Assembly (NCBI GenBank): GCA_026129685.1 | Contig: JAHCHO010000002.1 | Coordinates: 372,001-436,000 of the forward strand | Direction: 5' to 3' | Length of the DNA: 64,000 nt | DNA from: Fimbriimonadaceae bacterium | Lineage (GTDB): Bacteria; Armatimonadota; Fimbriimonadia; Fimbriimonadales; Fimbriimonadaceae | Shown: in pieces, positions 1 to 64,000 of the stretch | How the letters are laid out: each line of letters starts with the position of its first letter | How positions within the stretch are numbered: the stretch's first letter is position 1 | Notes under the pieces: model-generated | Told to the model about the DNA's origin: nothing | Databases searched by the model: none | The model's input: only the letters and a program-made list of their open reading frames with translations | Translations under genes and position numbers: made by a program

Positions 1-391
1 GGCCGAACAGGGCAGAGTTGTTCTCGGGGGTCAGGAGGGCACGGAACTCCTCGAGCATTCGTTCGGCGTCGCTTTCGAACTGGAAGGACCCGTCGATTTC
101 GCCCTGCCAGATGGTCTCGACGACCCACCGGGGCACGGGCAAGAAGACGATGCGCTCCGGGCTGGCGAGGGTGACGGTCAGGACGGTGGCGTTTGACTGG
201 GGGTCCGGGTAGACGAACTCGAAACGCATGGCGCGGGGTTCGTAGCGGGTCGCGCCCATCTGGGGCTCGCCCTTGACCTTGGCCTCTTGGCGAGCACGCT
301 CGTCCCACTCGCCCTCCTCGGGGGGGAGCCCTTGGCGGAGACGTTCGAAAACGCGAAGTCGGGCGGCGGCGGCGTAGGAGTTGAGGGTCAT
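1..391 (-). CDS. Hypothetical protein, truncated by the window edge
   Basis: An open reading frame runs from an ATG at 391 off the left end of the window (about 130 residues visible). The visible part begins MTLNSYAAAARLRVF, is mixed charged and aliphatic, and has no signal peptide or membrane segment. I do not recognise a family. Codon use matches its neighbours, and the frame stays open for its whole length, so it is likely real. It lies downstream of mtnP on the same strand but is separated from it by a strong inverted repeat, so it is probably a separate transcription unit. Confidence 0.6.
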   Translation of the reverse strand, partial: MTLNSYAAAARLRVFERLRQGLPPEEGEWDERARQEAKVKGEPQMGATRYEPRAMRFEFVYPDPQSNATVLTVTLASPERIVFLPVPRWVVETIWQGEIDGSFQFESDAERMLEEFRALLTPENNSALFG

Positions 392-449
392 AGCGTGCTT
401 GGGACGGCGATGGGTCACCGGTCCAGCGGTGATCGGACGGGCGGCCGAA

Positions 450-485
450 CGATCCTGCTCGCTTTTCCGGCCGTGAGCAGGATCG
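450..485 (-). terminator. Inverted repeat between mtnP and the next gene
   Basis: CGATCCTGCTC (450-460) pairs perfectly with GAGCAGGATCG (475-485) around a 14-base loop. It lies 16 bases past the mtnP stop codon, where a terminator for the oppD-lipoprotein-mtnP unit would be expected. No U-tract follows on the minus strand, so intrinsic termination is uncertain. Confidence 0.5.
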
Positions 486-500
486 AGGCGACCATCCCCC

Positions 501-1346
501 TTATTCTAGGACATCGAACAGCCGGACGTCGCCGTGGTCCTCATTCCGACCGTCGGCGCGGCCATAGCGCAAGGCGTCCCGGTCCATGAAGGGATCCAGG
601 TCGGCGGGCAGTTCGGCGACAAGGTCGAGCACCACGTCGCGAATTCGGTGCGCGTTCTGCCGGAACACCTCCAGCACGCTGTGGGCGGTGACGGCCTCGG
701 TCTCAGAGACGTGCCCCGCATCGTAGTCGGTGATCAGGGAGATGTTCACGACGCCCATTCCCAACTCCCGGCAGAGGTAGGCCTCGGGGTACTGGGTCAT
801 GCCGATGACTTGCCAGCCCATCTTGGTGAACCAGATGCTCTCCGCTTTAGTGGAGAAGCGCGGGCCGTTGATGACGACGATCGTGCCGCCGTCGTGCGCC
901 TCGATGCCGTGGCGGCGAATCACCTTCAGCGCGAGTTCGCGGAGCGCCGGATGGTAGGTTTCGGCGGGAGAGACGTGGGTGACGATCGGGCCGTCGTAGA
1001 AGGTGTCGAACCGGCCCGACGTGCGGTCCACGAACTGGTCGCAGACGACGAAGTCGCCCGGCTTCACGTGGGTTTGGAGCGATCCGGACGCGCACGGACT
1101 TAGGACAACCTTGACCCCAAGGGAGCGCATCGCCCAGACGTTGGCCCGGTAGTTGATGCGATGAGGGGGGATGCCGTGGTGCCGCCCGTGACGGGGCAGG
1201 AAGGCGATGCGGCGACCCGCGTGGGTGGCGAGGAACACGCTGTCGCTCGGCGGTCCGAAAGGGGTGTCGAGGCGAATCTCTTGGGTATCGGGCAGGAGGG
1301 AGTAGAACCCGGACCCGCCAAAGACGCCGATCTCCGCCTCGCTCAC
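501..1346 (-). CDS. mtnP: S-methyl-5'-thioadenosine phosphorylase
   Basis: Cytosolic enzyme that phosphorolyses methylthioadenosine to adenine and methylthioribose-1-phosphate, the first step of methionine salvage and adenine recovery. The 281-residue length matches the family. Visible motifs are the N-terminal GGSGFY phosphate-binding turn (about residues 10-15), PRHGRHH near 50-57, NGPRFST in the middle, MTQYPEA, and the ITDYD segment whose aspartates contact the purine base. The start is GTG at 1346, overlapping the stop of the upstream lipoprotein gene as GTGA, which suggests translational coupling. A 6-oxopurine phosphorylase is possible, but the DYD segment favours the adenine-specific enzyme. 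Confidence 0.93.
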   Translation of the reverse strand: MSEAEIGVFGGSGFYSLLPDTQEIRLDTPFGPPSDSVFLATHAGRRIAFLPRHGRHHGIPPHRINYRANVWAMRSLGVKVVLSPCASGSLQTHVKPGDFVVCDQFVDRTSGRFDTFYDGPIVTHVSPAETYHPALRELALKVIRRHGIEAHDGGTIVVINGPRFSTKAESIWFTKMGWQVIGMTQYPEAYLCRELGMGVVNISLITDYDAGHVSETEAVTAHSVLEVFRQNAHRIRDVVLDLVAELPADLDPFMDRDALRYGRADGRNEDHGDVRLFDVLE

Positions 1347-2293
1347 TGCTCACCCTTGGCGACGCGGGCCATAAGGGTGTGCATCGCGTCGATCAGGTCG
1401 TTCACCCGGGAGCCTCGGCGGGTGGCGACGTCGGCGGCGAGGCCATAGACGTACTTGTTCTTGACGGCGGCGGTGGACTGGAGTTGGGGGTCCTTGAGGA
1501 CCGGCTCGGCCTCTTCACCCTTGGACACCGGCTTCGGGGCGGTGTCGGGCACCTTTTCGTTGGCCTTCACCTCGACGGCGAGCATGCCTTCGTCGGCGGA
1601 GCCGCCAACCACCAAGATCACGTCGGGGTTCATGCCGATGAGCGCTTCGGTGTTGACGGGGGCGTAGCGCGACCCCTCCGGGCCGACGAGTTCGCCTCCC
1701 GCCTTCGCGACGATGTCCGCCATGAGGGAGCCCTTTCCGGCTGCCCAGTAGGCGCCGGGGTTGCCCATCAGGATGACGGCGCGTGGTTTCTTCGGCAGGG
1801 CGTCGGAGGCGGCCGTCTCTTCGGCGTTCGTGATCTGGTCGACGTACTTCGACGCGTTGCTCTCGCCGGCCACCTGGGCGGCGAACAGCATGACCTCTTT
1901 CTTGAAGTCGGCGATGGTGTTGGCCTTGAAGACGAACACCTCCTTGGCGCCAAGTTGCTTGATCCGTTCGACGTCTTGCTCGGAATAGAGGTCGGCGTCG
2001 TAGACGATAAAGTCGGGCTTGATCTCAGCGATCTTCTCGTAGTCTGGCTTGACGCTCGCGACGACGGGCACGGAGGACACGTAGCTTGGATAGTCGCACG
2101 CTTGGGTGCGGCCCTTCATCTTGCGCCAGTTCGCGTACCTCGCGATCAGCTCGGTCGCGCTGGGGCTCAGGCTGACGATGCGCTCGTAACGGGGTCCGTC
2201 TTTCCCTCCGATGATGACGTTGGGTTGCGGGTTGCACCCGACGAGGGCGAACGCGACGGCGGCGACGGGGAGCCAGGACAAGTACCTGCGCAT
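1343..2293 (-). CDS. BtuF/FhuD-like substrate-binding lipoprotein
   Basis: Predicted periplasmic binding lipoprotein of the cobalamin/siderophore type (Peripla_BP_2 fold). It has a short hydrophobic signal ending in the lipobox LVGC, then a typical N-terminal RIVSLSPSATELI strand-turn and a second lobe with NPDVILVVGG. The start is placed at the second ATG (2293): an upstream in-frame ATG at 2302 overlaps a CATAAT -10 box, so the transcript would begin at or near 2293. An insert rich in Lys, Glu and Pro (about residues 235-260) is unusual. No permease or matching ATPase of this class is adjacent, so the ligand is unknown. It is followed directly by mtnP. Confidence 0.8.
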   Translation of the reverse strand: MRRYLSWLPVAAVAFALVGCNPQPNVIIGGKDGPRYERIVSLSPSATELIARYANWRKMKGRTQACDYPSYVSSVPVVASVKPDYEKIAEIKPDFIVYDADLYSEQDVERIKQLGAKEVFVFKANTIADFKKEVMLFAAQVAGESNASKYVDQITNAEETAASDALPKKPRAVILMGNPGAYWAAGKGSLMADIVAKAGGELVGPEGSRYAPVNTEALIGMNPDVILVVGGSADEGMLAVEVKANEKVPDTAPKPVSKGEEAEPVLKDPQLQSTAAVKNKYVYGLAADVATRRGSRVNDLIDAMHTLMARVAKGEQ

Positions 2294-2300
2294 AGGGCTC

Positions 2301-2306
2301 ATTATG
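2301..2306 (-). promoter_or_regulatory. -10 box CATAAT of the lipoprotein-mtnP unit
   Basis: CATAAT on the minus strand ends 7 bases before the ATG at 2293, which fits a leaderless transcript. It also overlaps the upstream in-frame ATG at 2302, which argues against that start. Confidence 0.45.
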
Positions 2307-2356
2307 GAGCCAACGTCGGCCCATGCGCCGGGGTTCCGGTCTCCTTGGTCGGCGGG

Positions 2357-3340
2357 TCAGGCGCCGCCGACCGCGACGGGGGCGGCGAGACCTTCCTGAA
2401 GGTCCCGGCACTTCCAGCAGGCCGACGCGTGCCTTGGGTCCAATGCGATCAGGTCCGGTTCCTCGACGCATCGCTCGTGCCGATACGCGCAGCGCGGCGA
2501 GAAGGAGCAACCCGACGGCAAGTTGGTGAAGTCGGGCGGTTGGCCGCTGATGGACTCAAGCCGATCGGCGCCCGCCCGGGGCAAGGCGGCGAGCAATGCC
2601 TTCGTGTACGGATGAGCCGGCCGGTTCAGCACCTGGTCGGCGGGCCCGGTTTCGACGATGCGACCGGCATAGAACACGGCGATGCGCGAGGCGAGCGATC
2701 CGATCACGCCGATATCGTGGCTGATCATCATGACGGCGGTGCCCTCCTTCTCCTTCAGTTCCTTGATCAGGCGGAGGATTTGGGCCTGCAGGGTGACGTC
2801 GAGGGCGGTGGTCGGTTCGTCGGCGATGAGGACCTCCGGTTTGCAGGCGAAGGCCATCGCGATCACGACCCGTTGCCGCTGACCGCCGCTCATCTGATGC
2901 GGGTACTTGCGGGCGGCCTGGGCGGGGGCGGGGACGCCGACGGCCTCAAGCATCTCGACGGCTTTGCGCCGGGCTTCTTGCTTCGACCGCTTCTGGTGGA
3001 GGATGAACACCTCGGCGATCTGGTCGCCGATGCGCATCATCGGGTTCAGCGAGGTGAACGGATCCTGCATGACGAGGGCGATCCGCTTGCCGCGAATGCG
3101 TTGCATGTCGCGCTCGCTGCGCCCGACCAGTTCCTCGCCGTTGAGCTTGACGGAGCCGGCGCTGATCTTGCCGGGCGGATGAAGCATGTGCATCAGGGCG
3201 AAGCCGGTCATGGACTTGCCGCACCCGGACTCGCCGACCACGCCGAGGGTCCTTCCGGCTTCGAGGTCGAAGGAGACTCCGCGCAGGATGCGGATCGGTC
3301 CGAACGAGACCTCGAGATCGCGGACTTCCAAGACGGCCAT
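2357..3340 (-). CDS. Peptide/nickel ABC transporter ATP-binding protein (OppD/DppD type)
   Basis: ATPase subunit of an oligopeptide-type importer at the inner face of the membrane. Seen: Walker A GESGCGKS at 36-43, the Q-loop QDPFTSLNP, signature MSGGQRQR, Walker B VLIADEPT, the H-loop ISHD, and the C-terminal oligopeptide-family extension with AHPYTKALL and a cysteine-rich CSFSPRCAYRHERC segment. Start ATG 3340 places the first beta strand correctly (327 residues, normal for OppD); a longer open frame extends upstream but lacks family similarity. A CATAAT box ends 9 bases before it. The partner OppF, permeases and binding protein are not nearby, so the system is split or the gene serves another set. 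Confidence 0.9.
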   Translation of the reverse strand: MAVLEVRDLEVSFGPIRILRGVSFDLEAGRTLGVVGESGCGKSMTGFALMHMLHPPGKISAGSVKLNGEELVGRSERDMQRIRGKRIALVMQDPFTSLNPMMRIGDQIAEVFILHQKRSKQEARRKAVEMLEAVGVPAPAQAARKYPHQMSGGQRQRVVIAMAFACKPEVLIADEPTTALDVTLQAQILRLIKELKEKEGTAVMMISHDIGVIGSLASRIAVFYAGRIVETGPADQVLNRPAHPYTKALLAALPRAGADRLESISGQPPDFTNLPSGCSFSPRCAYRHERCVEEPDLIALDPRHASACWKCRDLQEGLAAPVAVGGA

Positions 3341-3349
3341 CAGGACCCC

Positions 3350-3355
3350 ATTATG
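3350..3355 (-). promoter_or_regulatory. -10 box CATAAT of the OppD-type gene
   Basis: Minus-strand CATAAT ends 9 bases before the ATG at 3340. It is consistent with a leaderless or near-leaderless start and supports the shorter reading frame. Confidence 0.4.
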
Positions 3356-3465
3356 GGCGAGGGTCTCGGTCCAACGTGCGCGGAGCAGTCCCAAGATCGG
3401 CTCGGCGCATCGGCCCATAATCCGCTCGGTGGTGCCCTGAAGCGCCGAAGGAGACACCGATCCTC

Positions 3466-4653
3466 ATGACGCCGCGCGAACGCGTTGCCAGGGCCATGCG
3501 ACACCTGACGCCCGACCGGGTACCGGTCATGTGCCAGTTGTCGCTGGGCCACTACTTCCTCCACAGCCCGGAACCGAACGCCTCGATCTGGTTCGACTCT
3601 CGGTGTTTCTCCGATACGCTCGAGGCCTTCCGACGGCGATACGGGTTCGACGGCATCCTACTCAACATGCCGGGGCGGCCCGCGAATTGGCAGGACGCGA
3701 TCGCCTCGCGCCGAACGGACGAGAAGGGCGAGACGATCGTCTGGAAGCGGGGTCTGGAAACGTGGATTCCCAACGACGATTGCCCGCACACCTTCACCCC
3801 GGGGGGAGGGCGGTTGGCGCGGGCGAGCGTCGAGACGGTGGACCCGGACGACCCGGCGACGTACCGGATCCCGGGCTACGTGTGGAACACGTTTCACGCC
3901 CCCGACCTTTGGGACATCCCGGCCGAAGCGGACCTTGCCGACCCGGGTACGTGGCCCGAATGGCACCGGAGCGCCCTCGTTCACGCGCGGGGGGCCTACC
4001 CCGACGTATCGGTCCACGCGGAAGTCTTCTCGCCGTTCACGCACCTGCTCGAGTTGTTCGGGTACGAGGACGCGCTGATCGCGCTCCTCGACGCGCCCGC
4101 CCTATGCGAGCGGCTTCTGGAGCGCTTCGCGCGGATCGTCGAAGCCCAGATTCGGAGTTACGCCCCCTGTGAGCCGGACGCGATCCTGATCAGTTCGGCA
4201 TTCGCAGGGGCGGGCTTCATCAGCCGCACGATGTACCGAACCTACGTGTTGCCGTACGAGAAGCACTGCTGCGGGGCAATCCACGAGTTCGGGATTCCGG
4301 CCTACACGCACACCTGCGGGGCGATCGGGGACCGATTGGACCTAATGGAGCAGACGACCACGGACGGGATCGACACCCTCGACCCGCCCCCGTTGGGGAC
4401 GGTCGACCTCTACAAGGCGAAGCGCGAGTTCGGCGAGCGGCTGTTCTTCAAGGGCAACCTGGACTCGGTGAACGAAATGCTCAAGGCGGACGACGTGACC
4501 TTCGAGCGAGCGGTACTCGAACGGCTCGCGATCGGTAAGCCCGGCTCGGGGTTCATCCTGTCGTCGGCTTGTTCGGTGGCGCCTTACGTGCGGCCGGATC
4601 GGTTGCGGGCGATGACGGGGCTGGCGGAGACGTTCGGCGGCTATTCGTCGTGA
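3466..4653 (+). CDS. Uroporphyrinogen decarboxylase-family protein (non-haem context)
   Basis: A 395-residue TIM-barrel protein of the UroD/MtaA/CmuA superfamily. The N-terminal MTPRERVARAMRHLTPDRVPV is the typical opening of these proteins. The C-terminal half carries THTCG and SSACSV, in the positions used for zinc in the corrinoid methyltransferase branch. The arginine-rich porphyrin motif of true HemE is not apparent. No haem or methyltransferase genes are near. Armatimonadota and Planctomycetota carry many such paralogs next to sugar-catabolism genes, so a role in O-demethylation or an unknown decarboxylation is more likely than haem synthesis. A Shine-Dalgarno-like GGAG lies about 12 bases upstream. 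The 3' end overlaps plsC by 13 bases, tail to tail. Confidence 0.8.
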   Translation: MTPRERVARAMRHLTPDRVPVMCQLSLGHYFLHSPEPNASIWFDSRCFSDTLEAFRRRYGFDGILLNMPGRPANWQDAIASRRTDEKGETIVWKRGLETWIPNDDCPHTFTPGGGRLARASVETVDPDDPATYRIPGYVWNTFHAPDLWDIPAEADLADPGTWPEWHRSALVHARGAYPDVSVHAEVFSPFTHLLELFGYEDALIALLDAPALCERLLERFARIVEAQIRSYAPCEPDAILISSAFAGAGFISRTMYRTYVLPYEKHCCGAIHEFGIPAYTHTCGAIGDRLDLMEQTTTDGIDTLDPPPLGTVDLYKAKREFGERLFFKGNLDSVNEMLKADDVTFERAVLERLAIGKPGSGFILSSACSVAPYVRPDRLRAMTGLAETFGGYSS

Positions 4654-5285
4654 GGGACGCCCAGGGTCCGCAACTCGTGCTCGATCCACCCCATGATCGC
4701 CTCCGCTTCGTCGTGCTTGGCGAAGCGGCGCGGTTCGCCCCAGGTCACGCGGGCGCGACCCCATGACGGTCTTGGGAGGACGGACCCGTAGGGCACGATG
4801 CGCTCGGTGCCCCGGAGTCCGCAACAGATCACGGGGGAGCCCGTCGAGCGGGCGATAAGGGCCACACCGGACTTCAGGGGGAGCAACTCGCCGCTTTCGC
4901 TGATGCGCCCCTCCGGAAAGACGGTAACGGCCTCGCCCGCTTCCAGCAGTTTGATCGCGAATTTGAGGGCGCCCCGGTCGGCGGAGTCCCGCTCGACCGG
5001 AAAGCAGTTGAGGTGGCGGATCAGCGGTCCGAGGACGCGGATGTCGAACAACTCCCGCTTGGACATGTAGTGCATCGCGCGCGGACAGGCGTACTGGACG
5101 GCGATGGGATCGAAGTCCGAGCGGTGGTTGGCGACGATGAGGAGTCCCCCGGTCTTGGGAACGAGGGCGGCGCCCTTCACGCGGATCGGTCCGAGCAACC
5201 AGAACAACGGGGCGAACACGAAGCGCCCCACGGGCAGGAACCACCTTTCGTAGAATCGAGAACCGGGGACCAGATCAGTCGCCAT
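4641..5285 (-). CDS. plsC: 1-acyl-sn-glycerol-3-phosphate acyltransferase
   Basis: Membrane-associated acyltransferase that adds the second acyl chain to lysophosphatidic acid in phospholipid synthesis. Seen: an N-terminal hydrophobic segment (FVFAPLFWLLGPIRV), the catalytic NHRSDFDP motif (NHx4D) near residue 53, the substrate-binding FPEGRIS motif near 120, and a later P-V-I-C segment. The length, 214 residues, is normal. The start overlaps the 3' end of purN by 11 bases, so the two are probably co-transcribed. Substrate specificity cannot be read from sequence. Confidence 0.9.
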   Translation of the reverse strand: MATDLVPGSRFYERWFLPVGRFVFAPLFWLLGPIRVKGAALVPKTGGLLIVANHRSDFDPIAVQYACPRAMHYMSKRELFDIRVLGPLIRHLNCFPVERDSADRGALKFAIKLLEAGEAVTVFPEGRISESGELLPLKSGVALIARSTGSPVICCGLRGTERIVPYGSVLPRPSWGRARVTWGEPRRFAKHDEAEAIMGWIEHELRTLGVPHDE

Positions 5286-5874
5286 CGAGTTCCCTCAGGA
5301 CCTTGGCGACGGCTTCGGCGTAGGCTTGGTGTTCGAGAGCGAGGACCCGTCCCGCGAGGGTGTCGGGCGTGTCACCGGGCAGAACGGGGCAGCGCCGCTG
5401 AAGGACGACCTCGCCTTCGTCGTAGACGGGCGTCACGCGGTGAATCGAGCACCCCGACTCGGTTTCGCCCGCCGCAAGGACCGCCTCGTGGACGTGACGC
5501 CCGTACATGCCCTTCCCCCCGAACTTCGGCAAGAGGGCGGGGTGGATGTTGAGCACTCGGCCGGGGAAGGCGTCCAACACCTCGGTGGGGAGAAGGCGCA
5601 AGAAGCCCGCGAGGCACAGGAGGCGGCACCGTCGTTCGCTCAACGCTTCGGCCAATCTTGGACCCGCGTCCTCCGCCGTGAAGTCGTGCACCCTCACCGG
5701 CAGACCCATTGCCCGGGCGACCTCGAGGGCAGGGGCGTCCGCGCGGGGCCCAACTACGAGCCCGACCTCGGCGGCGAGCCTCCCGCTCGCACAGGCTTGG
5801 GCGAGGGCGCGCATGTTGGATCCGCGCCCACGAGTGCCGACGAGGATGCCGATGCGCGGAGCGCTCACGCACAT
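5275..5874 (-). CDS. purN: Phosphoribosylglycinamide formyltransferase
   Basis: Folate-dependent GAR transformylase, third step of purine synthesis. It starts at ATG 5874 (MCVSAPRIGILVGTRGRGSN), which puts the GSN phosphate loop at the usual place. The folate/catalytic segment NIHPALLP with its histidine and the downstream Y-D-E-G-E segment carrying the catalytic aspartate are intact, as is the GCSIHRVT strand. The length of 199 residues is typical. A longer open frame continues upstream without similarity. plsC follows with an 11-base overlap. Confidence 0.92.
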   Translation of the reverse strand: MCVSAPRIGILVGTRGRGSNMRALAQACASGRLAAEVGLVVGPRADAPALEVARAMGLPVRVHDFTAEDAGPRLAEALSERRCRLLCLAGFLRLLPTEVLDAFPGRVLNIHPALLPKFGGKGMYGRHVHEAVLAAGETESGCSIHRVTPVYDEGEVVLQRRCPVLPGDTPDTLAGRVLALEHQAYAEAVAKVLRELDGD

Positions 5875-5907
5875 TAGGTTACCGCCGGGCCGGGGTACCT
5901 TTCGCCG

Positions 5908-6207
5908 ATGCGCACCGTCCCCGGCACGCGGCTCGTGCTCCCTGAACCCTTGATCGCGTGGGTCCTTGTGGTGGTCGGAGCGGTCGGCCTCGTCGTTGGC
6001 ACCCTTTGCGCGATGCGAGTGCGGCGGTCGGTGAACGCAGAGGGAGGGTGGATCGAGTCGCTGTTCCGTTCGGGATCTTCGACGCTCGGGATTCTCCTCC
6101 ATGACTATGACGAACCCGACAAGGCCCTGATGGCGGCGGGTCTGATCTTGCGTCCGGTCCTTGGAGCCGTGATGCTATGGGGCATCGCCGGCGTCGCGTG
6201 GCGGTAA
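5908..6207 (+). CDS. Small two-helix membrane protein, unknown
   Basis: A 99-residue protein with two hydrophobic stretches (about residues 14-37 and 76-96) joined by a charged loop. No family is recognised. It is divergent from purN and is followed by a strong inverted repeat. Support for its being real comes from a TACCTT box ending 6 bases before the ATG, the same arrangement as in front of queC. Without that the call would be weak. Confidence 0.55.
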   Translation: MRTVPGTRLVLPEPLIAWVLVVVGAVGLVVGTLCAMRVRRSVNAEGGWIESLFRSGSSTLGILLHDYDEPDKALMAAGLILRPVLGAVMLWGIAGVAWR

Positions 6208-6214
6208 GGCGCGA

Positions 6215-6243
6215 CGGGCCGGGACGAGGCTCGTCCCGGCCCG
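6215..6243. terminator. Convergent terminator-like hairpin
   Basis: A 14-bp perfect stem, CGGGCCGGGACGAG (6215-6228) with CTCGTCCCGGCCCG (6230-6243), with a one-base apex that would open into a short loop. It lies between the 3' ends of the small membrane protein gene (+) and rpsI (-), so it can serve both. There is no U-tract on either side. Confidence 0.6.
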
Positions 6244-6267
6244 TTCGAGGAACGCCGACGATCTGGA

Positions 6268-6663
6268 TCAGCGCTTGACGAACTGGAAGCCGCGTCGGGC
6301 CTTCTTGCGGCCGTACTTCTTGCTTTCCTTCACGCGGGCGTCGCGGGTCAGGTAGCCGCCCTTGCGCAAGGAGGCGCGGAGGTTCTCGTCCTCGACAAGG
6401 AGGGCGCGGGCGATTCCGAGCCGGACGGCGCCCGCCTGACCGGAGATGCCGCCGCCCTTGGTCTTGGCGACGACGTCAAACTTGTCCTCCAGGCCAAGGT
6501 GCGCGAGGGGACTCTTGACCAGGATCTCGAGCACGGGCCGACCGAGGTACTCCTTGAAGTCTCGCCCGTTCACGGTGATCAGACCCTCGCCCGGTTTGAC
6601 CCAGACGCGCGCGATCGCGCTTTTGCGCCGACCGGTTCCATAACTGAGGTTCGTCAATGCCAT
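6268..6663 (-). CDS. rpsI: 30S ribosomal protein S9
   Basis: Small-subunit protein whose C-terminal tail reaches the P-site tRNA anticodon. The 131-residue sequence shows the family signature [19 protein letters not shown] and the conserved basic tail ending FQFVKR. It is the last gene of the operon, 11 bases after rplM, as in most bacteria where rplM-rpsI are coupled. Confidence 0.97.
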
Positions 6664-6674
6664 CGTTCGTTCCG

Positions 6675-7109
6675 TTACTTCACGAGCGTGAGCGGCTTGG
6701 GATTCTGCGCCGCGTGCGGGTGCTCGGGACCCGAGTAAACCTTGAGTTTTTTGATGATCTGGCGACCGAGTTTGGTCTTCGGGATCATGCCCCAGACCGC
6801 CTTCGTCATGAGTCGCTCGGGATTGTCGGCCATCAGTTTGCCCCGGGAGACGTTCTTGAGTCCACCCGGCCAGCCGGAGTGCCAGTAGATCAGCTCGTCC
6901 TGCTTGTTGCCGGTGAGGACGGCCTTGTCGGCGTTCACCACGATGACGAAGTCCCCGCAGTCCGCGTGATAGGTGAAGGTGGGCTTGTGCTTGCCGCGCA
7001 ACACCTGGGCGACCTGCGACGCCAGACGACCGATGGGAAGGCCCGTGGCGTCCACCACGTACCAGTCCTGCTGGATCGTCGATTCTTTTGCCGTATACGT
7101 TCTGTTCAT
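6675..7109 (-). CDS. rplM: 50S ribosomal protein L13
   Basis: Early-assembly large-subunit protein. The start is placed at ATG 7109 ([10 protein letters not shown]), since it has a GGAAGGA Shine-Dalgarno 5-6 bases before it and matches the family's N-terminus; an in-frame ATG six codons upstream overlaps that site. The 144 residues include [24 protein letters not shown] and the H-P-H-A-A-Q-N-P tail. It lies 57 bases after truA and 11 before rpsI. Confidence 0.96.
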
Positions 7110-7166
7110 GTGCGTCCTTCCGCCCATCGCGGCGATGACTGATTCCCCTTGTGGGGGTCTGGGCGG

Positions 7167-7979
7167 CTAATCCGCCGAATCCGATTCATCAGAATCCATT
7201 CGATTGTCTCGCAAGGGTCGATCGTAGCGCACCCGCATCAAGGTCAGCCCGCGCGCGGGGAGCACCACCGGCCACGTCAGGCCGTCCCGCAGATTCGGGT
7301 CCAAGAGGCGACCGACGTCCTCGACCGGGCGCTTGCCCGACCCCACCTCGAGGAGGACGCCGCTCATGCGGCGCATCATGCCCCGGAGGAAGGCGGTGCC
7401 GACGATCTCGATCCGAACCTCGTCCTTCGTCGCGGACACCTCGACCTTTCGCAAGGTCCGCACGGTGTTCACGATGTGGGGAGCAAGTTCCTCGGTGTAG
7501 GCTCTGAAGTCGTGCCGGCCAAGGAGGGACGTCGCCGCCCCCCGCATTCGCTCCACGTCGAGCGGCCGGGTGATCGTGTGCGCGTACCGTGACCGGAACG
7601 GGTCGCGGCCCCCGACCCGGATTCGGTATCGGTACGTCCGATCCTTGGCACAGAACCGGCTGTGGAACCGGTCCGGCACGTTAGACGCCCGAATCACGGC
7701 CAGATCGGCGGGCAACACCCGATTGAGGGCGAAGACCCACTTCTCGGACGAAATCGGCCGCGACGTGTCGAAGTGGCAGACCTGTCCTCGCGCGTGGGCG
7801 CCGCTGTCCGTTCGGCTTGCGCCGACGATCTCGATTTCCTCGCCCGAGACAAGGCGAACGGCTTCTGTCAAGGTGCTCTGGACGGTTCTCCGTCCAGCTT
7901 GTGCGGCCCATCCGCAGAAATCGGTCCCGTCGTAGGCGACGGTGAGCTTGATGCGACGCTTAGGGCCGGATGGCGTCAA
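7167..7979 (-). CDS. truA: tRNA pseudouridine(38-40) synthase
   Basis: Converts uridines 38-40 in the anticodon stem-loop to pseudouridine. The catalytic aspartate is in [11 protein letters not shown] (about residue 58), and the N-terminal [10 protein letters not shown] and C-terminal [11 protein letters not shown] segments are typical. The 270-residue length is normal. The start overlaps the rplQ stop as ATGA. Its place between rplQ and rplM matches Gram-positive operons. Confidence 0.95.
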
Positions 7980-8422
7980 ACAAGCTCGATGACACAGGTC
8001 TGCGCGGCGTCTCCGCGGCGAAGGCCCGTTTTGACGAGTCGGGTGTAGCCGCCGTTCCGATCACGGTAACGCGGGGCCACGTTGTCGAAAAGATGCTTGA
8101 CCAGGTCCTCGCCGTTGAGTTGGCTGTTCTCGATTTTCAGCCGGAGCTTCTCGGACTCGGTCTTACCGGCGTACAGCTTGGAGGTGGTCTTGGTCGCGCT
8201 GGAGTGCCCGACGAGCAACTTGCGGGCGGCGCGGCGCGCGGCGAGGGTGTCGTCCTTCCCGAGGGTGATCAGCTTCTCAACGACGCGCTGAAGCTCCTTG
8301 CCCCGCCCGAAGGTGGTGCGGATGTACCCGTGGCGCACGAACTGCCGAGCCAGGTTGGTCAACAGCGCCCGACGCTGGTCGCTCGGCAACCCGAGTTTGC
8401 GGTGATCGACTTTGTGGTTCAT
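7976..8422 (-). CDS. rplQ: 50S ribosomal protein L17
   Basis: Large-subunit protein at the exit-tunnel side. The sequence opens MNHKVDHRKLGLPSDQRRAL, the usual L17 start, followed by LARQFVRHGYIRTTFGRGKELQR. It is 148 residues, longer than E. coli L17 (127), with an extra basic C-terminal region (GGYTRLVKTGLRRGDAAQT) that is common outside enterics. It lies 29 bases after rpoA. Confidence 0.96.
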   Translation of the reverse strand: MNHKVDHRKLGLPSDQRRALLTNLARQFVRHGYIRTTFGRGKELQRVVEKLITLGKDDTLAARRAARKLLVGHSSATKTTSKLYAGKTESEKLRLKIENSQLNGEDLVKHLFDNVAPRYRDRNGGYTRLVKTGLRRGDAAQTCVIELV

Positions 8423-8451
8423 GGTTCCTAATTCGTTGGTTGGGCGGGCGG

Positions 8452-9453
8452 CTAGTCGGGGAAGATGTCGTCTTCGTCGTCGAGCGCCGAGTCGGAGATT
8501 CGGACGCCGCCTTTCGGGGGAAGGAGTTCGAGACCGTGCTCGTTCAGTTTTTCACGCACTTCCTGGAGCGACTTCTTGCCAAACCCGCGGATGCTGGTGA
8601 GGTCCGATTCGGTCGCGGTCGCGAGGGCGCGGAGGGTGTTCAGTCCGGCGCGGCGCAGGCAGTTGAAGGTGCGCTGCGAGAACTCGAGTTCCTCGATGCG
8701 GATATCGGGGATGTTCGCCAGTTCGGGGCCGAGGTCGTCCCCGAAGAACGCGCCCGCTTCGAGGCCGGGGTGCCCGATGTCGAAGAACATTCGGAAGTAT
8801 TTATCGAGGATGTGGGCGGCCTGGCTGACGGCGTCGTTGGGCTCGACGGAACCGTTCGTCCAGACCTCGAGCACCATGCGCTCGTAGTCGGTGCGCATGC
8901 CGACGCGGGTCTGTTCGACGATGTAGTTGACCTTTCGGATCGGGGTGTACTGGGACCCGGTCGGCAGGATGCCGATTACGCCCTTGAACCGATCCTGCTT
9001 TTCGGGCAAGACGTATCCGGTTCCCCATCCGACAAAGAACTCGATTTCGAGGACGGCGCCCGGGTCGCTGATCGTGGCGAGATACATCTCGGGGTTCACG
9101 ATCGAGAGGCCGGGCGGGCACTCGATGTCCGCGCCGGTGACGCGGCCGGGGCCGGTCACTTTCAGTCGGAGGACCTGATCCTCTTCGAGCGGGAGCAGTT
9201 CGTCGTCGATCCGGATCGAGAGGTCCTTGAGGTTGAGGAGGAGTTGGGTGACGTCCTCCTTGACGCCCGGAATGGGCGCGAACTCGTGGAAGACCTTGTC
9301 GATCTTGACGGCGCTGACGGCGGCGCCTTGGATGGAACTGAAGAGGACGCGCCGAAGGGCGTTGCCGATCGTCTGGCCGTAGCCGCGCTCGAGGGGTTCG
9401 AGGACGAACTTGCCGTAGGTTCGATCGAGGTGCAGTGTGGAAATCGTGGGCAT
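8452..9453 (-). CDS. rpoA: DNA-directed RNA polymerase alpha subunit
   Basis: Scaffold of RNA polymerase assembly and contact point for activators and UP elements. The N-terminal domain shows FVLEPLERGYGQTIGNALRR and FHEFAPIPGVKEDV. An acidic linker leads to a full C-terminal domain (EELEFSQRTFNCLRRAGLNT, IRGFGKKSLQEV). The start is ATG 9453 (MPTISTLHL), giving 333 residues; a longer open frame to 9513 overlaps the upstream spacer and lacks family similarity. rpsD, which separates rpsK and rpoA in proteobacteria, is absent here. Confidence 0.97.
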   Translation of the reverse strand: MPTISTLHLDRTYGKFVLEPLERGYGQTIGNALRRVLFSSIQGAAVSAVKIDKVFHEFAPIPGVKEDVTQLLLNLKDLSIRIDDELLPLEEDQVLRLKVTGPGRVTGADIECPPGLSIVNPEMYLATISDPGAVLEIEFFVGWGTGYVLPEKQDRFKGVIGILPTGSQYTPIRKVNYIVEQTRVGMRTDYERMVLEVWTNGSVEPNDAVSQAAHILDKYFRMFFDIGHPGLEAGAFFGDDLGPELANIPDIRIEELEFSQRTFNCLRRAGLNTLRALATATESDLTSIRGFGKKSLQEVREKLNEHGLELLPPKGGVRISDSALDDEDDIFPD

Positions 9454-9482
9454 TGGTGCGGTGTGTCTCCGGGGTCCCCTGG

Positions 9483-9875
9483 TCAGATGCGGCGTCGCTT
9501 GGGCGGGCGGCACCCGTTATGCGGCACGGGGGTCACGTCGCTGATGGCGGTGACCTCGAGCCCCGAGGCTTGGAGCGAGCGGATGGCGGTCTCGCGGCCG
9601 CCTCCGGGTCCTCGAACCTGAACCTCGATCTTGCGCATGCCGTTGTCCTGCGCCTTGCGGGCGGCCTTTTCGGCGGCGACCTGCGCGGCGAAGGGGGTTC
9701 CCTTGCGGCTGCCCTTGAAGTTGACGTTCCCCGCGCTCGACCAACTGATCACGTTGCCGGTGGGGTCGGTGATCGTGATGTGGGTGTTGTTGAACGAGGC
9801 GTGGATGTGCGCCACGCCCGACGGGACGTTCTTCCGCTCTTTCTGCTTGCCTTTCGTGACCTGCTTGCGTGCCAT
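9483..9875 (-). CDS. rpsK: 30S ribosomal protein S11
   Basis: Platform protein of the small subunit. The 130 residues show [22 protein letters not shown]-type sequence, [16 protein letters not shown], and the C-terminal [18 protein letters not shown]. It follows rpsM by 21 bases and precedes rpoA by 29. Confidence 0.97.
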
Positions 9876-9896
9876 GCGATCCTTGTTTTCGAATCC

Positions 9897-10274
9897 TTAC
9901 TTCTTGGCCTTCTTCTTGCCGGCGACCGTCTTGCGGACGCCCTTGCGGCTCCGGGAGTTGGTGCGGGTGTTCTGGCCCCGGGTCGGGAGTCCTCGGCGAT
10001 GCCGGAGGCCCCGGTAAGACCCGATTTCGATGAGCCGCCGGATGTTCGAGTTCACCTCGCGGCGAAGGTCGCCTTCGACCTGATAGTCGCGATCGATGAT
10101 TTCGCGCAACTTGGAAACCTCGTGGTCGTCGAGATCGCGAACCTTCTTGCGCGGGTCGAGACCCGCTTTCGCGATCACGTCCGCCGCGTTCTTGCGACCG
10201 ATGCCGTAGATCAGCGGCAGGGCGTAGAGGACGGCCTTGTCGCGGGGGAGATCGACGCCTGCAATACGTGCCAT
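9897..10274 (-). CDS. rpsM: 30S ribosomal protein S13
   Basis: Head protein of the small subunit that contacts the P-site tRNA and L5. It opens [15 protein letters not shown], contains [16 protein letters not shown], and has the [16 protein letters not shown] motif and a lysine-rich tail. It has 125 residues, the normal length. Confidence 0.97.
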
Positions 10275-10294
10275 GGTTCTTGTTCCGGTCCTTC

Positions 10295-10408
10295 TCAGCC
10301 CTGACGCTGCTTATGCTTCTTGTTGACGCAGATCACCCTCACGACTCCGTCGCGTTTGATGATCTTGCACTTGTCGCACATTCGCTTGACGCTTGCTCTG
10401 ACTTTCAT
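10295..10408 (-). CDS. rpmJ: 50S ribosomal protein L36
   Basis: A 37-residue protein, [20 protein letters not shown] followed by [17 protein letters not shown]. It is the zinc-ribbon form of L36, with Cys-x2-Cys, a further Cys and a His as ligands. It was found by direct translation because it is short. It is the first gene of the operon; infA, which usually precedes it, is not found upstream. Confidence 0.95.
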
Positions 10409-10498
10409 TCCTTTTCACCCCGTTCGTTCGTCTGGACCGTTGAACACGAACGCACAGGCACACTGGCCCCGTCGGGGGCGAGGCTGACGCAAGAGCGG

Positions 10499-10529
10499 AT
10501 TATACACCCGCAACCCGGGTCCGTGTCTA
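10499..10529 (-). promoter_or_regulatory. Promoter of the rpmJ-rpsI operon
   Basis: A perfect TATAAT on the minus strand (10499-10504) with TAGACA (10524-10529) 19 bases upstream; the spacing is a little long. It gives a leader of about 85 bases before rpmJ. It is the main content of the 346-base stretch between rpmJ and the next gene at 10755; apart from a small inverted repeat CACCG/CGGTG at 10644-10657 and the -10 box at 10741 I see nothing else there. Confidence 0.6.
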
Positions 10530-10740
10530 CGGTCGCGGCGGCACCCGGAACCCCGCGTTCGAGACGCGGATCGTGGGCTCCGACGCATTGCGAGGCACTA
10601 TTATGACCGGTTCGACGCGCCGGATGCCCACGTTATCCAAGTACACCGGGCTCGGTGGCTTCAGAGGCGCCTCCTGACGCCTCGCTCATCGCTTGCGAGA
10701 GCGCGGACTCAAGCCCCGAGAAGTCGGCGGGGCATGGCGG

Positions 10741-10746
10741 TACGAT
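10741..10746 (+). promoter_or_regulatory. -10 box TACGAT
   Basis: TACGAT ends 8 bases before the ATG at 10755, and lies inside the reading frame that would follow an upstream ATG at 10734. It therefore favours 10755 as the start. Confidence 0.4.
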
Positions 10747-10754
10747 TGCGGACG

Positions 10755-11627
10755 ATGTTTCGCACGCGCACGGGTGGGTTTCCGATCGGGTTTCGACGCG
10801 GATGGTCGGAGTGGCAACGCGACCTTCCGACCCTCGTCGCTTGGGCCAAGGCCAACGGCTTCGCGTTGCTGGACTTGGGCGGCGACGCGGACGAGAGCGC
10901 GACGATCGTGACGGGCGCGGGGTTGGGGATCGGGTCCGCCGACCTGGTCGACTGGGGAGGCCTATTCTCCCCGGACGCCGGGGAGCGGCGGGATGCGGTC
11001 GCAAAGAACAGCGCCTACGTCACCCGGTGCGCGGCGCACGGTATCCGGAACTACTTCCTCTGCGTTCTGCCGAAGGACCCGAGCCGGGCGCGCGCGGAGA
11101 ACTTCGGATACGCGGTCGAGTCGTTCGGCGCCCTTGCTCCCGCGTTGGAGGCTTCGAACGCGAGGGTGGTGATCGAGGGTTACCCCGGGGCGGGCGCGCT
11201 CGCCTGCACCCCCGAAAGCGTGCGCGCGCTCTTCCGTGAGGTCCCATCCGCGTCGATCGGCCTAAACTACGACCCCTCGCACCTGCTCCGAATGGGCATC
11301 GACCCGGTTCGGTTCCTTGGCGAGTTCGCCGGCCGCGTCGGCCACGTTCACGGCAAGGACACCGAACTGCTGTCGGAGGGGCTGTACGAGTACGGCACCG
11401 AGCAACCCGCCACGTTCGCCTCGCCGATCGGTTTCGGCGGGATGCACTGGCGCTACTGCATCCCCGGGCACGGCCACGCGCGGTGGAACGACATCCTGGC
11501 GATCCTTGCCGAAACCGGCTATACGGGCGGGATCGGCATCGAACTTGAGGACGCGCACTTCAACGGGACGACGGAGGGCGAGCAAGCCGCGCTGCTCTAC
11601 TCGGCAAGGTTCCTGGAGAGCGTCTGA
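10755..11627 (+). CDS. Sugar phosphate isomerase/epimerase family protein
   Basis: A cytosolic TIM-barrel protein of the xylose isomerase-like (AP_endonuc_2) family, about 290 residues. Expected metal ligands are visible: Glu in RVVIEGYPG, Asp/His in NYDPSHLLRMG, His in GRVGHVHGKD, His in CIPGHG and Glu in GIELED. The exact substrate is unknown; related proteins isomerise or epimerise sugars or inositols. The start at 10755 (MFRTRTGGFPIG) is preferred over 10734 because of a TACGAT box between them. It stands alone, divergent from the ribosomal operon, with a DUF5661 gene after it. Confidence 0.82.
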   Translation: MFRTRTGGFPIGFRRGWSEWQRDLPTLVAWAKANGFALLDLGGDADESATIVTGAGLGIGSADLVDWGGLFSPDAGERRDAVAKNSAYVTRCAAHGIRNYFLCVLPKDPSRARAENFGYAVESFGALAPALEASNARVVIEGYPGAGALACTPESVRALFREVPSASIGLNYDPSHLLRMGIDPVRFLGEFAGRVGHVHGKDTELLSEGLYEYGTEQPATFASPIGFGGMHWRYCIPGHGHARWNDILAILAETGYTGGIGIELEDAHFNGTTEGEQAALLYSARFLESV

Positions 11628-11661
11628 GGACGCCGCCCAGGGTCGGATCGGACGGGACGGA

Positions 11662-11667
11662 TACACT
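11662..11667 (+). promoter_or_regulatory. -10 box TACACT
   Basis: TACACT ends 7 bases before the ATG at 11675, which places the expected transcription start at the start codon. Confidence 0.45.
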
Positions 11668-11674
11668 CCTTCCC

Positions 11675-11929
11675 ATGGGCACACGCCAGTTCACCGACGA
11701 AGAGGCACGGGCCATCGGCGACCAGATCGGCATCGACTGGTCGGTCACGCGTTTCGACGAGTTCCGCGCCGGCCTGGCCATCGAATTGGAGCACGGCTCT
11801 CGGGACCCGAGGACGGACGTCACCCACGACGATCCGATCTTGACGGGCAAGATCGCCTGGGCGCACCTCAACGAAATTCCCGATTACTACTCTCGGCTTA
11901 AGCGGATGGAGTCGGAAGCCGGCTCCTGA
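11675..11929 (+). CDS. DUF5661 family small protein
   Basis: An 84-residue soluble protein with the recognisable DUF5661 pattern: FTDEEARAIGDQIGIDW, then a helix with FDEFRAGLAIELEHGSRD, and the conserved DDPILTGKIAWAHLNEIPDY end. No function is established. A leaderless-type -10 box precedes it. It lies between a sugar isomerase and, tail to tail, a class II aldolase. Confidence 0.75.
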   Translation: MGTRQFTDEEARAIGDQIGIDWSVTRFDEFRAGLAIELEHGSRDPRTDVTHDDPILTGKIAWAHLNEIPDYYSRLKRMESEAGS

Positions 11930-11945
11930 CGCCGTTTGCGGCGGT

Positions 11946-12584
11946 CTAGGACAGGCGTCCGTGGAGTCCCTTCCGGGCGATCTCCTCGGCGGCGGCCTCG
12001 GGAAGGGGGACCACGCCACCGAGCTGGAGGGCACCGAGGAGCACTTTGGCGACCCGCTCCAGGGTCTCCATCCGGTCACACGCCTCCCAGAGGTCGCGGC
12101 CGAGGGTGGCGGCCCCGTGGTGGCTCAGCAGGAAGGTTTTGTGGCCAGGGAGGAAGGGCTCCAACCGGTCCGGCACCTCGTCGGTGCCGGGCATCGAGAA
12201 GGGCACTTGGGCGACCGGGCCGAGGACCAGATCGGCTTCCGGCAACACGCCCGACGGGATGGGGCGATCCGCGACGGTGAACGCGGTGGCGACCGGGGGG
12301 TGGGCGTGGACGACGGCGAGGCAATCCGGCCTTCGCGCGTAGCAGCGCAGGTGCATGCGAATCTCCGAACTGGGCTTGCCGCCGGTGAGGGATCGACCGT
12401 CTGGCATGAGAACGACAAGGTCCCCGGGCGTGAGGTGCCCCTTCGAAACCCCGCTCGGCGTACTAAGAACGCTCCCATCGGGGAGGCGGGCGCTCAAGTT
12501 GCCCTCGCACGCGCCGACCAATCCGCGTTCCCATAGGCGTCGCCCGACTCGGCACATCGTTTCGCGCAAGGACGCTTCGTCCAC
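11946..12584 (-). CDS. Class II aldolase/adducin family protein (fuculose-phosphate aldolase-like)
   Basis: Zinc-dependent aldolase or epimerase of the L-fuculose-1-phosphate aldolase/ribulose-5-phosphate epimerase family. Seen: EGNLSARL phosphate loop (about 28-35), TPSGVSKG, catalytic Glu in SSEIRMHL, zinc histidines in HAHPPVA and in the later SHHGA. The start is taken as GTG 12584 (VDEASLRETMCRVGRR), which restores the usual N-terminal helix; no clear Shine-Dalgarno is present, and ATG 12557 is the alternative. The 212-residue length is typical. Sugar specificity is unknown. Confidence 0.85.
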   Translation of the reverse strand: MDEASLRETMCRVGRRLWERGLVGACEGNLSARLPDGSVLSTPSGVSKGHLTPGDLVVLMPDGRSLTGGKPSSEIRMHLRCYARRPDCLAVVHAHPPVATAFTVADRPIPSGVLPEADLVLGPVAQVPFSMPGTDEVPDRLEPFLPGHKTFLLSHHGAATLGRDLWEACDRMETLERVAKVLLGALQLGGVVPLPEAAAEEIARKGLHGRLS

Positions 12585-12625
12585 GGCTGGGCATTGTGGC
12601 AGATGGTCGGGGGCGATCCCGGGAT

Positions 12626-13654
12626 TCAACGGCGCGCGCGGAACGCCTCGGGGAGTTTGAGGTGGGCGTAGACGTCCATGGCGAAGCGGTCGGTCATTCC
12701 GGCGAGGTAGTCCACCGCCCCCTGCACCCCGTCGTACCCCTCGGGAAGGGCTCCCGGTTCGACGTAGTGGGCGAAAAGCTCCTTGACGACGCTCCGCGCC
12801 TTGGCGATATCGGGGTAGACGAGCGGATAGCGGGTGTAGACCTCTTCGAACAGCCACTCCTTCATGGCGTTCAGGGTCCCGAGCATCCCGTGAGAGAGGC
12901 GGATCGCGGGGCGATCGAGGCTCTCGGTGATCGCGTCCTCGACCATCGCGCCGACCCGGCGGCCGTGGGACGGGCCAAGGGCAAGGAAACGGGCGGGCAC
13001 CTCGCGCACCAGGCCGGACCGGAGCGCGTCGTCGAGGTCGTGGTTGAGGTAGGCGATGCGGTCGCTCACGCGGACGACGGCGGCCTCGAGGGTGCTGGTC
13101 GGTTCGCCGTCGTGGGCGCAAAGGTCCTTGCGCCCCTTGCTGTGGCCGTCGATTCCGGCCCGGGTCTCGTGGGTGAGGTTCAGGTCGCTCAGGACGTCCA
13201 CCACCCGGAGGCTCTGCTCGTAGTGGCGGAACCGGTCCGGGGTCTCGCCGGTGCGGGCGTGACGCTCCTGGAGCGCTTCGTCGAGGGCGCTCTCGCCCGC
13301 GTGGCCGAAAGGGGTGTGGCCGACGTCATGGGCGAGGGCGATCGCTTCGATCAGATCCTCGTTCAAGCGGAGGGCGCGGCCGATCGTCCGGGCGACCTGC
13401 GCCACTTCGAGGGAATGGGTCAGGCGGGTTCGGTAGTGGTCGCCTTCCGGGTCGATGAAGACCTGGGTCTTGTGCTTGAGGCGACGAAACGCCTTCGAAT
13501 GCAGCACGCGATCCCGGTCGCGTTGGTAGCAGGTTCGGACGGGGTCGGGTTCCTCTTCGCGAGGACGGCCCTGACTGTGCGCGGCCAGGGCGGCAAAGGG
13601 AGAAAGGGACTCGATCTCCCGCCTTTCCGTCGCGAGGCGAACGTTCTGCGGCAT
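12626..13654 (-). CDS. Deoxyguanosinetriphosphate triphosphohydrolase-like protein
   Basis: HD-domain dNTPase that releases triphosphate from dNTPs. The 342-residue sequence shows KAFRRLKHKTQVF, then TRLTHSLEVAQVAR (first His), ALAHDVGHTPFGHAGE (the HD pair) and the later SDRIAYLNHDLDDA (last Asp). It belongs to the shorter, non-enterobacterial branch of the dGTPase family. It lies between the class II aldolase and a lytic transglycosylase, all on the minus strand with short gaps. Confidence 0.9.
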   Translation of the reverse strand: MPQNVRLATERREIESLSPFAALAAHSQGRPREEEPDPVRTCYQRDRDRVLHSKAFRRLKHKTQVFIDPEGDHYRTRLTHSLEVAQVARTIGRALRLNEDLIEAIALAHDVGHTPFGHAGESALDEALQERHARTGETPDRFRHYEQSLRVVDVLSDLNLTHETRAGIDGHSKGRKDLCAHDGEPTSTLEAAVVRVSDRIAYLNHDLDDALRSGLVREVPARFLALGPSHGRRVGAMVEDAITESLDRPAIRLSHGMLGTLNAMKEWLFEEVYTRYPLVYPDIAKARSVVKELFAHYVEPGALPEGYDGVQGAVDYLAGMTDRFAMDVYAHLKLPEAFRARR

Positions 13655-13681
13655 GACAAGTGAGACGGAGCGGAGGGTCGC

Positions 13682-14698
13682 CTAGATGCCCGCCAGCTTG
13701 CGGTAAAGGGCGATGACCTTCGGGATGTAGTTGAGGGTCTGCCGGTAGGGGGGCACACCCTGATGGCGGCGAACGGCCCCGCTGCCGGCATTGTAAGCGG
13801 CGAGGGCGAGCACGAGGGCGTCGTATCCGTCGCCCGTCTGTTTGGCGTAGCGTTCGAGGTGGCCACGGATGGTGCGTACGGTCCCGTAGAGGTTCTCGGT
13901 GCTGTCGTAAGCGTCGGTGATGCCGAGCCCCTGGGCGGTTCCGGGCATGAGTTGGCCAAGCCCCATGGCGCCCGCCGAACTCCGGGCGGAAGGATCGAAA
14001 CCGCTTTCGATCTGGACCATCGCGAGAATCAGGCGGGCATCCACCCCGTAGCGGATCGAGAATCCGACGACGCCTTCGGCGATCCGGAAGGCCTCGGCAT
14101 TGGACAGCCGCTTGTTCATCTTGGCGACGTAGCCCGCATAGTAGGGGGTGGCCTCGCTGGCGGGAAGGTTCCACGTCCGTTTGGGCTTGCCGATCGTTCC
14201 GGTGAGGGGGCCCGGGTTGCGGACCTGGGGTCTGGGCGGGGGCTTCGGACGCTTCGCTTCGGCCTCGACGCGCTTCCGGAGGGCTTCCAACTCCATGGCT
14301 TCGAAGTCGGTCGACTTGGCCGCGCCGAGCAACTCGAGATCGAGGGTCCCGTCGTCTTTGCGTCGGGTCGCGCGGATGAGGAGGCGGGCGTTGGGACTGC
14401 CCTGATGGAGCCACTCCGGGCAGGCGTCGTACCCGACGAACAGGACCTCATCGGCGTCGCTTTCGAGCAGGAGATGCGGTCCGGTGGCGGTCCGGGCGGT
14501 GCCGGTGATCTTGCCCTGGACCTCCAACACGCGGTTGCCGATCACGGTCTGGAGCGCCTCGATGCCGACGGGGGACACGATGCCGTTGTCTTTGCGCAGG
14601 GCGAGGTAGGCGCGGAACGTCTCGTCGGCGTAGGGGAGGGCGGCGAGCGGGACGCTCGCGACAACGATGGCAAAGACGCGGGGCCAGACCGTCCGCAT
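13682..14698 (-). CDS. Lytic transglycosylase (SLT domain)
   Basis: Cell-wall enzyme that cleaves peptidoglycan to 1,6-anhydromuropeptides. The N-terminus is a short hydrophobic export signal. A middle region of unknown fold leads through a Pro-rich linker (PKPPPRPQVRNPGP) to a C-terminal SLT domain: ILAMVQIESGFDPSARSSAG with the catalytic Glu, GLGQLMPGTA, and AAYNAGSGAV. The 338 residues end soon after this domain. The extra N-terminal 190 residues are not recognised. Confidence 0.88.
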   Translation of the reverse strand: MRTVWPRVFAIVVASVPLAALPYADETFRAYLALRKDNGIVSPVGIEALQTVIGNRVLEVQGKITGTARTATGPHLLLESDADEVLFVGYDACPEWLHQGSPNARLLIRATRRKDDGTLDLELLGAAKSTDFEAMELEALRKRVEAEAKRPKPPPRPQVRNPGPLTGTIGKPKRTWNLPASEATPYYAGYVAKMNKRLSNAEAFRIAEGVVGFSIRYGVDARLILAMVQIESGFDPSARSSAGAMGLGQLMPGTAQGLGITDAYDSTENLYGTVRTIRGHLERYAKQTGDGYDALVLALAAYNAGSGAVRRHQGVPPYRQTLNYIPKVIALYRKLAGI

Positions 14699-14726
14699 AG
14701 CACCGGGTGTGCGGTTCAGACGGCTC

Positions 14727-14816
14727 TGGCGGAGAGATCGGGATTCGAACCCGAGAGGGGAGTTATCCCCTACCCACTTAGCAGGCGGGCGCTTTCGACC
14801 ACTCAGCCATCTCTCC
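14727..14816 (-). tRNA. tRNA-Ser, anticodon GCU
   Basis: On the minus strand GGAGAGA pairs with TCTCTCC to form a 7-bp acceptor stem (14810-14816 with 14731-14737), followed by discriminator G and a genome-encoded CCA (14727-14729). The D arm (TGGCTGAGTGGTCGAAAGC), the anticodon loop CTGCTAA with GCT, a long variable arm (GGGGATAACTCCCC) and a T arm with GGTTCGAATCC are all present. The long variable arm and the anticodon identify it as tRNA-Ser for AGC/AGU codons. It sits alone just upstream of the transglycosylase gene. Confidence 0.97.
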
Positions 14817-15033
14817 GCGCGAGGCCATTATACACGGGCGCGTCTTGGGTTTCGGTCAAGGAACGGCTACCGGACGGGTAAACCGAGGCTGAATTCCAGG
14901 GGGATTGGCGAATCCGGTAGACGGCAAGGCCGAATATGGCGCATACTGTGGCCTGAGTGAGTTGGCCTTGCTTCGTCCGACGGAACGCGTTCCCGCGAAG
15001 CCTCGACGGGTCTCGATCACGAATGGAGCGGTT

Positions 15034-15795
15034 ATGCTGTTGAAGAAGATTGGTTTGTACTCGGTGTCCATCGCGGTTCTCGCGATTGGGCTCATCGGTT
15101 GTGGCGGCGAGGGCGGCGGCGGCGGCGCCGGAACCACCGACATCAACGCCGTGCTCGACGACTTTGTGGGCGATGCCGAAACCGGCGCGGTCGGCGATGG
15201 CTTCGCCACGGTTCGCGTGCGGCAAGAGGACGGTTCGGCGGTGGACGCGATCGTTCCGGTGGGCCTCACGGTCGCTCCGGGCGACGCGGTCGCCGGCATC
15301 AACGGCGGCAACATCAACGCCAGCTACGTGGCGGAAACGGCGATCGACGTGAACGGCAGCCCGACGAACCTCAAGGTCGGCATCGACGGCCGCCTCAGCG
15401 GCGCGTTGGCCCTTCCCGAGGAGGGCGAGGTTTCGCTGAACGGCGAGGGCACCACCCGCGAACTGACGACGAGGCGAATCGCGTTCCGGTACAAGACGTA
15501 CCGAATCGGGCGAAGGGCATACAAGTCCAAGCCGCTCGAGCTCAAGGCACGCAACCTTGACAACGGCAAGCGGACGACCAACGGGACGGTCGAGGCGTGG
15601 TTCCGCGCCAGCACGCCGGACTCCTTCCGCGCCAGTCTCTTCGTGGACTATGGGAACGGAATCGTCATCAACCGTGGCCCGTCCATGCTCGAAATCGATC
15701 CGGCGACGGGTCGCAAGTACGTGAAGTGGAACGCCAACGGTGGAACCACGATCCCGAGCAGCGGTGTCCAACTGATCCGCGTCTCCTGTCGGTAA
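15034..15795 (+). CDS. Secreted lipoprotein of unknown function
   Basis: A 253-residue predicted lipoprotein. The start is ATG 15034, with GGAG 8 bases upstream; the signal LLKKIGLYSVSIAVLAIGLIGC ends in a lipobox and is followed by a Gly-rich spacer. The rest is beta-rich, with TTDINAVLDDFVGDAETGA, several repeats of short strands and VNGSPTNLKVGIDG; there are few cysteines. No family is recognised. A weak promoter (TAGACG 14918-14923, CATACT 14942-14947) gives a leader of about 80 bases. A strong terminator follows. Confidence 0.8.
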   Translation: MLLKKIGLYSVSIAVLAIGLIGCGGEGGGGGAGTTDINAVLDDFVGDAETGAVGDGFATVRVRQEDGSAVDAIVPVGLTVAPGDAVAGINGGNINASYVAETAIDVNGSPTNLKVGIDGRLSGALALPEEGEVSLNGEGTTRELTTRRIAFRYKTYRIGRRAYKSKPLELKARNLDNGKRTTNGTVEAWFRASTPDSFRASLFVDYGNGIVINRGPSMLEIDPATGRKYVKWNANGGTTIPSSGVQLIRVSCR

Positions 15796-15819
15796 GTTCC
15801 CCATCACCGACGGACTCGA

Positions 15820-15862
15820 AACGCCCCCGTCGCCGAGAATGGCGACGGGGGCGTTCGTTTTG
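15820..15862 (+). terminator. Rho-independent terminator
   Basis: A 15-bp stem, AACGCCCCCGTCGCC (15820-15834) with GGCGACGGGGGCGTT (15841-15855), loop GAGAAT, followed by CGTTTTG. It ends the lipoprotein transcript and may also serve the convergent aldo/keto reductase gene. Confidence 0.85.
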
Positions 15863-15876
15863 TACGGCGGGCCTGA

Positions 15877-16881
15877 TCACACGAAGGGCCGGACGTTCGG
15901 ACCGAAGTTGGCGCTGTAATAGTCCAGCACGTTCGATCCGGGGGGAACGACTTCGTCGATCTTGGCGAGCAGGTCGGCACCCAGTTTCACCTCGCAAGCG
16001 GCGGCGCTTTCCCTCAGTTGGTCCGCACTTCGGGCACCGATAATCGGACTCGTGACCCCGGGTTGGCCGGCCACCCAAGCCAGGCTGAGGGTCGCGAGGG
16101 AAAGACCCGCATCGTCGGCGAGGGCCTTCAGCTTGGCGACGGTTTCGGAGGTACGCGGGTTCACGCGGTTGCCGGGGTCGCTCTTCGCGTAGCGGCCTCG
16201 GTCAGGCTTCGGGCCGAGGTACTTGCCGGAGAGTTGACCGCCGGCGAGGGGCGACCAAGGGATCACGCCGAGGTCGTAGGTCCGACAGAACGGCAGGAGT
16301 TCGCGTTCGATCCGACGATCCAGCAGATTGTAGGGTGGTTGCTCGGTCACGAACCCGGCGGTGCCCAGCGCGCGCGCGACGTAGTGGGCCTCGCAGACCT
16401 GCCATGCGGCGTAGGTCGAACACCCGATGTAGCGGACCTTGCCGGACCGAACGAGGTCGTCCATGGCCCGAAGGGTCTCGTCGATCGGCACGCTCGGTTG
16501 CGGCCGGTGGATCTGGTACAGGTCGATCCAGTCGGTGCCCAGTCGGCGAAGCGAGGCGTCGCAGGCTTCGAGGATGTGCCGCCGGGTGTTGCCCCAAGCG
16601 TTCGGGTCGGTGTCGTGCATCCGCCCGTGGCACTTGGTGGCGAGGACGACTCCGTCGCGCCGACCCTTGAGGAGCTTGCCCAGAATCGTCTCGGACGCGC
16701 CTCGCGCGTACACGTCGGCGGTGTCCAGGAAATTGAGGCCCAGGTCGAGGGCCGCGTCCAGAACGGCACGGGACTCGTCTTCGGTCGAGCCCCAGTCTTC
16801 CGGGTCCCAGCCGAAGGTCATTGTGCCGAGACACGCCACGGAAACCTGGAGGCCGGTGCGGCCAAGAGATCGGTGTTCCAT
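15877..16881 (-). CDS. Aldo/keto reductase
   Basis: NADPH-dependent oxidoreductase, 334 residues. The family opening MEHRSLGRTGLQVS is present, and the catalytic tetrad is visible: Asp in NFLDTADVY, the following Tyr, Lys in LATKCHG, and His in YQIHRPQ. The cofactor-binding segment near the C-terminus (TSPIIGARSADQLRESA) is intact. It looks like the YajO/Tas-type general sugar or aldehyde reductases; the substrate is unknown. The gene follows the Crp-like regulator by 10 bases and is probably co-transcribed with it. Confidence 0.9.
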   Translation of the reverse strand: MEHRSLGRTGLQVSVACLGTMTFGWDPEDWGSTEDESRAVLDAALDLGLNFLDTADVYARGASETILGKLLKGRRDGVVLATKCHGRMHDTDPNAWGNTRRHILEACDASLRRLGTDWIDLYQIHRPQPSVPIDETLRAMDDLVRSGKVRYIGCSTYAAWQVCEAHYVARALGTAGFVTEQPPYNLLDRRIERELLPFCRTYDLGVIPWSPLAGGQLSGKYLGPKPDRGRYAKSDPGNRVNPRTSETVAKLKALADDAGLSLATLSLAWVAGQPGVTSPIIGARSADQLRESAAACEVKLGADLLAKIDEVVPPGSNVLDYYSANFGPNVRPFV

Positions 16882-16890
16882 GCGGACGGT

Positions 16891-17538
16891 TTACCCGCCG
16901 AACGCATCGGTCAGTAGGATGGCCCGCCCCTTCTTCCGAACCGCACCCTCGCGGCGCATTTTCGACAGTTCGCGGCTGACCGATTCCCGGGTGGCACGAA
17001 TCCGTCGGGCGATCTCGGTTCCGGTGAACCCGATCACCGCGCGATCGCCGTTCGACATCTCCTGGGCGTGGGCCAGCAGGAACTCGTTCAGTCGGTCGCG
17101 GAGCGTGGGTCGGGCGGTGCGGGCGTCGTCGGCCTCGCGGAGGCGCCGACTGAGACCGGCGAGCATCTCGAGGGCGAGCTCCGGGCTCTGCCGGAGCAGG
17201 TGGAAGAACGCTTGCCGACTCAGGGACAAGGCCTCGCCCGGCTCCGAGGCGGTGGCGGTGGCGGACCTTGTCCCACCGTCGAGGAGGGTCATCTCGCCAA
17301 GCGCGTCGCCCGGGCCACGAGTCGCGAGGTGGACGGTCTCCTGATTGCGGTCCTCGCGAGTGATCTCGAGCCTCCCGCGGAGGACCACGTACATGGTCTC
17401 CCCCGGCTCCCCTTCCCGAAGAAGGGCCTCGCGCCGCTTGAAGCGGCGCCGCGTGCACACGCGCAACACCTCGCGAAGCACGCGATCGGGCAGGTGCGCG
17501 AAGATCGTGACGTTTCGCAGGGCGGCGACTTCGTCCAT
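16891..17538 (-). CDS. Crp/Fnr-family transcriptional regulator
   Basis: A 215-residue cyclic nucleotide-binding domain (residues about 10-125; GEPGETMYVVLRGRLEI, GPGDALGEMTLLDGGTRSATA) followed by a Crp-type winged helix (TGTEIARRIRATRESVSRELSKMRREG). The single cysteine excludes an FNR-type 4Fe-4S cluster. The phosphate-binding cassette has GEMTLLDGGTRSA, close to the cAMP-binding pattern, so cAMP is a possible ligand. A membrane class III cyclase is encoded at 50.9 kb in this window; a link is only a guess. It likely forms a unit with the aldo/keto reductase. Confidence 0.9.
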   Translation of the reverse strand: MDEVAALRNVTIFAHLPDRVLREVLRVCTRRRFKRREALLREGEPGETMYVVLRGRLEITREDRNQETVHLATRGPGDALGEMTLLDGGTRSATATASEPGEALSLSRQAFFHLLRQSPELALEMLAGLSRRLREADDARTARPTLRDRLNEFLLAHAQEMSNGDRAVIGFTGTEIARRIRATRESVSRELSKMRREGAVRKKGRAILLTDAFGG

Positions 17539-17606
17539 GTACCGATCATGGCAGGACCCGCCGGGCCGATGTCACGGGCCGCGGCGGCGTAGAATGGGTC
17601 TGGCCG

Positions 17607-17978
17607 ATGGCTTGGACGCTCTACTACGACGGAGGATGCAATCTCTGCCACGCCTCGAAACTTCGGGCGGAGGCATGGGCCGCGCGCGCGGGCCAACCTC
17701 TCGTCGTGGCGGTCCTACAGAGTCCGGCCGCCATCGCGAAGGGTTATCTCGAGGCCGATGGGGCGACGCAGATGGTGCTGGAAACCGAGGACGAGGTGCT
17801 GTACGCGGCCGACGCCTGGTTGCGCCTGATGGAGATCGCCCCGTGGACCCTGCGCTGGATCGCGTTCGTGTGCCGGGTCGCGCCGCTGCGACGGCTGGCG
17901 AAGCGCCTCTACTTCGTGGTCGCCCGCTACCGGTACCGCTGGTTCGGGACGCGGGCTTGCCCGCGGCCCGGAGACTAG
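17607..17978 (+). CDS. DCC-family thiol-disulfide oxidoreductase (DUF393)
   Basis: A 123-residue protein with the defining DGGCNLC motif (DxxCxxC) at residues 8-14 and the rest of the DUF393 fold (VVAVLQS, DEVLYAADAWLRLM, LYFVVARYRYRWFG). These proteins are predicted thioredoxin-fold redox proteins; some are fused to membrane domains. It is divergent from the Crp gene and overlaps the stop of the PIN/TRAM gene by 4 bases. A TAGAAT box ends 11 bases before the ATG. Confidence 0.85.
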   Translation: MAWTLYYDGGCNLCHASKLRAEAWAARAGQPLVVAVLQSPAAIAKGYLEADGATQMVLETEDEVLYAADAWLRLMEIAPWTLRWIAFVCRVAPLRRLAKRLYFVVARYRYRWFGTRACPRPGD

Positions 17979-19054
17979 CCCCCGTTGAGCTTGGCGAACA
18001 CCATCCGGCCGCGCTCCGTTTGAATGAGTTGCGTCACGACCACGTTCAGGGTCTCGCCCATGTGGACCCGACCGTTTTCCACGACCACCATCGTGCCGTC
18101 CTCCAGGTAGCCGACCCCCTGATGGGGCTGGTTGCCCTCGCGGGAGATGGTAAGGAGGAGCGACTCCTGGGGCAGGATGTTCGGCCGCAGGGCGATCGCC
18201 AGATCGTTCACGTTGAGCACGGTGACGCCCTCGAGCTGGGCGACGTTGTTGAGATTCCAGTCGTTCGTGACGATATCGGCGCCGAGGGCCTTGGCTACTC
18301 GGATCAGGCGCTGATCCACCTCTTCCTTCGAGCCTGCCACGAGGCGGTCATGGGTCCGCACGTCCAGATCGAAGTCGGTCTGCAGGCGCCGAAGCACATC
18401 GAGGCCGCGCCGGCCCCTTTGGCGACGGTTGGCGTCGCCGGAGTCGGCGATGTGCTGAAGCTCTTCGAGCACGAACCCCGGAACGTAGAGGGGACCCTCG
18501 ATGAAGCCGGTCCGGATGATGTCGTAGATGCGTCCGTCGATGATGATGTTGGTGTCGAGCACCTTGATCCCCGACTTCTTGCCGGCGCGTCCTTTGTTCC
18601 ACGGCAGCACGTCGCCCATCGACTGGAGGGCGTAGACCGAGAGGCCGGCGAGTCCGATGGTGAGGCCGAGGGTGGCGAGGGCGACGTAGACCCCGCTCAG
18701 CAGAGACGACAGCAGGGTCGTGAACGGCAAGGAAATGATGAGGCCGGCGAAGACGCCAATGAACAGGTTCAGCTTCTCCCCGGCGACCATTCGGTCCCAC
18801 TTGCGGAGGGCGTTGTCGCCCGTGCGCAGGACCAGACTCCCCAGGCCGAGGCCGGCGATGAGCCCGAAAAGTCCGCTCGCGGCGATGGTAAAGGCGTTCG
18901 AGGCGTTCGGCCGGTCGCTGCCCGCCGGGACGGCGAGGTTGAAGAGACGCTGGAAGAGCAGCGGCGCGTAGTAGGCGCACAGCAACCCGCCCGCGATGGC
19001 GAACGAAGCCACCGCCCAGAACCGGATGCCCAGACCTCGAACGTAACCTCTCAA
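17975..19054 (-). CDS. PIN and TRAM domain membrane protein (YacL-like)
   Basis: A 359-residue protein with four hydrophobic segments in the first 150 residues, then a PIN nuclease domain (VLDTNIIIDGRIYD, FVLEELQ, IVTNDWNL carrying the acidic residues) and a C-terminal TRAM domain (HQGVGYLEDGTMVVVENGR). This order matches Bacillus YacL, whose cellular target is not settled. The PIN acidic residues are kept, so nuclease activity is plausible. The start overlaps the stop of the transglutaminase gene as ATGA. Confidence 0.9.
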   Translation of the reverse strand: MRGYVRGLGIRFWAVASFAIAGGLLCAYYAPLLFQRLFNLAVPAGSDRPNASNAFTIAASGLFGLIAGLGLGSLVLRTGDNALRKWDRMVAGEKLNLFIGVFAGLIISLPFTTLLSSLLSGVYVALATLGLTIGLAGLSVYALQSMGDVLPWNKGRAGKKSGIKVLDTNIIIDGRIYDIIRTGFIEGPLYVPGFVLEELQHIADSGDANRRQRGRRGLDVLRRLQTDFDLDVRTHDRLVAGSKEEVDQRLIRVAKALGADIVTNDWNLNNVAQLEGVTVLNVNDLAIALRPNILPQESLLLTISREGNQPHQGVGYLEDGTMVVVENGRVHMGETLNVVVTQLIQTERGRMVFAKLNGG

Positions 19055-20460
19055 CGCGACTGCTTCCCGAGAACCTCGATCTTGACGCCTTCGAGGAAGG
19101 TGAACGAGAACGCTTCCTCCACGTTACCTTCGCTCAGCTTTACGTGCGCCGGGTCGACTTGGATTCGCGGGATGGTGGCGTCCAACCCGATCCATTGCTT
19201 TCCGGTCCACGCTTCGACCCAGGCGTGGTAGTAGAACCGCCCGTTCCAGTTCGTCAAGCCCGCCACCAGCCGGGTGGGAACCCCGGCGGCGCGCATAAGG
19301 GTCGCACTCAGGATGGCGTAGTCCCGGCAGACCCCTTCCTTGGTCGCGAGCACCTCGCGGGCGTCGCGCACGACGCCGATCCCCGCGTTCGGGCGCATGT
19401 GCTCGAACACCCAGTCCCGAACCCGAATCGCGGCCGCCAGGGTATCCGTCTCGCCCCGGACGATGTCCCGGGCGAGGGCCACCATCTTGGGATCGTCGGC
19501 GGGCACGTGGGTCGTCGCCTTGGTCCACGCGGGCTTCTGCCTTTTCGCCTCGGCGAGCGGGATCGTGCGTTTGGGCAGGGCGGGCGGATGGACGTCGACG
19601 CGCCAAGCCTCACCGTCCTTGCGGACGGTCTGGTGATCGCCGGAGGGGAGGGCGGAGAGGTCGAGTCCGGTAAGCCGAAGGTCGAGGGTCCGCAAGTCGT
19701 CCACGCGATCCAACGAGGGGGTGGAGGCGATTGAACTCTCGGTGGCGAGATCCAGGGTGGAGAGGTCTCCCGCCGTGAAGGCGAGGGCCTTCTCCTTGGG
19801 CTCGGCGACCATCTCGAGTCCCATCACGCTCTTCAGCTTGACCAGGTCGCCCTTGGCACTCAGATAGGCGGTCTGGGTCATTCTGGGGTCTTTGATGAGG
19901 ACCGTTTCGACCTGGACCGGGACACCGCCGACCTCGATCGTGGCCTTGCCGGCATGGGTCGCCTCGTTCTTGATCAAGGATACGGTCATCGGATCGAGGA
20001 GGTAGAAGGTCTCGGTCTTGCCGGTGGGCGAGCCCAAGACGACCAAGGTCGGGTCCTCGACGACCCGCGCCCCGCTCGGGACGTCCAAAACCTTGGTGGA
20101 CTTCTGCCCGCCGTTTACGATCGCGACGGAGACGCGCGACCCTTCGAAGGTGGCGTCGGTCGTTTGGGTGCGACCTCCGCTGTCGACCACGAACCGCATC
20201 GAGAGGGGCCGACCGGACGCGTCGGAGTAGGAGACGGTCTCAATGCGAATCTGTAGACCGGACCCAAGCATCTGGGCCGCGATCAGGGTCGTGGTTTCGG
20301 TGCGTTGCGCCGTCTTGCCACGGTACTCGGCTTCGGAGGTCGTGAACTTGGCGTAGCCGATCTTCTGGTTCTTGATATAGAGGCCGCACCACGTCTCGTC
20401 CGCCGCCGCCAAGGCGGTCAGCAGGAGCAGGAGGCAACCGACGAGCGGCACACGTTTCAT
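19051..20460 (-). CDS. Exported transglutaminase-like protein
   Basis: A 469-residue protein with an N-terminal signal peptide (MKRVPLVGCLLLLLTALAAA) and a C-terminal transglutaminase core: GVCRDYAILSATLMRAAGVP with the catalytic Cys, YYHAWVEAW with His, and IGLDATIPRI with Asp. The first 300 residues are beta-rich and not recognised, but similar layouts are common in Bacteroidota and Armatimonadota. It probably acts as a protease or amidase outside the cytoplasm. It is coupled to the PIN/TRAM gene by a 4-base overlap. Confidence 0.87.
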   Translation of the reverse strand: MKRVPLVGCLLLLLTALAAADETWCGLYIKNQKIGYAKFTTSEAEYRGKTAQRTETTTLIAAQMLGSGLQIRIETVSYSDASGRPLSMRFVVDSGGRTQTTDATFEGSRVSVAIVNGGQKSTKVLDVPSGARVVEDPTLVVLGSPTGKTETFYLLDPMTVSLIKNEATHAGKATIEVGGVPVQVETVLIKDPRMTQTAYLSAKGDLVKLKSVMGLEMVAEPKEKALAFTAGDLSTLDLATESSIASTPSLDRVDDLRTLDLRLTGLDLSALPSGDHQTVRKDGEAWRVDVHPPALPKRTIPLAEAKRQKPAWTKATTHVPADDPKMVALARDIVRGETDTLAAAIRVRDWVFEHMRPNAGIGVVRDAREVLATKEGVCRDYAILSATLMRAAGVPTRLVAGLTNWNGRFYYHAWVEAWTGKQWIGLDATIPRIQVDPAHVKLSEGNVEEAFSFTFLEGVKIEVLGKQSR

Positions 20461-20532
20461 GGGTTCCGACAAGGATACAGGAAGCGTTCCTCTCCGGGTA
20501 GGACGGCTCGGCCCGACGAGGGTTCTGCTAAG

Positions 20533-20538
20533 TACAAT
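20533..20538 (+). promoter_or_regulatory. -10 box TACAAT
   Basis: TACAAT ends 6 bases before the GTG at 20545, so transcription is expected to start at or next to the start codon. Confidence 0.5.
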
Positions 20539-20544
20539 TCGGGC

Positions 20545-21693
20545 GTGAAGCAGTTGCGTCTTGGCGTCGTCGGGTTCGGGTTGCGGCGGTCGCTCGCCTT
20601 CGAGGCGCATCGGCCGGAGCAAGGGACGGAAGTGGTGGCTTTGGCCGATCCTAACCCGGTCGCTCACGAGCGGTTTCGGGAGCGATTTCCGGAGGGCAGG
20701 ACGGTCGGCGACTACCGCGATCTGTTGGCGATGGACCTTGACGCGGTGCTCGTGCTCAGCCCGGACTACTTGCACGAAGAGCAGGCGGTCGGATGCCTGG
20801 AGGCGGGGGTCGGGGTGTACCTCGAGAAGCCGATGGCGATCACGACCGAGGGTTGCGACCGCATCCTCCACGCGGCGAAGAAATCGGGCGCGCGGCTCTA
20901 CCTCGGGCACAACATGCGGCATTTCGTCGTGGTGCGCAAGATGAAGGAGTGGATCGAGGCCGGCCGGATCGGAGAGGTGAAGGCCGCCTGGTGCCGCCAT
21001 TTCGTCAGCTACGGGGGCGACGCCTACTTCGCCGACTGGCACGCCGACCAGCGCAACACCACGGGCCTGCTCCTGCAGAAGGGCGCCCACGACATCGACG
21101 TGCTGCACTGGCTGTGCGGCGGCTACTCGAAACGCGTGACGGCGATGGGCAAGTTGGCGGTTTACGGCGACATTGGGCGGGCCCGCGACGCCGCCGAGTA
21201 CTTTGAGGTGGACTTCAAGAAGGTCGGCTCGTGGCCGCCCGCTTCGATCCCGCTGACGAACGCGGTGGTGGACGTCGAGGACCTCAACATGATGCTGATG
21301 GAACTCGAAAACGGGGTTCTCGCGAGCTACCAGCAGTGTCACTTCACGCCGGACGCTTGGCGCAACTACACGATCATCGGGACGGAAGGCCGGATCGAGA
21401 ACTTCGACGACACACCTGGCCGTGCTTCGGTCAAGTTGTGGAACAAGTTCCGCTTTGGGTACGAACCGGCGGGCGACGAGTCATGGTCGCCGGAGGTCTC
21501 GACCGGCGGTCACGGGGGTTCTGACACCCTGATCGTCGACGAATTCCTGCGGTACCTCCGCGAAGGCGGGGAGACGGACACTTCGCCGATCGCCGGACGC
21601 ATGGCGGTCGCGGCGGGGGTGGCGGGCACCGAGTCGGTCCGGAACGGGAGCATCCCGGTGGACGTGCCGCCGTTGCCAGACGACTTACGCTGA
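20545..21693 (+). CDS. Gfo/Idh/MocA-family oxidoreductase
   Basis: NAD(P)-dependent sugar or inositol dehydrogenase type, 382 residues. The Rossmann motif LGVVGFGLRRS and the EKP motif (VYLEKPMAIT) with the catalytic Lys are present. The C-terminal half has QKGAHDIDVLHWL, where the His/Asp pair of the active site is expected, and a beta-sheet domain with ELENGVLASYQQCH. The start is GTG 20545, chosen because TACAAT ends 6 bases before it and the Rossmann strand begins at residue 4. Substrate unknown. Confidence 0.88.
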   Translation: MKQLRLGVVGFGLRRSLAFEAHRPEQGTEVVALADPNPVAHERFRERFPEGRTVGDYRDLLAMDLDAVLVLSPDYLHEEQAVGCLEAGVGVYLEKPMAITTEGCDRILHAAKKSGARLYLGHNMRHFVVVRKMKEWIEAGRIGEVKAAWCRHFVSYGGDAYFADWHADQRNTTGLLLQKGAHDIDVLHWLCGGYSKRVTAMGKLAVYGDIGRARDAAEYFEVDFKKVGSWPPASIPLTNAVVDVEDLNMMLMELENGVLASYQQCHFTPDAWRNYTIIGTEGRIENFDDTPGRASVKLWNKFRFGYEPAGDESWSPEVSTGGHGGSDTLIVDEFLRYLREGGETDTSPIAGRMAVAAGVAGTESVRNGSIPVDVPPLPDDLR

Positions 21694-22134
21694 GCGGTTG
21701 AGGCCCGGGCGTTCCATGGTTGTGACGCCTTCTTCGCGACCCGTTTCGAGAAACCCCATGGAGCGGTACAGGGCGCGGGCTTCGACCATCGCTTCGAGGG
21801 TCTCCAAGCGCAACGGCCGACCTCCCGAGCAGGCGATTAGGGCTTCCATAAGTCGGCGGCCCAGTCCGCGACCCCTTGCGGACGGTTCGACATAGAGGCG
21901 CCTCACGACCGAGGGTTCGGATTTCAGGTCAAGGGTGACGACCCCCCGGCACTCCCCGTCGAGGTAACCGAGATAGACGAACCCGTTCGGCCTCGAGTAG
22001 CGGGTCCTTAGCCTGGGCAGGTCCTCGGCGAGACCGTCGAAACAAGGGGTCTCAGCAATGGATTCGGCGTACCGCGAGAGCAAGCGGCGGGCCTCGTCCC
22101 ATTGCTGGGGCGTGCGCGGATGGATCGTCCTCAC
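21685..22134 (-). CDS. GNAT-family N-acetyltransferase
   Basis: A 149-residue acetyltransferase with the acetyl-CoA motif VRRLYVEPSARGRGLGRRLMEALI, an upstream strand CRGVVTLDLK and the C-terminal YRSMGFLETGREEG. It resembles the YpeA/ArsN2-like single-domain GNATs; the acceptor is unknown. The start is GTG 22134, with GATAAT ending 6 bases before it. The 3' end overlaps the dehydrogenase gene by 9 bases, tail to tail. Confidence 0.87.
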   Translation of the reverse strand: MRTIHPRTPQQWDEARRLLSRYAESIAETPCFDGLAEDLPRLRTRYSRPNGFVYLGYLDGECRGVVTLDLKSEPSVVRRLYVEPSARGRGLGRRLMEALIACSGGRPLRLETLEAMVEARALYRSMGFLETGREEGVTTMERPGLNRSA

Positions 22135-22141
22135 GCCGCCA

Positions 22142-24448
22142 TTATCCCGGACCGGGTGCGCAGAGCAACCCGAAGATCGCGGCGGCCGGTCCAGTGTTCT
22201 GGTGGATCGTGAACTCGTTCGTCATCGGCGCGCACCGATTCTCGTACCACCTTTCGTTTCCGGGCCACGCGTCGATCGGCGGGTAGAGGGTCCGGTTGGG
22301 CCAGTCGGCGTCCCACGGTCCGACCCCTTGGTCGCGGTTTTTGAGCCAGGGCCCGTACGGGATCACGCCGGGGTGGGGCTTGCCCTTACCGTTGTACCAA
22401 GCGTCCAGGTGAAACACGTGAACAGGATGCCGCGGGCCGAGCCCGGTGACCCACGTCGTGTTGAGGGCGTTCGTCCCGAGGAAGTAGTCGCAGGTGGTGT
22501 AGAGGGCGCCGAGCAGGCGTCGGGCGAGGTCCGGGTCGTCTTTTCGGGCGAGGGCGAACCCCACCGCCACGTCGAGCACGAGGGGCGTCGTCTGCTGACC
22601 GACGAGCATCGGGAACGAGAAGTCGCCGCCCCAGCGCAATGCGCGCTTGGAGGGCGTCACGATGCCGCTCTCCCTCGCGGTATGGAGGACGGCGGCGCGG
22701 AAGCGCTTGGCCGTTTCCGATGCGCCTCCGCCGAGCGCGAACACGAACGCCCCGTACGCCTCGTCGCCGACGAGTTTGGTGGTGGGGGTGACGTCCGACG
22801 CGTCGGCGGCAAAGCGATCCTCGTAGGTTTGCTCCCCCGTCAAGCGGAAAAGGGCGGCGGAGGCGTAGCGCCGGTGGACCCGGACCTTGGGGTCGTCTCC
22901 GGGCAGCGTGTTCGCGCGCGCCCAGGCGTAAGACTCCCTCGCCTCGCGGGCCCAGTCCACTCCTTCGGGGTCTCTCGCCTTGGCGATCTTGAGGGCCATC
23001 GCCAGTTGGGCGGCCACGCCCGCGTAGCGGTAGGTCGAGGCGGGGTCCTCGCCGGAGACGATCCAGGTTCGGTTCACGTCGAGGTAGGACGGGACCCCTT
23101 CGCCGTCGCCGCCGAAGTCGTCGCCGCACACCCGCAGTCCGATCCCGCCGGTTCCGTACTTCTTGGCGAGCAGTTCGTGCCGCAGCCGATGGCAGAAGCG
23201 GGGCAGCCAAGCCGCCTCGTCGAGGATGTCGGGCACGCCGTTACCGCTTTCCGGGATGTTGAGCTCACCGTCGCGGAAGTTGCGCGGGGCGATCTCGTAA
23301 GCGATCAGCAACTCCTGGGCGACCCGTAAGTGGGTCTCATAGGAGTCCCAATCCCCCGCGTCCTGGTACCAGCCCCAGGCATCGAGGGGACCTTTGATGC
23401 CGGCTTCGAGGCGTTCCTTCCCTCCGTTCTCGGCGTTCCAGTCGATCGATCGGGAGGTGGTGTAGACCAACTTGCCCGCAAAGCCGGGTGTCCGCTTTGG
23501 GTTGTGGGGGGCGGGGCGCTCGAACTCGGTGTAGGGCTTCGTCAGGGCGATGCCGCTTCGGTTGTGGTAGAGGCCGCGCGCGACGGTTCGGAACGCTTCA
23601 CGGTAGACGTCCGGGTGGATGCGGAACGGGAACGAGCAGCCCACCCCTTCCACCGCGACGACGTAGCGGCCCGGCCGAGCGAAGGAGGAGAAGTCGCACT
23701 CGGCCACGTCCGCCTTCAGGAAGTTGCCGTCGGGCGGGGAGTCGCTCCGGTGGAAAGTCTCTTGGGCCGTGCCGTCCATCCGCCACCTCACCTTGCCCGT
23801 GAAAGACGGCTTGCCCGTCGCCTGGTCCACCAGCCAGAAGGTGCGACCCACGAGCGGTTTGACGTCGAGTCCGCCCACGTCTCCGGTCCAGTAGTACACG
23901 TAGGCGAACTTCACCGGAGCTTCGGGGACGTATCCAAGCAGGTTTGCGTGGACCGACTCGGCGCGCGACTTCCTGGCCTCGAACCGCAGGGTCCAAGTGG
24001 TCCCGTTCTTGGCGAGGCCCCCGGTCCGGACGACGTAGCGTTTGCCCTCCTTGAGGGGATTGGGCAGGGTCAGGGCGATCCAGTGTTCCTTGGCGTGATC
24101 GGGGCGGTCGTTGACGGCACGCCCGTTCTCCCACTTGTCCACGAACCAGGCGAAGTCGGTGCCCTTGGACTTCCGGGCGACTCCGACGGGAGCCACGGGC
24201 GTTCGGTAGGCAGGGTCGTCGGAACTCACGATCGTGTAGGTCCCGGCTCGGCTCGCCGCAACCGTATCGAGGAGGTCCACGACGACCTTCTCGTCCGATC
24301 GCTTCTGGCCCTTGCCGTGGTGGACCACGTAGCCGTCGTCGAAGTGGATCAGCAGCACTCGGTCGGTGAGGGGCGAGACCTCCACCACGTCGGAGGCCAA
24401 GCCCAAACAAGCGACGAACGAACCGGCCAACGCGAGAGCGGCGCGCAT
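22142..24448 (-). CDS. Glycoside hydrolase family 9 (endoglucanase-like), exported
   Basis: A 768-residue secreted enzyme predicted to cut beta-1,4-glucans. It has a short signal peptide, then an N-terminal immunoglobulin-like CelD_N region (about 150-290), and a GH9 catalytic barrel from about 290. Catalytic residues are seen as GWYQDAGDWDSYETHL (nucleophile-side Asp pair) and MTNEFTIHQNTGP (acid Glu). Other conserved segments are GLYHNRSG, DYFLGTNALN and VTGLGPRHPVH. A TAGACT box ends 7 bases before the ATG. No dockerin or carbohydrate-binding module is visible. With the rhamnosidase and GH2 genes it suggests plant or exopolysaccharide use. Confidence 0.9.
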   Translation of the reverse strand: MRAALALAGSFVACLGLASDVVEVSPLTDRVLLIHFDDGYVVHHGKGQKRSDEKVVVDLLDTVAASRAGTYTIVSSDDPAYRTPVAPVGVARKSKGTDFAWFVDKWENGRAVNDRPDHAKEHWIALTLPNPLKEGKRYVVRTGGLAKNGTTWTLRFEARKSRAESVHANLLGYVPEAPVKFAYVYYWTGDVGGLDVKPLVGRTFWLVDQATGKPSFTGKVRWRMDGTAQETFHRSDSPPDGNFLKADVAECDFSSFARPGRYVVAVEGVGCSFPFRIHPDVYREAFRTVARGLYHNRSGIALTKPYTEFERPAPHNPKRTPGFAGKLVYTTSRSIDWNAENGGKERLEAGIKGPLDAWGWYQDAGDWDSYETHLRVAQELLIAYEIAPRNFRDGELNIPESGNGVPDILDEAAWLPRFCHRLRHELLAKKYGTGGIGLRVCGDDFGGDGEGVPSYLDVNRTWIVSGEDPASTYRYAGVAAQLAMALKIAKARDPEGVDWAREARESYAWARANTLPGDDPKVRVHRRYASAALFRLTGEQTYEDRFAADASDVTPTTKLVGDEAYGAFVFALGGGASETAKRFRAAVLHTARESGIVTPSKRALRWGGDFSFPMLVGQQTTPLVLDVAVGFALARKDDPDLARRLLGALYTTCDYFLGTNALNTTWVTGLGPRHPVHVFHLDAWYNGKGKPHPGVIPYGPWLKNRDQGVGPWDADWPNRTLYPPIDAWPGNERWYENRCAPMTNEFTIHQNTGPAAAIFGLLCAPGPG

Positions 24449-24455
24449 GGCCGGA

Positions 24456-24461
24456 AGTCTA
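24456..24461 (-). promoter_or_regulatory. -10 box TAGACT of the GH9 gene
   Basis: Minus-strand TAGACT ends 7 bases before the ATG at 24448. The same box at the same distance precedes mfd. Confidence 0.5.
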
Positions 24462-24510
24462 TCTCTGGCCGCGCCATTGGGCCCGGACCAGGGGGTAACG
24501 TCAACCCCGT

Positions 24511-27096
24511 ATGGGCAAACGCCTGATCGTCGTCGACGGGTACAGCCTCCTCTATCGGGCGTTTTTCGCCACGCGGTACCTCAGCACGAGCGACGGGCGG
24601 CCGACCAACGCGCTCTTCGGCTTCTGCAACATGCTGTTCATCCTGTTCGAGCGGGAGAAGCCGGACGCGGTGGTCGTCGCCCTCGACGCGCCCGGCAAGA
24701 CCTTTCGGCACCACGCCTTTGCCGAGTACAAAGCCACCCGGTCGGAAACGGCCCCCGAACTCAGGGTCCAACTCGGGGACGCCCGCCAGCTGATCGCAGA
24801 ACTCGGCATCCCCTCGATCGAGGTGACGGGATTCGAAGCGGACGACGTCTGCGGCACGATCAGCCGGATGGCGGAGGAGGAGGGGTACGAGGCGCTGATC
24901 GTGACCGGCGACAACGACGCGATGCAACTCGTGGACAGCAACGTGCGGGTTGTCACGCCGAAGATCGGGGTGACCGACGTGCAGGTGAGCGGCGTGGACG
25001 ACGTGATCGCGCGCTATGGCGTGCCGCCGACCGCCCTCCCGGACTGGAAGGCGATCGTCGGCGACAAGAGCGACAACATTCCCGGCGTGCCCGGCATCGG
25101 CGAGAAGGGGGCCACCGAGTTGATCACGACCTTCGGATCGATCGAGGAGCTGCTGCAGCGTTACGACGAGGTGCCGCCCAAGTACCAGAAGAAGCTCGAT
25201 CCGGTGAAGGACGAGGTGCTCGACTACAAGTTTCTCGCCACGATCAAGCGGGACGTCGAGATCGACTACGACTTCGACCCTTTCCAACTCACGCCCGAGC
25301 AGTTCGACGCCGCGCGGGACATGCTCGAGGGCTTCGAGTTCCGCAGTCTCGCGAAGCGCATCTACAAGGTGCTCGGTCCCTACGTGACGGGGGAGCAGAA
25401 CGCGCCCGCCGAGGTGACGACGGAGCGCCTCGACGTGACGTTGGCGGACGCCCGCAGTTACGCCGACCTGAGCGAGTTCGTCGGCGGTCGTCCCTACGGG
25501 CTGTTTTTCGAGCAGACGAGCGACCAACTCGGGTTCTTCGACGAGCCGACCTTCGCCGCCTACGTCGCCGTGGGGCAGGACGTTCGTCGCTGTCGCCAGG
25601 AGGACGCCGAGCGGCTGTTTCGCGAACGCACCGGCCAAGCGATCGTTCACGACGCGAAGCCGCTGTACGGTCGTTGCGGCGAGGGATTGCTCGAAGCCCC
25701 GGGATTCGACACGATGCTGGCGGGTTTCGTCCTCCAATCCGGGCGAACGCAATACGCGCTGCGCGATCTGATCCAGGGCTACACCGACCTCGGGGCGCCG
25801 ACGCGCGCAGAGGAGATCGCCGCCTCCCTCGCGTTTCTAGAACCCGCGATGAGCGACCGGTTGCGCAAAGAGGACCAGGATCGGGTCTTGCGCGAGATCG
25901 AACTGCCGTTGGTTCCGATCCTCGCGGAGATGGAGGGGTTCGGAATCAAGGTCGCGCCCGAAGTGCTGCAGGATTTCTCCAAGTCGCTGGAAGGGGAGAT
26001 CGCGCGCCTGACCGTGCGGATCCACGAACTCGCGGGCCAGGAGTTCAACATCGGGTCGCCCAAGCAACTCGGCGAGATTCTCTTCGAGAAGATGGGCATT
26101 TCCGGGTTCAAGAAGACCAAGACGGGCTATGGGACGGGGGCGGAGGTCTTGCAGATTCTTGCGCCGACCCACGAGATCGCCACCGAGATTCTCAACTGGC
26201 GCGAGCTGACCAAGCTCAAATCCACCTATGCGGACGCCCTCCCCAAGCTGATCGCCACCGATGGTCGCCTTCACACGACGTACGCCCAGACCGGGGCGGC
26301 GACGGGCCGGCTCGCCTCGTCGAACCCGAATCTGCAGAATATTCCGATTCGGACGGAACTCGGGCGCACCATCCGGTCCGCGTTCGTCGCCGACCCCGGT
26401 TTCCGGCTGGCGTCGTTCGACTACTCGCAGATCGAACTCCGGCTCCTGGCGCACCTTTGCCGCGACGAAAAGTTGGTGGACGCGTTCGAGCGGCGCATCG
26501 ACGTCCATACCGTCACCGCGTCCCTAACCTTCCAGGTTCCGGAGGAGCAGGTGACGAAGGAGCAACGGCGCTACGCGAAGATGCTGAACTACGCCGTGCT
26601 GTACGGGGTGACGGACTTCGGGCTGGCGAACCAACTTGGCGGCGGGTTCTCGGTGCGCGAGGCCAAGGCCCTCATCGAGCAGTACTACGAGCGCTTCCCG
26701 GCGGTGAAGGAGTTCACGGAGGGGGTGGTCAAGGAGGCGCGCGCAAAGGGTTTCACGGTGACCCTCTGCGGTCGCCGACGCTACTTCCCCGACATCCACG
26801 CCGCCAACCGGACGGAGCGGCAGTACGCGGAGCGGCAGGCGATCAACGCGCCGATCCAGGGCGCGGCGGCGGACATGATCAAGCTGGCGATGCTGCGCGT
26901 GCGGCGGGAGTTGGGCGCGTCGGCGACGAGAATGCTGCTGCAGGTCCACGACGAACTGCTGTTCGAGCTTCGGGAGGGCGACGAGGCGCTGATCGAGCCG
27001 ATCCGCCGGGAGATGGAGGCCGCCCTTCCCCTCAGCGTGCCGGTCGAGGTGGACGCGAAGATCGGGGCGAACTGGAACGCGATGTCAGCGGTGTAG
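24511..27096 (+). CDS. polA: DNA polymerase I
   Basis: An 861-residue replication/repair polymerase. The N-terminal 5' nuclease domain (about 1-290) shows LIVVDGYSLLYRAFF, VVVALDAPGKTFRH, EADDVCGTI and GVPGIGEKGA. The middle domain lacks the DxE motif of the 3'-5' proofreading exonuclease, as in Taq and Bacillus enzymes. The polymerase domain has motif A (FDYSQIELRLLAH), the O-helix RRYAKMLNYAVLYG, and motif C (LLQVHDELLFE). Tyr694 occupies the position of Phe667 in Taq, see findings. A TAACGT box ends 9 bases before the ATG. Confidence 0.96.
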   Translation: MGKRLIVVDGYSLLYRAFFATRYLSTSDGRPTNALFGFCNMLFILFEREKPDAVVVALDAPGKTFRHHAFAEYKATRSETAPELRVQLGDARQLIAELGIPSIEVTGFEADDVCGTISRMAEEEGYEALIVTGDNDAMQLVDSNVRVVTPKIGVTDVQVSGVDDVIARYGVPPTALPDWKAIVGDKSDNIPGVPGIGEKGATELITTFGSIEELLQRYDEVPPKYQKKLDPVKDEVLDYKFLATIKRDVEIDYDFDPFQLTPEQFDAARDMLEGFEFRSLAKRIYKVLGPYVTGEQNAPAEVTTERLDVTLADARSYADLSEFVGGRPYGLFFEQTSDQLGFFDEPTFAAYVAVGQDVRRCRQEDAERLFRERTGQAIVHDAKPLYGRCGEGLLEAPGFDTMLAGFVLQSGRTQYALRDLIQGYTDLGAPTRAEEIAASLAFLEPAMSDRLRKEDQDRVLREIELPLVPILAEMEGFGIKVAPEVLQDFSKSLEGEIARLTVRIHELAGQEFNIGSPKQLGEILFEKMGISGFKKTKTGYGTGAEVLQILAPTHEIATEILNWRELTKLKSTYADALPKLIATDGRLHTTYAQTGAATGRLASSNPNLQNIPIRTELGRTIRSAFVADPGFRLASFDYSQIELRLLAHLCRDEKLVDAFERRIDVHTVTASLTFQVPEEQVTKEQRRYAKMLNYAVLYGVTDFGLANQLGGGFSVREAKALIEQYYERFPAVKEFTEGVVKEARAKGFTVTLCGRRRYFPDIHAANRTERQYAERQAINAPIQGAAADMIKLAMLRVRRELGASATRMLLQVHDELLFELREGDEALIEPIRREMEAALPLSVPVEVDAKIGANWNAMSAV

Positions 27097-27135
27097 ACTT
27101 CTATCGGAAGGACGGTAACGGTCGCGGAAGACGAG

Positions 27136-27444
27136 GTGTTGCGAGCAATCGTGGATGGTCTGCGCACCGCGTTCGACGTGCGCTCGGTGGTCTTGTTCGG
27201 GTCCCGAGCAAGGGGCGAGGCGTCACCCGACAGCGACTACGATGTTTTGGCCGAGGTGGACAGCCGTACCGAGTTTTGGGAGCGTCAGCGAGAGGCTCAA
27301 GCCCTGTTCCGTCGCCGCAGTTGGAGCATGGACCTGATCGTTATGACCTCAGAGGAGGTGGGACGGAACCGGGCGATCCCGGGCTCGGCGATCTACTGGG
27401 CCCTGCGAGACGGGGTAACGGTCTATGAGCGCGATGCAGCGTGA
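27136..27444 (+). CDS. MNT-type nucleotidyltransferase (antitoxin-like)
   Basis: A 102-residue minimal nucleotidyltransferase with the motif LFGSRARGEASPDSDYDVL (GSx10DxD) and a third acidic residue in SMDLIVM. In MNT/HEPN toxin-antitoxin systems this protein adenylylates and silences the HEPN RNase. The start is GTG 27136, with a weak GGAAG upstream. Its end overlaps the HEPN gene by 20 bases, as usual for the pair. Confidence 0.88.
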   Translation: MLRAIVDGLRTAFDVRSVVLFGSRARGEASPDSDYDVLAEVDSRTEFWERQREAQALFRRRSWSMDLIVMTSEEVGRNRAIPGSAIYWALRDGVTVYERDAA

Positions 27445-27703
27445 ATGGGCGGTCGGCTGGATGGACAAGTCTCGCTCGGACCTACGGGCGATAGACGCTT
27501 TGCTAGGCGTTAAACCGCCGATTTTGGACTTGGCCCGTTACCGTGCGACACAGGCGGCCGAGAAAGCACCTAAAGGGCTGATTGTCGCGAATGGTCAACC
27601 GCCGCACAAGACTCACGACCTTCTGAGGCCAGCCGACCTGGTTCCGGTCGTGGCTCCGGAAGCGGTCCTTCGATGGTGCGAGGAGATTCTGCCCTACTCC
27701 TAG
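27425..27703 (+). CDS. HEPN-domain protein, cut short by an in-frame amber codon
   Basis: The visible 92 residues match the HEPN helix bundle: WAVGWMDKSRSDLRAIDALL, then YRATQAAEKAPKGLIVANG and KTHDL. The reading frame stops at TAG (27701-27703) right after ILPYS, at the point where family members continue into the last helix. The same frame past the stop encodes a good continuation (27704-27814). The usual EKALKAL helix reads EKAPKGL here, with a proline inside it, another sign of decay. Either the gene is a young pseudogene, or the amber is read through, or the sequence has an error. Confidence 0.65.
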   Translation: MSAMQREWAVGWMDKSRSDLRAIDALLGVKPPILDLARYRATQAAEKAPKGLIVANGQPPHKTHDLLRPADLVPVVAPEAVLRWCEEILPYS

Positions 27704-27814
27704 TCCACGCGGCAGCCGACCGATGCGGAAGTTACCGAGGCGCAAGCGATCCGGGCGCGCGAAGCCGCGATCGGCATCGTCCGGTGGGTTGAGAAACAAC
27801 TCAATGCGCTTTAG
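27704..27814 (+). pseudogene. Detached C-terminal part of the HEPN gene
   Basis: In frame after the amber codon, 36 codons encode STRQPTDAEVTEAQAIRARE and then AAIGIVRWVEKQLNAL before a TAG at 27812-27814. The pattern (acidic turn, then a helix ending WVEKQL) is that of the last HEPN helix. This natural stop overlaps the TAA stop of the convergent UroD-like gene. Confidence 0.6.
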
Positions 27815-28911
27815 CCCCGAACCCCCCGTTCCGCGCAGAGGTCGAGGTAGCGTTCGATCGCGGGAGGGGGGATGTCCCAAGGGATGTGGTTGCCGATGCA
27901 GAGGAAGTAGCCGCCGGTCATCCGCGCCGTCTCCAGCATCCGCTCGACCATCGCCTCGATTTCGGCCGGGTCGTTGCGGGTGAGGACGCGGTTGTCGCCT
28001 TCGCCGGCGAGCACGCAGTCCGGGTGGCGGCGGGCGAGGGCGCGGAAGTCGGTGTAGGGCTCGGTCACGATGCCGGAGGCGCCACAGGCGAACACGTCGT
28101 CGGCGAAGGCGTCCATGTTTCCGTCCGACATGAACACCACGCGCTTGCCCGCCGCCCGGAGGATGGACCAGAACTCCTCGTAGCGCGGGAACACGAGTCG
28201 GCGCATCCAGGCGGGCGACAGGAAGGGGCCGCGAGTGCCGACGATGTCGTCGTGACAGATCACGACGTGGACGGGCAGACGGGCCATCGCACGGAACGTC
28301 CGGCGGCTGAGTTCGGCGAACTCGGAGAGAACCCGCTCGAACTCCGGCTCCACGGAGGCTTCGAGGAACCGCTCCCAGCCGAAGGTGAGGAGGGGCCACA
28401 TGAAGAGGGTGTTGTAGAAGCCGATCGTGACGTCGCCGTCCTCCGGGGGGAGGTCGCCCCATTCGGCGGGGTAGCGCGCCCGGAACTCGCGGTAGAGGGT
28501 GTCCTCGTCGACGTAGTTCCGCGACTCCACGACCGGGATGTCGGTGAAGTCGGGACGCTCGAGGGGCGAGAAGCGGAGCACCTCCTCGACCGTCGAGAAT
28601 CGGCGGCCCCAGCCCCATTCCCAGCTTTCGCCGGCGCCCCAGCGGACCGCCTCGCTCGACTCGCGGGTGAGCTCGGCGGTGGCTTTGGGCCGGGGCAGGG
28701 GGTCGTCGGATTCGGGGACGGGGAGGCGCAGTTGGGGGTAGCGCTCGGCCAGGCGCAGGCGGCACCGGCGGGGGTGTTCGTAGTAGTCCACCCCCGAAAG
28801 GTAGGTTTCGGCGTCGGGGCAGGACCAATGCTCGTAGTGCGGGATGCGGCGGGGGGCTTGACCCCGGAAGGCCCGAAGGGTGTCCATCGGCGGATCGAAA
28901 GGAACGTCCAT
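27811..28911 (-). CDS. Uroporphyrinogen decarboxylase-family protein, second copy
   Basis: A 366-residue TIM-barrel protein of the UroD superfamily, distinct from the copy at 3.5 kb. Seen: DTLRAFRGQAPRRIPHYEHW at the N-terminus, HVVICHDDIVGTRGPFLSP in the centre, where such proteins bind their substrate, and FMSDGNMDAFADD near the end. The Cys/His metal motif of the methyltransferase branch is not clear here. Possible starts are ATG 28911 and ATG 28887. No haem genes are nearby; function unknown, perhaps in degradation of a methylated or carboxylated compound. Confidence 0.75.
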   Translation of the reverse strand: MDVPFDPPMDTLRAFRGQAPRRIPHYEHWSCPDAETYLSGVDYYEHPRRCRLRLAERYPQLRLPVPESDDPLPRPKATAELTRESSEAVRWGAGESWEWGWGRRFSTVEEVLRFSPLERPDFTDIPVVESRNYVDEDTLYREFRARYPAEWGDLPPEDGDVTIGFYNTLFMWPLLTFGWERFLEASVEPEFERVLSEFAELSRRTFRAMARLPVHVVICHDDIVGTRGPFLSPAWMRRLVFPRYEEFWSILRAAGKRVVFMSDGNMDAFADDVFACGASGIVTEPYTDFRALARRHPDCVLAGEGDNRVLTRNDPAEIEAMVERMLETARMTGGYFLCIGNHIPWDIPPPAIERYLDLCAERGVRG

Positions 28912-29111
28912 GCCAGCGACCTCGACGCCTCAGGTTGGCCGTTCTCACCCCCGGGTCAGACCGTCGGCGCACCAAAGACCCAGTGTGGTCTGGAGTCGGC
29001 GCGGTTCGCCGCCGACAATGGAAGTAGTCAGAACGAGTTTGCCCTGTTGTCGGCTCCCGCACGCGGGGGCCTTTCTTTTGGGCCACCAATCGGGCGTATT
29101 CTCACGCGACC

Positions 29112-30134
29112 TTGTCCGCCCCCCGCCGATTCCCGGACCGTCGCTTTGGACTCGTGCCCGTCGCCGAGAGCGGGGCGGAGTTCGACGACTTCGGGCCGTA
29201 CGCCCCGGCGATGGGGGACGACGGCACGGTGGCCTTCACGGCCCGCACGCGTGAGGGTCGGGACGACGTGTTTCTCGCCACCGAATCCGGGGTCCGAGCC
29301 GCCAACGCCCTCAACGGACCCGGCCACACGATCGTCAGCCATCCCGACCTCAATGCGCGCGGCGGACTGTGCGCGTACGTCGAACTCGCTTCGGGGGAGC
29401 GGGCGCTCTTGCTGGCGAACGGGAAGCGGGTCGCGCACTTCGCCGACCGAGCGTCGGGCTTCCATACGGTCGGCCCGCTCGGCCCAACCCTGCACGACGG
29501 AGGCACGGTGGCGTTCCGCGCGGAACGGGAGTCGGGGCGCGCCGGAATCTACCTGGCCGATCCCGTGGGCGTCCGCGTCGTCGCCGAGGCGGGCGACCGT
29601 TTCGTCGGCTTCGATGGTCTGCCCGTTGGGTCGCCCAATGGCTCGGTGGTCTACCGGGCCAACCGACGCGACGGGGGCGAAGGCGTCTACCGATGGACCC
29701 CACAGGGAACCATGACGGTCGTCGAAACGGGGGATCGCTTCGCCGCCCTTGGCCGATTCCCGAGTGCGAACGAGGCGGGCGAGGTGGCCTTCGCGGCGAC
29801 CGACCACGCGGGCATCGGCGGCGTGTACGTCGCCACGCCGGACGGCATCGAGACGGTGGCGGAGGGCGGCGCGTTCGGAACCTACCGGGGCGCGCTGATC
29901 GGCGAGGACGGGGCGGTCGTGTTCTTCGCGACGCCCGTCGGCGGATCGCTCGGCGCCTTCAGCGGGCCCGATCCAGAGTCGCACCGCGTCCTCGAGATCG
30001 GCCGCCCCCTGGTCGGCGCGGGGGTCGCGGACTTCGCCCTCAACGCGGTTTCGTTGAACTGTCACGGACAGATCGTGGTCCGGATTCGGCTCGACGACGG
30101 ACGGCAGCTCATCGCCGTCGCCGAGCCCAACTAG
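29112..30134 (+). CDS. Beta-repeat protein of unknown function (DUF7453-like)
   Basis: A 340-residue protein made of repeated units of about 50 residues with the pattern D-G-T-V-A-F-x-A followed by G-[IV]-Y and a V-V-E-x-G-D-R-F turn (for example GVRVVAEAGDRFVGF and TMTVVETGDRFAALG). It looks like a beta-propeller or related all-beta fold, similar to domains found in PEP-CTERM proteins. Unlike those, no signal peptide is visible when started at TTG 29112. A TATTCT box ends 9 bases before that TTG and supports it. No ATG exists near the start. Confidence 0.7.
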   Translation: MSAPRRFPDRRFGLVPVAESGAEFDDFGPYAPAMGDDGTVAFTARTREGRDDVFLATESGVRAANALNGPGHTIVSHPDLNARGGLCAYVELASGERALLLANGKRVAHFADRASGFHTVGPLGPTLHDGGTVAFRAERESGRAGIYLADPVGVRVVAEAGDRFVGFDGLPVGSPNGSVVYRANRRDGGEGVYRWTPQGTMTVVETGDRFAALGRFPSANEAGEVAFAATDHAGIGGVYVATPDGIETVAEGGAFGTYRGALIGEDGAVVFFATPVGGSLGAFSGPDPESHRVLEIGRPLVGAGVADFALNAVSLNCHGQIVVRIRLDDGRQLIAVAEPN

Positions 30135-30152
30135 CGTTCGAGGCTCCGATGC

Positions 30153-31025
30153 CTACGGTGGCGTCACCAGACGACCGCCTACCACGCGCCTTCCGTCGCG
30201 GAAGACCGTCCCCTCGGGGAAGATGCCCCGCAACTCCTCCTCGATGAACTCGGCCTGCTTGGTGCCGGGAGCCGCCATGTGCCGGGCCTTCTCCAGCGCC
30301 TGCTTCGCTTCGGCGTAGCGACCCAGCGCTCGGAGGGCCTGACCCTTGAAAAACCACGCCTTCGTCAGCGTCGGGTCGAGTTCCGTCGCCGCCACGTAGT
30401 GCCGAAGCGCCTCCTCGTCCTTTACCCCGGACGACTGGACGCCGACGATGAGATGGGCCGCCGCGAGCTTCTCGTTTGCCGTTTCGGGAGCGGGCAGGTC
30501 GCCAAAGATGGGCTTGGCGAGCCCGATCCGCAGCACGTTGCCGAGGGCTTGGTCGGCCAGGTCGGCGCGACCGAGCTCGGTCGCCAACTCCATCGTGCGC
30601 CCGAGGATCTCCGGGCTTTCGGACAGGCTCGTCCAGGTCTTGGGAGGCGGGCTGAGGATCTCGGCGTAACGCGCGAGCGCCTCCGCCTTGCGGCCCTGCC
30701 TCTCGTACATCCGCGCCAGGTGCTGGCTTAGCCTTGAGCTGTAGCCGAATTCCTCAATGATCGCTATGTACCGGGCTTCGGCTTGTTCCCAGTCGCCGGC
30801 CAAGAACCGAACGTTCGCTTCTCTAACACGCTCGTTATAGCGCCGATTTCGCTCGTAGGTGCCGGGAGAGATGATGTGAGAGCCACCGCGCGGGGTCACG
30901 AAGAGAGGGAACAACACGAGGAAGGCCCCCGTCAAGAGCAGGACGACCAGCGCCGCCCATCCCACGCGGCGGACGACGAGAGGCGCCCGCTTGCGCCTTA
31001 GTTGTTGAAGTGAACGTTCGTCCAT
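30153..31025 (-). CDS. Membrane-anchored TPR protein
   Basis: A 290-residue protein with a basic N-terminus and one membrane helix (GWAALVVLLLTGAFLVLFPLFV, about residues 22-43). Tetratricopeptide-like helices follow (FLAGDWEQAEARYIAIIEEF, EALRHYVAATELDPTLTKAW, ALRALGRYAEAKQALEKA). The repeats face outside if the N-terminus is inside. The start ATG 31025 overlaps the end of the upstream secreted-protein gene by 28 bases, so the two are likely co-expressed. No enzymatic domain is seen. Confidence 0.8.
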   Translation of the reverse strand: MDERSLQQLRRKRAPLVVRRVGWAALVVLLLTGAFLVLFPLFVTPRGGSHIISPGTYERNRRYNERVREANVRFLAGDWEQAEARYIAIIEEFGYSSRLSQHLARMYERQGRKAEALARYAEILSPPPKTWTSLSESPEILGRTMELATELGRADLADQALGNVLRIGLAKPIFGDLPAPETANEKLAAAHLIVGVQSSGVKDEEALRHYVAATELDPTLTKAWFFKGQALRALGRYAEAKQALEKARHMAAPGTKQAEFIEEELRGIFPEGTVFRDGRRVVGGRLVTPP

Positions 31026-32551
31026 TGGAGACTCCACGAAGGCGTTTTGACCGAGCTCGTTTGCGCGATCGAGTTGACGGAGAAGGTGACTACGTTGGAC
31101 AGATTCCGGCTGCCTTCGGCCGACCAGTTCCAACCGGCCACGTGGAGGGGCACGATCTCGGTGCCCACCCCGTTCGAGGGGGGCTCGTAGATCAGGAACA
31201 TGTCGAGATCGTCGTTGACCCCGAAAGTGGCGGTGCCCATAATCAGCTCCCACTCCGGGCAGTCGGTAGTATCTCCCTTTGTGCCCTGGCTCAGCTCGGT
31301 GTCGTCGGCGGGCCACCAGCTCGGAGTGCCCCCTAAGGTCGCGTACGGCCAGCAATTGTCGAGCGACTTAGGAGGGCAGTCCGCATGGAGGGGCACGCCC
31401 ACCCCGCTCCACTGGGTTCTATCCATCGTGAGCAATTGGGCGAAACTGAACCACCCTAGGCCCTGATGGTCGAACTTCTCGCCGCTCCTTACCCAGGCTT
31501 CGCAGTAGAAGCCGGCGTTGCCGGTGGGGCTGCCCGTCGTCCAGATCGTGTAGCGGCTCTGATCGTACTCGGTGTGGCCGAAGGACAGCTGATAGGCGTA
31601 GTGCATGACCCAGATCGCCAGATTCCGCCGCGCGGTGACCGTTCCGATCGCCTGGCCGTTGTAGGTCGCCGTCGCCGACACTTCTACGTACGCGGGAAAG
31701 TCGCGGAAGTCCTCGTCCCAGACCAGGCCGATCGAGGGTTCGGCGAGTTGCGCGGGGGTCGGCATTGCCCTTTCGCGCGATTCGGCATACGGGTCTCCCA
31801 TCGGATTGGTGCCGGAGGCCCCGTAGACGATCTCGCGGAAGTAGCTTCCGTCCGCAACCCAATCGTGGTTCGACAGCGCGACCGGGCCCGCCGACAGGCT
31901 GAAGGTGAGGCGCTGACCGATGAGCGCGTTAGCGCGACCCTCGTCCCATACAGCGCCGCCGACCCCGATGGCCACGACGTAGACGTTGATGGAGTACCCC
32001 AGGCTCAACCCGAACGGCCCGTTCGACGAGCTCGCCGAGCCGGACGGGTTGCGCGTGACGGTAAAGCTAGAGGCGCCGGATCGGACCCACGCGTAGGTGC
32101 CCGTGCTCGTTCTGTTCGAAGCCGTCCCGGTCTGGATGTACGAGCCGTTGGGAGGCGGTACCGGTATCCAGGTAAGGATCGGGGTGTCTCCGCCCGTCGC
32201 GGCATGTCCCAGACCGTTCGCGGCCGCCGTGGACGGGGAGCCGGGGTAGGCGTTCGCGAACGCCGTCACCGTGCCGTTCTCGACGATCACGACGGACTCC
32301 GGCGGCAGGTCGAGCTCGCCATCGGGCTCCCAGGTGAAGGTGGTCGAGACGCTACCGGAGATGGAAGCGTTTCCGTTCTGTCCGCCCACCGACACGGAAC
32401 ACGCGCCGTTCCCACAGGTAGGACTCGGTGGCGTCCCTGGCGATAGGCTCACGGTCGGAGCGGTCGTGACCGACACGCTGTAGTGGCCGGCAACCGCCGA
32501 CGGGGGCACCGTACAGAGCCATAGAACGGCAAAGAAGAACCTTTTCCTCAT
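30998..32551 (-). CDS. Large secreted protein of unknown function
   Basis: A 517-residue protein with signal peptide MRKRFFFAVLWLCTVPPSAVAG. The mature part is rich in Ser, Thr, Gly and Pro and is probably all-beta. It has several cysteines (including CGNGAC near residue 46 and a C-E-A-W / D-C-P-P-K cluster in the second half) that could form disulfides. It ends with SWSLQWTNVHFNN and has no anchor or sorting motif. The upstream 220 bases include an AT-rich patch (32576-32596). No family recognised. Confidence 0.75.
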   Translation of the reverse strand: MRKRFFFAVLWLCTVPPSAVAGHYSVSVTTAPTVSLSPGTPPSPTCGNGACSVSVGGQNGNASISGSVSTTFTWEPDGELDLPPESVVIVENGTVTAFANAYPGSPSTAAANGLGHAATGGDTPILTWIPVPPPNGSYIQTGTASNRTSTGTYAWVRSGASSFTVTRNPSGSASSSNGPFGLSLGYSINVYVVAIGVGGAVWDEGRANALIGQRLTFSLSAGPVALSNHDWVADGSYFREIVYGASGTNPMGDPYAESRERAMPTPAQLAEPSIGLVWDEDFRDFPAYVEVSATATYNGQAIGTVTARRNLAIWVMHYAYQLSFGHTEYDQSRYTIWTTGSPTGNAGFYCEAWVRSGEKFDHQGLGWFSFAQLLTMDRTQWSGVGVPLHADCPPKSLDNCWPYATLGGTPSWWPADDTELSQGTKGDTTDCPEWELIMGTATFGVNDDLDMFLIYEPPSNGVGTEIVPLHVAGWNWSAEGSRNLSNVVTFSVNSIAQTSSVKTPSWSLQWTNVHFNN

Positions 32552-32759
32552 TGGGCTTCCCTATCACAGAACTCTACCACGATAATTCATGCATTAAGGC
32601 GGCCCTCTAGGGAATACCTTTTGACGACGAGCCATGGGTCTTGGGACATGCGGCGGGCGGAGCGGTGGCTTTCCTGGGCCACGAAGGTCGCGACCGGCGA
32701 TTTGCGGAGGCCGGGGATATGGAGCCGCCGCCAAGCGCAAGCAGAAGGGGTCGCTTTGG

Positions 32760-32765
32760 TAGACT
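32760..32765 (+). promoter_or_regulatory. -10 box TAGACT of mfd
   Basis: TAGACT ends 7 bases before the ATG at 32773. This supports that start over the in-frame upstream extension to 32641, which would span the promoter. Confidence 0.5.
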
Positions 32766-32772
32766 CGCGACG

Positions 32773-35700
32773 ATGCGCGTCCAGGACTGGACCCGCGAAC
32801 TCGCGACCCTGCCGGCGTTCCACCCCATCCTCACGAGGTTTGGGGAGGCGTGCGAGTTCATGTCGGTCCCCTTCGAGGCGCGCCCCGTCCTCGTCGCCGC
32901 CTCCTATGCGGTGCATCCCCGGCGGACGCTGATCGTCACCGCGAACCACGACCGGGCGCTCCAGTGGCAGGCCAAGCTGGAGCTGTGCGGGGTGCCGAAG
33001 GATCGCATCGTCCAACTCCCGTCGGGCATTTCGACCCTGTTCGAGGACGCGACCCCGGAACACCAGGCCCTGAGCGAGCGCATCGGGGCGCTTCGCGCCC
33101 TCGTCGAGGACGAGCCCTGGGTGATCCTGGCGACGGCTTCCGCCGCGCTCGAGCGCACCCTCCCCGAGGAGGTGCTGCGAACCTATTTCCTGGCGCTCAC
33201 CCCCGGGCTGGAGATCGACACCGAGGAACTGGTCGGCAAACTCGCCTCGATGGGCTACGAGCGACAGGAGCCGGTGCGCGAGCCGGGGCAGTTCAGCCGA
33301 CGGGGCGGCATCGTGGACGTCTATGCGATGGGGCGCGAGTTCCCGGTGCGCATCGAGTTCTTCGGCGACGAGATCGAGAGCCTGCGCGAGTTCGACCCGC
33401 AGACCCAGCGCTCCGTCGGCGCGGTCAAGCTTCTCCGGCTGGCTCCCTCGCGCGAGACGGTGTTCCCCACCGAACCGACTCAGTTCGCCGAGATGCTCGA
33501 ATCGGCGGCCCGCCACGAAGCCGGCTCCTTGAACCCGGAGGCGGCGGAGAAGTTGGAGGAAGCGATCCTTGAGGACGCGCGGGCGATCGACGACAAGGTG
33601 TTCTTCGATCGGCTCGACCTCTACCGTCCCCTGTTGCACCCGGACAGCGGTTGCGCGGTGGACCTGATCGGGGAGGACGGGCTGGTGGTCCTCGACGAGC
33701 CGGTGGAGTTGGAGTCGATCGCTTCCCGCGCGGAAGACGAACTGGCGGCGGCGCTCGACGCGCGCCACCAACGAGGCGAGATCCTCCGCTCCGTCGCGCG
33801 GGACTACATGTCGGGGGTCGAGCGATTCGCCGACTGCCGCCGGCTCTCCACGTTGAGCGCGATGAACGCGCTGCCGGAATGGCTCAAGCTACCGGAGACG
33901 CTCGACCTCAACGCGAGTTCGCTCGAGCCGTACCGTGGACGGAGCGACGCCCTCACCCTGGCGTTGCAGAACTGGCGGGACCAGGGGCTGTCCATCGGCT
34001 TTGCGACCGATCAGCCGAATCGGGCCAAGACGGTTCTGACCCAGATCGAGATCTTCCCGAACGAGGAGGAGGTCGGATTCGCGCCCGGCACCCGCTACCT
34101 GGTCCATGGGAACCTGGGCGGCGGGTTCGTCGCGCCGGACCTTGGGTTCGCCCTCGTCACGGACGCCGAGTTGTTCGGGGTCCGCCGGCTTCGCCTCCCG
34201 CAGAAGCGGTTTCGAGAAGGCGCCCCGATCGCGACGGTGCTAGACCTGAAGGCCGGTGACTTCGTCGTTCACATTCAGCACGGGATCGGGGTGTTCCGGG
34301 GGCTGGTGAAACGGGGGACGGACGGGGTCGAGAAGGAGTACCTGTTCATCGAGTACCAGCCGCCGGACAAGTTGTTCGTCCCGGCGGACCAGTTGGACCG
34401 CGTCCAGAAGTACCTGAACCCGGGCGACGCCGTCCCCAAAATCAACCGGCTCAGCGGGACGGAGTGGCAGCGCACCGTCAAGCACGCGCGGGAGGAGGCG
34501 CAGAAGTTCGCGCGGGACCTTGTCGGTCTCTATGCCAAGCGCAAGCAGGCCAGCCGGCCGGGCTTCGGACCGGATACCCCGTTTCAAGGAGAGATGGAGG
34601 CCACGTTTCCCTGGGTCGAGACCCCCTCCCAGATGCAGGCGATCAACGAGGTGAAGTTCGACCTCACCCTCGAGTACCCGATGGACCGTCTCGTCTGCGG
34701 CGACGTGGGATTCGGCAAGACGGAGGTCGCGATCCGGGCCGCCTTCAAGGTGGTGCAGTCCGGTCGCCAGGTCGCTGTCCTCTGCCCGACGACCATTCTT
34801 TCCGAACAGCACTACCGGAACTTCGTCGAGCGCTTGGGACCGTTCGGCACGAAACTCGATCTTCTCAACCGGTTTCGCACGAACAAGGAGCGGGTGGAGA
34901 GCCTCGCCAAGCTACGGAGCGGGGAGACGGAGGTGATCATCGGCACCCACGCGCTGTTGGGGAAAGAGATCGCGTTCAAGGACCTGGGCATCCTTATCAT
35001 CGACGAGGAGCAGAAGTTCGGGGTGAAGCAGAAGGAGGCGCTGAAGGAGCTGCGGGTTCAGGTGGACGTTCTGACGCTTAGCGCCACCCCGATTCCGCGC
35101 ACCCTCAGCATGGCGCTGATGGACATTCGGCAGATGTCGCTCATCAACGACCCGCCGCCGGGACGCCTGCCGATCCGGACCTTCCTCCGGCCCTACAGTA
35201 AGGAGGTCGTGCGGGAAGCGATCCTGCGCGAACTCGCGCGTGGCGGGCAGGTCTACTACGTTTTCAACCGGGTGCAGGGCATCGAACACGTCGCGGAGCG
35301 CCTCAGCAAGTTGCTTCCGATGGCGCGGATCGGGGTGGGGCACGGGCAGATGACGGAGACGGAACTCGAACCGATCATGGTCGCGTTCATCCGGGGGGAG
35401 ATCGACGTGCTGCTTTCGACAACGATCGTCGAGAGCGGGCTCGACATCCCGAACGCGAACACGCTGATCGTCGAGAACGCGGATCGCCTCGGGCTCGCGC
35501 AGCTGTACCAACTGCGCGGGAGAGTCGGGCGGTCGGACGTGCAGGCTTACGCCTACCTGCTGTACGAATCCAGCAAGGAACTCACCGAGAACGCCTTTGC
35601 GCGGCTGCAGTCGCTTCAGGAGTTCACGTCCTTGGGGTCAGGCTACTCGTTGGCGTTTCGCGACTTGCAGATTCGGGGCGCGGGCGACCTGCTCGGGGCG

Positions 35701-36291
35701 AAACAGCACGGCACGATGACGTCGGTGGGTTACGAGATGTACACCCAGTTGATCAACGAAGCGGTGGTCGCCCTCAAGAGCGCGGCGGACGGGAACTACA
35801 CGGAGGTGCCGGACCCGCTCGCGTCGCTGACGCCCCTGCCCGCGTTCGACCTGCCCGTTACCGCGTTCCTGCCGGACTGGTACATCGTCGATCAGGCCCA
35901 GCGGCTGTATTACTATCAGCAGATGATGAGTTCGCGAGACCTGGCTCGGCTCGCGGAAGTCGAAGCGGAGGTGCTCGACCGCTACGGCCACCTGCCCGAT
36001 CCGGTACTCAACGCGTTTGCGGTCATGCGGCTCCGCATGCGCGGACGGGAACTCGGATTCGAAAAGCTCGACGGAAGCCAGGGTCGCCTTGCGGTGTGGT
36101 TCATCGACCGTGGCACGGTGCCGCCGCGGGTGTTCAGCATCATGGGCCGGCGGAACCGCAACTGCTTCGTCAGCGCCGACAAGTTCGTCTGGCCGTTTGC
36201 GGGGGACGCGCTGGCGGCGTGCGAGCGCATGCTCGACGAATTCGAGGCCGCCCACGAGCAGTTGGCGCAGGAGCGGTCGCTCGTCCCCTGA
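32773..36291 (+). CDS. mfd: Transcription-repair coupling factor
   Basis: A 1172-residue ATP-dependent translocase that removes stalled RNA polymerase and recruits UvrA. In order: UvrB-like N-terminal domains with FSRRGGIVDVY, the RNA polymerase-interacting CarD-like domain (FVVHIQHGIGVFRGL, about 500-560), helicase motifs (VCGDVGFGKTEVAIRAA Walker A; IIDEEQKFGV DEEQ box; LSATPIPRTL), motif VI RGRVGRSD, and the C-terminal TRCF domain. Length is normal. The start at 32773 follows a leaderless-type TAGACT box. Confidence 0.96.
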   Translation: MRVQDWTRELATLPAFHPILTRFGEACEFMSVPFEARPVLVAASYAVHPRRTLIVTANHDRALQWQAKLELCGVPKDRIVQLPSGISTLFEDATPEHQALSERIGALRALVEDEPWVILATASAALERTLPEEVLRTYFLALTPGLEIDTEELVGKLASMGYERQEPVREPGQFSRRGGIVDVYAMGREFPVRIEFFGDEIESLREFDPQTQRSVGAVKLLRLAPSRETVFPTEPTQFAEMLESAARHEAGSLNPEAAEKLEEAILEDARAIDDKVFFDRLDLYRPLLHPDSGCAVDLIGEDGLVVLDEPVELESIASRAEDELAAALDARHQRGEILRSVARDYMSGVERFADCRRLSTLSAMNALPEWLKLPETLDLNASSLEPYRGRSDALTLALQNWRDQGLSIGFATDQPNRAKTVLTQIEIFPNEEEVGFAPGTRYLVHGNLGGGFVAPDLGFALVTDAELFGVRRLRLPQKRFREGAPIATVLDLKAGDFVVHIQHGIGVFRGLVKRGTDGVEKEYLFIEYQPPDKLFVPADQLDRVQKYLNPGDAVPKINRLSGTEWQRTVKHAREEAQKFARDLVGLYAKRKQASRPGFGPDTPFQGEMEATFPWVETPSQMQAINEVKFDLTLEYPMDRLVCGDVGFGKTEVAIRAAFKVVQSGRQVAVLCPTTILSEQHYRNFVERLGPFGTKLDLLNRFRTNKERVESLAKLRSGETEVIIGTHALLGKEIAFKDLGILIIDEEQKFGVKQKEALKELRVQVDVLTLSATPIPRTLSMALMDIRQMSLINDPPPGRLPIRTFLRPYSKEVVREAILRELARGGQVYYVFNRVQGIEHVAERLSKLLPMARIGVGHGQMTETELEPIMVAFIRGEIDVLLSTTIVESGLDIPNANTLIVENADRLGLAQLYQLRGRVGRSDVQAYAYLLYESSKELTENAFARLQSLQEFTSLGSGYSLAFRDLQIRGAGDLLGAKQHGTMTSVGYEMYTQLINEAVVALKSAADGNYTEVPDPLASLTPLPAFDLPVTAFLPDWYIVDQAQRLYYYQQMMSSRDLARLAEVEAEVLDRYGHLPDPVLNAFAVMRLRMRGRELGFEKLDGSQGRLAVWFIDRGTVPPRVFSIMGRRNRNCFVSADKFVWPFAGDALAACERMLDEFEAAHEQLAQERSLVP

Positions 36292-36312
36292 TTCGGGCGA
36301 CAATGGGTAGCC

Positions 36313-38004
36313 ATGGTGGGTCTCGTGGTCGCCGTCGCCATCACCGCATCGGGATGGGTGCCGTTGCACCCGTTCGCGGAGCGCGAACTCCTCGTTGCCG
36401 ACCCGGTCGGGGTCCGGGCGATTCTGCGAACACCCGCCAACCTCGACCCGGCCAAACCGGTGCCGGTGATCGTGTTCGCAACCCCGAACGGCAACACCGC
36501 CGAACAGACTCTCGGCACCGCCGTCGATCCGAACACCGACTGGCATTTCGGCATCCAGCACGTCGCGGCCCAGGCCCGGTGGCTGAGGGAGGTCGGCGGC
36601 ATGCCGAACCTCTGCTTAGTCGTCGCCCAAGCGAACAGCCTTAGCTGGCCCGCCTGGCGGCGCGCGACGCCGAAGGCGGCCGAAGAATCGCGGCGGCTGT
36701 TCCGTGGTTGGCTCGATGCGATCCCGGGGCGGCGTAAAGAGGTGACCCTTACGTGCCACAGCGGCGGCGGCTCCTTCCTTTGGGCGTACCTGGAAGGCGC
36801 GCCGGCGATCGATCGAGAGGTGAACCGGATCGCCTGGCTCGATGCGAACTACTCGTTCGAGGCGGACGCGCACCGGAACAAACTGCTCGCCTGGCTACAG
36901 GGGTCGCGAAAGCGCGAGTTGAGCGTCCTCGCGTACGACGACCGTCGGGTCACGCTGGACGGCAAACCGATCGTTTCGGAGACGGGCGGCACCTACCGCG
37001 CCACCGACCGGATGCTGGCCGCGCTCGGTCCCGGCACGGTCAAGCGAATCGAGGGCGAATGGGAGATCGTCCGTTTCCACCGCGGCCAGGCGGAGTTCCG
37101 GGTTCACCGGAATCCACGCAACGAGATCCTGCACACCCGATTGGTGGGCGACATGAACGGACTGCTCTGGCTGTTCGATCGAAACGCCTCCCTTGCTGAA
37201 CAACGCCGCTACCTCGCCTTCGTGTCGCCGCCCGCTCGCGGCCTTGACCTCACCGGGTTACCTCCGCGTCGGCCCGACGCCCTCGGCGGACAAGCCTGGA
37301 TCGAAAACGCGGCTTTGCTCGAGCGAGAGGCTCGCGAGTCCTCGATCTTCGCCGCGATCCTGGACGGCAACGTCCCGTCGTTCCTGCGCCGATGGGTTCC
37401 CGTCCGACTCGGCGGAGCGGAGCGAACCGTCGTCGTGCTCGTTCAGCCGGACTGCCTGGCCGTCGGTTCGGACGACGACTTCGTCCGTCTACCGATGAAC
37501 CCGATCACCGCGCAGGCGATCGCCGATCGCTCGGAAGCTCTTTTGATGACCGATCGGATCAGTGACGCCGTCCACGCACAGGCGGACCTCCGCCTCGACC
37601 CGCGCCCCCTCACCATGCTGCGGGAGGCGACGAGTACTTTCGCTCGCCATAGCGGGATGATCGAGGAGCAGCGGGCGGGAAGTCCCCTGGGTCTTCTGAT
37701 CGCGGGCATCAAGAAGGATGTGGTTCTTACGAACCGGTTGCTGGAACGACCTGGACGGGTGGCGATCTACGGCTGGCACCATCCGGACGGAAGACCCATC
37801 CAGCCGCTGACCACCGTCCACGTCGATTGGTACGTGGACTACAGTCACGGTATCCGACTCGTGTCGCGCCGGTGCTGGGCGAACGGCCAGGAGAGGGATC
37901 TTCGCGACCTGCTCAGAGACCCGGATTGGGCTCCGCTCCTGGCGAGCGAGGGGGCTCTTCGCCTGACGAGCTACTCCGAACGCCCACCCGGGAAGGCCGA
38001 ATGA
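36313..38004 (+). CDS. Two-domain protein of unknown function with a serine-hydrolase-like N-terminus
   Basis: A 563-residue protein. The first 250 residues resemble an alpha/beta hydrolase: PVPVIVFATPNGN near residue 50, an oxyanion-like strand, and LTCHSGGGSFLW in the place of the nucleophile elbow, with S-G-G instead of the usual G-x-S-x-G. The second half has LAVGSDDDFVRLPMNPITAQ, GIKKDVVLTNRLLE and VDWYVDYSHGIRLVS; this looks like a separate conserved domain also seen fused or alone in other bacteria, which I cannot name. The N-terminal hydrophobic stretch may be a signal. The last 92 bases overlap the MFS gene tail to tail. Confidence 0.75.
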   Translation: MVGLVVAVAITASGWVPLHPFAERELLVADPVGVRAILRTPANLDPAKPVPVIVFATPNGNTAEQTLGTAVDPNTDWHFGIQHVAAQARWLREVGGMPNLCLVVAQANSLSWPAWRRATPKAAEESRRLFRGWLDAIPGRRKEVTLTCHSGGGSFLWAYLEGAPAIDREVNRIAWLDANYSFEADAHRNKLLAWLQGSRKRELSVLAYDDRRVTLDGKPIVSETGGTYRATDRMLAALGPGTVKRIEGEWEIVRFHRGQAEFRVHRNPRNEILHTRLVGDMNGLLWLFDRNASLAEQRRYLAFVSPPARGLDLTGLPPRRPDALGGQAWIENAALLEREARESSIFAAILDGNVPSFLRRWVPVRLGGAERTVVVLVQPDCLAVGSDDDFVRLPMNPITAQAIADRSEALLMTDRISDAVHAQADLRLDPRPLTMLREATSTFARHSGMIEEQRAGSPLGLLIAGIKKDVVLTNRLLERPGRVAIYGWHHPDGRPIQPLTTVHVDWYVDYSHGIRLVSRRCWANGQERDLRDLLRDPDWAPLLASEGALRLTSYSERPPGKAE

Positions 38005-39253
38005 CCCGCCACGACATCGCCCACGCGACGGCCAGGCACGCCGCGCATCCCAGGAACGGGGAGTACCGTCCGACGGTCCGATCGAAGGCCTGAAGTTGCT
38101 CGTACAGGAACGCGCCGAGAGGCGCGCCGATGATCGCGCCGACCCCTTGCGCCGCCATCACCGCCCCGAGGTTCGCGGCCCGCTTTTCGGGGTGAAGGTC
38201 GGTCACGATCGCCATCCAGGCCGGGATGGCGAGAAGGAACCCGAGCCCGACCAACGCCCCGCCGACCGCGATCGCCCATCCGCTGCGGAACAGCGCGACG
38301 AACGCGCCCAGCGAAACGACCACCATCCCGACCAGGCAGAACGCCAGCCCGAGCCGGACGGCGAGGACCGGGCCAATACGATCGCCCAAGCGGGCCATCG
38401 GGACGCTCAGACCCGCCATCAGGAGGGCGGCGGGGAGGAACAGCAGGCCAAAACCGGTCTCCGTAAGGTCGAACTGCTCGATCGCGAACAACTTGACGAC
38501 GAGCATGGGGAAGCCGACGCCCATAAAGGCGACGGCGGCGATCGCGAGGTACGCCGGGATCCGGTGCGCGCCTTCGATCAAGAGCGCCGGATCCGCCTCC
38601 TCGTGGGCGAGACGCTGACGGGGAGCGGGCGGGCGAAGGCGCATGGCCGCCATCGAGACCAAACCGAACAGGCCCGCCGCAAGGTAGAAGCTGGCCGTGT
38701 AACCGGCCAGGGTGTCGCGGAGAACGGCCCGGGTGACGTCGTTCGCCATGCCCCCGATGGGAAGGGCCAGCCCCACCCCGAGCAGGTAGCACATGTTGAG
38801 GAGCGACATCCCCTGTTGCCGCTCGTTGGGTTCGACCGAGTCGGACATTGCCGCGAAGGCGGCCGGCCAAATCATCGCGGCTCCGAGCCCATCCGCCGCC
38901 CGAAGGAACACGAGGCAACCGATCTCGAGCCACCCGGCGTCGTGGGGCACGGCCAGTGTCAGGAGGGAGGTCCCGACCGTCAGCAGGGGGCCGAGCGCCA
39001 TCAGCCGAGTCGTCCCCAGGCGGTCGGCAAGGCGACCCATCGGGCTCTTGAAAACGGCCTCGCTGAGCAAATACGAGGCGACGACCAGACCGATAACCGC
39101 CTCGCCGAGGCCCCGGTTGTACTTGAGGTACACGGGCATCGCCGACACGTTCAGGACGGCGTAGCCGATCTCCGCGAAGAGCGCCATCAGGAGCAGGCGC
39201 CCCACGTTGGGACGGCGCAACATCTGCCTCGTCGAGGTGGGAATTCCGGTCAT
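37913..39253 (-). CDS. Major facilitator superfamily transporter
   Basis: A 446-residue, 12-helix permease of the inner membrane. Motif A appears as GRLADRLGTTR between helices 2 and 3 and as MARLGDRIGPVL in the second half. A long cytoplasmic loop (MRLRPPAPRQRLAHEEADP) separates the halves. It looks like a multidrug or small-solute exporter; the substrate is unknown. The C-terminal tail, past the last helix, is Ser/Pro-rich and encoded in the 92-base overlap with the convergent gene. Confidence 0.88.
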   Translation of the reverse strand: MTGIPTSTRQMLRRPNVGRLLLMALFAEIGYAVLNVSAMPVYLKYNRGLGEAVIGLVVASYLLSEAVFKSPMGRLADRLGTTRLMALGPLLTVGTSLLTLAVPHDAGWLEIGCLVFLRAADGLGAAMIWPAAFAAMSDSVEPNERQQGMSLLNMCYLLGVGLALPIGGMANDVTRAVLRDTLAGYTASFYLAAGLFGLVSMAAMRLRPPAPRQRLAHEEADPALLIEGAHRIPAYLAIAAVAFMGVGFPMLVVKLFAIEQFDLTETGFGLLFLPAALLMAGLSVPMARLGDRIGPVLAVRLGLAFCLVGMVVVSLGAFVALFRSGWAIAVGGALVGLGFLLAIPAWMAIVTDLHPEKRAANLGAVMAAQGVGAIIGAPLGAFLYEQLQAFDRTVGRYSPFLGCAACLAVAWAMSWRVIRPSRVGVRSSSSGEEPPRSPGAEPNPGL

Positions 39254-39284
39254 GGCGCGGACCCCATGATTGTACTAACCCCAC

Positions 39285-39968
39285 CTATCCCCGCAACGTG
39301 ACGAGGTGGGTGCCGTAGAGCGCGAGATAGGCCAGGAACGCGACCCACGTGCCCTGCTCGGCGCTCGTCGGCGACTTGGTGCGGACGTATTCGAGCAACA
39401 GAACCGGTCCGGCCAGAAACACGACCTTTCCAAGGACCAGACCAAGGGGGCCGTACTCCTCGAACAGGCCCGCGAAGAGGGGATTGCCCTCTTCGCCGCC
39501 GATGGCCAAAAAGACCACCGTCGTCACCAGGTCGAATAGGCCGACCGTCACCAGGCAGAGGGTGCTGAGGCGCACTTCCGAGCCCAAGAGACCGACCCGA
39601 CGTTCGGCGGTCGTCGGCACGGAGGTCGGTTCATCGCGAACCGCCGATTCGAGCGCCCCTTTGGTCAAAACGGCGTCGGACAGGACCGCGCCCCTGAGGT
39701 CGGCGGCCGCGAGCACCGCGTCGGAAAGATCGGTTCCGACCAGTTTCGCGAAGCGCAGATTCGCCCCCGTCAGGTCGGCCCCCACCAGCTTCGCCCCGGT
39801 CAGGTTGGCGGCTTGGAGGTTCGCCTCGCGGAGCACCGCGCCGGACAGGTCGGCGTGATAGAGGTCGGCCTTGCCAAGGTCGGCGCGGCTGAGGTCCGCC
39901 TCCCGCAAATCGCCCAGGGGGCAGCTCTTGGTTCGAAGCAACAGCTTGACCTCATCCAAGTTCGCCAT
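39285..39968 (-). CDS. Pentapeptide-repeat protein fused to a membrane domain
   Basis: A 227-residue protein. Residues about 15-110 are pentapeptide repeats of the A(D/N)LXX type ([20 protein letters not shown]), which form a right-handed beta-helix. After a linker the C-terminus has three hydrophobic helices ([56 protein letters not shown]) in the style of DUF5658. Start ATG 39968 follows a TACGAT box at a distance of 12. Function unknown; the fusion would tether the beta-helix to the membrane. Confidence 0.8.
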
Positions 39969-40004
39969 GGCGTGGCCCGCATCGTACCCCTGCGTCCGGG
40001 CGGG

Positions 40005-40010
40005 TACCTT
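40005..40010 (+). promoter_or_regulatory. -10 box TACCTT of queC-queE
   Basis: TACCTT ends 6 bases before the ATG at 40017, the same box and distance as for the small membrane protein gene at 5908. Confidence 0.45.
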
Positions 40011-40016
40011 GGCGGA

Positions 40017-40694
40017 ATGCCGAAAGCCGTCGTGCTGCTGAGCGGCGGCCTCGATTCCGCTACCGTCGCCGCGATAGCCCGCGACCGGGGGTACGAGGTC
40101 CACGCGCTTACCGTCGCCTATGGCCAGCGTCACGCCGCCGAACTCGGGGCCGCGCGCCGGGTGGGGGAAGCGTTGGGCATCGCCGAGCATCGCTTCGCGT
40201 CGGCGTCGCTGGGGGATTTTGGCGGTTCGGCCCTTACGGCGTCGATCGAGGTGCCGAAGGACCGCGATCTCGGGGAGATGGGAGAGGCCATCCCCGCCAC
40301 CTATGTGCCCGCGCGCAACACGGTTCTGCTGAGCCTCGCCCTTGCCTATGCCGAAGCGATCGGGGCGACCGACCTGTTCGTAGGGGTCAATGCGGTGGAC
40401 TACAGCGGGTACCCCGACTGCCGGCCCCAGTTCGTCGAGGCGTTCGAGACGCTGGCGAACCTGGCGACCAAAGCCGGGGTGGAGGGGGCGCGGTTCAAAG
40501 TCCACGCTCCGCTCATCCTGATGTCGAAACGCGAGATCATCGAAACGGGCTTGGCGCTACGTGTGGACTACGGCCTGACCCACTCCTGTTACGATCCGGT
40601 CGGCGACCGCGCGTGCGGACGATGCGACGCCTGCCTGATTCGGCGTCGCGCGTTCGAGGAACTCGGCATGAACGACCCGGCGCTCGCCCGATGA
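40017..40694 (+). CDS. queC: 7-cyano-7-deazaguanine synthase
   Basis: ATP-dependent enzyme that turns 7-carboxy-7-deazaguanine into preQ0, the precursor of queuosine in tRNA. The 225 residues show the PP-loop [20 protein letters not shown], then [18 protein letters not shown], and the C-terminal zinc site [21 protein letters not shown] (four cysteines). The stop overlaps queE as ATGA. The start is placed by the preceding TACCTT box. Confidence 0.95.
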
Positions 40695-41386
40695 ACCTCC
40701 GCATCGCCGAAATCTTCGCGAGCGTACAGGGCGAGGGTCGTTGGGTCGGCGTCCCTTCCACCTTCGTCCGGGTCAGCGGGTGCAATCTGCGATGTGTCTG
40801 GTGCGACACCCCGTATGCGAGTTGGTCTCCGGAAGGCCCCACGATGGAGGTCGGCGAGATCGTGGGGCGCGTGCGGGAAGCGGGGCTTCGGCACGTCGTG
40901 CTGACGGGGGGCGAACCGATGCTGTTCGACGCGGTCGTCCCGCTGGCGGTGCGGCTTCGCGAGGCGGGGCACACGATCACGATCGAGACGGCGGGCACAG
41001 TGGACCGGGAGCTTCCCTGCGACCTCATGTCCATCAGCCCGAAACTTGCGAACTCCACCCCGGTGGAGGCCGGCGAGTGGACGGAACGGCACGATCGCAC
41101 CCGTCGGCGACCCGACGTCGTCCGGTCCTTGATCAGGGGATACCCCTACCAACTCAAGTTCGTCGTCAACCCCGACGAGGGTGACGGGGGGATCGGCGAG
41201 GTCGAGGACTTCTTGGGGGAAATTGGGGAGTTCGAGCCGGAGCGCGTTCTGCTGATGGCGGAGGGAACCGACGCGGCGACTCTGAACCGACGGATGCGGG
41301 CGCTCGTGCCGATCGCGATGGCGCGAGGCTGGAGGATCACCCCTCGCCTCCACATCGATCTCTTCGGGAACCGCCGAGGGACCTAG
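40691..41386 (+). CDS. queE: 7-carboxy-7-deazaguanine synthase (radical SAM)
   Basis: Radical SAM enzyme that contracts the ring of 6-carboxy-tetrahydropterin to give 7-carboxy-7-deazaguanine. It shows [20 protein letters not shown], the CNLRCVWC cluster motif (CxxxCxxC), the SAM-binding VLTGGEPML and IETAGT. The 231-residue length is normal. It is translationally coupled to queC; queD is not in the window. Confidence 0.95.
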
Positions 41387-41427
41387 ACGGGCAGGGCGGC
41401 GGGCCTCTCCGGGCGAATACCGATCTC

Positions 41428-42387
41428 GTGGCCACCAAGATCGAGACCGGTCCGATGGGCGTCGGCGAGGGCGCCGACGTCGCCCGCTTCGTCGCTCGTA
41501 CTCTGCCCGACGAAGCGATCTCCGAGACCCGCTTCGCCCGCCAGGTGTTGCTCGACCCCAACTTCGAACTCGAAGGGGCGCGGATCGCGCGCGACGACGG
41601 GCGCATCGTCGGGCTTTGCCTGGCGATGGGTCGACGAACTCCCTTGGAGAACGCGCCGGACGATTCCGACCGGGGCTATCTCACCTTGCTCGCCGTCGCG
41701 CCGGAGTACCGCCGACAAGGCATCGCGCGGACCCTTGTCCAAGCCGCCGAGGCGTACCATCGCGACGGTGGCCGAAGGCAAGTTCAGGTTTCGCCCTATG
41801 CCCCAGGTTATTTCATACCCGGTCCCGACGAGGCGGTTCACGCGGGGGCGGTGGCACTGCTCGAATCCCTTGGCTATGGGAAGGTGTACCGGCCCCTCTC
41901 GATGGAGTGCCCGCTCTGGCGGCTGACGGTCCCCGATTGGGTCGAGCAGGCCGAGCGAGACCTGGAGGCGCGGGGCGTTCGCATCCGCAACTTGGACACC
42001 GGTCTCATCCTGCCCACGATCGAGTTTTCCGCCCGCGTGTTCGCGGGCGACTGGGTGCGGTACGCCCGCGAGGCGGCGCACGCGATCCTGGCGGGCGACT
42101 GCCCGGAACGGTTGGTCGTCGCGGTGGACGAATCCGGCCCGAACCCGGTCGTCGTCGGTTACTCGCACCACGCTGCCGAGCGCTTCGGCCCGATCGGGGT
42201 CGATCCTCAGCGTCGGGGAGAGAAGATCGGCCAGGTGCTGATGTACCGAACCCTCCGCGCCCAGCAACGGGCAGGCTACCGAACGGCCTGGTTCCTCTGG
42301 TCGGACGACCGGACGGCGGAGCGAATCTACAACGGCGCGGGGTTTCGCGAGAGCCGCCGTTTCGTGCTCATGAAGAAGGACCTTTGA
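41428..42387 (+). CDS. Protein with two tandem GNAT acetyltransferase domains
   Basis: A 319-residue protein. The first GNAT domain has the acetyl-CoA motif LTLLAVAPEYRRQGIARTLV and the second IGVDPQRRGEKIGQVLMYRT with YNGAGFRES at its end. The layout resembles MshD-like double GNATs, though the organism is unlikely to make mycothiol. The start is GTG 41428 (GTGGCCACCAAG); ATG 41455 is an alternative. It lies downstream of queE with a 41-base gap. Substrates unknown. Confidence 0.82.
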   Translation: MATKIETGPMGVGEGADVARFVARTLPDEAISETRFARQVLLDPNFELEGARIARDDGRIVGLCLAMGRRTPLENAPDDSDRGYLTLLAVAPEYRRQGIARTLVQAAEAYHRDGGRRQVQVSPYAPGYFIPGPDEAVHAGAVALLESLGYGKVYRPLSMECPLWRLTVPDWVEQAERDLEARGVRIRNLDTGLILPTIEFSARVFAGDWVRYAREAAHAILAGDCPERLVVAVDESGPNPVVVGYSHHAAERFGPIGVDPQRRGEKIGQVLMYRTLRAQQRAGYRTAWFLWSDDRTAERIYNGAGFRESRRFVLMKKDL

Positions 42388-42515
42388 CCCCCACGATTCT
42401 GAACGGGCCATGAACTCGGAATATGCACGAGAAAAAGCAGATTCCTCGTCCCGCAGTGGGTGGATGATGGAGGTGTCGCGCCCGTTTGAGGCGCGGGGTC
42501 CCGTAGGAGTAGTCC

Positions 42516-43151
42516 GTGATGAAGCACGCTTATCGATCCGCGGCTTTGGCCGTCGTTTTCGCGACCGTTTCGGCGCTCGCCCAAACCTCCATCCCTCTCG
42601 TCAATGGTGACATCGAGTCCAACGTCTCGGCTCAGTTTGGCGCGATCGCGGGTTGGGGTCCCAACGGTGGTTGGGCTCTGCACAGCGGATTCGCGCGCCC
42701 GAACAACGGCACCCTGGGCAACAACTTCGGTTTTTATTCGGCGGGCTTGACGGAAACCGTCGGCCAACTCACCTCGCACCTGATCCTTCCCAGCGTCCAG
42801 TACCGATTCTGGAGTTGGGGCCAGGGCGGAGGCGACGACACCGGGACCATCCCGTTCCAGATCGGCTACGCGGCCACCACGGGCAACCTCGCCTCGTTCA
42901 CCGCCCTTGCGACGCAGACCCATGCGGTGGGCAACGCCTGGCAGGAGCTTCCCGGCGTGATCTACACGACCAACGACGTGGGCGCCGAACTGGGCAAGGA
43001 ACTCATCGTGCGCTATGGCAACGGCGCGGCGGGCGGCGTGTCGGACGTCTGGTTCGACAGCGCGCAAGCGACCTACCAGGCGGTTCCCGAGCCAGCGTCT
43101 CTCGCCGTCCTCGGGCTCGGTCTGTTCGCCCTCTTGCGACGACGCCGCTAG
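42516..43151 (+). CDS. PEP-CTERM sorted exoprotein
   Basis: A 211-residue exported protein. The signal peptide is at residues 1-23 (ending ALAQ), and the C-terminus has the sorting signal VPEPASLAVLGLGLFALLRRRR: Pro-Glu-Pro, one helix and a basic tail, processed by an exosortase. The middle is a beta-rich domain with GWGPNGGWALHSGFARP and VRYGNGAAGGVSDVWFD, typical of adhesin or carbohydrate-binding sandwiches. A TAGGAG Shine-Dalgarno lies 8-9 bases upstream. The exosortase gene is not in the window. Confidence 0.88.
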   Translation: MMKHAYRSAALAVVFATVSALAQTSIPLVNGDIESNVSAQFGAIAGWGPNGGWALHSGFARPNNGTLGNNFGFYSAGLTETVGQLTSHLILPSVQYRFWSWGQGGGDDTGTIPFQIGYAATTGNLASFTALATQTHAVGNAWQELPGVIYTTNDVGAELGKELIVRYGNGAAGGVSDVWFDSAQATYQAVPEPASLAVLGLGLFALLRRRR

Positions 43152-43167
43152 TCGCCTTGCAGGGAAA

Positions 43168-43188
43168 GGGGTTCGCTTGGCGAACCCC
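43168..43188 (+). terminator. Hairpin after the PEP-CTERM gene
   Basis: GGGGTTCGC (43168-43176) pairs with GCGAACCCC (43180-43188) around TTG. It lies 16 bases past the PEP-CTERM stop and 8 before the next ATG, without a U-tract. It could end the first transcript or limit translation of the second. Confidence 0.45.
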
Positions 43189-43196
43189 ATTCCGCG

Positions 43197-43895
43197 ATGC
43201 CCGAAGTCGACATCCTCGCCATCGGCGCCCACATGGGTGATGAGATCGCCTGGGGAATGACGCTCGCCGCCCATCGGCGCCAAGGCCTACGGGTCGGCAT
43301 GTTGCACCTGACTCCGGGTGAGAAGGGCCACAAGACGATGTCTCCGGAGGAGTACGCGGCTCAGAAGCGGATCGAGTCCGCCGCGTGCGCCGAAGACCTG
43401 GGCGCCGCTTGGTGGGCGCTGGACTACCGGGACGGCGAACTCCCGGTGGCGGAGGACGTGAAGTGGGGCATCGCGGACGTCCTGCGCGAAGCCCGCCCCC
43501 GGTTGGTCCTCACGCACTGGAAGGGCAGCATGCACAAGGATCACACGGCCGCCCACGAAAACCTGCCGGACGCCCGGTTCTTCGCGGGTTTGCCCGCTTT
43601 TCGGCGGCCCCTTCCCCACCACTGGGTCGGCCAGGTGCTGTTTGGGGAAAACTGGGAGGACCTGCGCGGCTACGAGCCGGAGGTCTACGTCCGCATCTTG
43701 CCGGAGGACCTGGACGTCTACGAGCGGGCCATGCGGCGGTACGCGCTGTTTCGCGGCGAAGTGGCGACCTTTCCCTATCTCGACTACTACAAAGCCCTCG
43801 TGCGCACCCGGGGTTGCGAGGTCGGCTGGGAGTTTGCCGCGAGCCACGCGGTGATGCCGGAGGCAAGGCGGCGTCGCCTCGAGTCCCTCGTGTGA
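43197..43895 (+). CDS. PIG-L/LmbE-family deacetylase-like protein
   Basis: A 232-residue Rossmann-like zinc hydrolase fold. The N-terminal motif reads GAHMGDE instead of the standard AHPDDE: the metal ligands His12 and Asp15 remain, but the general-base Asp14 is Gly. The second metal motif HKDHTAAH is present. Family members remove N-acetyl groups from GlcNAc derivatives, for example in bacillithiol synthesis; the AHMGD variant is a separate branch whose substrate is not known. The gene follows a hairpin by 8 bases. Confidence 0.82.
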   Translation: MPEVDILAIGAHMGDEIAWGMTLAAHRRQGLRVGMLHLTPGEKGHKTMSPEEYAAQKRIESAACAEDLGAAWWALDYRDGELPVAEDVKWGIADVLREARPRLVLTHWKGSMHKDHTAAHENLPDARFFAGLPAFRRPLPHHWVGQVLFGENWEDLRGYEPEVYVRILPEDLDVYERAMRRYALFRGEVATFPYLDYYKALVRTRGCEVGWEFAASHAVMPEARRRRLESLV

Positions 43896-43925
43896 GGACC
43901 GGTAGCCGCGGGGCCCGACCGCTGG

Positions 43926-43931
43926 TATAGT
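43926..43931 (+). promoter_or_regulatory. -10 box TATAGT upstream of the riboswitch
   Basis: TATAGT is followed about 7 bases later by a 6-bp hairpin with a UUCG loop (GGGCGG/CCGCCC, 43938-43953) that would sit at the 5' end of the RNA. No convincing -35 box is visible. Confidence 0.5.
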
Positions 43932-43957
43932 TTCTCTGGGCGGTTCGCCGCCCGACC

Positions 43958-44071
43958 AAGGCCTAATGTCGCGACCGTGACAGCGGGGGACCCGTTCCCC
44001 GGGGTGTATCCGGCCCATGCGCCGGAAGGGTGGTTCTTGACCCTAACCCGACAGCTAACCTCGCCGGCCGA
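43958..44071 (+). ncRNA. Cyclic di-AMP riboswitch (ydaO/yuaA class)
   Basis: The aptamer hallmarks are all seen in order. GGCC (43960-43963) and GGCC (44066-44069) close P1, with GCCTAAT on the 5' side (consensus GCCGAAT). Then come GGGGGACCC and GGGGTGTATCC, and a hairpin CCGGC/GCCGG. The 3' core is ACCCGACAGCTAACCTCG, nearly identical to the core in structurally solved members. The class binds c-di-AMP and usually controls cell-wall hydrolases or potassium and osmolyte transport, most often turning expression off. The gene downstream begins 35 bases later. Confidence 0.9.
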
Positions 44072-44091
44072 TGCAAGAACCGGGTTCGCCC

Positions 44092-44100
44092 GGAGGAGGT
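44092..44100 (+). promoter_or_regulatory. Shine-Dalgarno GGAGGAGGT deciding a TTG start
   Basis: GGAGGAGGT ends 6 bases before TTG 44107, an ideal placement. GAGGTTA (44096-44102) is exactly complementary to TAACCTC (44056-44062) in the aptamer core, and a CCGGG-UUCG-CCCGG hairpin (44080-44093) lies between them. Confidence 0.75.
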
Positions 44101-44106
44101 TACGAT

Positions 44107-44394
44107 TTGACGGAATTCGACGCGCGCGCCAAGATGGCGCACATTGAGGCATCCACGATGCCGCCGATGCGGAAGGTACGCGCCCTGTTGCGGTTGCGCC
44201 GCGCGATCCGACTTCGACTTCGAGCCTTGAGCGTTTCCCTCGCCGCTCCGATCGCCAAGATCGATCGCGATGCCGCCACGCGCATGACGCGTCTGCTCGA
44301 TAGCCTGCACCGGCTGGACAACGACGTCCAAGATGCCGCGCAGCGAGCGCTCGCGTCGCACGGGGCCAAGTCGTGGATCGGTTCGCCGCGATAG
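44107..44394 (+). CDS. Small helical protein under riboswitch control, unknown
   Basis: A 95-residue protein, rich in Arg, Ala and Leu, predicted to be almost all helix (TEFDARAKMAHIEA; MRKVRALLRLRRAIRLRLRA; RMTRLLDSLHRLDNDVQDAA). The first helix pair is strongly basic and amphipathic; no signal peptide or clear membrane segment. No family is recognised. The TTG start is set by the strong Shine-Dalgarno; the in-frame ATG at 44071 lies at the edge of the aptamer P1 and has no ribosome site. c-di-AMP control hints at a role in envelope or osmotic physiology. Confidence 0.75.
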   Translation: MTEFDARAKMAHIEASTMPPMRKVRALLRLRRAIRLRLRALSVSLAAPIAKIDRDAATRMTRLLDSLHRLDNDVQDAAQRALASHGAKSWIGSPR

Positions 44395-44460
44395 GGTTCG
44401 GTGGTGCCGGGGGCGCGGCCGCAACGGCGCGGCTTCGTCCCGCTCAAATCCAGGGTCCAC

Positions 44461-44493
44461 GGGCGCCGAAGGAAACACGGCGCCCATTTCCTC
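44461..44493 (+). terminator. Hairpin after the riboswitch-controlled gene
   Basis: GGGCGCC (44461-44467) pairs with GGCGCCC (44479-44485), followed by ATTTCCTC. It lies between the 3' ends of this gene and of the convergent M23 gene. Confidence 0.4.
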
Positions 44494-44512
44494 TTCGCCC
44501 AGTCGACCTCGG

Positions 44513-45655
44513 TCAACCGCCGAGGTAGGACAGCGGGTTGACGGGCGAACCGTTCACCCGCACCTCGAAGTGGAGGTGCGGGCCGGTGGAGAGGCCGGTG
44601 GATCCGACGAGCCCGATGCGCTGGCCACGGCGAACCTCCTGGCCCGACCCGACCAAGAGCCTCGAGCAGTGGCCGTAGAGCGTCGAGATTCGGCCCCCGT
44701 GGTCGATGACGATGTAGTTGCCGTAGCCCCGGCCGTACGCGGCGAAGATCACGGTCCCGTCGCCCGCCGCCATGATCGGCGTCCCGGTTCCGGCGCCGAA
44801 GTCCACGCCGGTGTGCATCCGGTTGCGCTTGAGAATCGGGTGGAAGCGGTTGCCAAAGCCGCTCGTCATCCTTCCGCTGACCGGTTTCCCGAGGCGGCCG
44901 CTGAACGCGCGTGGCACCGACCCCTTCGCGCTCGCGTAATACCGGGCGATCTGGCCCGCGATCGAGCGAGACTCCTCCTCGAGAATCGCCAACGCCCTCT
45001 CGAGTTCCTCGGCCTTGTTGCTGAGTTGGGCCAAGTAGGTTTGCTTCTGTCGCTTGGTGTCGCTCAGGTCGCCCTGTTGGCGCTCTTGATCGCGCTTGAG
45101 GCCGGCGATGCGGACGACGAGGCCATCGGCACGCTTCTTGTCGGACTCGATCCGTTGCGTCAGGGCTCGGTACTCGGTGAAGATTTCGCGATCGTGGGAC
45201 GCGACCCGCTCGTACACGTACCTTCGCGAGGCCAGTTCACCCACGCTGTTGACCCCGAGTACGGCGGAAACCGCCTGTCCCTCGCCGCGCATGTAGATCG
45301 CCTTCATGTGGAGGCGAACCTGGTCGCGCAGATTTTGAAGGCGGTCCCGAGCGGCCACGAGGTCGTCGGCCAGCGAGGCCTGCTCCCTTCGGCTCTCCTC
45401 GAGCCGGCGGGTGGTGTTCCCCAATTCGTTTTCCAGGCGATCGAGTCGCTCATCCACGTCGCGAATATCGACGCGCACCGCCCGCACCGCGCGCCGGGTC
45501 GCCTGGAGGGCCGCCCCCGTCCGCTTCTTCTCGGTCGTCAGCTCACGGAGTTTGGACTGCAGGCCCTTCACCTTGGTGGGGCTTGGTTTGGCGCTGGGTT
45601 GCCCCACCGCGACCATCGCCGAAAAACACGCCAGAACGAGCGCCCACTGCCTCAT
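44513..45655 (-). CDS. M23-family murein hydrolase activator/peptidase (EnvC/PcsB-like)
   Basis: A 380-residue exported protein. It has a signal peptide at residues 1-18, a long coiled coil (about 25-245), and a C-terminal LytM domain: SGFGNRFHPILKRNRMHTGVDFGAGTGTP, YGHCSRL and GPHLHFEV, with the zinc ligands (H in HTGVD, D, H-x-H) intact, so it may be an active peptidase. The coiled coil plus LytM layout and the place right after ftsE-ftsX, with a 4-base ATGA overlap, indicate control by FtsEX during division. Confidence 0.9.
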   Translation of the reverse strand: MRQWALVLACFSAMVAVGQPSAKPSPTKVKGLQSKLRELTTEKKRTGAALQATRRAVRAVRVDIRDVDERLDRLENELGNTTRRLEESRREQASLADDLVAARDRLQNLRDQVRLHMKAIYMRGEGQAVSAVLGVNSVGELASRRYVYERVASHDREIFTEYRALTQRIESDKKRADGLVVRIAGLKRDQERQQGDLSDTKRQKQTYLAQLSNKAEELERALAILEEESRSIAGQIARYYASAKGSVPRAFSGRLGKPVSGRMTSGFGNRFHPILKRNRMHTGVDFGAGTGTPIMAAGDGTVIFAAYGRGYGNYIVIDHGGRISTLYGHCSRLLVGSGQEVRRGQRIGLVGSTGLSTGPHLHFEVRVNGSPVNPLSYLGG

Positions 45656-46524
45656 GCTTCGCGAAGCGGCCTCCGTGCCGCCACAAGGGAACAGACGAAT
45701 CCGAACGCCCCCCCGGTTACGACGAGGAGCGCCAAGGTCGGCCAGAGCGGGAAAGGCGATGGGTCCACCGTCGCCATCAGCCCTTCGACGGTGGCGGCGA
45801 AGAGGCGGTAGACGGTGTAAAGCGCGGGGGTGGCGAGCGCCCCGCCGATCGCGCCCTGCACCGTCCCTTCGATGAGAAACGGGATCAGGATCGTGCTTTG
45901 GGTCGCCCCGACCAGGCTCATGATGCGAATCTCGCGGCGACGCGCGTGCAGCGCCAGCCGGATCGCGATGTAGATCAGGATGCCGGCGGTCGGGACCAGG
46001 GTGCCAAAGAGACCCAAGCCCAGCCATCCGAGGAGCCGGAGGATGTGGCTGATCAACTCGTGCTCTTCGCTCAGGTAGTTGACGCCGTTCGGCGCCACGG
46101 CGGGCAGTCGTTTGATCGAGGCGGCCACCGACCGGCTCTCTTCCAGGTCCTTCAGGATGACTTTGAAGGCGTCGGGGAGAGGGTTGCCCAGGTCCTCCGG
46201 CATCGCCTCCCGAAGGTCGCGCTTGAAGCGTTGCCAGGCGGCGTCCTTGGGAATATGCACCACAGTGTCCACCCCTTCGATCGCACGGATCGCGGTGGCG
46301 GTTTCACGGACCTGATCGTAGGTGGTCCCGTCGCGCAAGAACACCCGCATCTCGAACCGGCTGGGAAGCGAGCGCGCGTAGGCGTCGATCCGCCAGTAGG
46401 CGTACGCCAGCCCTCCGACAAGGAAGAGAGCGACCGCGGAGGTCGTGATCGTGGCGAACGTCATCCCCTTGTGCCGGGTGAGCGACGCCCACGCTTCGCC
46501 GATCAGGAACTGGAGCCTATTCAT
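45652..46524 (-). CDS. ftsX: Cell division protein FtsX
   Basis: Permease-like partner of FtsE, 290 residues. One helix near the N-terminus (TFATITTSAVALFLVGGLAYAY), a periplasmic loop of about 120 residues with the usual FLRDGTTYDQVRETATAIRA, then three helices with the FtsX core (RREIRIMSLVGATQSTILIPF). It carries the signal across the membrane to the M23 protein. The start ATG 46524 overlaps the end of ftsE by 8 bases. Confidence 0.93.
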   Translation of the reverse strand: MNRLQFLIGEAWASLTRHKGMTFATITTSAVALFLVGGLAYAYWRIDAYARSLPSRFEMRVFLRDGTTYDQVRETATAIRAIEGVDTVVHIPKDAAWQRFKRDLREAMPEDLGNPLPDAFKVILKDLEESRSVAASIKRLPAVAPNGVNYLSEEHELISHILRLLGWLGLGLFGTLVPTAGILIYIAIRLALHARRREIRIMSLVGATQSTILIPFLIEGTVQGAIGGALATPALYTVYRLFAATVEGLMATVDPSPFPLWPTLALLVVTGGAFGFVCSLVAARRPLREA

Positions 46525-47215
46525 CGTCGAAGCGGCTCCGATCCCCAATAACGTGGCCGTTCTCGAGGGTCACCACCCGACGGTTGGTCCGCCGGATCAC
46601 TTCCGTGTCGTGACTCGCGACGAGGACGGTCGTGCCTCGTAGATTGAGTAACTGCAGCAGTTCCATGATCTCCCAGGAATGCTGGGGGTCGAGGTTCCCG
46701 GTCGGTTCGTCGGCAAGAAGGAGGCTCGGGTTGTTGATGAGGGCGCGGCCGATGGCGACCCGCTGTTGCTCGCCGCCGCTCAGTTCGTGGGGAAAGGCGT
46801 CGGCGCGATGGCCGATTTGGACTCGTTCCAGAATGTCCGGAACCTTGCGCCGGACCTCCGCGCGCGACCTTCCCACCGCTCGCATCGCGTAGGCGACGTT
46901 CTCCCAAACCTTACGGCTGGGCAACAGGGCGAAATCCTGAGGAACGATGCCCATCTCGCGACGCAGCATCGGAACGTCCCGCACCGTCGCCAGGTCGCGG
47001 CCGTTGAGCCAGACTTTGCCCGCCGTTTCGCGGACCTGTCGGCTCAGGAGTTTGAGGACGGTGCTCTTGCCGGCGCCCGTTCGGCCGACGAAGAACACGA
47101 AGTCTCCCCGATGAATGCTCAGGGAGACGCCGCGAAGTCCGTAGACGAGATCGCTGAACTTGACTTCGACCCCGTCGAACACGATATAGGGGGACTCGGG
47201 TTTCTGCTCCGCCAC
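46517..47215 (-). CDS. ftsE: Cell division ATP-binding protein FtsE
   Basis: ATPase of the FtsEX complex, 232 residues. Walker [10 protein letters not shown]-loop [17 protein letters not shown], signature LSGGEQQR, Walker [13 protein letters not shown] and the H-loop VASHD are present. FtsEX uses ATP to switch on murein hydrolases at the septum. The start is GTG 47215 with TAGCAT ending 11 bases before it; a longer frame to 47323 lacks similarity. Confidence 0.93.
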
Positions 47216-47276
47216 GGGCCGAACCCATGCTACCTGCTTCGCCCCCTCGCCCCTCGCGGCAAGGGGGCGAAGCCGA

Positions 47277-48383
47277 TCAGTCCACCACGCTGACGGTGAA
47301 GCGTCGCCCATCGGCGACGCCACTCATGTCGATGCTTTCGACGCGCCGATCGTCCCGCATTCGCACGCGACCGTTGCCCGTGATTCGTCGGCTGAATCCG
47401 TCGGTCAGGGTCAGGGAGTAGTCCCGACCGTTGCGCGTCCATCGTCCCTTGAAGACCACGTCCTTCTGGCCGTCCACCTTGATCACGAACGTGCGGTCGC
47501 TCCGGATCGCGATGTCCGCCCGGTCGAGTCGGCTGGAATCTCGGTCGACCCTCAGGGTGCCCGAACCCCGAATGGTCGCGTCGAAGGAGTCGTCGTAGTC
47601 CGGGCGGCCGTCGGCGGCGGAGTCGAACGCGATACGGAACGAGCGGCCGTTGGCGGAGCCCTTCATCTGGATCGTTCGGACGGATCCGTCACGGTCGCGG
47701 GTCAGCGTGCCGGTCCCGCGCGACCCGCTTCGGTCGAACGCCCGGTCCACGTCGAGGTCGTAAGTCGAACCGTTGCCTCGCCGGTTCCACTGCCCGGTGA
47801 CCCTTACCTTGATGTCTCCGATGAACTGGATATCGAAGTCGCCGTTGCCCTTCATGGCGACGATCGCCTCGCGGACGTTGTCAAGACCGTCGAACTCCAC
47901 GACGCCACGCCCTCGGCTGCGGTGGTTGAAGGCGTCGCTCCAGCCGGAGCCGCCGGCTCCCCAGCCGGGCCCGGTCGGTCCTCCGTTGTCGCGGGCGGTG
48001 AAGCTCACCGAGAAGGCGTCCTCGTCGACCTTACCGGACAACTCGATGCCGCGCACGGCGGACCGACCCGCCATCGTCAGGGTGCCGCGTCCGCTCACTC
48101 GCTCGTTGCGGCCATTGACGTACTTGACATTGAGGGTGATGCCGCCCCCGCTCTCGGTCCAAACGCCCTCGAAGGACGGACTGCCCGCCCCACGGAACTG
48201 GATCGTGAAATCGCCGCGCGAATCGAGGCGAACGGTCGCGTCGGTCAGGGATTGGCCGCGCCCCCGAAAGGTGAAGAGACCGCTGCCCCGGATCGCGTCG
48301 TTCAGGTCGCGGTACTGGGCCGAGACGGCGCCCCCGGCGGCGGCGATGCCGATCAGCACGATGGTTCGGACAAGACTGTTCAT
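47277..48383 (-). CDS. Exported protein with repeated beta modules, unknown
   Basis: A 368-residue protein with a signal peptide (MNSLVRTIVLIGIAAAGGAVSAQ). Three similar modules of about 110 residues follow. Each has the pattern S-G-x-G-x-x-x-x, a strand with V-x-L-x-x-x-G-D-F-x-I-x-F, and then x-G-x-W and G-x-G-T-L-T (for example RGDFTIQFRG, NGDFDIQFIG, DRTFVIKVDG). The fold is probably all-beta, perhaps a sandwich or barrel built from repeats. No family recognised. It is upstream of ftsE on the same strand but 62 bases apart. Confidence 0.78.
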   Translation of the reverse strand: MNSLVRTIVLIGIAAAGGAVSAQYRDLNDAIRGSGLFTFRGRGQSLTDATVRLDSRGDFTIQFRGAGSPSFEGVWTESGGGITLNVKYVNGRNERVSGRGTLTMAGRSAVRGIELSGKVDEDAFSVSFTARDNGGPTGPGWGAGGSGWSDAFNHRSRGRGVVEFDGLDNVREAIVAMKGNGDFDIQFIGDIKVRVTGQWNRRGNGSTYDLDVDRAFDRSGSRGTGTLTRDRDGSVRTIQMKGSANGRSFRIAFDSAADGRPDYDDSFDATIRGSGTLRVDRDSSRLDRADIAIRSDRTFVIKVDGQKDVVFKGRWTRNGRDYSLTLTDGFSRRITGNGRVRMRDDRRVESIDMSGVADGRRFTVSVVD

Positions 48384-48479
48384 GGCGTGTTCGCGAGCGT
48401 TGCCGCCCGACTCCTAGTCTGCGCGACGTTTCGGATTCGATCGGCGGGCGGGCGCGTGGGTCCAAGGTCACGCTGGACG

Positions 48480-48508
48480 TTGTTCTTCCGGCTCGCCAAG
48501 CGTATGAC
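48480..48508 (+). promoter_or_regulatory. Possible promoter of the parvulin gene
   Basis: TTGTTC (48480-48485) and TATGAC (48503-48508) are 17 bases apart, giving a leader of about 63 bases. The -10 box is weak. Confidence 0.35.
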
Positions 48509-48577
48509 GCTCGAACCGTTCGCAAGGCACCGCGACCCATTGCCGTGCCAACATGGACCGTTCCCGAGGAAACCACC

Positions 48578-49540
48578 GTGAAACGACCCGCCATCTTGTT
48601 CACCTGTGCCGTTCTGGCCGCTTGCGTCGGCGCCCAAAGCGACCCCAACCGTCTCGTAATGACGGTCAACGGGGACGAGATCCGGGCGGACGAGTACTAC
48701 CGCCGGATGGAATTCTTGACGGGGGTCGGCAAACGGGTCGGGGACGGCTTCGTCGAGTTTCCCCCCGGCCTCCTCACCATCGAGCAACTGGTCTACGAGC
48801 GACTGATGAAGCAGCTCGCCGTCAAGAAAGGGGTGCTCCCGACCCCGACCATGGTCCAACAGGAGATTCAGTACCGGATCGAGGAAAATCCGAAGCTGCT
48901 CGAGGAATGGGATCGAACCGCCTTGCCCCGAACCGCACTCGACGAGCAGATCTTCCTGGAACTGCTCGAGTTCCGTTTGTACACCTTTGGGATCACGGTC
49001 ACCGACGCGCAGGTGGACGAGTTCTACAACGAGAACAAACCGATGTTCACCACTCCGGCACGGGCCGAGTTGCGGATGATCGCGGTAGCCGACGAAGCCG
49101 GCATGAGCGCGGCGGACGCCGACCTTGCCGCGAACAAGCCGTTCGCCGAAGTGGCGCGCAAACACAGCACCGACGTCAGCAAGGCCGCGGGAGGGGATTT
49201 CGGCATCGTGGCCTACGATCAGCTACCGCCGGGCATCGCGGACGCGGTGCGCGGTGCCGCCGATGGCAAGACCACGGGCTGGCTCAAGATTCAGGACAGC
49301 CACGTCAAGTTCCTCAAGGTCAAGAGCTATGCGGAGGAGCTTCAGAAGCTCGATGCTCCGCTTCGCCGCTCGATCCGCCGTCGACTGATGCTCGATCGCG
49401 GGCGCATCAAGAACGACGTGGTGAAAGAGATCAACGAATTGCGGGCCAAGAGCGCGGTGGACATCAAACAGGCGATGCTCGCGGACGCGTGGAAGCGGCT
49501 CAACCAGAGCCACCTCCGCTCTCAAGGGGCAGGCGGCTAG
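48578..49540 (+). CDS. Exported peptidyl-prolyl isomerase (PpiC/SurA-like)
   Basis: A 320-residue predicted lipoprotein or secreted foldase. The start is GTG 48578 (VKRPAILFTCAVLAAC), with GAGGA 7-8 bases upstream, giving a signal with a possible LAAC lipobox. A SurA-like N-terminal helical region (TVNGDEIRADEYYRRMEFL, LTIEQLVYERLMKQLAVKKG) leads to a parvulin domain at about 160-265 (FTTPARAELRMIAV, PFAEVARKHSTDVSKAAGGD, GIADAVRGAADGKTTGWLKI). It ends with a short helix. It probably helps outer-envelope proteins fold. Confidence 0.88.
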   Translation: MKRPAILFTCAVLAACVGAQSDPNRLVMTVNGDEIRADEYYRRMEFLTGVGKRVGDGFVEFPPGLLTIEQLVYERLMKQLAVKKGVLPTPTMVQQEIQYRIEENPKLLEEWDRTALPRTALDEQIFLELLEFRLYTFGITVTDAQVDEFYNENKPMFTTPARAELRMIAVADEAGMSAADADLAANKPFAEVARKHSTDVSKAAGGDFGIVAYDQLPPGIADAVRGAADGKTTGWLKIQDSHVKFLKVKSYAEELQKLDAPLRRSIRRRLMLDRGRIKNDVVKEINELRAKSAVDIKQAMLADAWKRLNQSHLRSQGAGG

Positions 49541-50775
49541 TTCGGCCGGGGGTTCCGAAGGTACTCCGCGATCGCGGTCAGGTCGTCTTCCGACAGGGCG
49601 AAGGCGGGCATGGTCGAGTTTGGGCGAACCGAGCGCGGATTCCGGACGAAGCGGCGGTACCAGTCGGGGTCCGGGTGCTTGCGGTGAACGAAGGTCAGGT
49701 CGGGTCCCCCTGAACCCTTCGAGCCGTCCAGCCCGTGACAGCGAACGCAGCCACGAGCCTTGAACAGCGTTGCCCCGCGGGCGGCCAGTTCCGGGCGGAT
49801 GGCGAGGACGAGCGCAGAGTCGGCCGGCTCCTCGGTCAGCATTTCGTCCGCGATCAGCGAGGCGGGCCGGCCGCCGAAAAACGCCCCGACCGCGACGAGC
49901 GCCAAACCCAGGATGCCGACGGTTGGCAACAGCGCGCGCCGGCTCACCCGCTGCGACCCGAAGGGCAAGAGGACGAGGGCGGTCGCCACGAGCCCGGGGA
50001 GGACGACCGCCCCGATCCATCCCCAGCCGGGAACGACCGAGTCGAACCCCTTCATCGCCCCGTGCATCGGCCACACGTACCAGCCGGGGAGGGCGTCGTA
50101 GCCGTTCGCGTCGGCCGGTCCGGCGGGCTCCCCGATCGGGGCGCCGACGGCCAAGGCCATGAGGACGGCGACGCTGAGGGGCAGGATCGTCGCCACCGCC
50201 AGCGGCCGCGCTCGTCGAACACGACCGGGCCATGCCAGCCCGGCGGTCGCCACCACGAGGATTCCCGGCAGGACGAGCCGATGCGCGGCGTACCAAAGGT
50301 CGACCGTCGCCGCGCCAAAGCCCGGCCCCGCCAACACGCGTTCGGAGAGCCAGGGACCGACCCATGGAACCCGTCCAGCGATGGACGCTTCGATGACCGC
50401 CGTCTGGACCGCGTGCCGATCGAGCGGTAGCAGGTTTCCACTTACCTGGAGCAGAAGGCCCGATCCGGCGAAGGCGAGCGCGCTCCACCAACGGCCGCGC
50501 CATTCCTTGCCGTAAGCCCCGGTGACCAGCATCCACAGGATCAGCAGGAGGGCGCCGGCAAGCATCGCGTGGGAAGCCCAGAGGTGGAACGCGGCGAGGA
50601 ACTCGGACGGTCCTCCCCGCGTCAGCATTGCCGCCAGCGAGGCGTGCCCGCGCCCGACTTCGTATTCCCTCCCCTGCCAGAGCCCGACCAGGAGTTGGGT
50701 GACGCTCAGCACCGCCAGGCCCGTCGCGAGGGTCTCGAGATAGCGGGCCGTCGGTGGGCGGGGATGATCGGACAT
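49537..50775 (-). CDS. Cytochrome b6-like membrane protein fused to cytochrome c, with one heme site apparently lost
   Basis: A 412-residue protein. The first 330 residues align by eye with cytochrome b6 and subunit IV: FHLWASH in helix B, NLLPLDR for the b6 SLPWD turn, and AAHRLVLP in helix D. His64 and His165 fit the heme bL ligands. The partner positions for heme bH, 14 and 15 residues further on, are Leu78 and Leu180. The C-terminus is a class I cytochrome c: CVRCH and an axial Met in STMPAF. There is no Rieske gene nearby. It overlaps the parvulin gene by 4 bases, tail to tail. Confidence 0.8.
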   Translation of the reverse strand: MSDHPRPPTARYLETLATGLAVLSVTQLLVGLWQGREYEVGRGHASLAAMLTRGGPSEFLAAFHLWASHAMLAGALLLILWMLVTGAYGKEWRGRWWSALAFAGSGLLLQVSGNLLPLDRHAVQTAVIEASIAGRVPWVGPWLSERVLAGPGFGAATVDLWYAAHRLVLPGILVVATAGLAWPGRVRRARPLAVATILPLSVAVLMALAVGAPIGEPAGPADANGYDALPGWYVWPMHGAMKGFDSVVPGWGWIGAVVLPGLVATALVLLPFGSQRVSRRALLPTVGILGLALVAVGAFFGGRPASLIADEMLTEEPADSALVLAIRPELAARGATLFKARGCVRCHGLDGSKGSGGPDLTFVHRKHPDPDWYRRFVRNPRSVRPNSTMPAFALSEDDLTAIAEYLRNPRPN

Positions 50776-50871
50776 GGGCCGGTTAGTCGCATTCTGGCCC
50801 GAATCGGTTGGGCCGCTCGACGCCGGGTTCGGGTACCGCGCATTTCGGCCCAGGGCCGGTCAAACCGCGTG

Positions 50872-50877
50872 TACAAT
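50872..50877 (+). promoter_or_regulatory. -10 box TACAAT of the cyclase gene
   Basis: TACAAT ends 9 bases before TTG 50887. The first in-frame ATG is much later (50956), so this box supports a TTG start. Confidence 0.5.
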
Positions 50878-50886
50878 CAACCGACC

Positions 50887-52131
50887 TTGCCACAACGCGC
50901 GGAAACGATCGAGGAGTTCGGAACCGAGGGGTTTCAGAACGACCGGGTCCGCGAGATGCTCGACCTGGCCGATCGGCTGGTCGAGTCTCACGGGGGTCGT
51001 CTTGACGACTCGGCGATCTCGGCCGTGGCGGAAGCCACGGGCGCCGATCCCGAGTACGTTCGGCTCGCCCTTTCGGTCCGTTCGAAGCAGCGCAAGGAGA
51101 GTATTCTCGCGCGGCTCCGGACCGGCTATCTCGCCCTCGACCCCTCGGTACGGACGAACGTGGCGGCGGGGTACCTGGCGGCGGTCTGCGCTCTAGCGGC
51201 CGTCCTCAGCGCCCGCTACGGCGACCGCCAAGCCTTGGGCGGCATCTTCCAACTGGTGTGCGTGCTGGGGGCGCTCTACAACGCGGCCATCAGCCGCACC
51301 GACCGGGTCGCGTTGGTCTCGGGTGGCCTCTTCGGCGCGCTTTACTTCATCGGCCAAAGCCTGATCGCGACGATCTTGAGCGTGGAGCAGATACAGCTTC
51401 ACGCCTTCGTCCTCATCCCCTATACCGCCGGAGGCGCCTTGGCGGCCCTGGCCGCCTACCGGCTCTTCAACCGCCACCGAGCGCGGCTGGGGCTGAAGGA
51501 CCCGATCCAGGAGCGGCAGGAACTCCTGCAGCAACTGGTGCAGATTCAGGACAAGCTGAAGTCCGCCGAGCAGGACATGACGTTCCTCAGCGCGGACATC
51601 GTGGGCTCGACGCGGATGAAGTCGCTCGCCGATCCTCTCGCGGTCGAGTTCACGTTCAACGAGTACCACAAGTTCGTCGAGTTGGTCGTCCGCAAGCACG
51701 GAGGATCCGTGCATTCGACGGCGGGGGACGGCGTCACGTGCGCGTTCGCGCACCCCAGCCACGCCTTCTCGGCGGGCAAGCACCTCCAGGTCGGCCTAAC
51801 CGAACTCAACCAGTTCCGGAACCGCATCGGCGCGCCCATCGCCTTGCGGATCGGAATCCACACCGGGACCGTGCTGACCCCCTCCAAGGACGACGTCCGT
51901 TCCGTCAACTTTTCGGAGGTGATCGACGTCGCCGCGCACATTCAGAAGAGCTGCCCGGTCGGGGGCGTGGCGGTCAGCGAGAAGGCGGCGGCGCATTTGC
52001 CGGGAGGTATGGACGCGATCGGCCCGGATCGGGTCGAGGTCCAAACGGTGCGGGCGGCGGTCTGGATGCCGCGCGTCGTGCTCCCCCTGTCCGGGTCGGC
52101 CGCGCCGCCGCCCCTTCCCGAAGGCGCGTAA
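50887..52131 (+). CDS. Membrane-bound class III nucleotide cyclase-like protein
   Basis: A 414-residue protein. An N-terminal soluble helical region (1-75) is followed by four or five membrane helices (about 90-205), a coiled linker, and a class III cyclase domain from about 230. Metal-binding Asp237 (TFLSADIVGST) and Asp281 (TAGDGV) are kept. The Asn and Arg that stabilise the transition state (pattern VNxAAR) are Asp347 and His351 here (VIDVAAHIQ), so activity is uncertain. The start is TTG 50887, set by a TACAAT box. A Crp-like regulator is encoded at 17 kb. Confidence 0.82.
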   Translation: MPQRAETIEEFGTEGFQNDRVREMLDLADRLVESHGGRLDDSAISAVAEATGADPEYVRLALSVRSKQRKESILARLRTGYLALDPSVRTNVAAGYLAAVCALAAVLSARYGDRQALGGIFQLVCVLGALYNAAISRTDRVALVSGGLFGALYFIGQSLIATILSVEQIQLHAFVLIPYTAGGALAALAAYRLFNRHRARLGLKDPIQERQELLQQLVQIQDKLKSAEQDMTFLSADIVGSTRMKSLADPLAVEFTFNEYHKFVELVVRKHGGSVHSTAGDGVTCAFAHPSHAFSAGKHLQVGLTELNQFRNRIGAPIALRIGIHTGTVLTPSKDDVRSVNFSEVIDVAAHIQKSCPVGGVAVSEKAAAHLPGGMDAIGPDRVEVQTVRAAVWMPRVVLPLSGSAAPPPLPEGA

Positions 52132-52194
52132 TGGCGCTGTTACGAACCCCTTAGACCCATCGCTTCGGCGACCCCGATGTAAAGTAACCGGAAC

Positions 52195-53115
52195 ATGAGC
52201 GTCGCCGAGATTCGCAACCTGACCGTGAAGTACGGCGAATTCACGGCGCTCCGTGATTTCAGCGTCGATGTTCCCGAGGGATGCGTCGGCTTGCTCGGCC
52301 CCAACGGCGCGGGAAAGACCACCCTCCTGAAGACCCTCCTCGGCTTTGTTCTGCCAGCACGGGGCGGCGGGACGCTCTTCGGCCACGACATCAAGCGGGA
52401 CGGGCGCCTGATTCGACAGAAGATCGGCCTCATGCCGGAGCAGGATTGCCACATTCCGGGGATGACGGCGGTGATGTTCGTCGCCTTCGCGGGCGAACTG
52501 GCGGGAATGCCCAAGGACTTCGCGGTCAGCCGGGCGCACGAGGTGCTGGAGTACTGCGGCCTTGGCGAGGCGCGCTACCGAAACGTCGAGACCTACTCGA
52601 CGGGCATGAAGCAACGGATCAAGTTGGCCCAGGCGCTGGTCCACGGTCCGAAGCTGCTGTTGCTCGACGAGCCCACCAACGGCCTAGACCCGCAGGGCCG
52701 CGAGGAGATGCTGGAACTCGTGCGGTCCGTTTCTCACGGGAAAGGGGTGAACGTCCTGGTCTCGAGCCACCTTCTCAAGGACATCGAGCGCACTTGCGAC
52801 GAGGTGATCGTCGTCGCCAAGGGCGCCCTTGTCGAACAGGGCCGCATCGAAACCCTCAAGCAACTGACGGCGACCCCGCTCGACGTGGAGTTGCTCACGC
52901 CAAGCGAGGCGTTCGCCGGACGGATTCTTGCGAAAGGGGGTCGCATCGTGCGGCAGGAATCCTACAACTACCGGGTCGTGATGCCAGGCGACGACGCCGT
53001 GCAGATGAGCCGACTCGTGTTCGAAGCCGCGGTGGAATCGGGGGTGCAGTTGCGCGGGGTCGTCCTCGCCCAGCGTTCGCTCGAAGACGCTTTCTTGGAG
53101 GCCGTCCATGGATAA
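52195..53115 (+). CDS. ABC transporter ATP-binding protein (ABC-2 type), first of two
   Basis: A 306-residue ATPase of the CcmA/NatA group. Walker A GPNGAGKT, signature YSTGMKQR, Walker B LLLDEPTNGLDPQ and H-loop VSSHLL are all present; the C-terminal 90 residues form a regulatory extension (PSEAFAGRILAKGGR). It opens a four-gene unit with two ATPases and two permeases, overlapping the next gene by 8 bases. Such pairs form exporters of unknown cargo. TAAAGT ends 9 bases before the ATG. Confidence 0.9.
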   Translation: MSVAEIRNLTVKYGEFTALRDFSVDVPEGCVGLLGPNGAGKTTLLKTLLGFVLPARGGGTLFGHDIKRDGRLIRQKIGLMPEQDCHIPGMTAVMFVAFAGELAGMPKDFAVSRAHEVLEYCGLGEARYRNVETYSTGMKQRIKLAQALVHGPKLLLLDEPTNGLDPQGREEMLELVRSVSHGKGVNVLVSSHLLKDIERTCDEVIVVAKGALVEQGRIETLKQLTATPLDVELLTPSEAFAGRILAKGGRIVRQESYNYRVVMPGDDAVQMSRLVFEAAVESGVQLRGVVLAQRSLEDAFLEAVHG

Positions 53116-54118
53116 CCCGCCCAATGTTCCCCCCGTCGCCGTGAACGCCTCGCCGGCGGCGCCCATCGCCGACCTCACGTACCGGAACTACACCGGCCCC
53201 CTGTCGCCCCCCGCGTTCCGCTGGTGGGCGATCGCGAAGATGACGATGCGGCTCGGGGTCAAAAAGAAGGCCTTCTGGGCGTGGGCGGCGTTCTCGGCTT
53301 GGTTCTACGTCCTTCAACTGGGAATCCTGACGATGCTCGACCAGTTCAGCAGCGGCAGGAACCGCGAGTTCCTCGACCAGTTCTATCGGATGGTCCGGTG
53401 GAAGGACCTCTTTCTGGACGGCTATCTCTCGAGCCTGTTCTTCCTCTTTCTCTGCACGCTGGTGCTGGCGAGCGGCAACATCGCCGCCGACAACAAGGCC
53501 AACGCGTTGCTCGTTTACCTGAGCAAACCCGCCACCAAACTCGACTACCTGCTCGGAAAGTGGACCGGCTTCTTCCTGATGCTGTTGGCGGTGAGCGGGG
53601 CGCCGATGCTGTTGACGTACGGCTACGGACTGATGACGTTCCGGGAGCACGGCTTCCTGACCCAAGAGCCCTGGCTCGTGGCGAGGCTCCTGGGGCTGAT
53701 GGTGATCTGCCCCGCCCTCCTCGCGAGCGTCGGGGTCGGCGTCAGCGCGCAGTTCGACCAGCCCCGCTACGCGACGGCCGCCTTCGCCGGGTTGTACTTC
53801 CTCCCGATGGTGGTGTCTTACGTGATGCTCGCCGTCATGCGGCACGGAGAAGGCGACGCGCTGCCCGTTCTCCAGAACCTGTACTACTCGCACCTCGCGG
53901 GCTTGGAGGAGGGCCTCGGCAAGGCCATTCTGGACACCAAGGGTGGGTTCGCGCGCGCGCTCCTCGGCGGGCCGCGCAATCTGGCGGAGGGAGGCGGCGG
54001 CGACGGCATCGTGGGGCCGCCGAACGGCTACGTTTTCATCGTCGCATGGGCGGCGGTCATTGCGGTCAGCGCTTTCCTGGCTTGGCGCCGGGTGCGGGCG
54101 GTGGAGGTGGTGAAGTGA
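53108..54118 (+). CDS. ABC-2 type permease, first of two
   Basis: A 336-residue membrane protein with about six helices, partner of the ATPase before it. The N-terminal 35 residues are cytoplasmic and Pro/Ala-rich. The first helix (AFWAWAAFSAWFYVLQLGIL) is followed by a charged loop with NREFLDQFYRMVRWKD, then LFFLFLCTLVLASGNIAADN and KANALLVYLSKPATKLDYLLGK, the segment that usually contacts the ATPase in this class. The stop overlaps the next start as GTGA. Confidence 0.87.
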   Translation: MDNPPNVPPVAVNASPAAPIADLTYRNYTGPLSPPAFRWWAIAKMTMRLGVKKKAFWAWAAFSAWFYVLQLGILTMLDQFSSGRNREFLDQFYRMVRWKDLFLDGYLSSLFFLFLCTLVLASGNIAADNKANALLVYLSKPATKLDYLLGKWTGFFLMLLAVSGAPMLLTYGYGLMTFREHGFLTQEPWLVARLLGLMVICPALLASVGVGVSAQFDQPRYATAAFAGLYFLPMVVSYVMLAVMRHGEGDALPVLQNLYYSHLAGLEEGLGKAILDTKGGFARALLGGPRNLAEGGGGDGIVGPPNGYVFIVAWAAVIAVSAFLAWRRVRAVEVVK

Positions 54119-55032
54119 TCGAGCTCCAGCGCGCTTCGCGTTGGTACGGCCAGGTGATCGGCCTCAACGACGTCTCCTGCACGATCGGCCCGGGAATCAC
54201 GGCCCTTCTCGGCGAGAACGGGGCGGGCAAGACGACCATCATCAAGATGATCACGGGCCAGATCAAGCCGACCACGGGCGAGGTCCGCGTCTTCGGGATG
54301 CGTCCGTTCGCGAACCCCGAGGTCTACAAGATTCTGGGCTACTGCCCCGAGATCGACAGCCTCTACGAGCGCATGACGGGGCGCGCTTTCGTCGTGGCGA
54401 TGGCCCGAATGTTCGGCATGACGGCTGAGCGCGCCCGCGTCCGAACCGAGGAAGTCCTCGACATGGTGAAGATGAGCGACCGGGCGGATCGTCGGATCGC
54501 CGGCTACAGCAAGGGGATGCGCCAGCGCATCAAGCTCGCGCAGGCGATGCTGAACGACCCGAAGGTCATCCTGCTTGACGAACCGCTCAACGGCCTCGAT
54601 CCGGGGGGTCGGCGCGAGTACATGGAGATCGTGGACCACCTCGCCAAAGAGGGCCGGACGATTGTCGTTTGCAGCCACATCCTCTACGAGGTCGAACAGA
54701 TCACCCGCAACATCCTCTTGCTCCACCGCGGGCGATTGCTGGCGACGGGCGACGTCCGGGTGATCCGTGGCCTGATCGACAAGCACCCCCACCGCATTCG
54801 CATCGAAACGACCGACCCTCGGCGCGTCGCGGCCCACCTGCTCGACCTCCCCTACGTCATCAGCGTCCGGTTCGAGACGACCGGGGACGCGCTGGAGATC
54901 GAGAGTCGGGAGCCCGACCGCTTCTACGAGTCCTTCCCCAGGCTCGCCATCGAGCACGATCTCCCTGTCCGCTCGTACTCGAGCCCCGACAACAATCTGG
55001 AATCGGTGTTCCGGTACCTGGTGAGCAAGTGA
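54115..55032 (+). CDS. ABC transporter ATP-binding protein (ABC-2 type), second
   Basis: A 305-residue ATPase paralogous to the one at 52.2 kb. Walker A GENGAGKT, signature YSKGMRQR, Walker B ILLDEPLNGLDPG and H-loop VCSHIL. The start is GTG 54115 (VIELQRASRWYGQ), overlapping the preceding stop as GTGA; its end overlaps the next start the same way. The C-terminal extension differs from the first ATPase, so the two may serve different permeases or form a heterodimer. Confidence 0.9.
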   Translation: MIELQRASRWYGQVIGLNDVSCTIGPGITALLGENGAGKTTIIKMITGQIKPTTGEVRVFGMRPFANPEVYKILGYCPEIDSLYERMTGRAFVVAMARMFGMTAERARVRTEEVLDMVKMSDRADRRIAGYSKGMRQRIKLAQAMLNDPKVILLDEPLNGLDPGGRREYMEIVDHLAKEGRTIVVCSHILYEVEQITRNILLLHRGRLLATGDVRVIRGLIDKHPHRIRIETTDPRRVAAHLLDLPYVISVRFETTGDALEIESREPDRFYESFPRLAIEHDLPVRSYSSPDNNLESVFRYLVSK

Positions 55033-55802
55033 GCGGTCTCTACGTGTTCCAATTCGCCTTGCGCGACCTTCTTCAGGTCCGACGGCTGCTCGTTTGGCTG
55101 ATCGTCATCGCGCTGATCGGCGTGCTCGCCGCGTACTTGCCCTCGCTCGCGCAGAACCTGACGCCCGAGGACGCGTACGTTCAACTCGCGGGCGGGTTGG
55201 TCTACAAGCTCACGGCGCTCGCGGCGGCGATCTTCACCGCATCGGTGGTGAGCCAAGAGGTCGAGCAGAAGACGATCGTATACCTGCTGACGCGACCGAT
55301 CCCTCGGGTGATCACCCTCCTGGCGCGCACCAAGGCGGCGGCGATCGTGACCCTTTTGGTCGGCGTCCTGGCGCTGACCGTCGTGAACGTCGCGATCTAC
55401 GGAACCCATGCCGCCTCGAACGCGGTCTACTACCGCGACCTGGTCGCGCTCACGATCGGGTCCTTCGCCTACACGGCGCTGTTCCTGCTGGTGACGCTCC
55501 TGATCAACCGGAGCATGCCGGTGTGTCTGCTCTTCGCCTTCGGGTGGGAGAACGTGATCCCGAACATGCCGGGGGACACGGTGTACGTCTCGGTGTACGG
55601 CCACCTGATGGCGCTGGCCCAGCACCCAAGTTCGGAGGGGTCGGCGGGGCCGCTGGGACTGCTTTCCGGCGCTTTCGGCACCAATCTCATCCCGGTGTCC
55701 ACCGCCTGGGTCATTCTCGTCGGGATCGTGGTGATCGGGACGGGCCTCTCCAGCTTCGTGTTCTCGAACTTCGAGTACGTGCCGCGCGAAGACACCGACT
55801 AA
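55029..55802 (+). CDS. ABC-2 type permease, second
   Basis: A 257-residue membrane protein with about six helices, starting at GTG 55029. Visible segments are LVWLIVIALIGVLAAYLPSL, the VVSQEVEQKTIVYLLTRPIP coupling motif, LLVGVLALTVVNVAIYG, TALFLLVTLLINRSMPVCLL and WVILVGIVVIGTGLSSFVFS. It ends the ABC unit; a terminator-like hairpin follows 30 bases later. Confidence 0.87.
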   Translation: MSGLYVFQFALRDLLQVRRLLVWLIVIALIGVLAAYLPSLAQNLTPEDAYVQLAGGLVYKLTALAAAIFTASVVSQEVEQKTIVYLLTRPIPRVITLLARTKAAAIVTLLVGVLALTVVNVAIYGTHAASNAVYYRDLVALTIGSFAYTALFLLVTLLINRSMPVCLLFAFGWENVIPNMPGDTVYVSVYGHLMALAQHPSSEGSAGPLGLLSGAFGTNLIPVSTAWVILVGIVVIGTGLSSFVFSNFEYVPREDTD

Positions 55803-55831
55803 GGTTCGGTTCGGGCGCTCTCCCCGGACCA

Positions 55832-55875
55832 AGCAGAAGGCCCCCGAGGAAAATCCTCGAGGGCCTTGCTTGTTC
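55832..55875. terminator. Convergent terminator after the ABC unit
   Basis: AAGGCCCCCGAGGA (55837-55850) pairs, with one mismatch, with TCCTCGAGGGCCTT (55854-55867) around AAA; it continues GCTTGTTC on the plus strand. It sits between the ABC unit and the convergent lipoprotein gene. Confidence 0.7.
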
Positions 55876-55884
55876 GGTTGCGAA

Positions 55885-56091
55885 CTAGGGCGTTCCGGTC
55901 TTGACCCCAGGAGGGGCGGCGACCGCCTGATCGATCGTGTTCGCGCCACCGGTGGCCTCCTGCTTGGAGGTCGGGACGGGGGCGGGCGCCGCATCGGCCG
56001 GCGCCACGTCGTTCGGATTCGCCTGCTCGCGGCAACCCACAACGAGAGCCATCAGGCCCAACGCCAAGATGGCGAGGACGTGCTTCTTCAC
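55885..56091 (-). CDS. Small lipoprotein beside pseudopilin 1
   Basis: A 68-residue predicted lipoprotein. The start is GTG 56091, giving the signal VKKHVLAILALGLMALVVGC with a VVGC lipobox; the rest (REQANPNDVAPADAAPAPV) is Ala/Pro-rich and disordered. It begins 7 bases after the pseudopilin gene, so it is translated from the same mRNA. Two other tiny lipoproteins lie downstream of the second pseudopilin in the same way. No function known. Confidence 0.72.
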   Translation of the reverse strand: MKKHVLAILALGLMALVVGCREQANPNDVAPADAAPAPVPTSKQEATGGANTIDQAVAAPPGVKTGTP

Positions 56092-56098
56092 GTTGAGG

Positions 56099-56941
56099 TT
56101 AGCCACCGAAGTAGTTGGTGTCAAAGTTCCAGAGGTACTTCGACTTGTCGACGATCACCGTCAGGTCGCCGTCGGTCGCGGTGGCCCAGTCGGTGCCGGC
56201 CGCCAGCGCGTCGGCCTTCAGGTTCTTCGCGTGGCCGTCAAGCCAGGCAACGTTCGAACCGGAGCCGTCGCGAAGGGCGACTTCCGCCGTGTAGGGCTTG
56301 TCGTTGACGTGGGCGCCGGCCGTCGCGTTCTTGGCCCAACCGGTGTTGGTCCAGATGCAGTAGGTCGGGTGCGGGGCGATGATCGGGTACATACCCGGCG
56401 CCGTCGCGGTCCAGTAACCGAGCTGACTCGTGTAGGTCGGGTGGCGGCTCTGCGTGAACAGGACCGTGCCCGCGGGCTCGTCGGCGCCGGCGGCCGTGCG
56501 CGACTCGGAGCGAGCGCAGTCGGGCCACGGGCTAAGGAAGAGGTAGTTCAGGCCGATGTACGGGAACAGGTTCTGGTTGCGGAACCAGGCGAACGGGCCC
56601 GAGCCGAAGATGTTGTTGGGGTCCGAGGCCATCGGGTCGAGCATCATCTGCAGCGACTTGATGTACGGTTGCGTGGTCCACACCCAGCTGTCGACGCGGT
56701 TGACGCCGTTGTAGTTGACCAGGTTGCCGTAGGGACCGTTCATCATCATGGGCAGACCGTCGTCGTAGTCCGCCGAGTACATGATCGCCGCCAGGCCGAT
56801 CTGCTTGATGTTGCTCAGGGACGACGTCTTCTTCGCCGACTGCTTCGCCTGGGCGAAGACCGGGAAGAGGATGGCGGCCAGAATCGCGATGATCGCGATG
56901 ACGACGAGGAGCTCGATGAGGGTGAATGCTTTTCGCTTCAA
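56099..56941 (-). CDS. Type II pseudopilin/prepilin-like protein 1 (H-X9-DG type)
   Basis: A 280-residue secreted protein with a very short prepilin leader. It starts at TTG 56941 ([18 protein letters not shown]), with GGAGGA 8-10 bases upstream; cleavage and methylation are expected before Phe6. The hydrophobic helix continues to about residue 28. The C-terminus has [20 protein letters not shown], the H-X9-DG-like region of this prepilin family. Its helix shares sequence with pseudopilin 2 ([15 protein letters not shown]). Such proteins are abundant in Planctomycetota and Armatimonadota; their filaments are not well studied. Confidence 0.87.
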
Positions 56942-56981
56942 GTAGTACGTTCCTCCGAAAGGAAATGACGTGGACAGTTCC

Positions 56982-57032
56982 ACTGTACGCCAGATTACCG
57001 GAAAATTCCCGAGTCAGGGGAACTTTTCAGCA
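56982..57032 (-). promoter_or_regulatory. Promoter and dyad element of pseudopilin 1
   Basis: Minus-strand TACAGT (56982-56987) is the -10 box. Upstream lies a perfect dyad TTCCC-7-GGGAA (57006-57010 and 57018-57022), and TGCTGAAAAGTTCCC (57018-57032) matches 14 of 15 bases of the element before pseudopilin 2. Confidence 0.55.
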
Positions 57033-57238
57033 GATTGTGCTCCGGCGTCTGCTAGGTTCGACGACTCTCCAACGGTCAAGGTTGCATAGGCCCCCGTGGG
57101 TCCCTCGGCAAGGTTCGCCGCCGTCTCGACAGGACCTTCGACCCCTCCGGTGGAACCCGGTGCGCCCCCATTTTCGGGTCTCATTCGTGCATTGACCCGG
57201 TTACAATGGGTTCGCTCGCCACGCGAGATCGGAGTGCC

Positions 57239-58018
57239 GTGAAGAGAACCCGCCCCGTGCTTTTCGTCGCCCTTGGCCTCGTCGTCGTCGCCGGACTCGC
57301 CTACCGGGTCTATTTCGACCGGAGCGCCGCGGACGCCGAGAAGGAACTCGCCGCCAAGGTGCGCGCCGAGGGATCGTGGGAGGCGGCGGAGAAACTCGGC
57401 GCCATGGGCGTTCGCGTGGCGCCGACGATGGCGTCCCTCCTCGAGGAACAGAAGTGGGACGTCCGCATGGCCGCGACCAAGGGAATCCCCAAAATGGCCC
57501 CGGACCAGGCGGTCGCCGACAAACTGGCCGCCATCGTCGCCGACCAGACGGACGCCAAGAGCCTCGCGAAGGCGCTCCGAACGAGCGCCGCCGAGGCCTT
57601 GGGGGCGATGGGCGCCTTTGCCATCCCCCATGCCAACGCGCTTTTCGCGAAGGGCGACGAGGCGTCGCGGGCCATGTCCCTCTACGTGGTGACCCACATC
57701 GCGTACTACCGCCCCCTCGACGCGTTCGCGGCCGAAGACCTGATCCGCAAAGGACTTGCCGACGAGGCCTACGACGTCCGTGACAACGCCAAGGCCGCTA
57801 TCGACTGGCTGAACGACCACTTCAAGAACAAGCGTCCCGGCGACGAGAATCTGCTCGACGCCAAGCAGAAGGAGTTCCTCGCCTGGGTGCGCAAGAACGC
57901 GGGCTGGAGCAACACCCTCAAGACCCCCGAGCAGATCGAGGCGGAAAAGAAGATGGCCGAAGAGGGCGCCCCGAGCGGGGGCGCGGGCGGTGCGGATAGC
58001 CCGATGGGTCCCGGCTAG
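57239..58018 (+). CDS. HEAT-like repeat protein with an N-terminal membrane anchor
   Basis: A 259-residue protein. The start is GTG 57239 (VKRTRPVLFVALGLVVV) with GGAG 5 bases upstream; an upstream ATG at 57206 overlaps a TACAAT -10 box (57202-57207) and is rejected. One membrane helix is followed by helical repeats: WEAAEKLGAMGVRVAPTMAS, KWDVRMAATKGIPKMAP, SAAEALGAMGAFAIPHANAL. The C-terminal tail is Gly/Ala-rich. It lies between the two pilin loci on the opposite strand. A scaffold role is likely, but the partner is unknown. Confidence 0.75.
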   Translation: MKRTRPVLFVALGLVVVAGLAYRVYFDRSAADAEKELAAKVRAEGSWEAAEKLGAMGVRVAPTMASLLEEQKWDVRMAATKGIPKMAPDQAVADKLAAIVADQTDAKSLAKALRTSAAEALGAMGAFAIPHANALFAKGDEASRAMSLYVVTHIAYYRPLDAFAAEDLIRKGLADEAYDVRDNAKAAIDWLNDHFKNKRPGDENLLDAKQKEFLAWVRKNAGWSNTLKTPEQIEAEKKMAEEGAPSGGAGGADSPMGPG

Positions 58019-58098
58019 GGCGCGCCAGACGGAATCGCTTGCGCGAAGACGAACCCACTCGGTTCAGCCGAATCGGCTCGTCAGGAGAGTTCCCGAAG

Positions 58099-58272
58099 TC
58101 AGTTGTCGATCCCGTCCACGGGCATCGGGGCCGGCCGGCCCCCGCCGCGAATGTGCTTGGCCGCTTCGCGATCCTTTTCCGTGATCTCGATGCGCTGGGG
58201 CGGCGGCTCGCCGCATCCGAACGCCCCGAGGAGCGGCAACACGAGTAAGAGCGTCGCAAGGAACCTCTTCAT
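58099..58272 (-). CDS. Small lipoprotein B beside pseudopilin 2
   Basis: A 57-residue predicted lipoprotein found by direct translation. The signal MKRFLATLLLVLPLLGAFGC ends in a lipobox; then EPPPQRIEITEKDREAAKHI leads to RPAPMPVDGIDN at the C-terminus. It has the same length and the same ends as lipoprotein A (58280-58453), so the two are tandem copies. It begins 7 bases after lipoprotein A. No function known. Confidence 0.75.
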   Translation of the reverse strand: MKRFLATLLLVLPLLGAFGCGEPPPQRIEITEKDREAAKHIRGGGRPAPMPVDGIDN

Positions 58273-58279
58273 GGCCGCG

Positions 58280-58453
58280 TCAGTTGTCCACGCCTTCGGT
58301 CGGCATCGGGGCGGCGCGCCCGCCTTCTTTCTGCATGTTCGCCGACTTCTCTTTGTCCGCGTCGGTCATCTTCACGGTGCCGCCGTCTTCGCGACACCCC
58401 GCCAGTGCGCCACCAAGGACGAGGATTGTGAGGAGCAAAAGTGTCCGTTTCAT
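58280..58453 (-). CDS. Small lipoprotein A beside pseudopilin 2
   Basis: A 57-residue predicted lipoprotein, start ATG 58453, with a GAGGCACC ribosome site before it. The signal MKRTLLLLTILVLGGALAGC ends in a lipobox; the mature part is REDGGTVKMTDADKEKSANM and ends RAAPMPTEGVDN. The paralog at 58099-58272 follows it directly. Both lie downstream of the second pseudopilin, on the same strand. Confidence 0.77.
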   Translation of the reverse strand: MKRTLLLLTILVLGGALAGCREDGGTVKMTDADKEKSANMQKEGGRAAPMPTEGVDN

Positions 58454-58525
58454 GGTGCCTCCACGCGGAAGCCTTGCCCTCGAATACGAGGACAAGACTT
58501 CCGCAAGTATGGGCTCAGGCCAAGT

Positions 58526-59485
58526 CTAGCCGTTGCCGATGTCGCACTGCTGGATCGTGTAGTTGAACTCCGAGTCGGGTCGGAAGAACCCCGGGTAGAA
58601 CGTGTTCACGCCGTAGTTCTTCGTGCCGCCCGGCTCGACGCAGTCGGTCATCCAGTAGGGGATGCCCGCGCCGCCGCCACCATCCTCGAACGCCGACCAC
58701 GCGTGGTCGTTCGTCATGATCTTGCCCGCCGTCCACTCGGGGGCGTTGATCGAGCGGAACTTCGCCGACGTGTCCGTCGCCACGAAGTGCATGCCGCGTC
58801 CGTACACCCACGTCGTGAAGCCGTTGGCGAAGCCCCACCAGACGTAGCCGTAGTCCGCCGCGCCGCCCGCCACCGCCGGCCGACCCGGATTGAACCGGCA
58901 CGGTCCGACCGCGTTGCAGTAGAGCTGCGGGCTCGTGATCGCGAAGCCGTCCATGTTCTGCTTGAACATGCCCGCCCACGCGAGCGGCAACTTGCTGGGC
59001 TGGGCGACCGCCGTGGCCGACCAACCGTGGAGCATGCCGTTCATCGAGATGCCGACCGTCGCCCGCGCCTTCACGGCCTGGGCATAGTTGGTCGCCAACT
59101 GGTACTTGCTGATGCCCGTCTGCGAGGGCAGGTCCAGGCTCTTGATGTAGGGGATCGTGGAGTTCGCCCACATCTGGCTGTCCTCGGCGATGCGAGCCGG
59201 GGTGTCGTGGACGCCGTTCGCCTGCCAGCCGGCGGGGACGCGGTGCCAGAAGTTCCAGCGCGCCTGGCCCGTGCTGTCGGTGCCAAAGGCCAACGGGTAC
59301 ATGTCGTCGTTGTCGGCGGTGTACAGCAGGATGCCGGTGCCCGTCTGTTTGTAGTTCGACAGGGCGGACGTCTTCTTCGCCGACTCCTTCGCCTGCGCGA
59401 AGACGGGGAAGAGAATGGCCGCGAGGATCGCGATGATCGCGATCACGACAAGGAGCTCGATAAGGGTAAAGGCTCGTCGCTTCAA
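58526..59485 (-). CDS. Type II pseudopilin/prepilin-like protein 2
   Basis: A 319-residue protein starting at TTG 59485 ([18 protein letters not shown]), with GGAGGA about 10 bases before it; leader and helix are nearly identical to pseudopilin 1. The C-terminal region differs and contains [20 protein letters not shown] near residue 55, followed by a Gly/Trp-rich domain with several Cys. It is followed after 72 bases by the two small lipoproteins. Exported by a type II/IV pilus-like system not in this window. Confidence 0.87.
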
Positions 59486-59531
59486 GAAGTTCGGTCCTCC
59501 AAAAAGGAATGGGATGAAATCAGACCCTGAC

Positions 59532-59582
59532 ACTATACGTCATCTTTACAAAAGTTCCAAGTAAAACGGGAACTTTTCGGCA
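59532..59582 (-). promoter_or_regulatory. Promoter and dyad element of pseudopilin 2
   Basis: Minus-strand TTGGAA (59555-59560) and TATAGT (59532-59537) are exactly 17 bases apart, a good sigma-70-type promoter. GTTCC (59569-59573 on the minus strand) and GGAAC (59554-59558) form a dyad over the -35 box. TGCCGAAAAGTTCCC (59568-59582) matches the element of pseudopilin 1. Confidence 0.65.
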
Positions 59583-59685
59583 ACGCGCCGTTCAGGTTCG
59601 CCGCCGAACCCTATTCGCGTCCCGGCGCATCGTCCACCCGACCAAAGTCCCGGGTGCGCATTCGCGAGATGGGTCCATCGGCCCG

Positions 59686-61386
59686 CTAGGGCCCGGCCAA
59701 CGCAATGGCCCGGGCGCGATAGCTCTCGGCGCGCGCCATCTGCCCGGTCGCCCGCAGTTCGCGCGCGATCGCCTCGTAAGCCCGTGCCGCCGCCGCCCGG
59801 TACTTGACCGCGTCGTCGCGCGAACGCGGTTCCGCCAGTCGCGCCGCTTCCTCCCACTGCATGCCGCTGTTTTCGAGTCGGAAAGCGCGCTCGTCCACGC
59901 CGTTCGCCTCCATCCCCGCTTTGGCGTACACGTTCGCCAGGTCGGTGTGGAAGAGCGGGTTCGCCGGGTCCAGTTCCAGGGCACGGAGATAGTGGCGCTC
60001 CGCCTCGCCCAGGTTGGGCTCCGCCTCGAGTTCCTGGCCGCGCCGCTCGTAAAGGATCGCGAGATCGCGCATCACCCGTCCGCGACCCACCGCGTCGGTG
60101 AGCGGCCCGGCGAGCGCCTTTTCGTATTCGGCGATCTGCTCGACGACCGGCCGCTTGCCGTTCATTTCCGCCAATTGGACCCGCAGTCGTTGCTGGTCCT
60201 GTTCCTCGGCGAACCGGCCGATCGCCTGCCCCAGGGACCGCACCCCGTAGATCACGAGGACGGCGAGCACCACCATCGAACCGAGGATGACGAACACGCG
60301 TCGGGCAAAGGCCGACTGTTGCGGAGACAGCAACGGACGCCGAGGCGGCGGCACGAACACCGGCAGGTTCGCGAACGGATGGCCCGGCAAGCCGGTCTGT
60401 TGAGGCGGGAAGATGGCGGGCGGGGCGTTCGGCGACGGGTTGAACGGTTGCTGGTAGACCTGCCCGATCGGGTTGATCTGCACGGTGCCGGGGGTCGGTC
60501 CCGGGACGAACCCTCCGGTCGGATAGGTCGGGTACGCCGGGGTCGGAGGGGGGGCGTAGGCGGCGGGCTGGGCCATCGCGCGGGACAACTCGTCCTCCAT
60601 CTGCTTCGCCGAGTCGAACCGCATGGACGGCGTCTTTTCCAGCGCGCGCTTCGTCACCGCCCAGAGGCCGGGCGCGACCTGCGGGAGGAAGTCGGGCTCC
60701 TTGTTCGTGATCGCGTAGCTGATCGCCATCACGTTGTCCCCTCGGAAGGGCTTCTGCCCGCTCAGCATCTCGTACAGGATCACGCCGACGCTGAACACGT
60801 CGCTGCGCGCGTCGATCTCCTTTCCGATCACCTGCTCGGGCGACATGTAGCTCGGGGTCCCGAACACCTGCCCGTCCATCGTCAGGTTGGGTTCGAAGAC
60901 GAGGCGCGCGATCCCGAAGTCGGTGAGTTTGATCCGGCCGTCCGAGAGCAGTTGGACGTTTTCGGGCTTGATGTCCCGGTGGACGACCCCGTGCCGGTGC
61001 GAGAACTCCAGCCCCTCCAGCACCGCGGTTGCGATCTCCACCGCCCGCTCCGGCTTGAGGAACCCGCTCGTGTCGAGTTCGTTCCGCAAGGTGCGGCCGT
61101 CGAGGTACTCCATCGCGATGAAGTGCCGTCCCGCTTCCTCGCCCACCTCGTAGATCGTCACGATGTTGGGGTGGGAGAGCGACCCCGCGGCCTTCGCCTC
61201 GCGCAGGAACCTTCGGATACGCTCGTCCCGGCTCTGAGGCGTCGAGCCGTGCGGCACCGCCAGTTCCTTGAGGGCGACGCGACGGTTCATCACGGGGTCG
61301 TACGCCTCGTAGACGATGTCGTTCGAGCGGGCGATCTCCCGGATGATCTGGTACTTGCCAAGGGTGGTGGGCGGTCCGGCGCTCAT
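59686..61386 (-). CDS. Membrane Ser/Thr protein kinase with TPR-like C-terminus
   Basis: A 566-residue kinase. The kinase domain (about 10-275) has the catalytic Lys in RVALKEL, HRDIKPEN, DFGIAR, and GTPSYMSPEQ. The glycine loop is unusual, EIARSNDIVYEAYD, with no G-x-G-x-x-G. A Pro/Ala/Gly-rich linker leads to one membrane helix (VFVILGSMVVLAVLVIYGV, about 365-385), and the outside part has tetratricopeptide-like helices. It starts at ATG 61386, 17 bases after a TATAGT box. It would link an outside signal to cytosolic phosphorylation. Confidence 0.9.
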   Translation of the reverse strand: MSAGPPTTLGKYQIIREIARSNDIVYEAYDPVMNRRVALKELAVPHGSTPQSRDERIRRFLREAKAAGSLSHPNIVTIYEVGEEAGRHFIAMEYLDGRTLRNELDTSGFLKPERAVEIATAVLEGLEFSHRHGVVHRDIKPENVQLLSDGRIKLTDFGIARLVFEPNLTMDGQVFGTPSYMSPEQVIGKEIDARSDVFSVGVILYEMLSGQKPFRGDNVMAISYAITNKEPDFLPQVAPGLWAVTKRALEKTPSMRFDSAKQMEDELSRAMAQPAAYAPPPTPAYPTYPTGGFVPGPTPGTVQINPIGQVYQQPFNPSPNAPPAIFPPQQTGLPGHPFANLPVFVPPPRRPLLSPQQSAFARRVFVILGSMVVLAVLVIYGVRSLGQAIGRFAEEQDQQRLRVQLAEMNGKRPVVEQIAEYEKALAGPLTDAVGRGRVMRDLAILYERRGQELEAEPNLGEAERHYLRALELDPANPLFHTDLANVYAKAGMEANGVDERAFRLENSGMQWEEAARLAEPRSRDDAVKYRAAAARAYEAIARELRATGQMARAESYRARAIALAGP

Positions 61387-61432
61387 CGGGTGGGTTCTGC
61401 TGAACTATACGCCAGACTGCCCGGTTCGGCTC

Positions 61433-63679
61433 CTACGCGGTCGTTCGTCCCGGTGGGAGTTCTTGGTCCCTCCCTTGCCAGACGAGCCGGTAGGGCGTCG
61501 GGCAGTCCACCGTCACCTTGCCGTCGTCCAGCCTCACGGTCAGGTCGCCGTCGGGATGGGCGATGCGGGCGTCGAAGCGCTTCAGCGTCCCCGGTCGGGG
61601 CGCGATGACCGAGTGGGCCCAACCCGGCGCGTCGCTGCGTACTCCGGCGACGTGGCGAAAGAAGCCCAGCGCGGGATGCGCCGACCAGGCGTGGCAGTCC
61701 GACCGGACGGGAGGAGGGTTTTCCGCAAAGGTCGAGAGGCCGGCCTCGATCATCTCCGTCCAGGGTTTGAGGGCCGCCAGGTAGTCCTCCGGCAGCATCG
61801 CCTCGTGCTTGTAGAACTGGAAGTAATACGAGCAAGGAGCGGCGTCCGCGAGGGCGTACCCCGGCCATGCCACGTCCTCGATCGCCTCCGCCGCCCCAAG
61901 TTCCCGCAGGGTGTGGCGCAAGGTCAGGTAGAGCGCCCACTCGTGTTCCGTGGTCTTGCCTTCCTCGGGCTGGGCCAGGCGTCTCCGCAACCGCTCCCCG
62001 AGGGCGTGCAGCCTCGGGAAGAGTCCCGCGTCGAGGCTCGCAAACGGCACGTTCATCGGGTCGTCTCCTTCGAGCCACTCCCTGTAAGAGTGCATCGCCA
62101 CGATGGCCAGTTCGAGGAGGGCACTGTGCGTCGCGGAGGCCGCCCCGCCGGGAGGCATTCCCCAGCCCCAGGCGGGCACCCAGTCGCCGAACTGCCAGAA
62201 CTGCTCGCTGATCGGGAGGTGCTGAAGCGACCGGTAGGCGTCGATCACCCCGTCGATCACGCGCGCGTCCACGAAGTCGGGCCTCGCCTGGGGGCGATCG
62301 TAGAGCATCTGGTCATGGAGCATGAGCAGCCAGAACAGGCTGAACGGCGGAATCACCTGCGGCTGACGGCTCGGGTACCGGCTCTGCGTGAGGCCGTTCT
62401 CCATAAGCGACCACCCGAACTGGCGCACCGCGTTGCGGGTCAGGGCGCGGTCTCGCGAAAGAAGGTAGTGGATAAGGATCTGAATGCGGGTGTCGCCGCC
62501 GTACTGCAGTTGCTCATAGTACGGGCAGTCGAAGTAGGTCTCCCCCGCGCAACGCTTGGCCGTTCGGACCGACACGTCCCAGAGAGGACCCACCCGGTCG
62601 TCGTCCGCCTCGAACGAGGACTCGACGGCGTAGGGGTAGCCCGTCTCCACCGCGTCGAACGCGGCCACCGTGACCGGCCGGTCCGCCTCGATCTGGACAT
62701 AGCGGAAGGTGCGCCACCAAGCCGTCTCGAAGGTCCGCGCCTCCTCGCCGCAGACGAACTTGTCGAGATAGCCTTGGATGCGTTTCCCCTTGACCTCGTT
62801 GCGGTTGCCTTTGTCGTTCAGGCTCGGCTTGTCGGCGTGAACCCACATCGACTCGGCGTACACGACGGTCACGGTTGCCCCTGGATCGCCGCTCAGCCTG
62901 ACCCTTGGGTAGGCGCACAGCAGTTCGCCGTAGTCGAGCAGGAGGGGTTTGCCCGGCTCGATGCGGATCGGCGCACGGAGCGGCCCTTCTTTCGGCGTCG
63001 GGTCCGCGTGGTCGTCGTGGAATCCGCGGCGGACGGTCGGCGGCGTCCCCCGGATTTCGTACCGCATGGAGGGAATCGAACGAGGCACCAGGCTCCAAGC
63101 GGTACCGCCCGCCGGGGTCCCCCGCGATTCGGCCCAGGTCACGGGATTCGGCTTTTCTCCGGGGATGGAGCCGGTCTCCCAACCTTCGGGCAGGGTTCGA
63201 CCGTCCAGTACTTCTCCCGGCCCGACGTCGATATAGAAGTATCCGAGACGGTTGTGCATCATCTCGAACCACCAACCGGGCACGGAAGCGACCGTCCACC
63301 CGCCCGGCGTGTCGAGTTCTTCCTTGAGTTCCTCGTCCTCCGCTTCGACCAGAAAGGCCGTCCGGGCGGTGTGCTGCGCCATTGGCGCCCAACGCCCGAA
63401 GTTCCAGACCAGCGCGACGATCGCGTTGCCGCCGACCTTCAGGTAGGGCGCGAGGTCCACCGTTTCGTAGTGCCAGTGAAGCCCGTCGCCTCGCTGAGGC
63501 CCGAACTCGACCAGTTTCCCGTTGACGTAGAGCTTGTAGCGCTGGTCCGCCGAAAGGCGCACCCTCGCCTTACCGGGCGTCCGGTCGAGGGTCAAGGACC
63601 TCATGAACACGAAGACGCCGAGGTCTCCTCGGGGGTCGAAGGCCGGACCGATCCAAGACGCGCGCCACTGTCCGCTCAT
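61433..63679 (-). CDS. Alpha-L-rhamnosidase-like glycoside hydrolase (GH78 type)
   Basis: A 748-residue protein with no clear signal peptide. The N-terminal beta domains (SADQRYKLYVNGKLVEFGPQ, DGLHWHYETVDLAPYL) resemble GH78 sugar-binding modules. The (alpha/alpha)6 catalytic part has CAGETYFDCPYYEQLQYGGD with the general acid Glu, and later conserved QFGDWVPAWGWG and SYYFQFY. The start is ATG 63679 (MSGQWRASWIG). It is divergent from a GH2 gene. It likely trims rhamnose from plant or microbial glycans. Confidence 0.85.
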   Translation of the reverse strand: MSGQWRASWIGPAFDPRGDLGVFVFMRSLTLDRTPGKARVRLSADQRYKLYVNGKLVEFGPQRGDGLHWHYETVDLAPYLKVGGNAIVALVWNFGRWAPMAQHTARTAFLVEAEDEELKEELDTPGGWTVASVPGWWFEMMHNRLGYFYIDVGPGEVLDGRTLPEGWETGSIPGEKPNPVTWAESRGTPAGGTAWSLVPRSIPSMRYEIRGTPPTVRRGFHDDHADPTPKEGPLRAPIRIEPGKPLLLDYGELLCAYPRVRLSGDPGATVTVVYAESMWVHADKPSLNDKGNRNEVKGKRIQGYLDKFVCGEEARTFETAWWRTFRYVQIEADRPVTVAAFDAVETGYPYAVESSFEADDDRVGPLWDVSVRTAKRCAGETYFDCPYYEQLQYGGDTRIQILIHYLLSRDRALTRNAVRQFGWSLMENGLTQSRYPSRQPQVIPPFSLFWLLMLHDQMLYDRPQARPDFVDARVIDGVIDAYRSLQHLPISEQFWQFGDWVPAWGWGMPPGGAASATHSALLELAIVAMHSYREWLEGDDPMNVPFASLDAGLFPRLHALGERLRRRLAQPEEGKTTEHEWALYLTLRHTLRELGAAEAIEDVAWPGYALADAAPCSYYFQFYKHEAMLPEDYLAALKPWTEMIEAGLSTFAENPPPVRSDCHAWSAHPALGFFRHVAGVRSDAPGWAHSVIAPRPGTLKRFDARIAHPDGDLTVRLDDGKVTVDCPTPYRLVWQGRDQELPPGRTTA

Positions 63680-63755
63680 GCCACCGGTTTCGTCGGCGGG
63701 CGCCCTGGGTCCTCCCTGGCAGGGCGGCCCGGTTCGTGGCAAGATGGGCGTCAGG

Positions 63756-64000
63756 ATGTTGCCCGAGCTGTTCCTCTCCGCCACCCTCCTCTTCCCCGCC
63801 CCCGACCATGCCGAGCGCACCAACTTCGACCTTGACTGGCGCTTCGCTCTTGGGCACGCGACGGACGCGAAGAAGGACTTCGGCTTTGCCGACGGCTCGT
63901 TCAGCGCCTTCGCCAAGGCGGGCACGAACGCGGGTCCGATCGGGCTAGGCTTCAACGACCGAGGCTGGCGGACGGTGGACCTGCCCCACGACTGGGCGAT
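63756..64000 (+). CDS. Glycoside hydrolase family 2 (beta-galactosidase-like), partial
   Basis: The first 81 residues of a GH2-type enzyme, cut by the window edge. The short hydrophobic start (LPELFLSATLLFPAP) may be a signal peptide. Then NFDLDWRFALGH and FNDRGWRTVDLPHDWA match the start of the GH2 N-terminal sugar-binding domain. The catalytic domain is outside the window, so the substrate (galactoside, mannoside or glucuronide) cannot be told. Confidence 0.8.
   Translation, partial: MLPELFLSATLLFPAPDHAERTNFDLDWRFALGHATDAKKDFGFADGSFSAFAKAGTNAGPIGLGFNDRGWRTVDLPHDWA

Follow-up and report, generated by a model that had tools for sequence, protein, structure and literature searches.

What does a c-di-AMP riboswitch of the ydaO/yuaA class control when the gene behind it encodes an uncharacterized small basic protein, rather than the K+ or osmolyte transport or the hydrolase controlled by this class? 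The question is raised by a locus of a Fimbriimonadaceae bacterium (assembly GCA_026129685.1), which lies in a stretch of 64,000 nucleotides that we refer to as the window. The genome (3.94 Mb, 99% complete) contains two RF00379 aptamers, and judging by its gene content the host appears able both to make and to sense c-di-AMP, as it carries a predicted diadenylate cyclase (PF02457, E 3e-36) and a predicted c-di-AMP receptor (CdAMP_rec, PF06153, E 1.2e-35). A search of the literature outside the target-gene surveys Nelson 2013 and Block 2010 turned up no work on c-di-AMP in Fimbriimonas, and no link between RF00379 and Armatimonadetes or small proteins. We consider it highly probable that the aptamer is the 5' leader of a one-gene unit for a 95-aa protein, the translation of which would respond to c-di-AMP, and that this protein, most likely cytosolic, is a product of the c-di-AMP regulon.

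A complete aptamer with an intact pseudoknot

The covariance model RF00379 matches the plus strand of the window at 43950-44084 (cmscan; E 2.8e-18) with 84.7 bits, compared to a gathering score of 38 bits. The match is untruncated, covering model positions 1-134 of 134, and the same aptamer was recovered again in a whole-genome search with this model. A preliminary description of the DNA, which had proposed this check, placed a ydaO/yuaA core at 43958-44071; that span covers the core of the match, and all of the core sequences that it quoted are present at the locus. The parts of the aptamer are:

43950 to 44084, plus strand: c-di-AMP riboswitch aptamer (RF00379, ydaO/yuaA; cmscan)
43960 to 43963, plus strand: P1 5' strand GGCC, pairing with 44066-44069 (4/4 pairs; Rfam alignment)
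43983 to 43988, plus strand: P2 5' strand GCGGGG, pairing with CCTCGC at 44059-44064 (Rfam alignment)
44031 to 44039, plus strand: pseudoknot loop strand TGGTTCTTG, pairing with 44074-44082 (co-varying pairing in relatives)
44074 to 44082, plus strand: pseudoknot tail strand CAAGAACCG, the end of which extends into the 5' arm of the hairpin that follows

The long-range pseudoknot, which is absent from the Rfam structure line for RF00379, is intact, with nine pairs between TGGTTCTTG and CAAGAACCG. When loop and tail strands were compared among the related small-protein loci, the letters of the pseudoknot were found to vary while complementarity was kept at most loci (at a few, automated matching chose a different pairing). 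We conclude that 43950-44084 is a complete predicted c-di-AMP aptamer, pseudoknot included. Like the riboswitches of Bacillus subtilis ydaO (kimA) and Bacillus thuringiensis kdpFABC, it combines P1, P2, the core, and the pseudoknot in a full aptamer.

The small gene and its protein

The gene behind the aptamer is:

44107 to 44394 (stop included), plus strand: gene with a TTG start, encoding a basic 95-aa protein predicted to form three helices (ORF, homologues, AF2 model)

The product had been described as a 95-residue basic helical protein of no recognized family, and both statements hold. Its pI is 11.7, and the AF2 model obtained with the family alignment (pLDDT 84.6, pTM 0.71) predicts helices at residues 3-15, 20-46, and 54-90. 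Searches of Pfam, NCBIfam, PHROGs, and PADLOC gave no significant match, a sequence-profile search of the PDB gave no match, and the family has no plasmid match. The structural relatives returned by Foldseek and VIA-align (UvsY, the CorA N-domain, Der p 5, and RRF; Z up to 10.8) are generic bundles, from which we draw no function.

Most members of the family to which the protein belongs are 85-115 aa long, and nearly all are basic (pI mostly 10.4-11.9; one is neutral, with a pI of 7.0). They share the motif TExxxR...I..S...P..KAR.LLRL.R., and four residues (R7, K23, L70, and A78) are invariant in the 15-member profile alignment. R25 is conserved along with R7 and K23, and conserved R and K lie on helix 2. 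Most likely the protein acts via its conserved basic helix (TExxxR...PxxKAR), with RNA, ribosomes, or a nucleotide ligand as possible targets. A variant of our preferred explanation, in which the function is fixed, would make the protein a stress factor that binds RNA, ribosomes, or DNA and is produced when c-di-AMP changes, with no relation to nucleotide binding. The strongly basic character of nearly all members and the R and K on helix 2 are consistent with such a role; however, the family has no homology to factors of this kind, one member is neutral, and a GC-rich genome favors arginine. We regard the stress-factor role as possible, if somewhat less than probable.

GC-rich DNA also yields many spurious long frames, but the chance that the small ORF is one of these is negligible, given that it is approximately 50% identical to homologues in two other species of its genus, has residues that are invariant over two families, and has its Shine-Dalgarno sequence in place.

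The riboswitch-gene pair recurs in related genomes

With the window protein as the sole query, 61 genomes yielded 15 matches at E<1e-3, 12 of which lie directly behind a same-strand RF00379 aptamer. A family profile of 15 members was searched over 291 genomes of the phylum, and its significant homologues are confined to a single order, Fimbriimonadales (Armatimonadota), and within it to two families. At E<1e-4 there are 32 homologous loci (one tandem copy omitted), of which 26 have a same-strand aptamer directly upstream and 5 do not, with G139:C63 left out; these linkage counts, like the others given here, come from related genomes of shared ancestry and are therefore not independent. Among genomes outside profile construction, the aptamer is present in 9 of the 11 cases checked. 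A set of 7711 ORFs from 76 riboswitch loci gave 24 profile hits at E<0.2, every one of which belongs to the 424 same-strand ORFs at the aptamer, and the best hit in the reversed-sequence control has an E value of 1.4.

The preliminary description had spoken of a small orphan gene. The riboswitch in front of the gene stands, but the gene itself is no orphan, as it belongs to a divergent family found at 32 loci, and the pairing of riboswitch and small gene, which that description had suggested looking for in relatives, recurs in many of their genomes. The other loci that combine this riboswitch with the small gene, including those within the genus, lack the neighbors seen in the window (PIG-L, M23, FtsE, and FtsX). 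It is therefore the pair that is conserved. The riboswitch class is a known one, whereas its small-protein target family is new, conserved, and real.

No degenerate riboswitch was found at the five aptamer-less homologues (L154 in G028, L152 in G141, L157 in G143, L041 in G008:C6, and L156 in G015). The copy in G028 has a nearly leaderless appearance, with a TATACT box just upstream. An operator-like palindrome, GAATACGTATTC, precedes aptamer-less copies, beside a divergent transporter-like gene.

The convergent hydrolase cluster

Downstream of the small gene, the window contains the following features:

44461 to 44485, no strand assigned: stem GGGCGCCG/CGGCGCCC, a possible bidirectional terminator lying between the two convergent genes (read from the sequence; tentative)
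44513 to 47323, minus strand: ftsE-ftsX-M23 cluster, convergent with the small gene

A murein hydrolase gene had been reported to end close by on the opposite strand, and the M23 gene (PF01551, E 1.6e-37), which is on the minus strand, indeed ends at 44513, 119 nt from the small gene and tail to tail with it. The M23 product combines a coiled coil with a peptidase M23 domain, and the cluster resembles FtsEX with a hydrolase partner. The GGGCGCCG/CGGCGCCC stem is absent from the terminator-scan output.

c-di-AMP riboswitches often control cell-wall hydrolases, and this link would be revived if the riboswitch transcript served mainly as an antisense RNA against the convergent ftsE-ftsX-M23 operon, as the short distance and tail-to-tail arrangement would allow. 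However, it is the coding sequence and Shine-Dalgarno sequence of the small gene that are conserved, whereas its neighbors are not, and the possible terminator stem lies between the small gene and M23. We consider an antisense function very improbable.

Putative expression platform and direction of switching

The leader of the small gene contains, in addition to the aptamer strands given above:

43923 to 43931, plus strand: possible extended -10 element TGGTATAGT (read from the sequence; tentative)
44056 to 44062, plus strand: TAACCTC, aptamer core and part of the P2 3' strand, with GAGGTTA at 44096-44102 as alternative partner
44080 to 44093, plus strand: hairpin of the expression platform, CCGGG-TTCG-CCCGG, immediately before the Shine-Dalgarno sequence (read from the sequence)
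44094 to 44102, plus strand: AGGAGGTTA, containing the Shine-Dalgarno sequence AGGAGGT at 44094-44100 (7/8 match)

The TGGTATAGT element, which would place the transcript start approximately 12 nt before the aptamer, is tentative because a consensus scan gave no sigma-70 site. A terminator scan found no intrinsic terminator in the leader, in which respect it differs from examples of the ydaO/yuaA class. The Shine-Dalgarno sequence lies approximately 12 nt downstream of the pseudoknot, and the alternative pairing of TAACCTC would cover the ribosome-binding site (leader comparison, minimum free energy [MFE] fold, and ensemble model). Given the lack of a terminator, the closeness of the Shine-Dalgarno sequence to the pseudoknot, and the complementarity of TAACCTC and GAGGTTA, control of the small gene is most likely exerted at translation. 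Binding of c-di-AMP would stabilize P1, P2, and the pseudoknot, the stabilized aptamer would alter ribosome access to the Shine-Dalgarno sequence, and the output of small protein would track the c-di-AMP level.

The direction of switching is less clear-cut, and for the window leader we put ON and OFF close to even. In the ensemble model, accessibility of the Shine-Dalgarno sequence is 0.29 for the free leader and 0.53 with the aptamer imposed. The lower accessibility without the aptamer would give an ON switch, in which the P2 3' strand pairs with the ribosome-binding site whenever the aptamer is not formed. OFF switching is considered because it is the precedent for the ydaO/yuaA class. The modeled direction is inconsistent among relatives, and the fold of the whole leader is no better than that of shuffled sequence (z 0.63).

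Hairpins resembling that at 44080-44093 are present in several short-leader relatives, and leader comparison revealed a separate CTCC element in several long-leader relatives, which resembles the anti-Shine-Dalgarno sequence proposed for the Corynebacterium glutamicum nlpC riboswitch, a translational OFF switch responding to c-di-AMP (PMC9960051). The window leader is like that of nlpC in that control is apparently translational and the leader contains an anti-Shine-Dalgarno candidate. It differs in that the candidate is the aptamer's own P2 strand, and in that nlpC encodes a cell-wall peptidase under an OFF switch (PMC9960051), whereas the two directions are nearly balanced here.

Other genes behind the same riboswitch class

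Among the genes found behind RF00379 in these genomes are those for HisB (at least 7 relatives), MFS transporters (5), and AsnB (2). HisB and the MFS transporters are candidate targets only, with leaders of 200-300 nt or more, and it would be unexpected for histidine biosynthesis to be under c-di-AMP control. The second aptamer of the window genome (C1:385363-385500; L052:3001-3138) is situated approximately 250 nt upstream of hisB. A riboswitch is also found within 60-80 nt of asparagine synthase genes at L111 (G037), and probably at L112 (G038), in genomes from other families of the order.

Other small proteins occur in this position too. One kind, which we call type B (109-142 aa), is encoded behind the aptamer at about eight loci (L058, L061, L075, L078, L086, L098, L109, and L070), and several of these proteins end C-terminally in an FMEY/FMEF-like sequence; profile tests do not support merging type B with the window family. 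A further small helical protein (MSFVSQIMRKASIVERSE...) is encoded between the riboswitch and a Tad1-like gene at L105, L176, L179, L182, and L191. It was found in one genus (g30), and its similarity to the window family is borderline (E 0.13).

Tad1-like genes in riboswitch operons

Tad1 is a phage cyclic-nucleotide sponge known from anti-defense, and binding of cyclic nucleotides or gcADPR would be expected of a family member. A homologue is encoded behind RF00379 at about 15 related loci (among them L100, L076, L073, L066, L105, L089, L176, L179, L180, L182, L189, and L191), usually as the second or third gene of the riboswitch operon, after a small helical gene, and in two cases (G013 and G158) directly behind the aptamer. 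In G012, G019, and G026 it shares one operon with a small protein of the window family. The Tad1-like protein matches CmTad1 (8kbb) with a phmmer E value of 1.5e-7, and the top 20 Foldseek rows for its model, the N-terminal half of which is of low confidence, are all Tad1 (best E 2.2e-3). By similarity in sequence and predicted fold the operon gene is thus a Tad1 homologue, with putative nucleotide binding.

The gene occurs in 67 of the 291 phylum genomes, including most of the window's family, and the hits in named genomes are nearly all to Armatimonadota MAGs, many of them labeled Fimbriimonadaceae. MAGs of relatives that encode it include CP075364 and CP075366. A pattern scan found it in no viral contigs, and it looks like a chromosomal host gene. 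Tad1 went unmentioned in the top-ranked papers of a literature search combining Tad1 and riboswitch. The chromosomal homologue of Tad1 (CmTad1 8kbb, CbTad1 7uav) shares riboswitch operons with the small-protein family in relatives of the window genome, whereas in the window genome itself the Tad1-like gene lies at C1:174376-174681 (L177), away from any riboswitch. The window protein is not a Tad1, as its model is all-helical, without an N-terminal beta sheet, and its hhalign probability against the Tad1-like protein is 0.2%.

A comparison with Acb2 was made because its helix order has been described, namely one short and two long antiparallel helices (PMC12043709). Acb2 (T4 Vs.4, PaMx33 p26) is like the window protein in length and in this order of helices, but it is phage-encoded and has no sequence or profile similarity to it. 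With a profile of T4 Vs.4 aligned with homologues, the hhalign probability against T4 Vs.4/PaMx33 p26 is 0.2%, over 20 columns. Acb2 has a set of invariant residues (GY, N, K, M, R, and QP) with no aligned counterpart in the window family, and the Acb2 structures 8h2j and 7uq2 are absent among the Foldseek and VIA matches listed for the window model.

The window protein may work like a sponge. If the small proteins were cyclic-nucleotide sponges or buffers in the manner of Acb2, the riboswitch would close a c-di-AMP feedback loop, and the Acb2-like helix order (PMC12043709), the conserved R7, K23, and R25, and the operons shared with the Tad1-like gene are compatible with this. Nevertheless, the profile probabilities against both sponges are very low, three-helix bundles are common, and the Acb2-invariant residues are unmatched, so that we consider this role quite unlikely. 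A broader possibility, which we also think unlikely, is that the c-di-AMP riboswitches of Fimbriimonadales run a nucleotide-buffering module composed of small helical proteins, including that of the window, and a host Tad1-family sponge. Sponge levels would then be set by c-di-AMP itself, and the purpose would be either homeostatic feedback or protection of the c-di-AMP pool from phage interference.

Implications

We return to the preferred reading, that of a c-di-AMP-responsive leader for a one-gene unit. The small protein had been put forward as a candidate new c-di-AMP effector; comparison places its gene behind a c-di-AMP riboswitch, but the effector role is putative. The pairing of sensor and gene recurs in dozens of related bacteria, which makes it very probable that the small-protein family represents a new arm of c-di-AMP signaling. 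The locus thus names a candidate protein for a conserved new output of this signaling in a little-studied phylum, and, with the signal fixed by the riboswitch, function can be tested directly for a family to which none could otherwise be assigned. The riboswitch-Tad1 operons may be weightier than the small-protein finding itself, as they suggest that a type of protein known from phage anti-defense has a further role as a host gene controlled by a second messenger.
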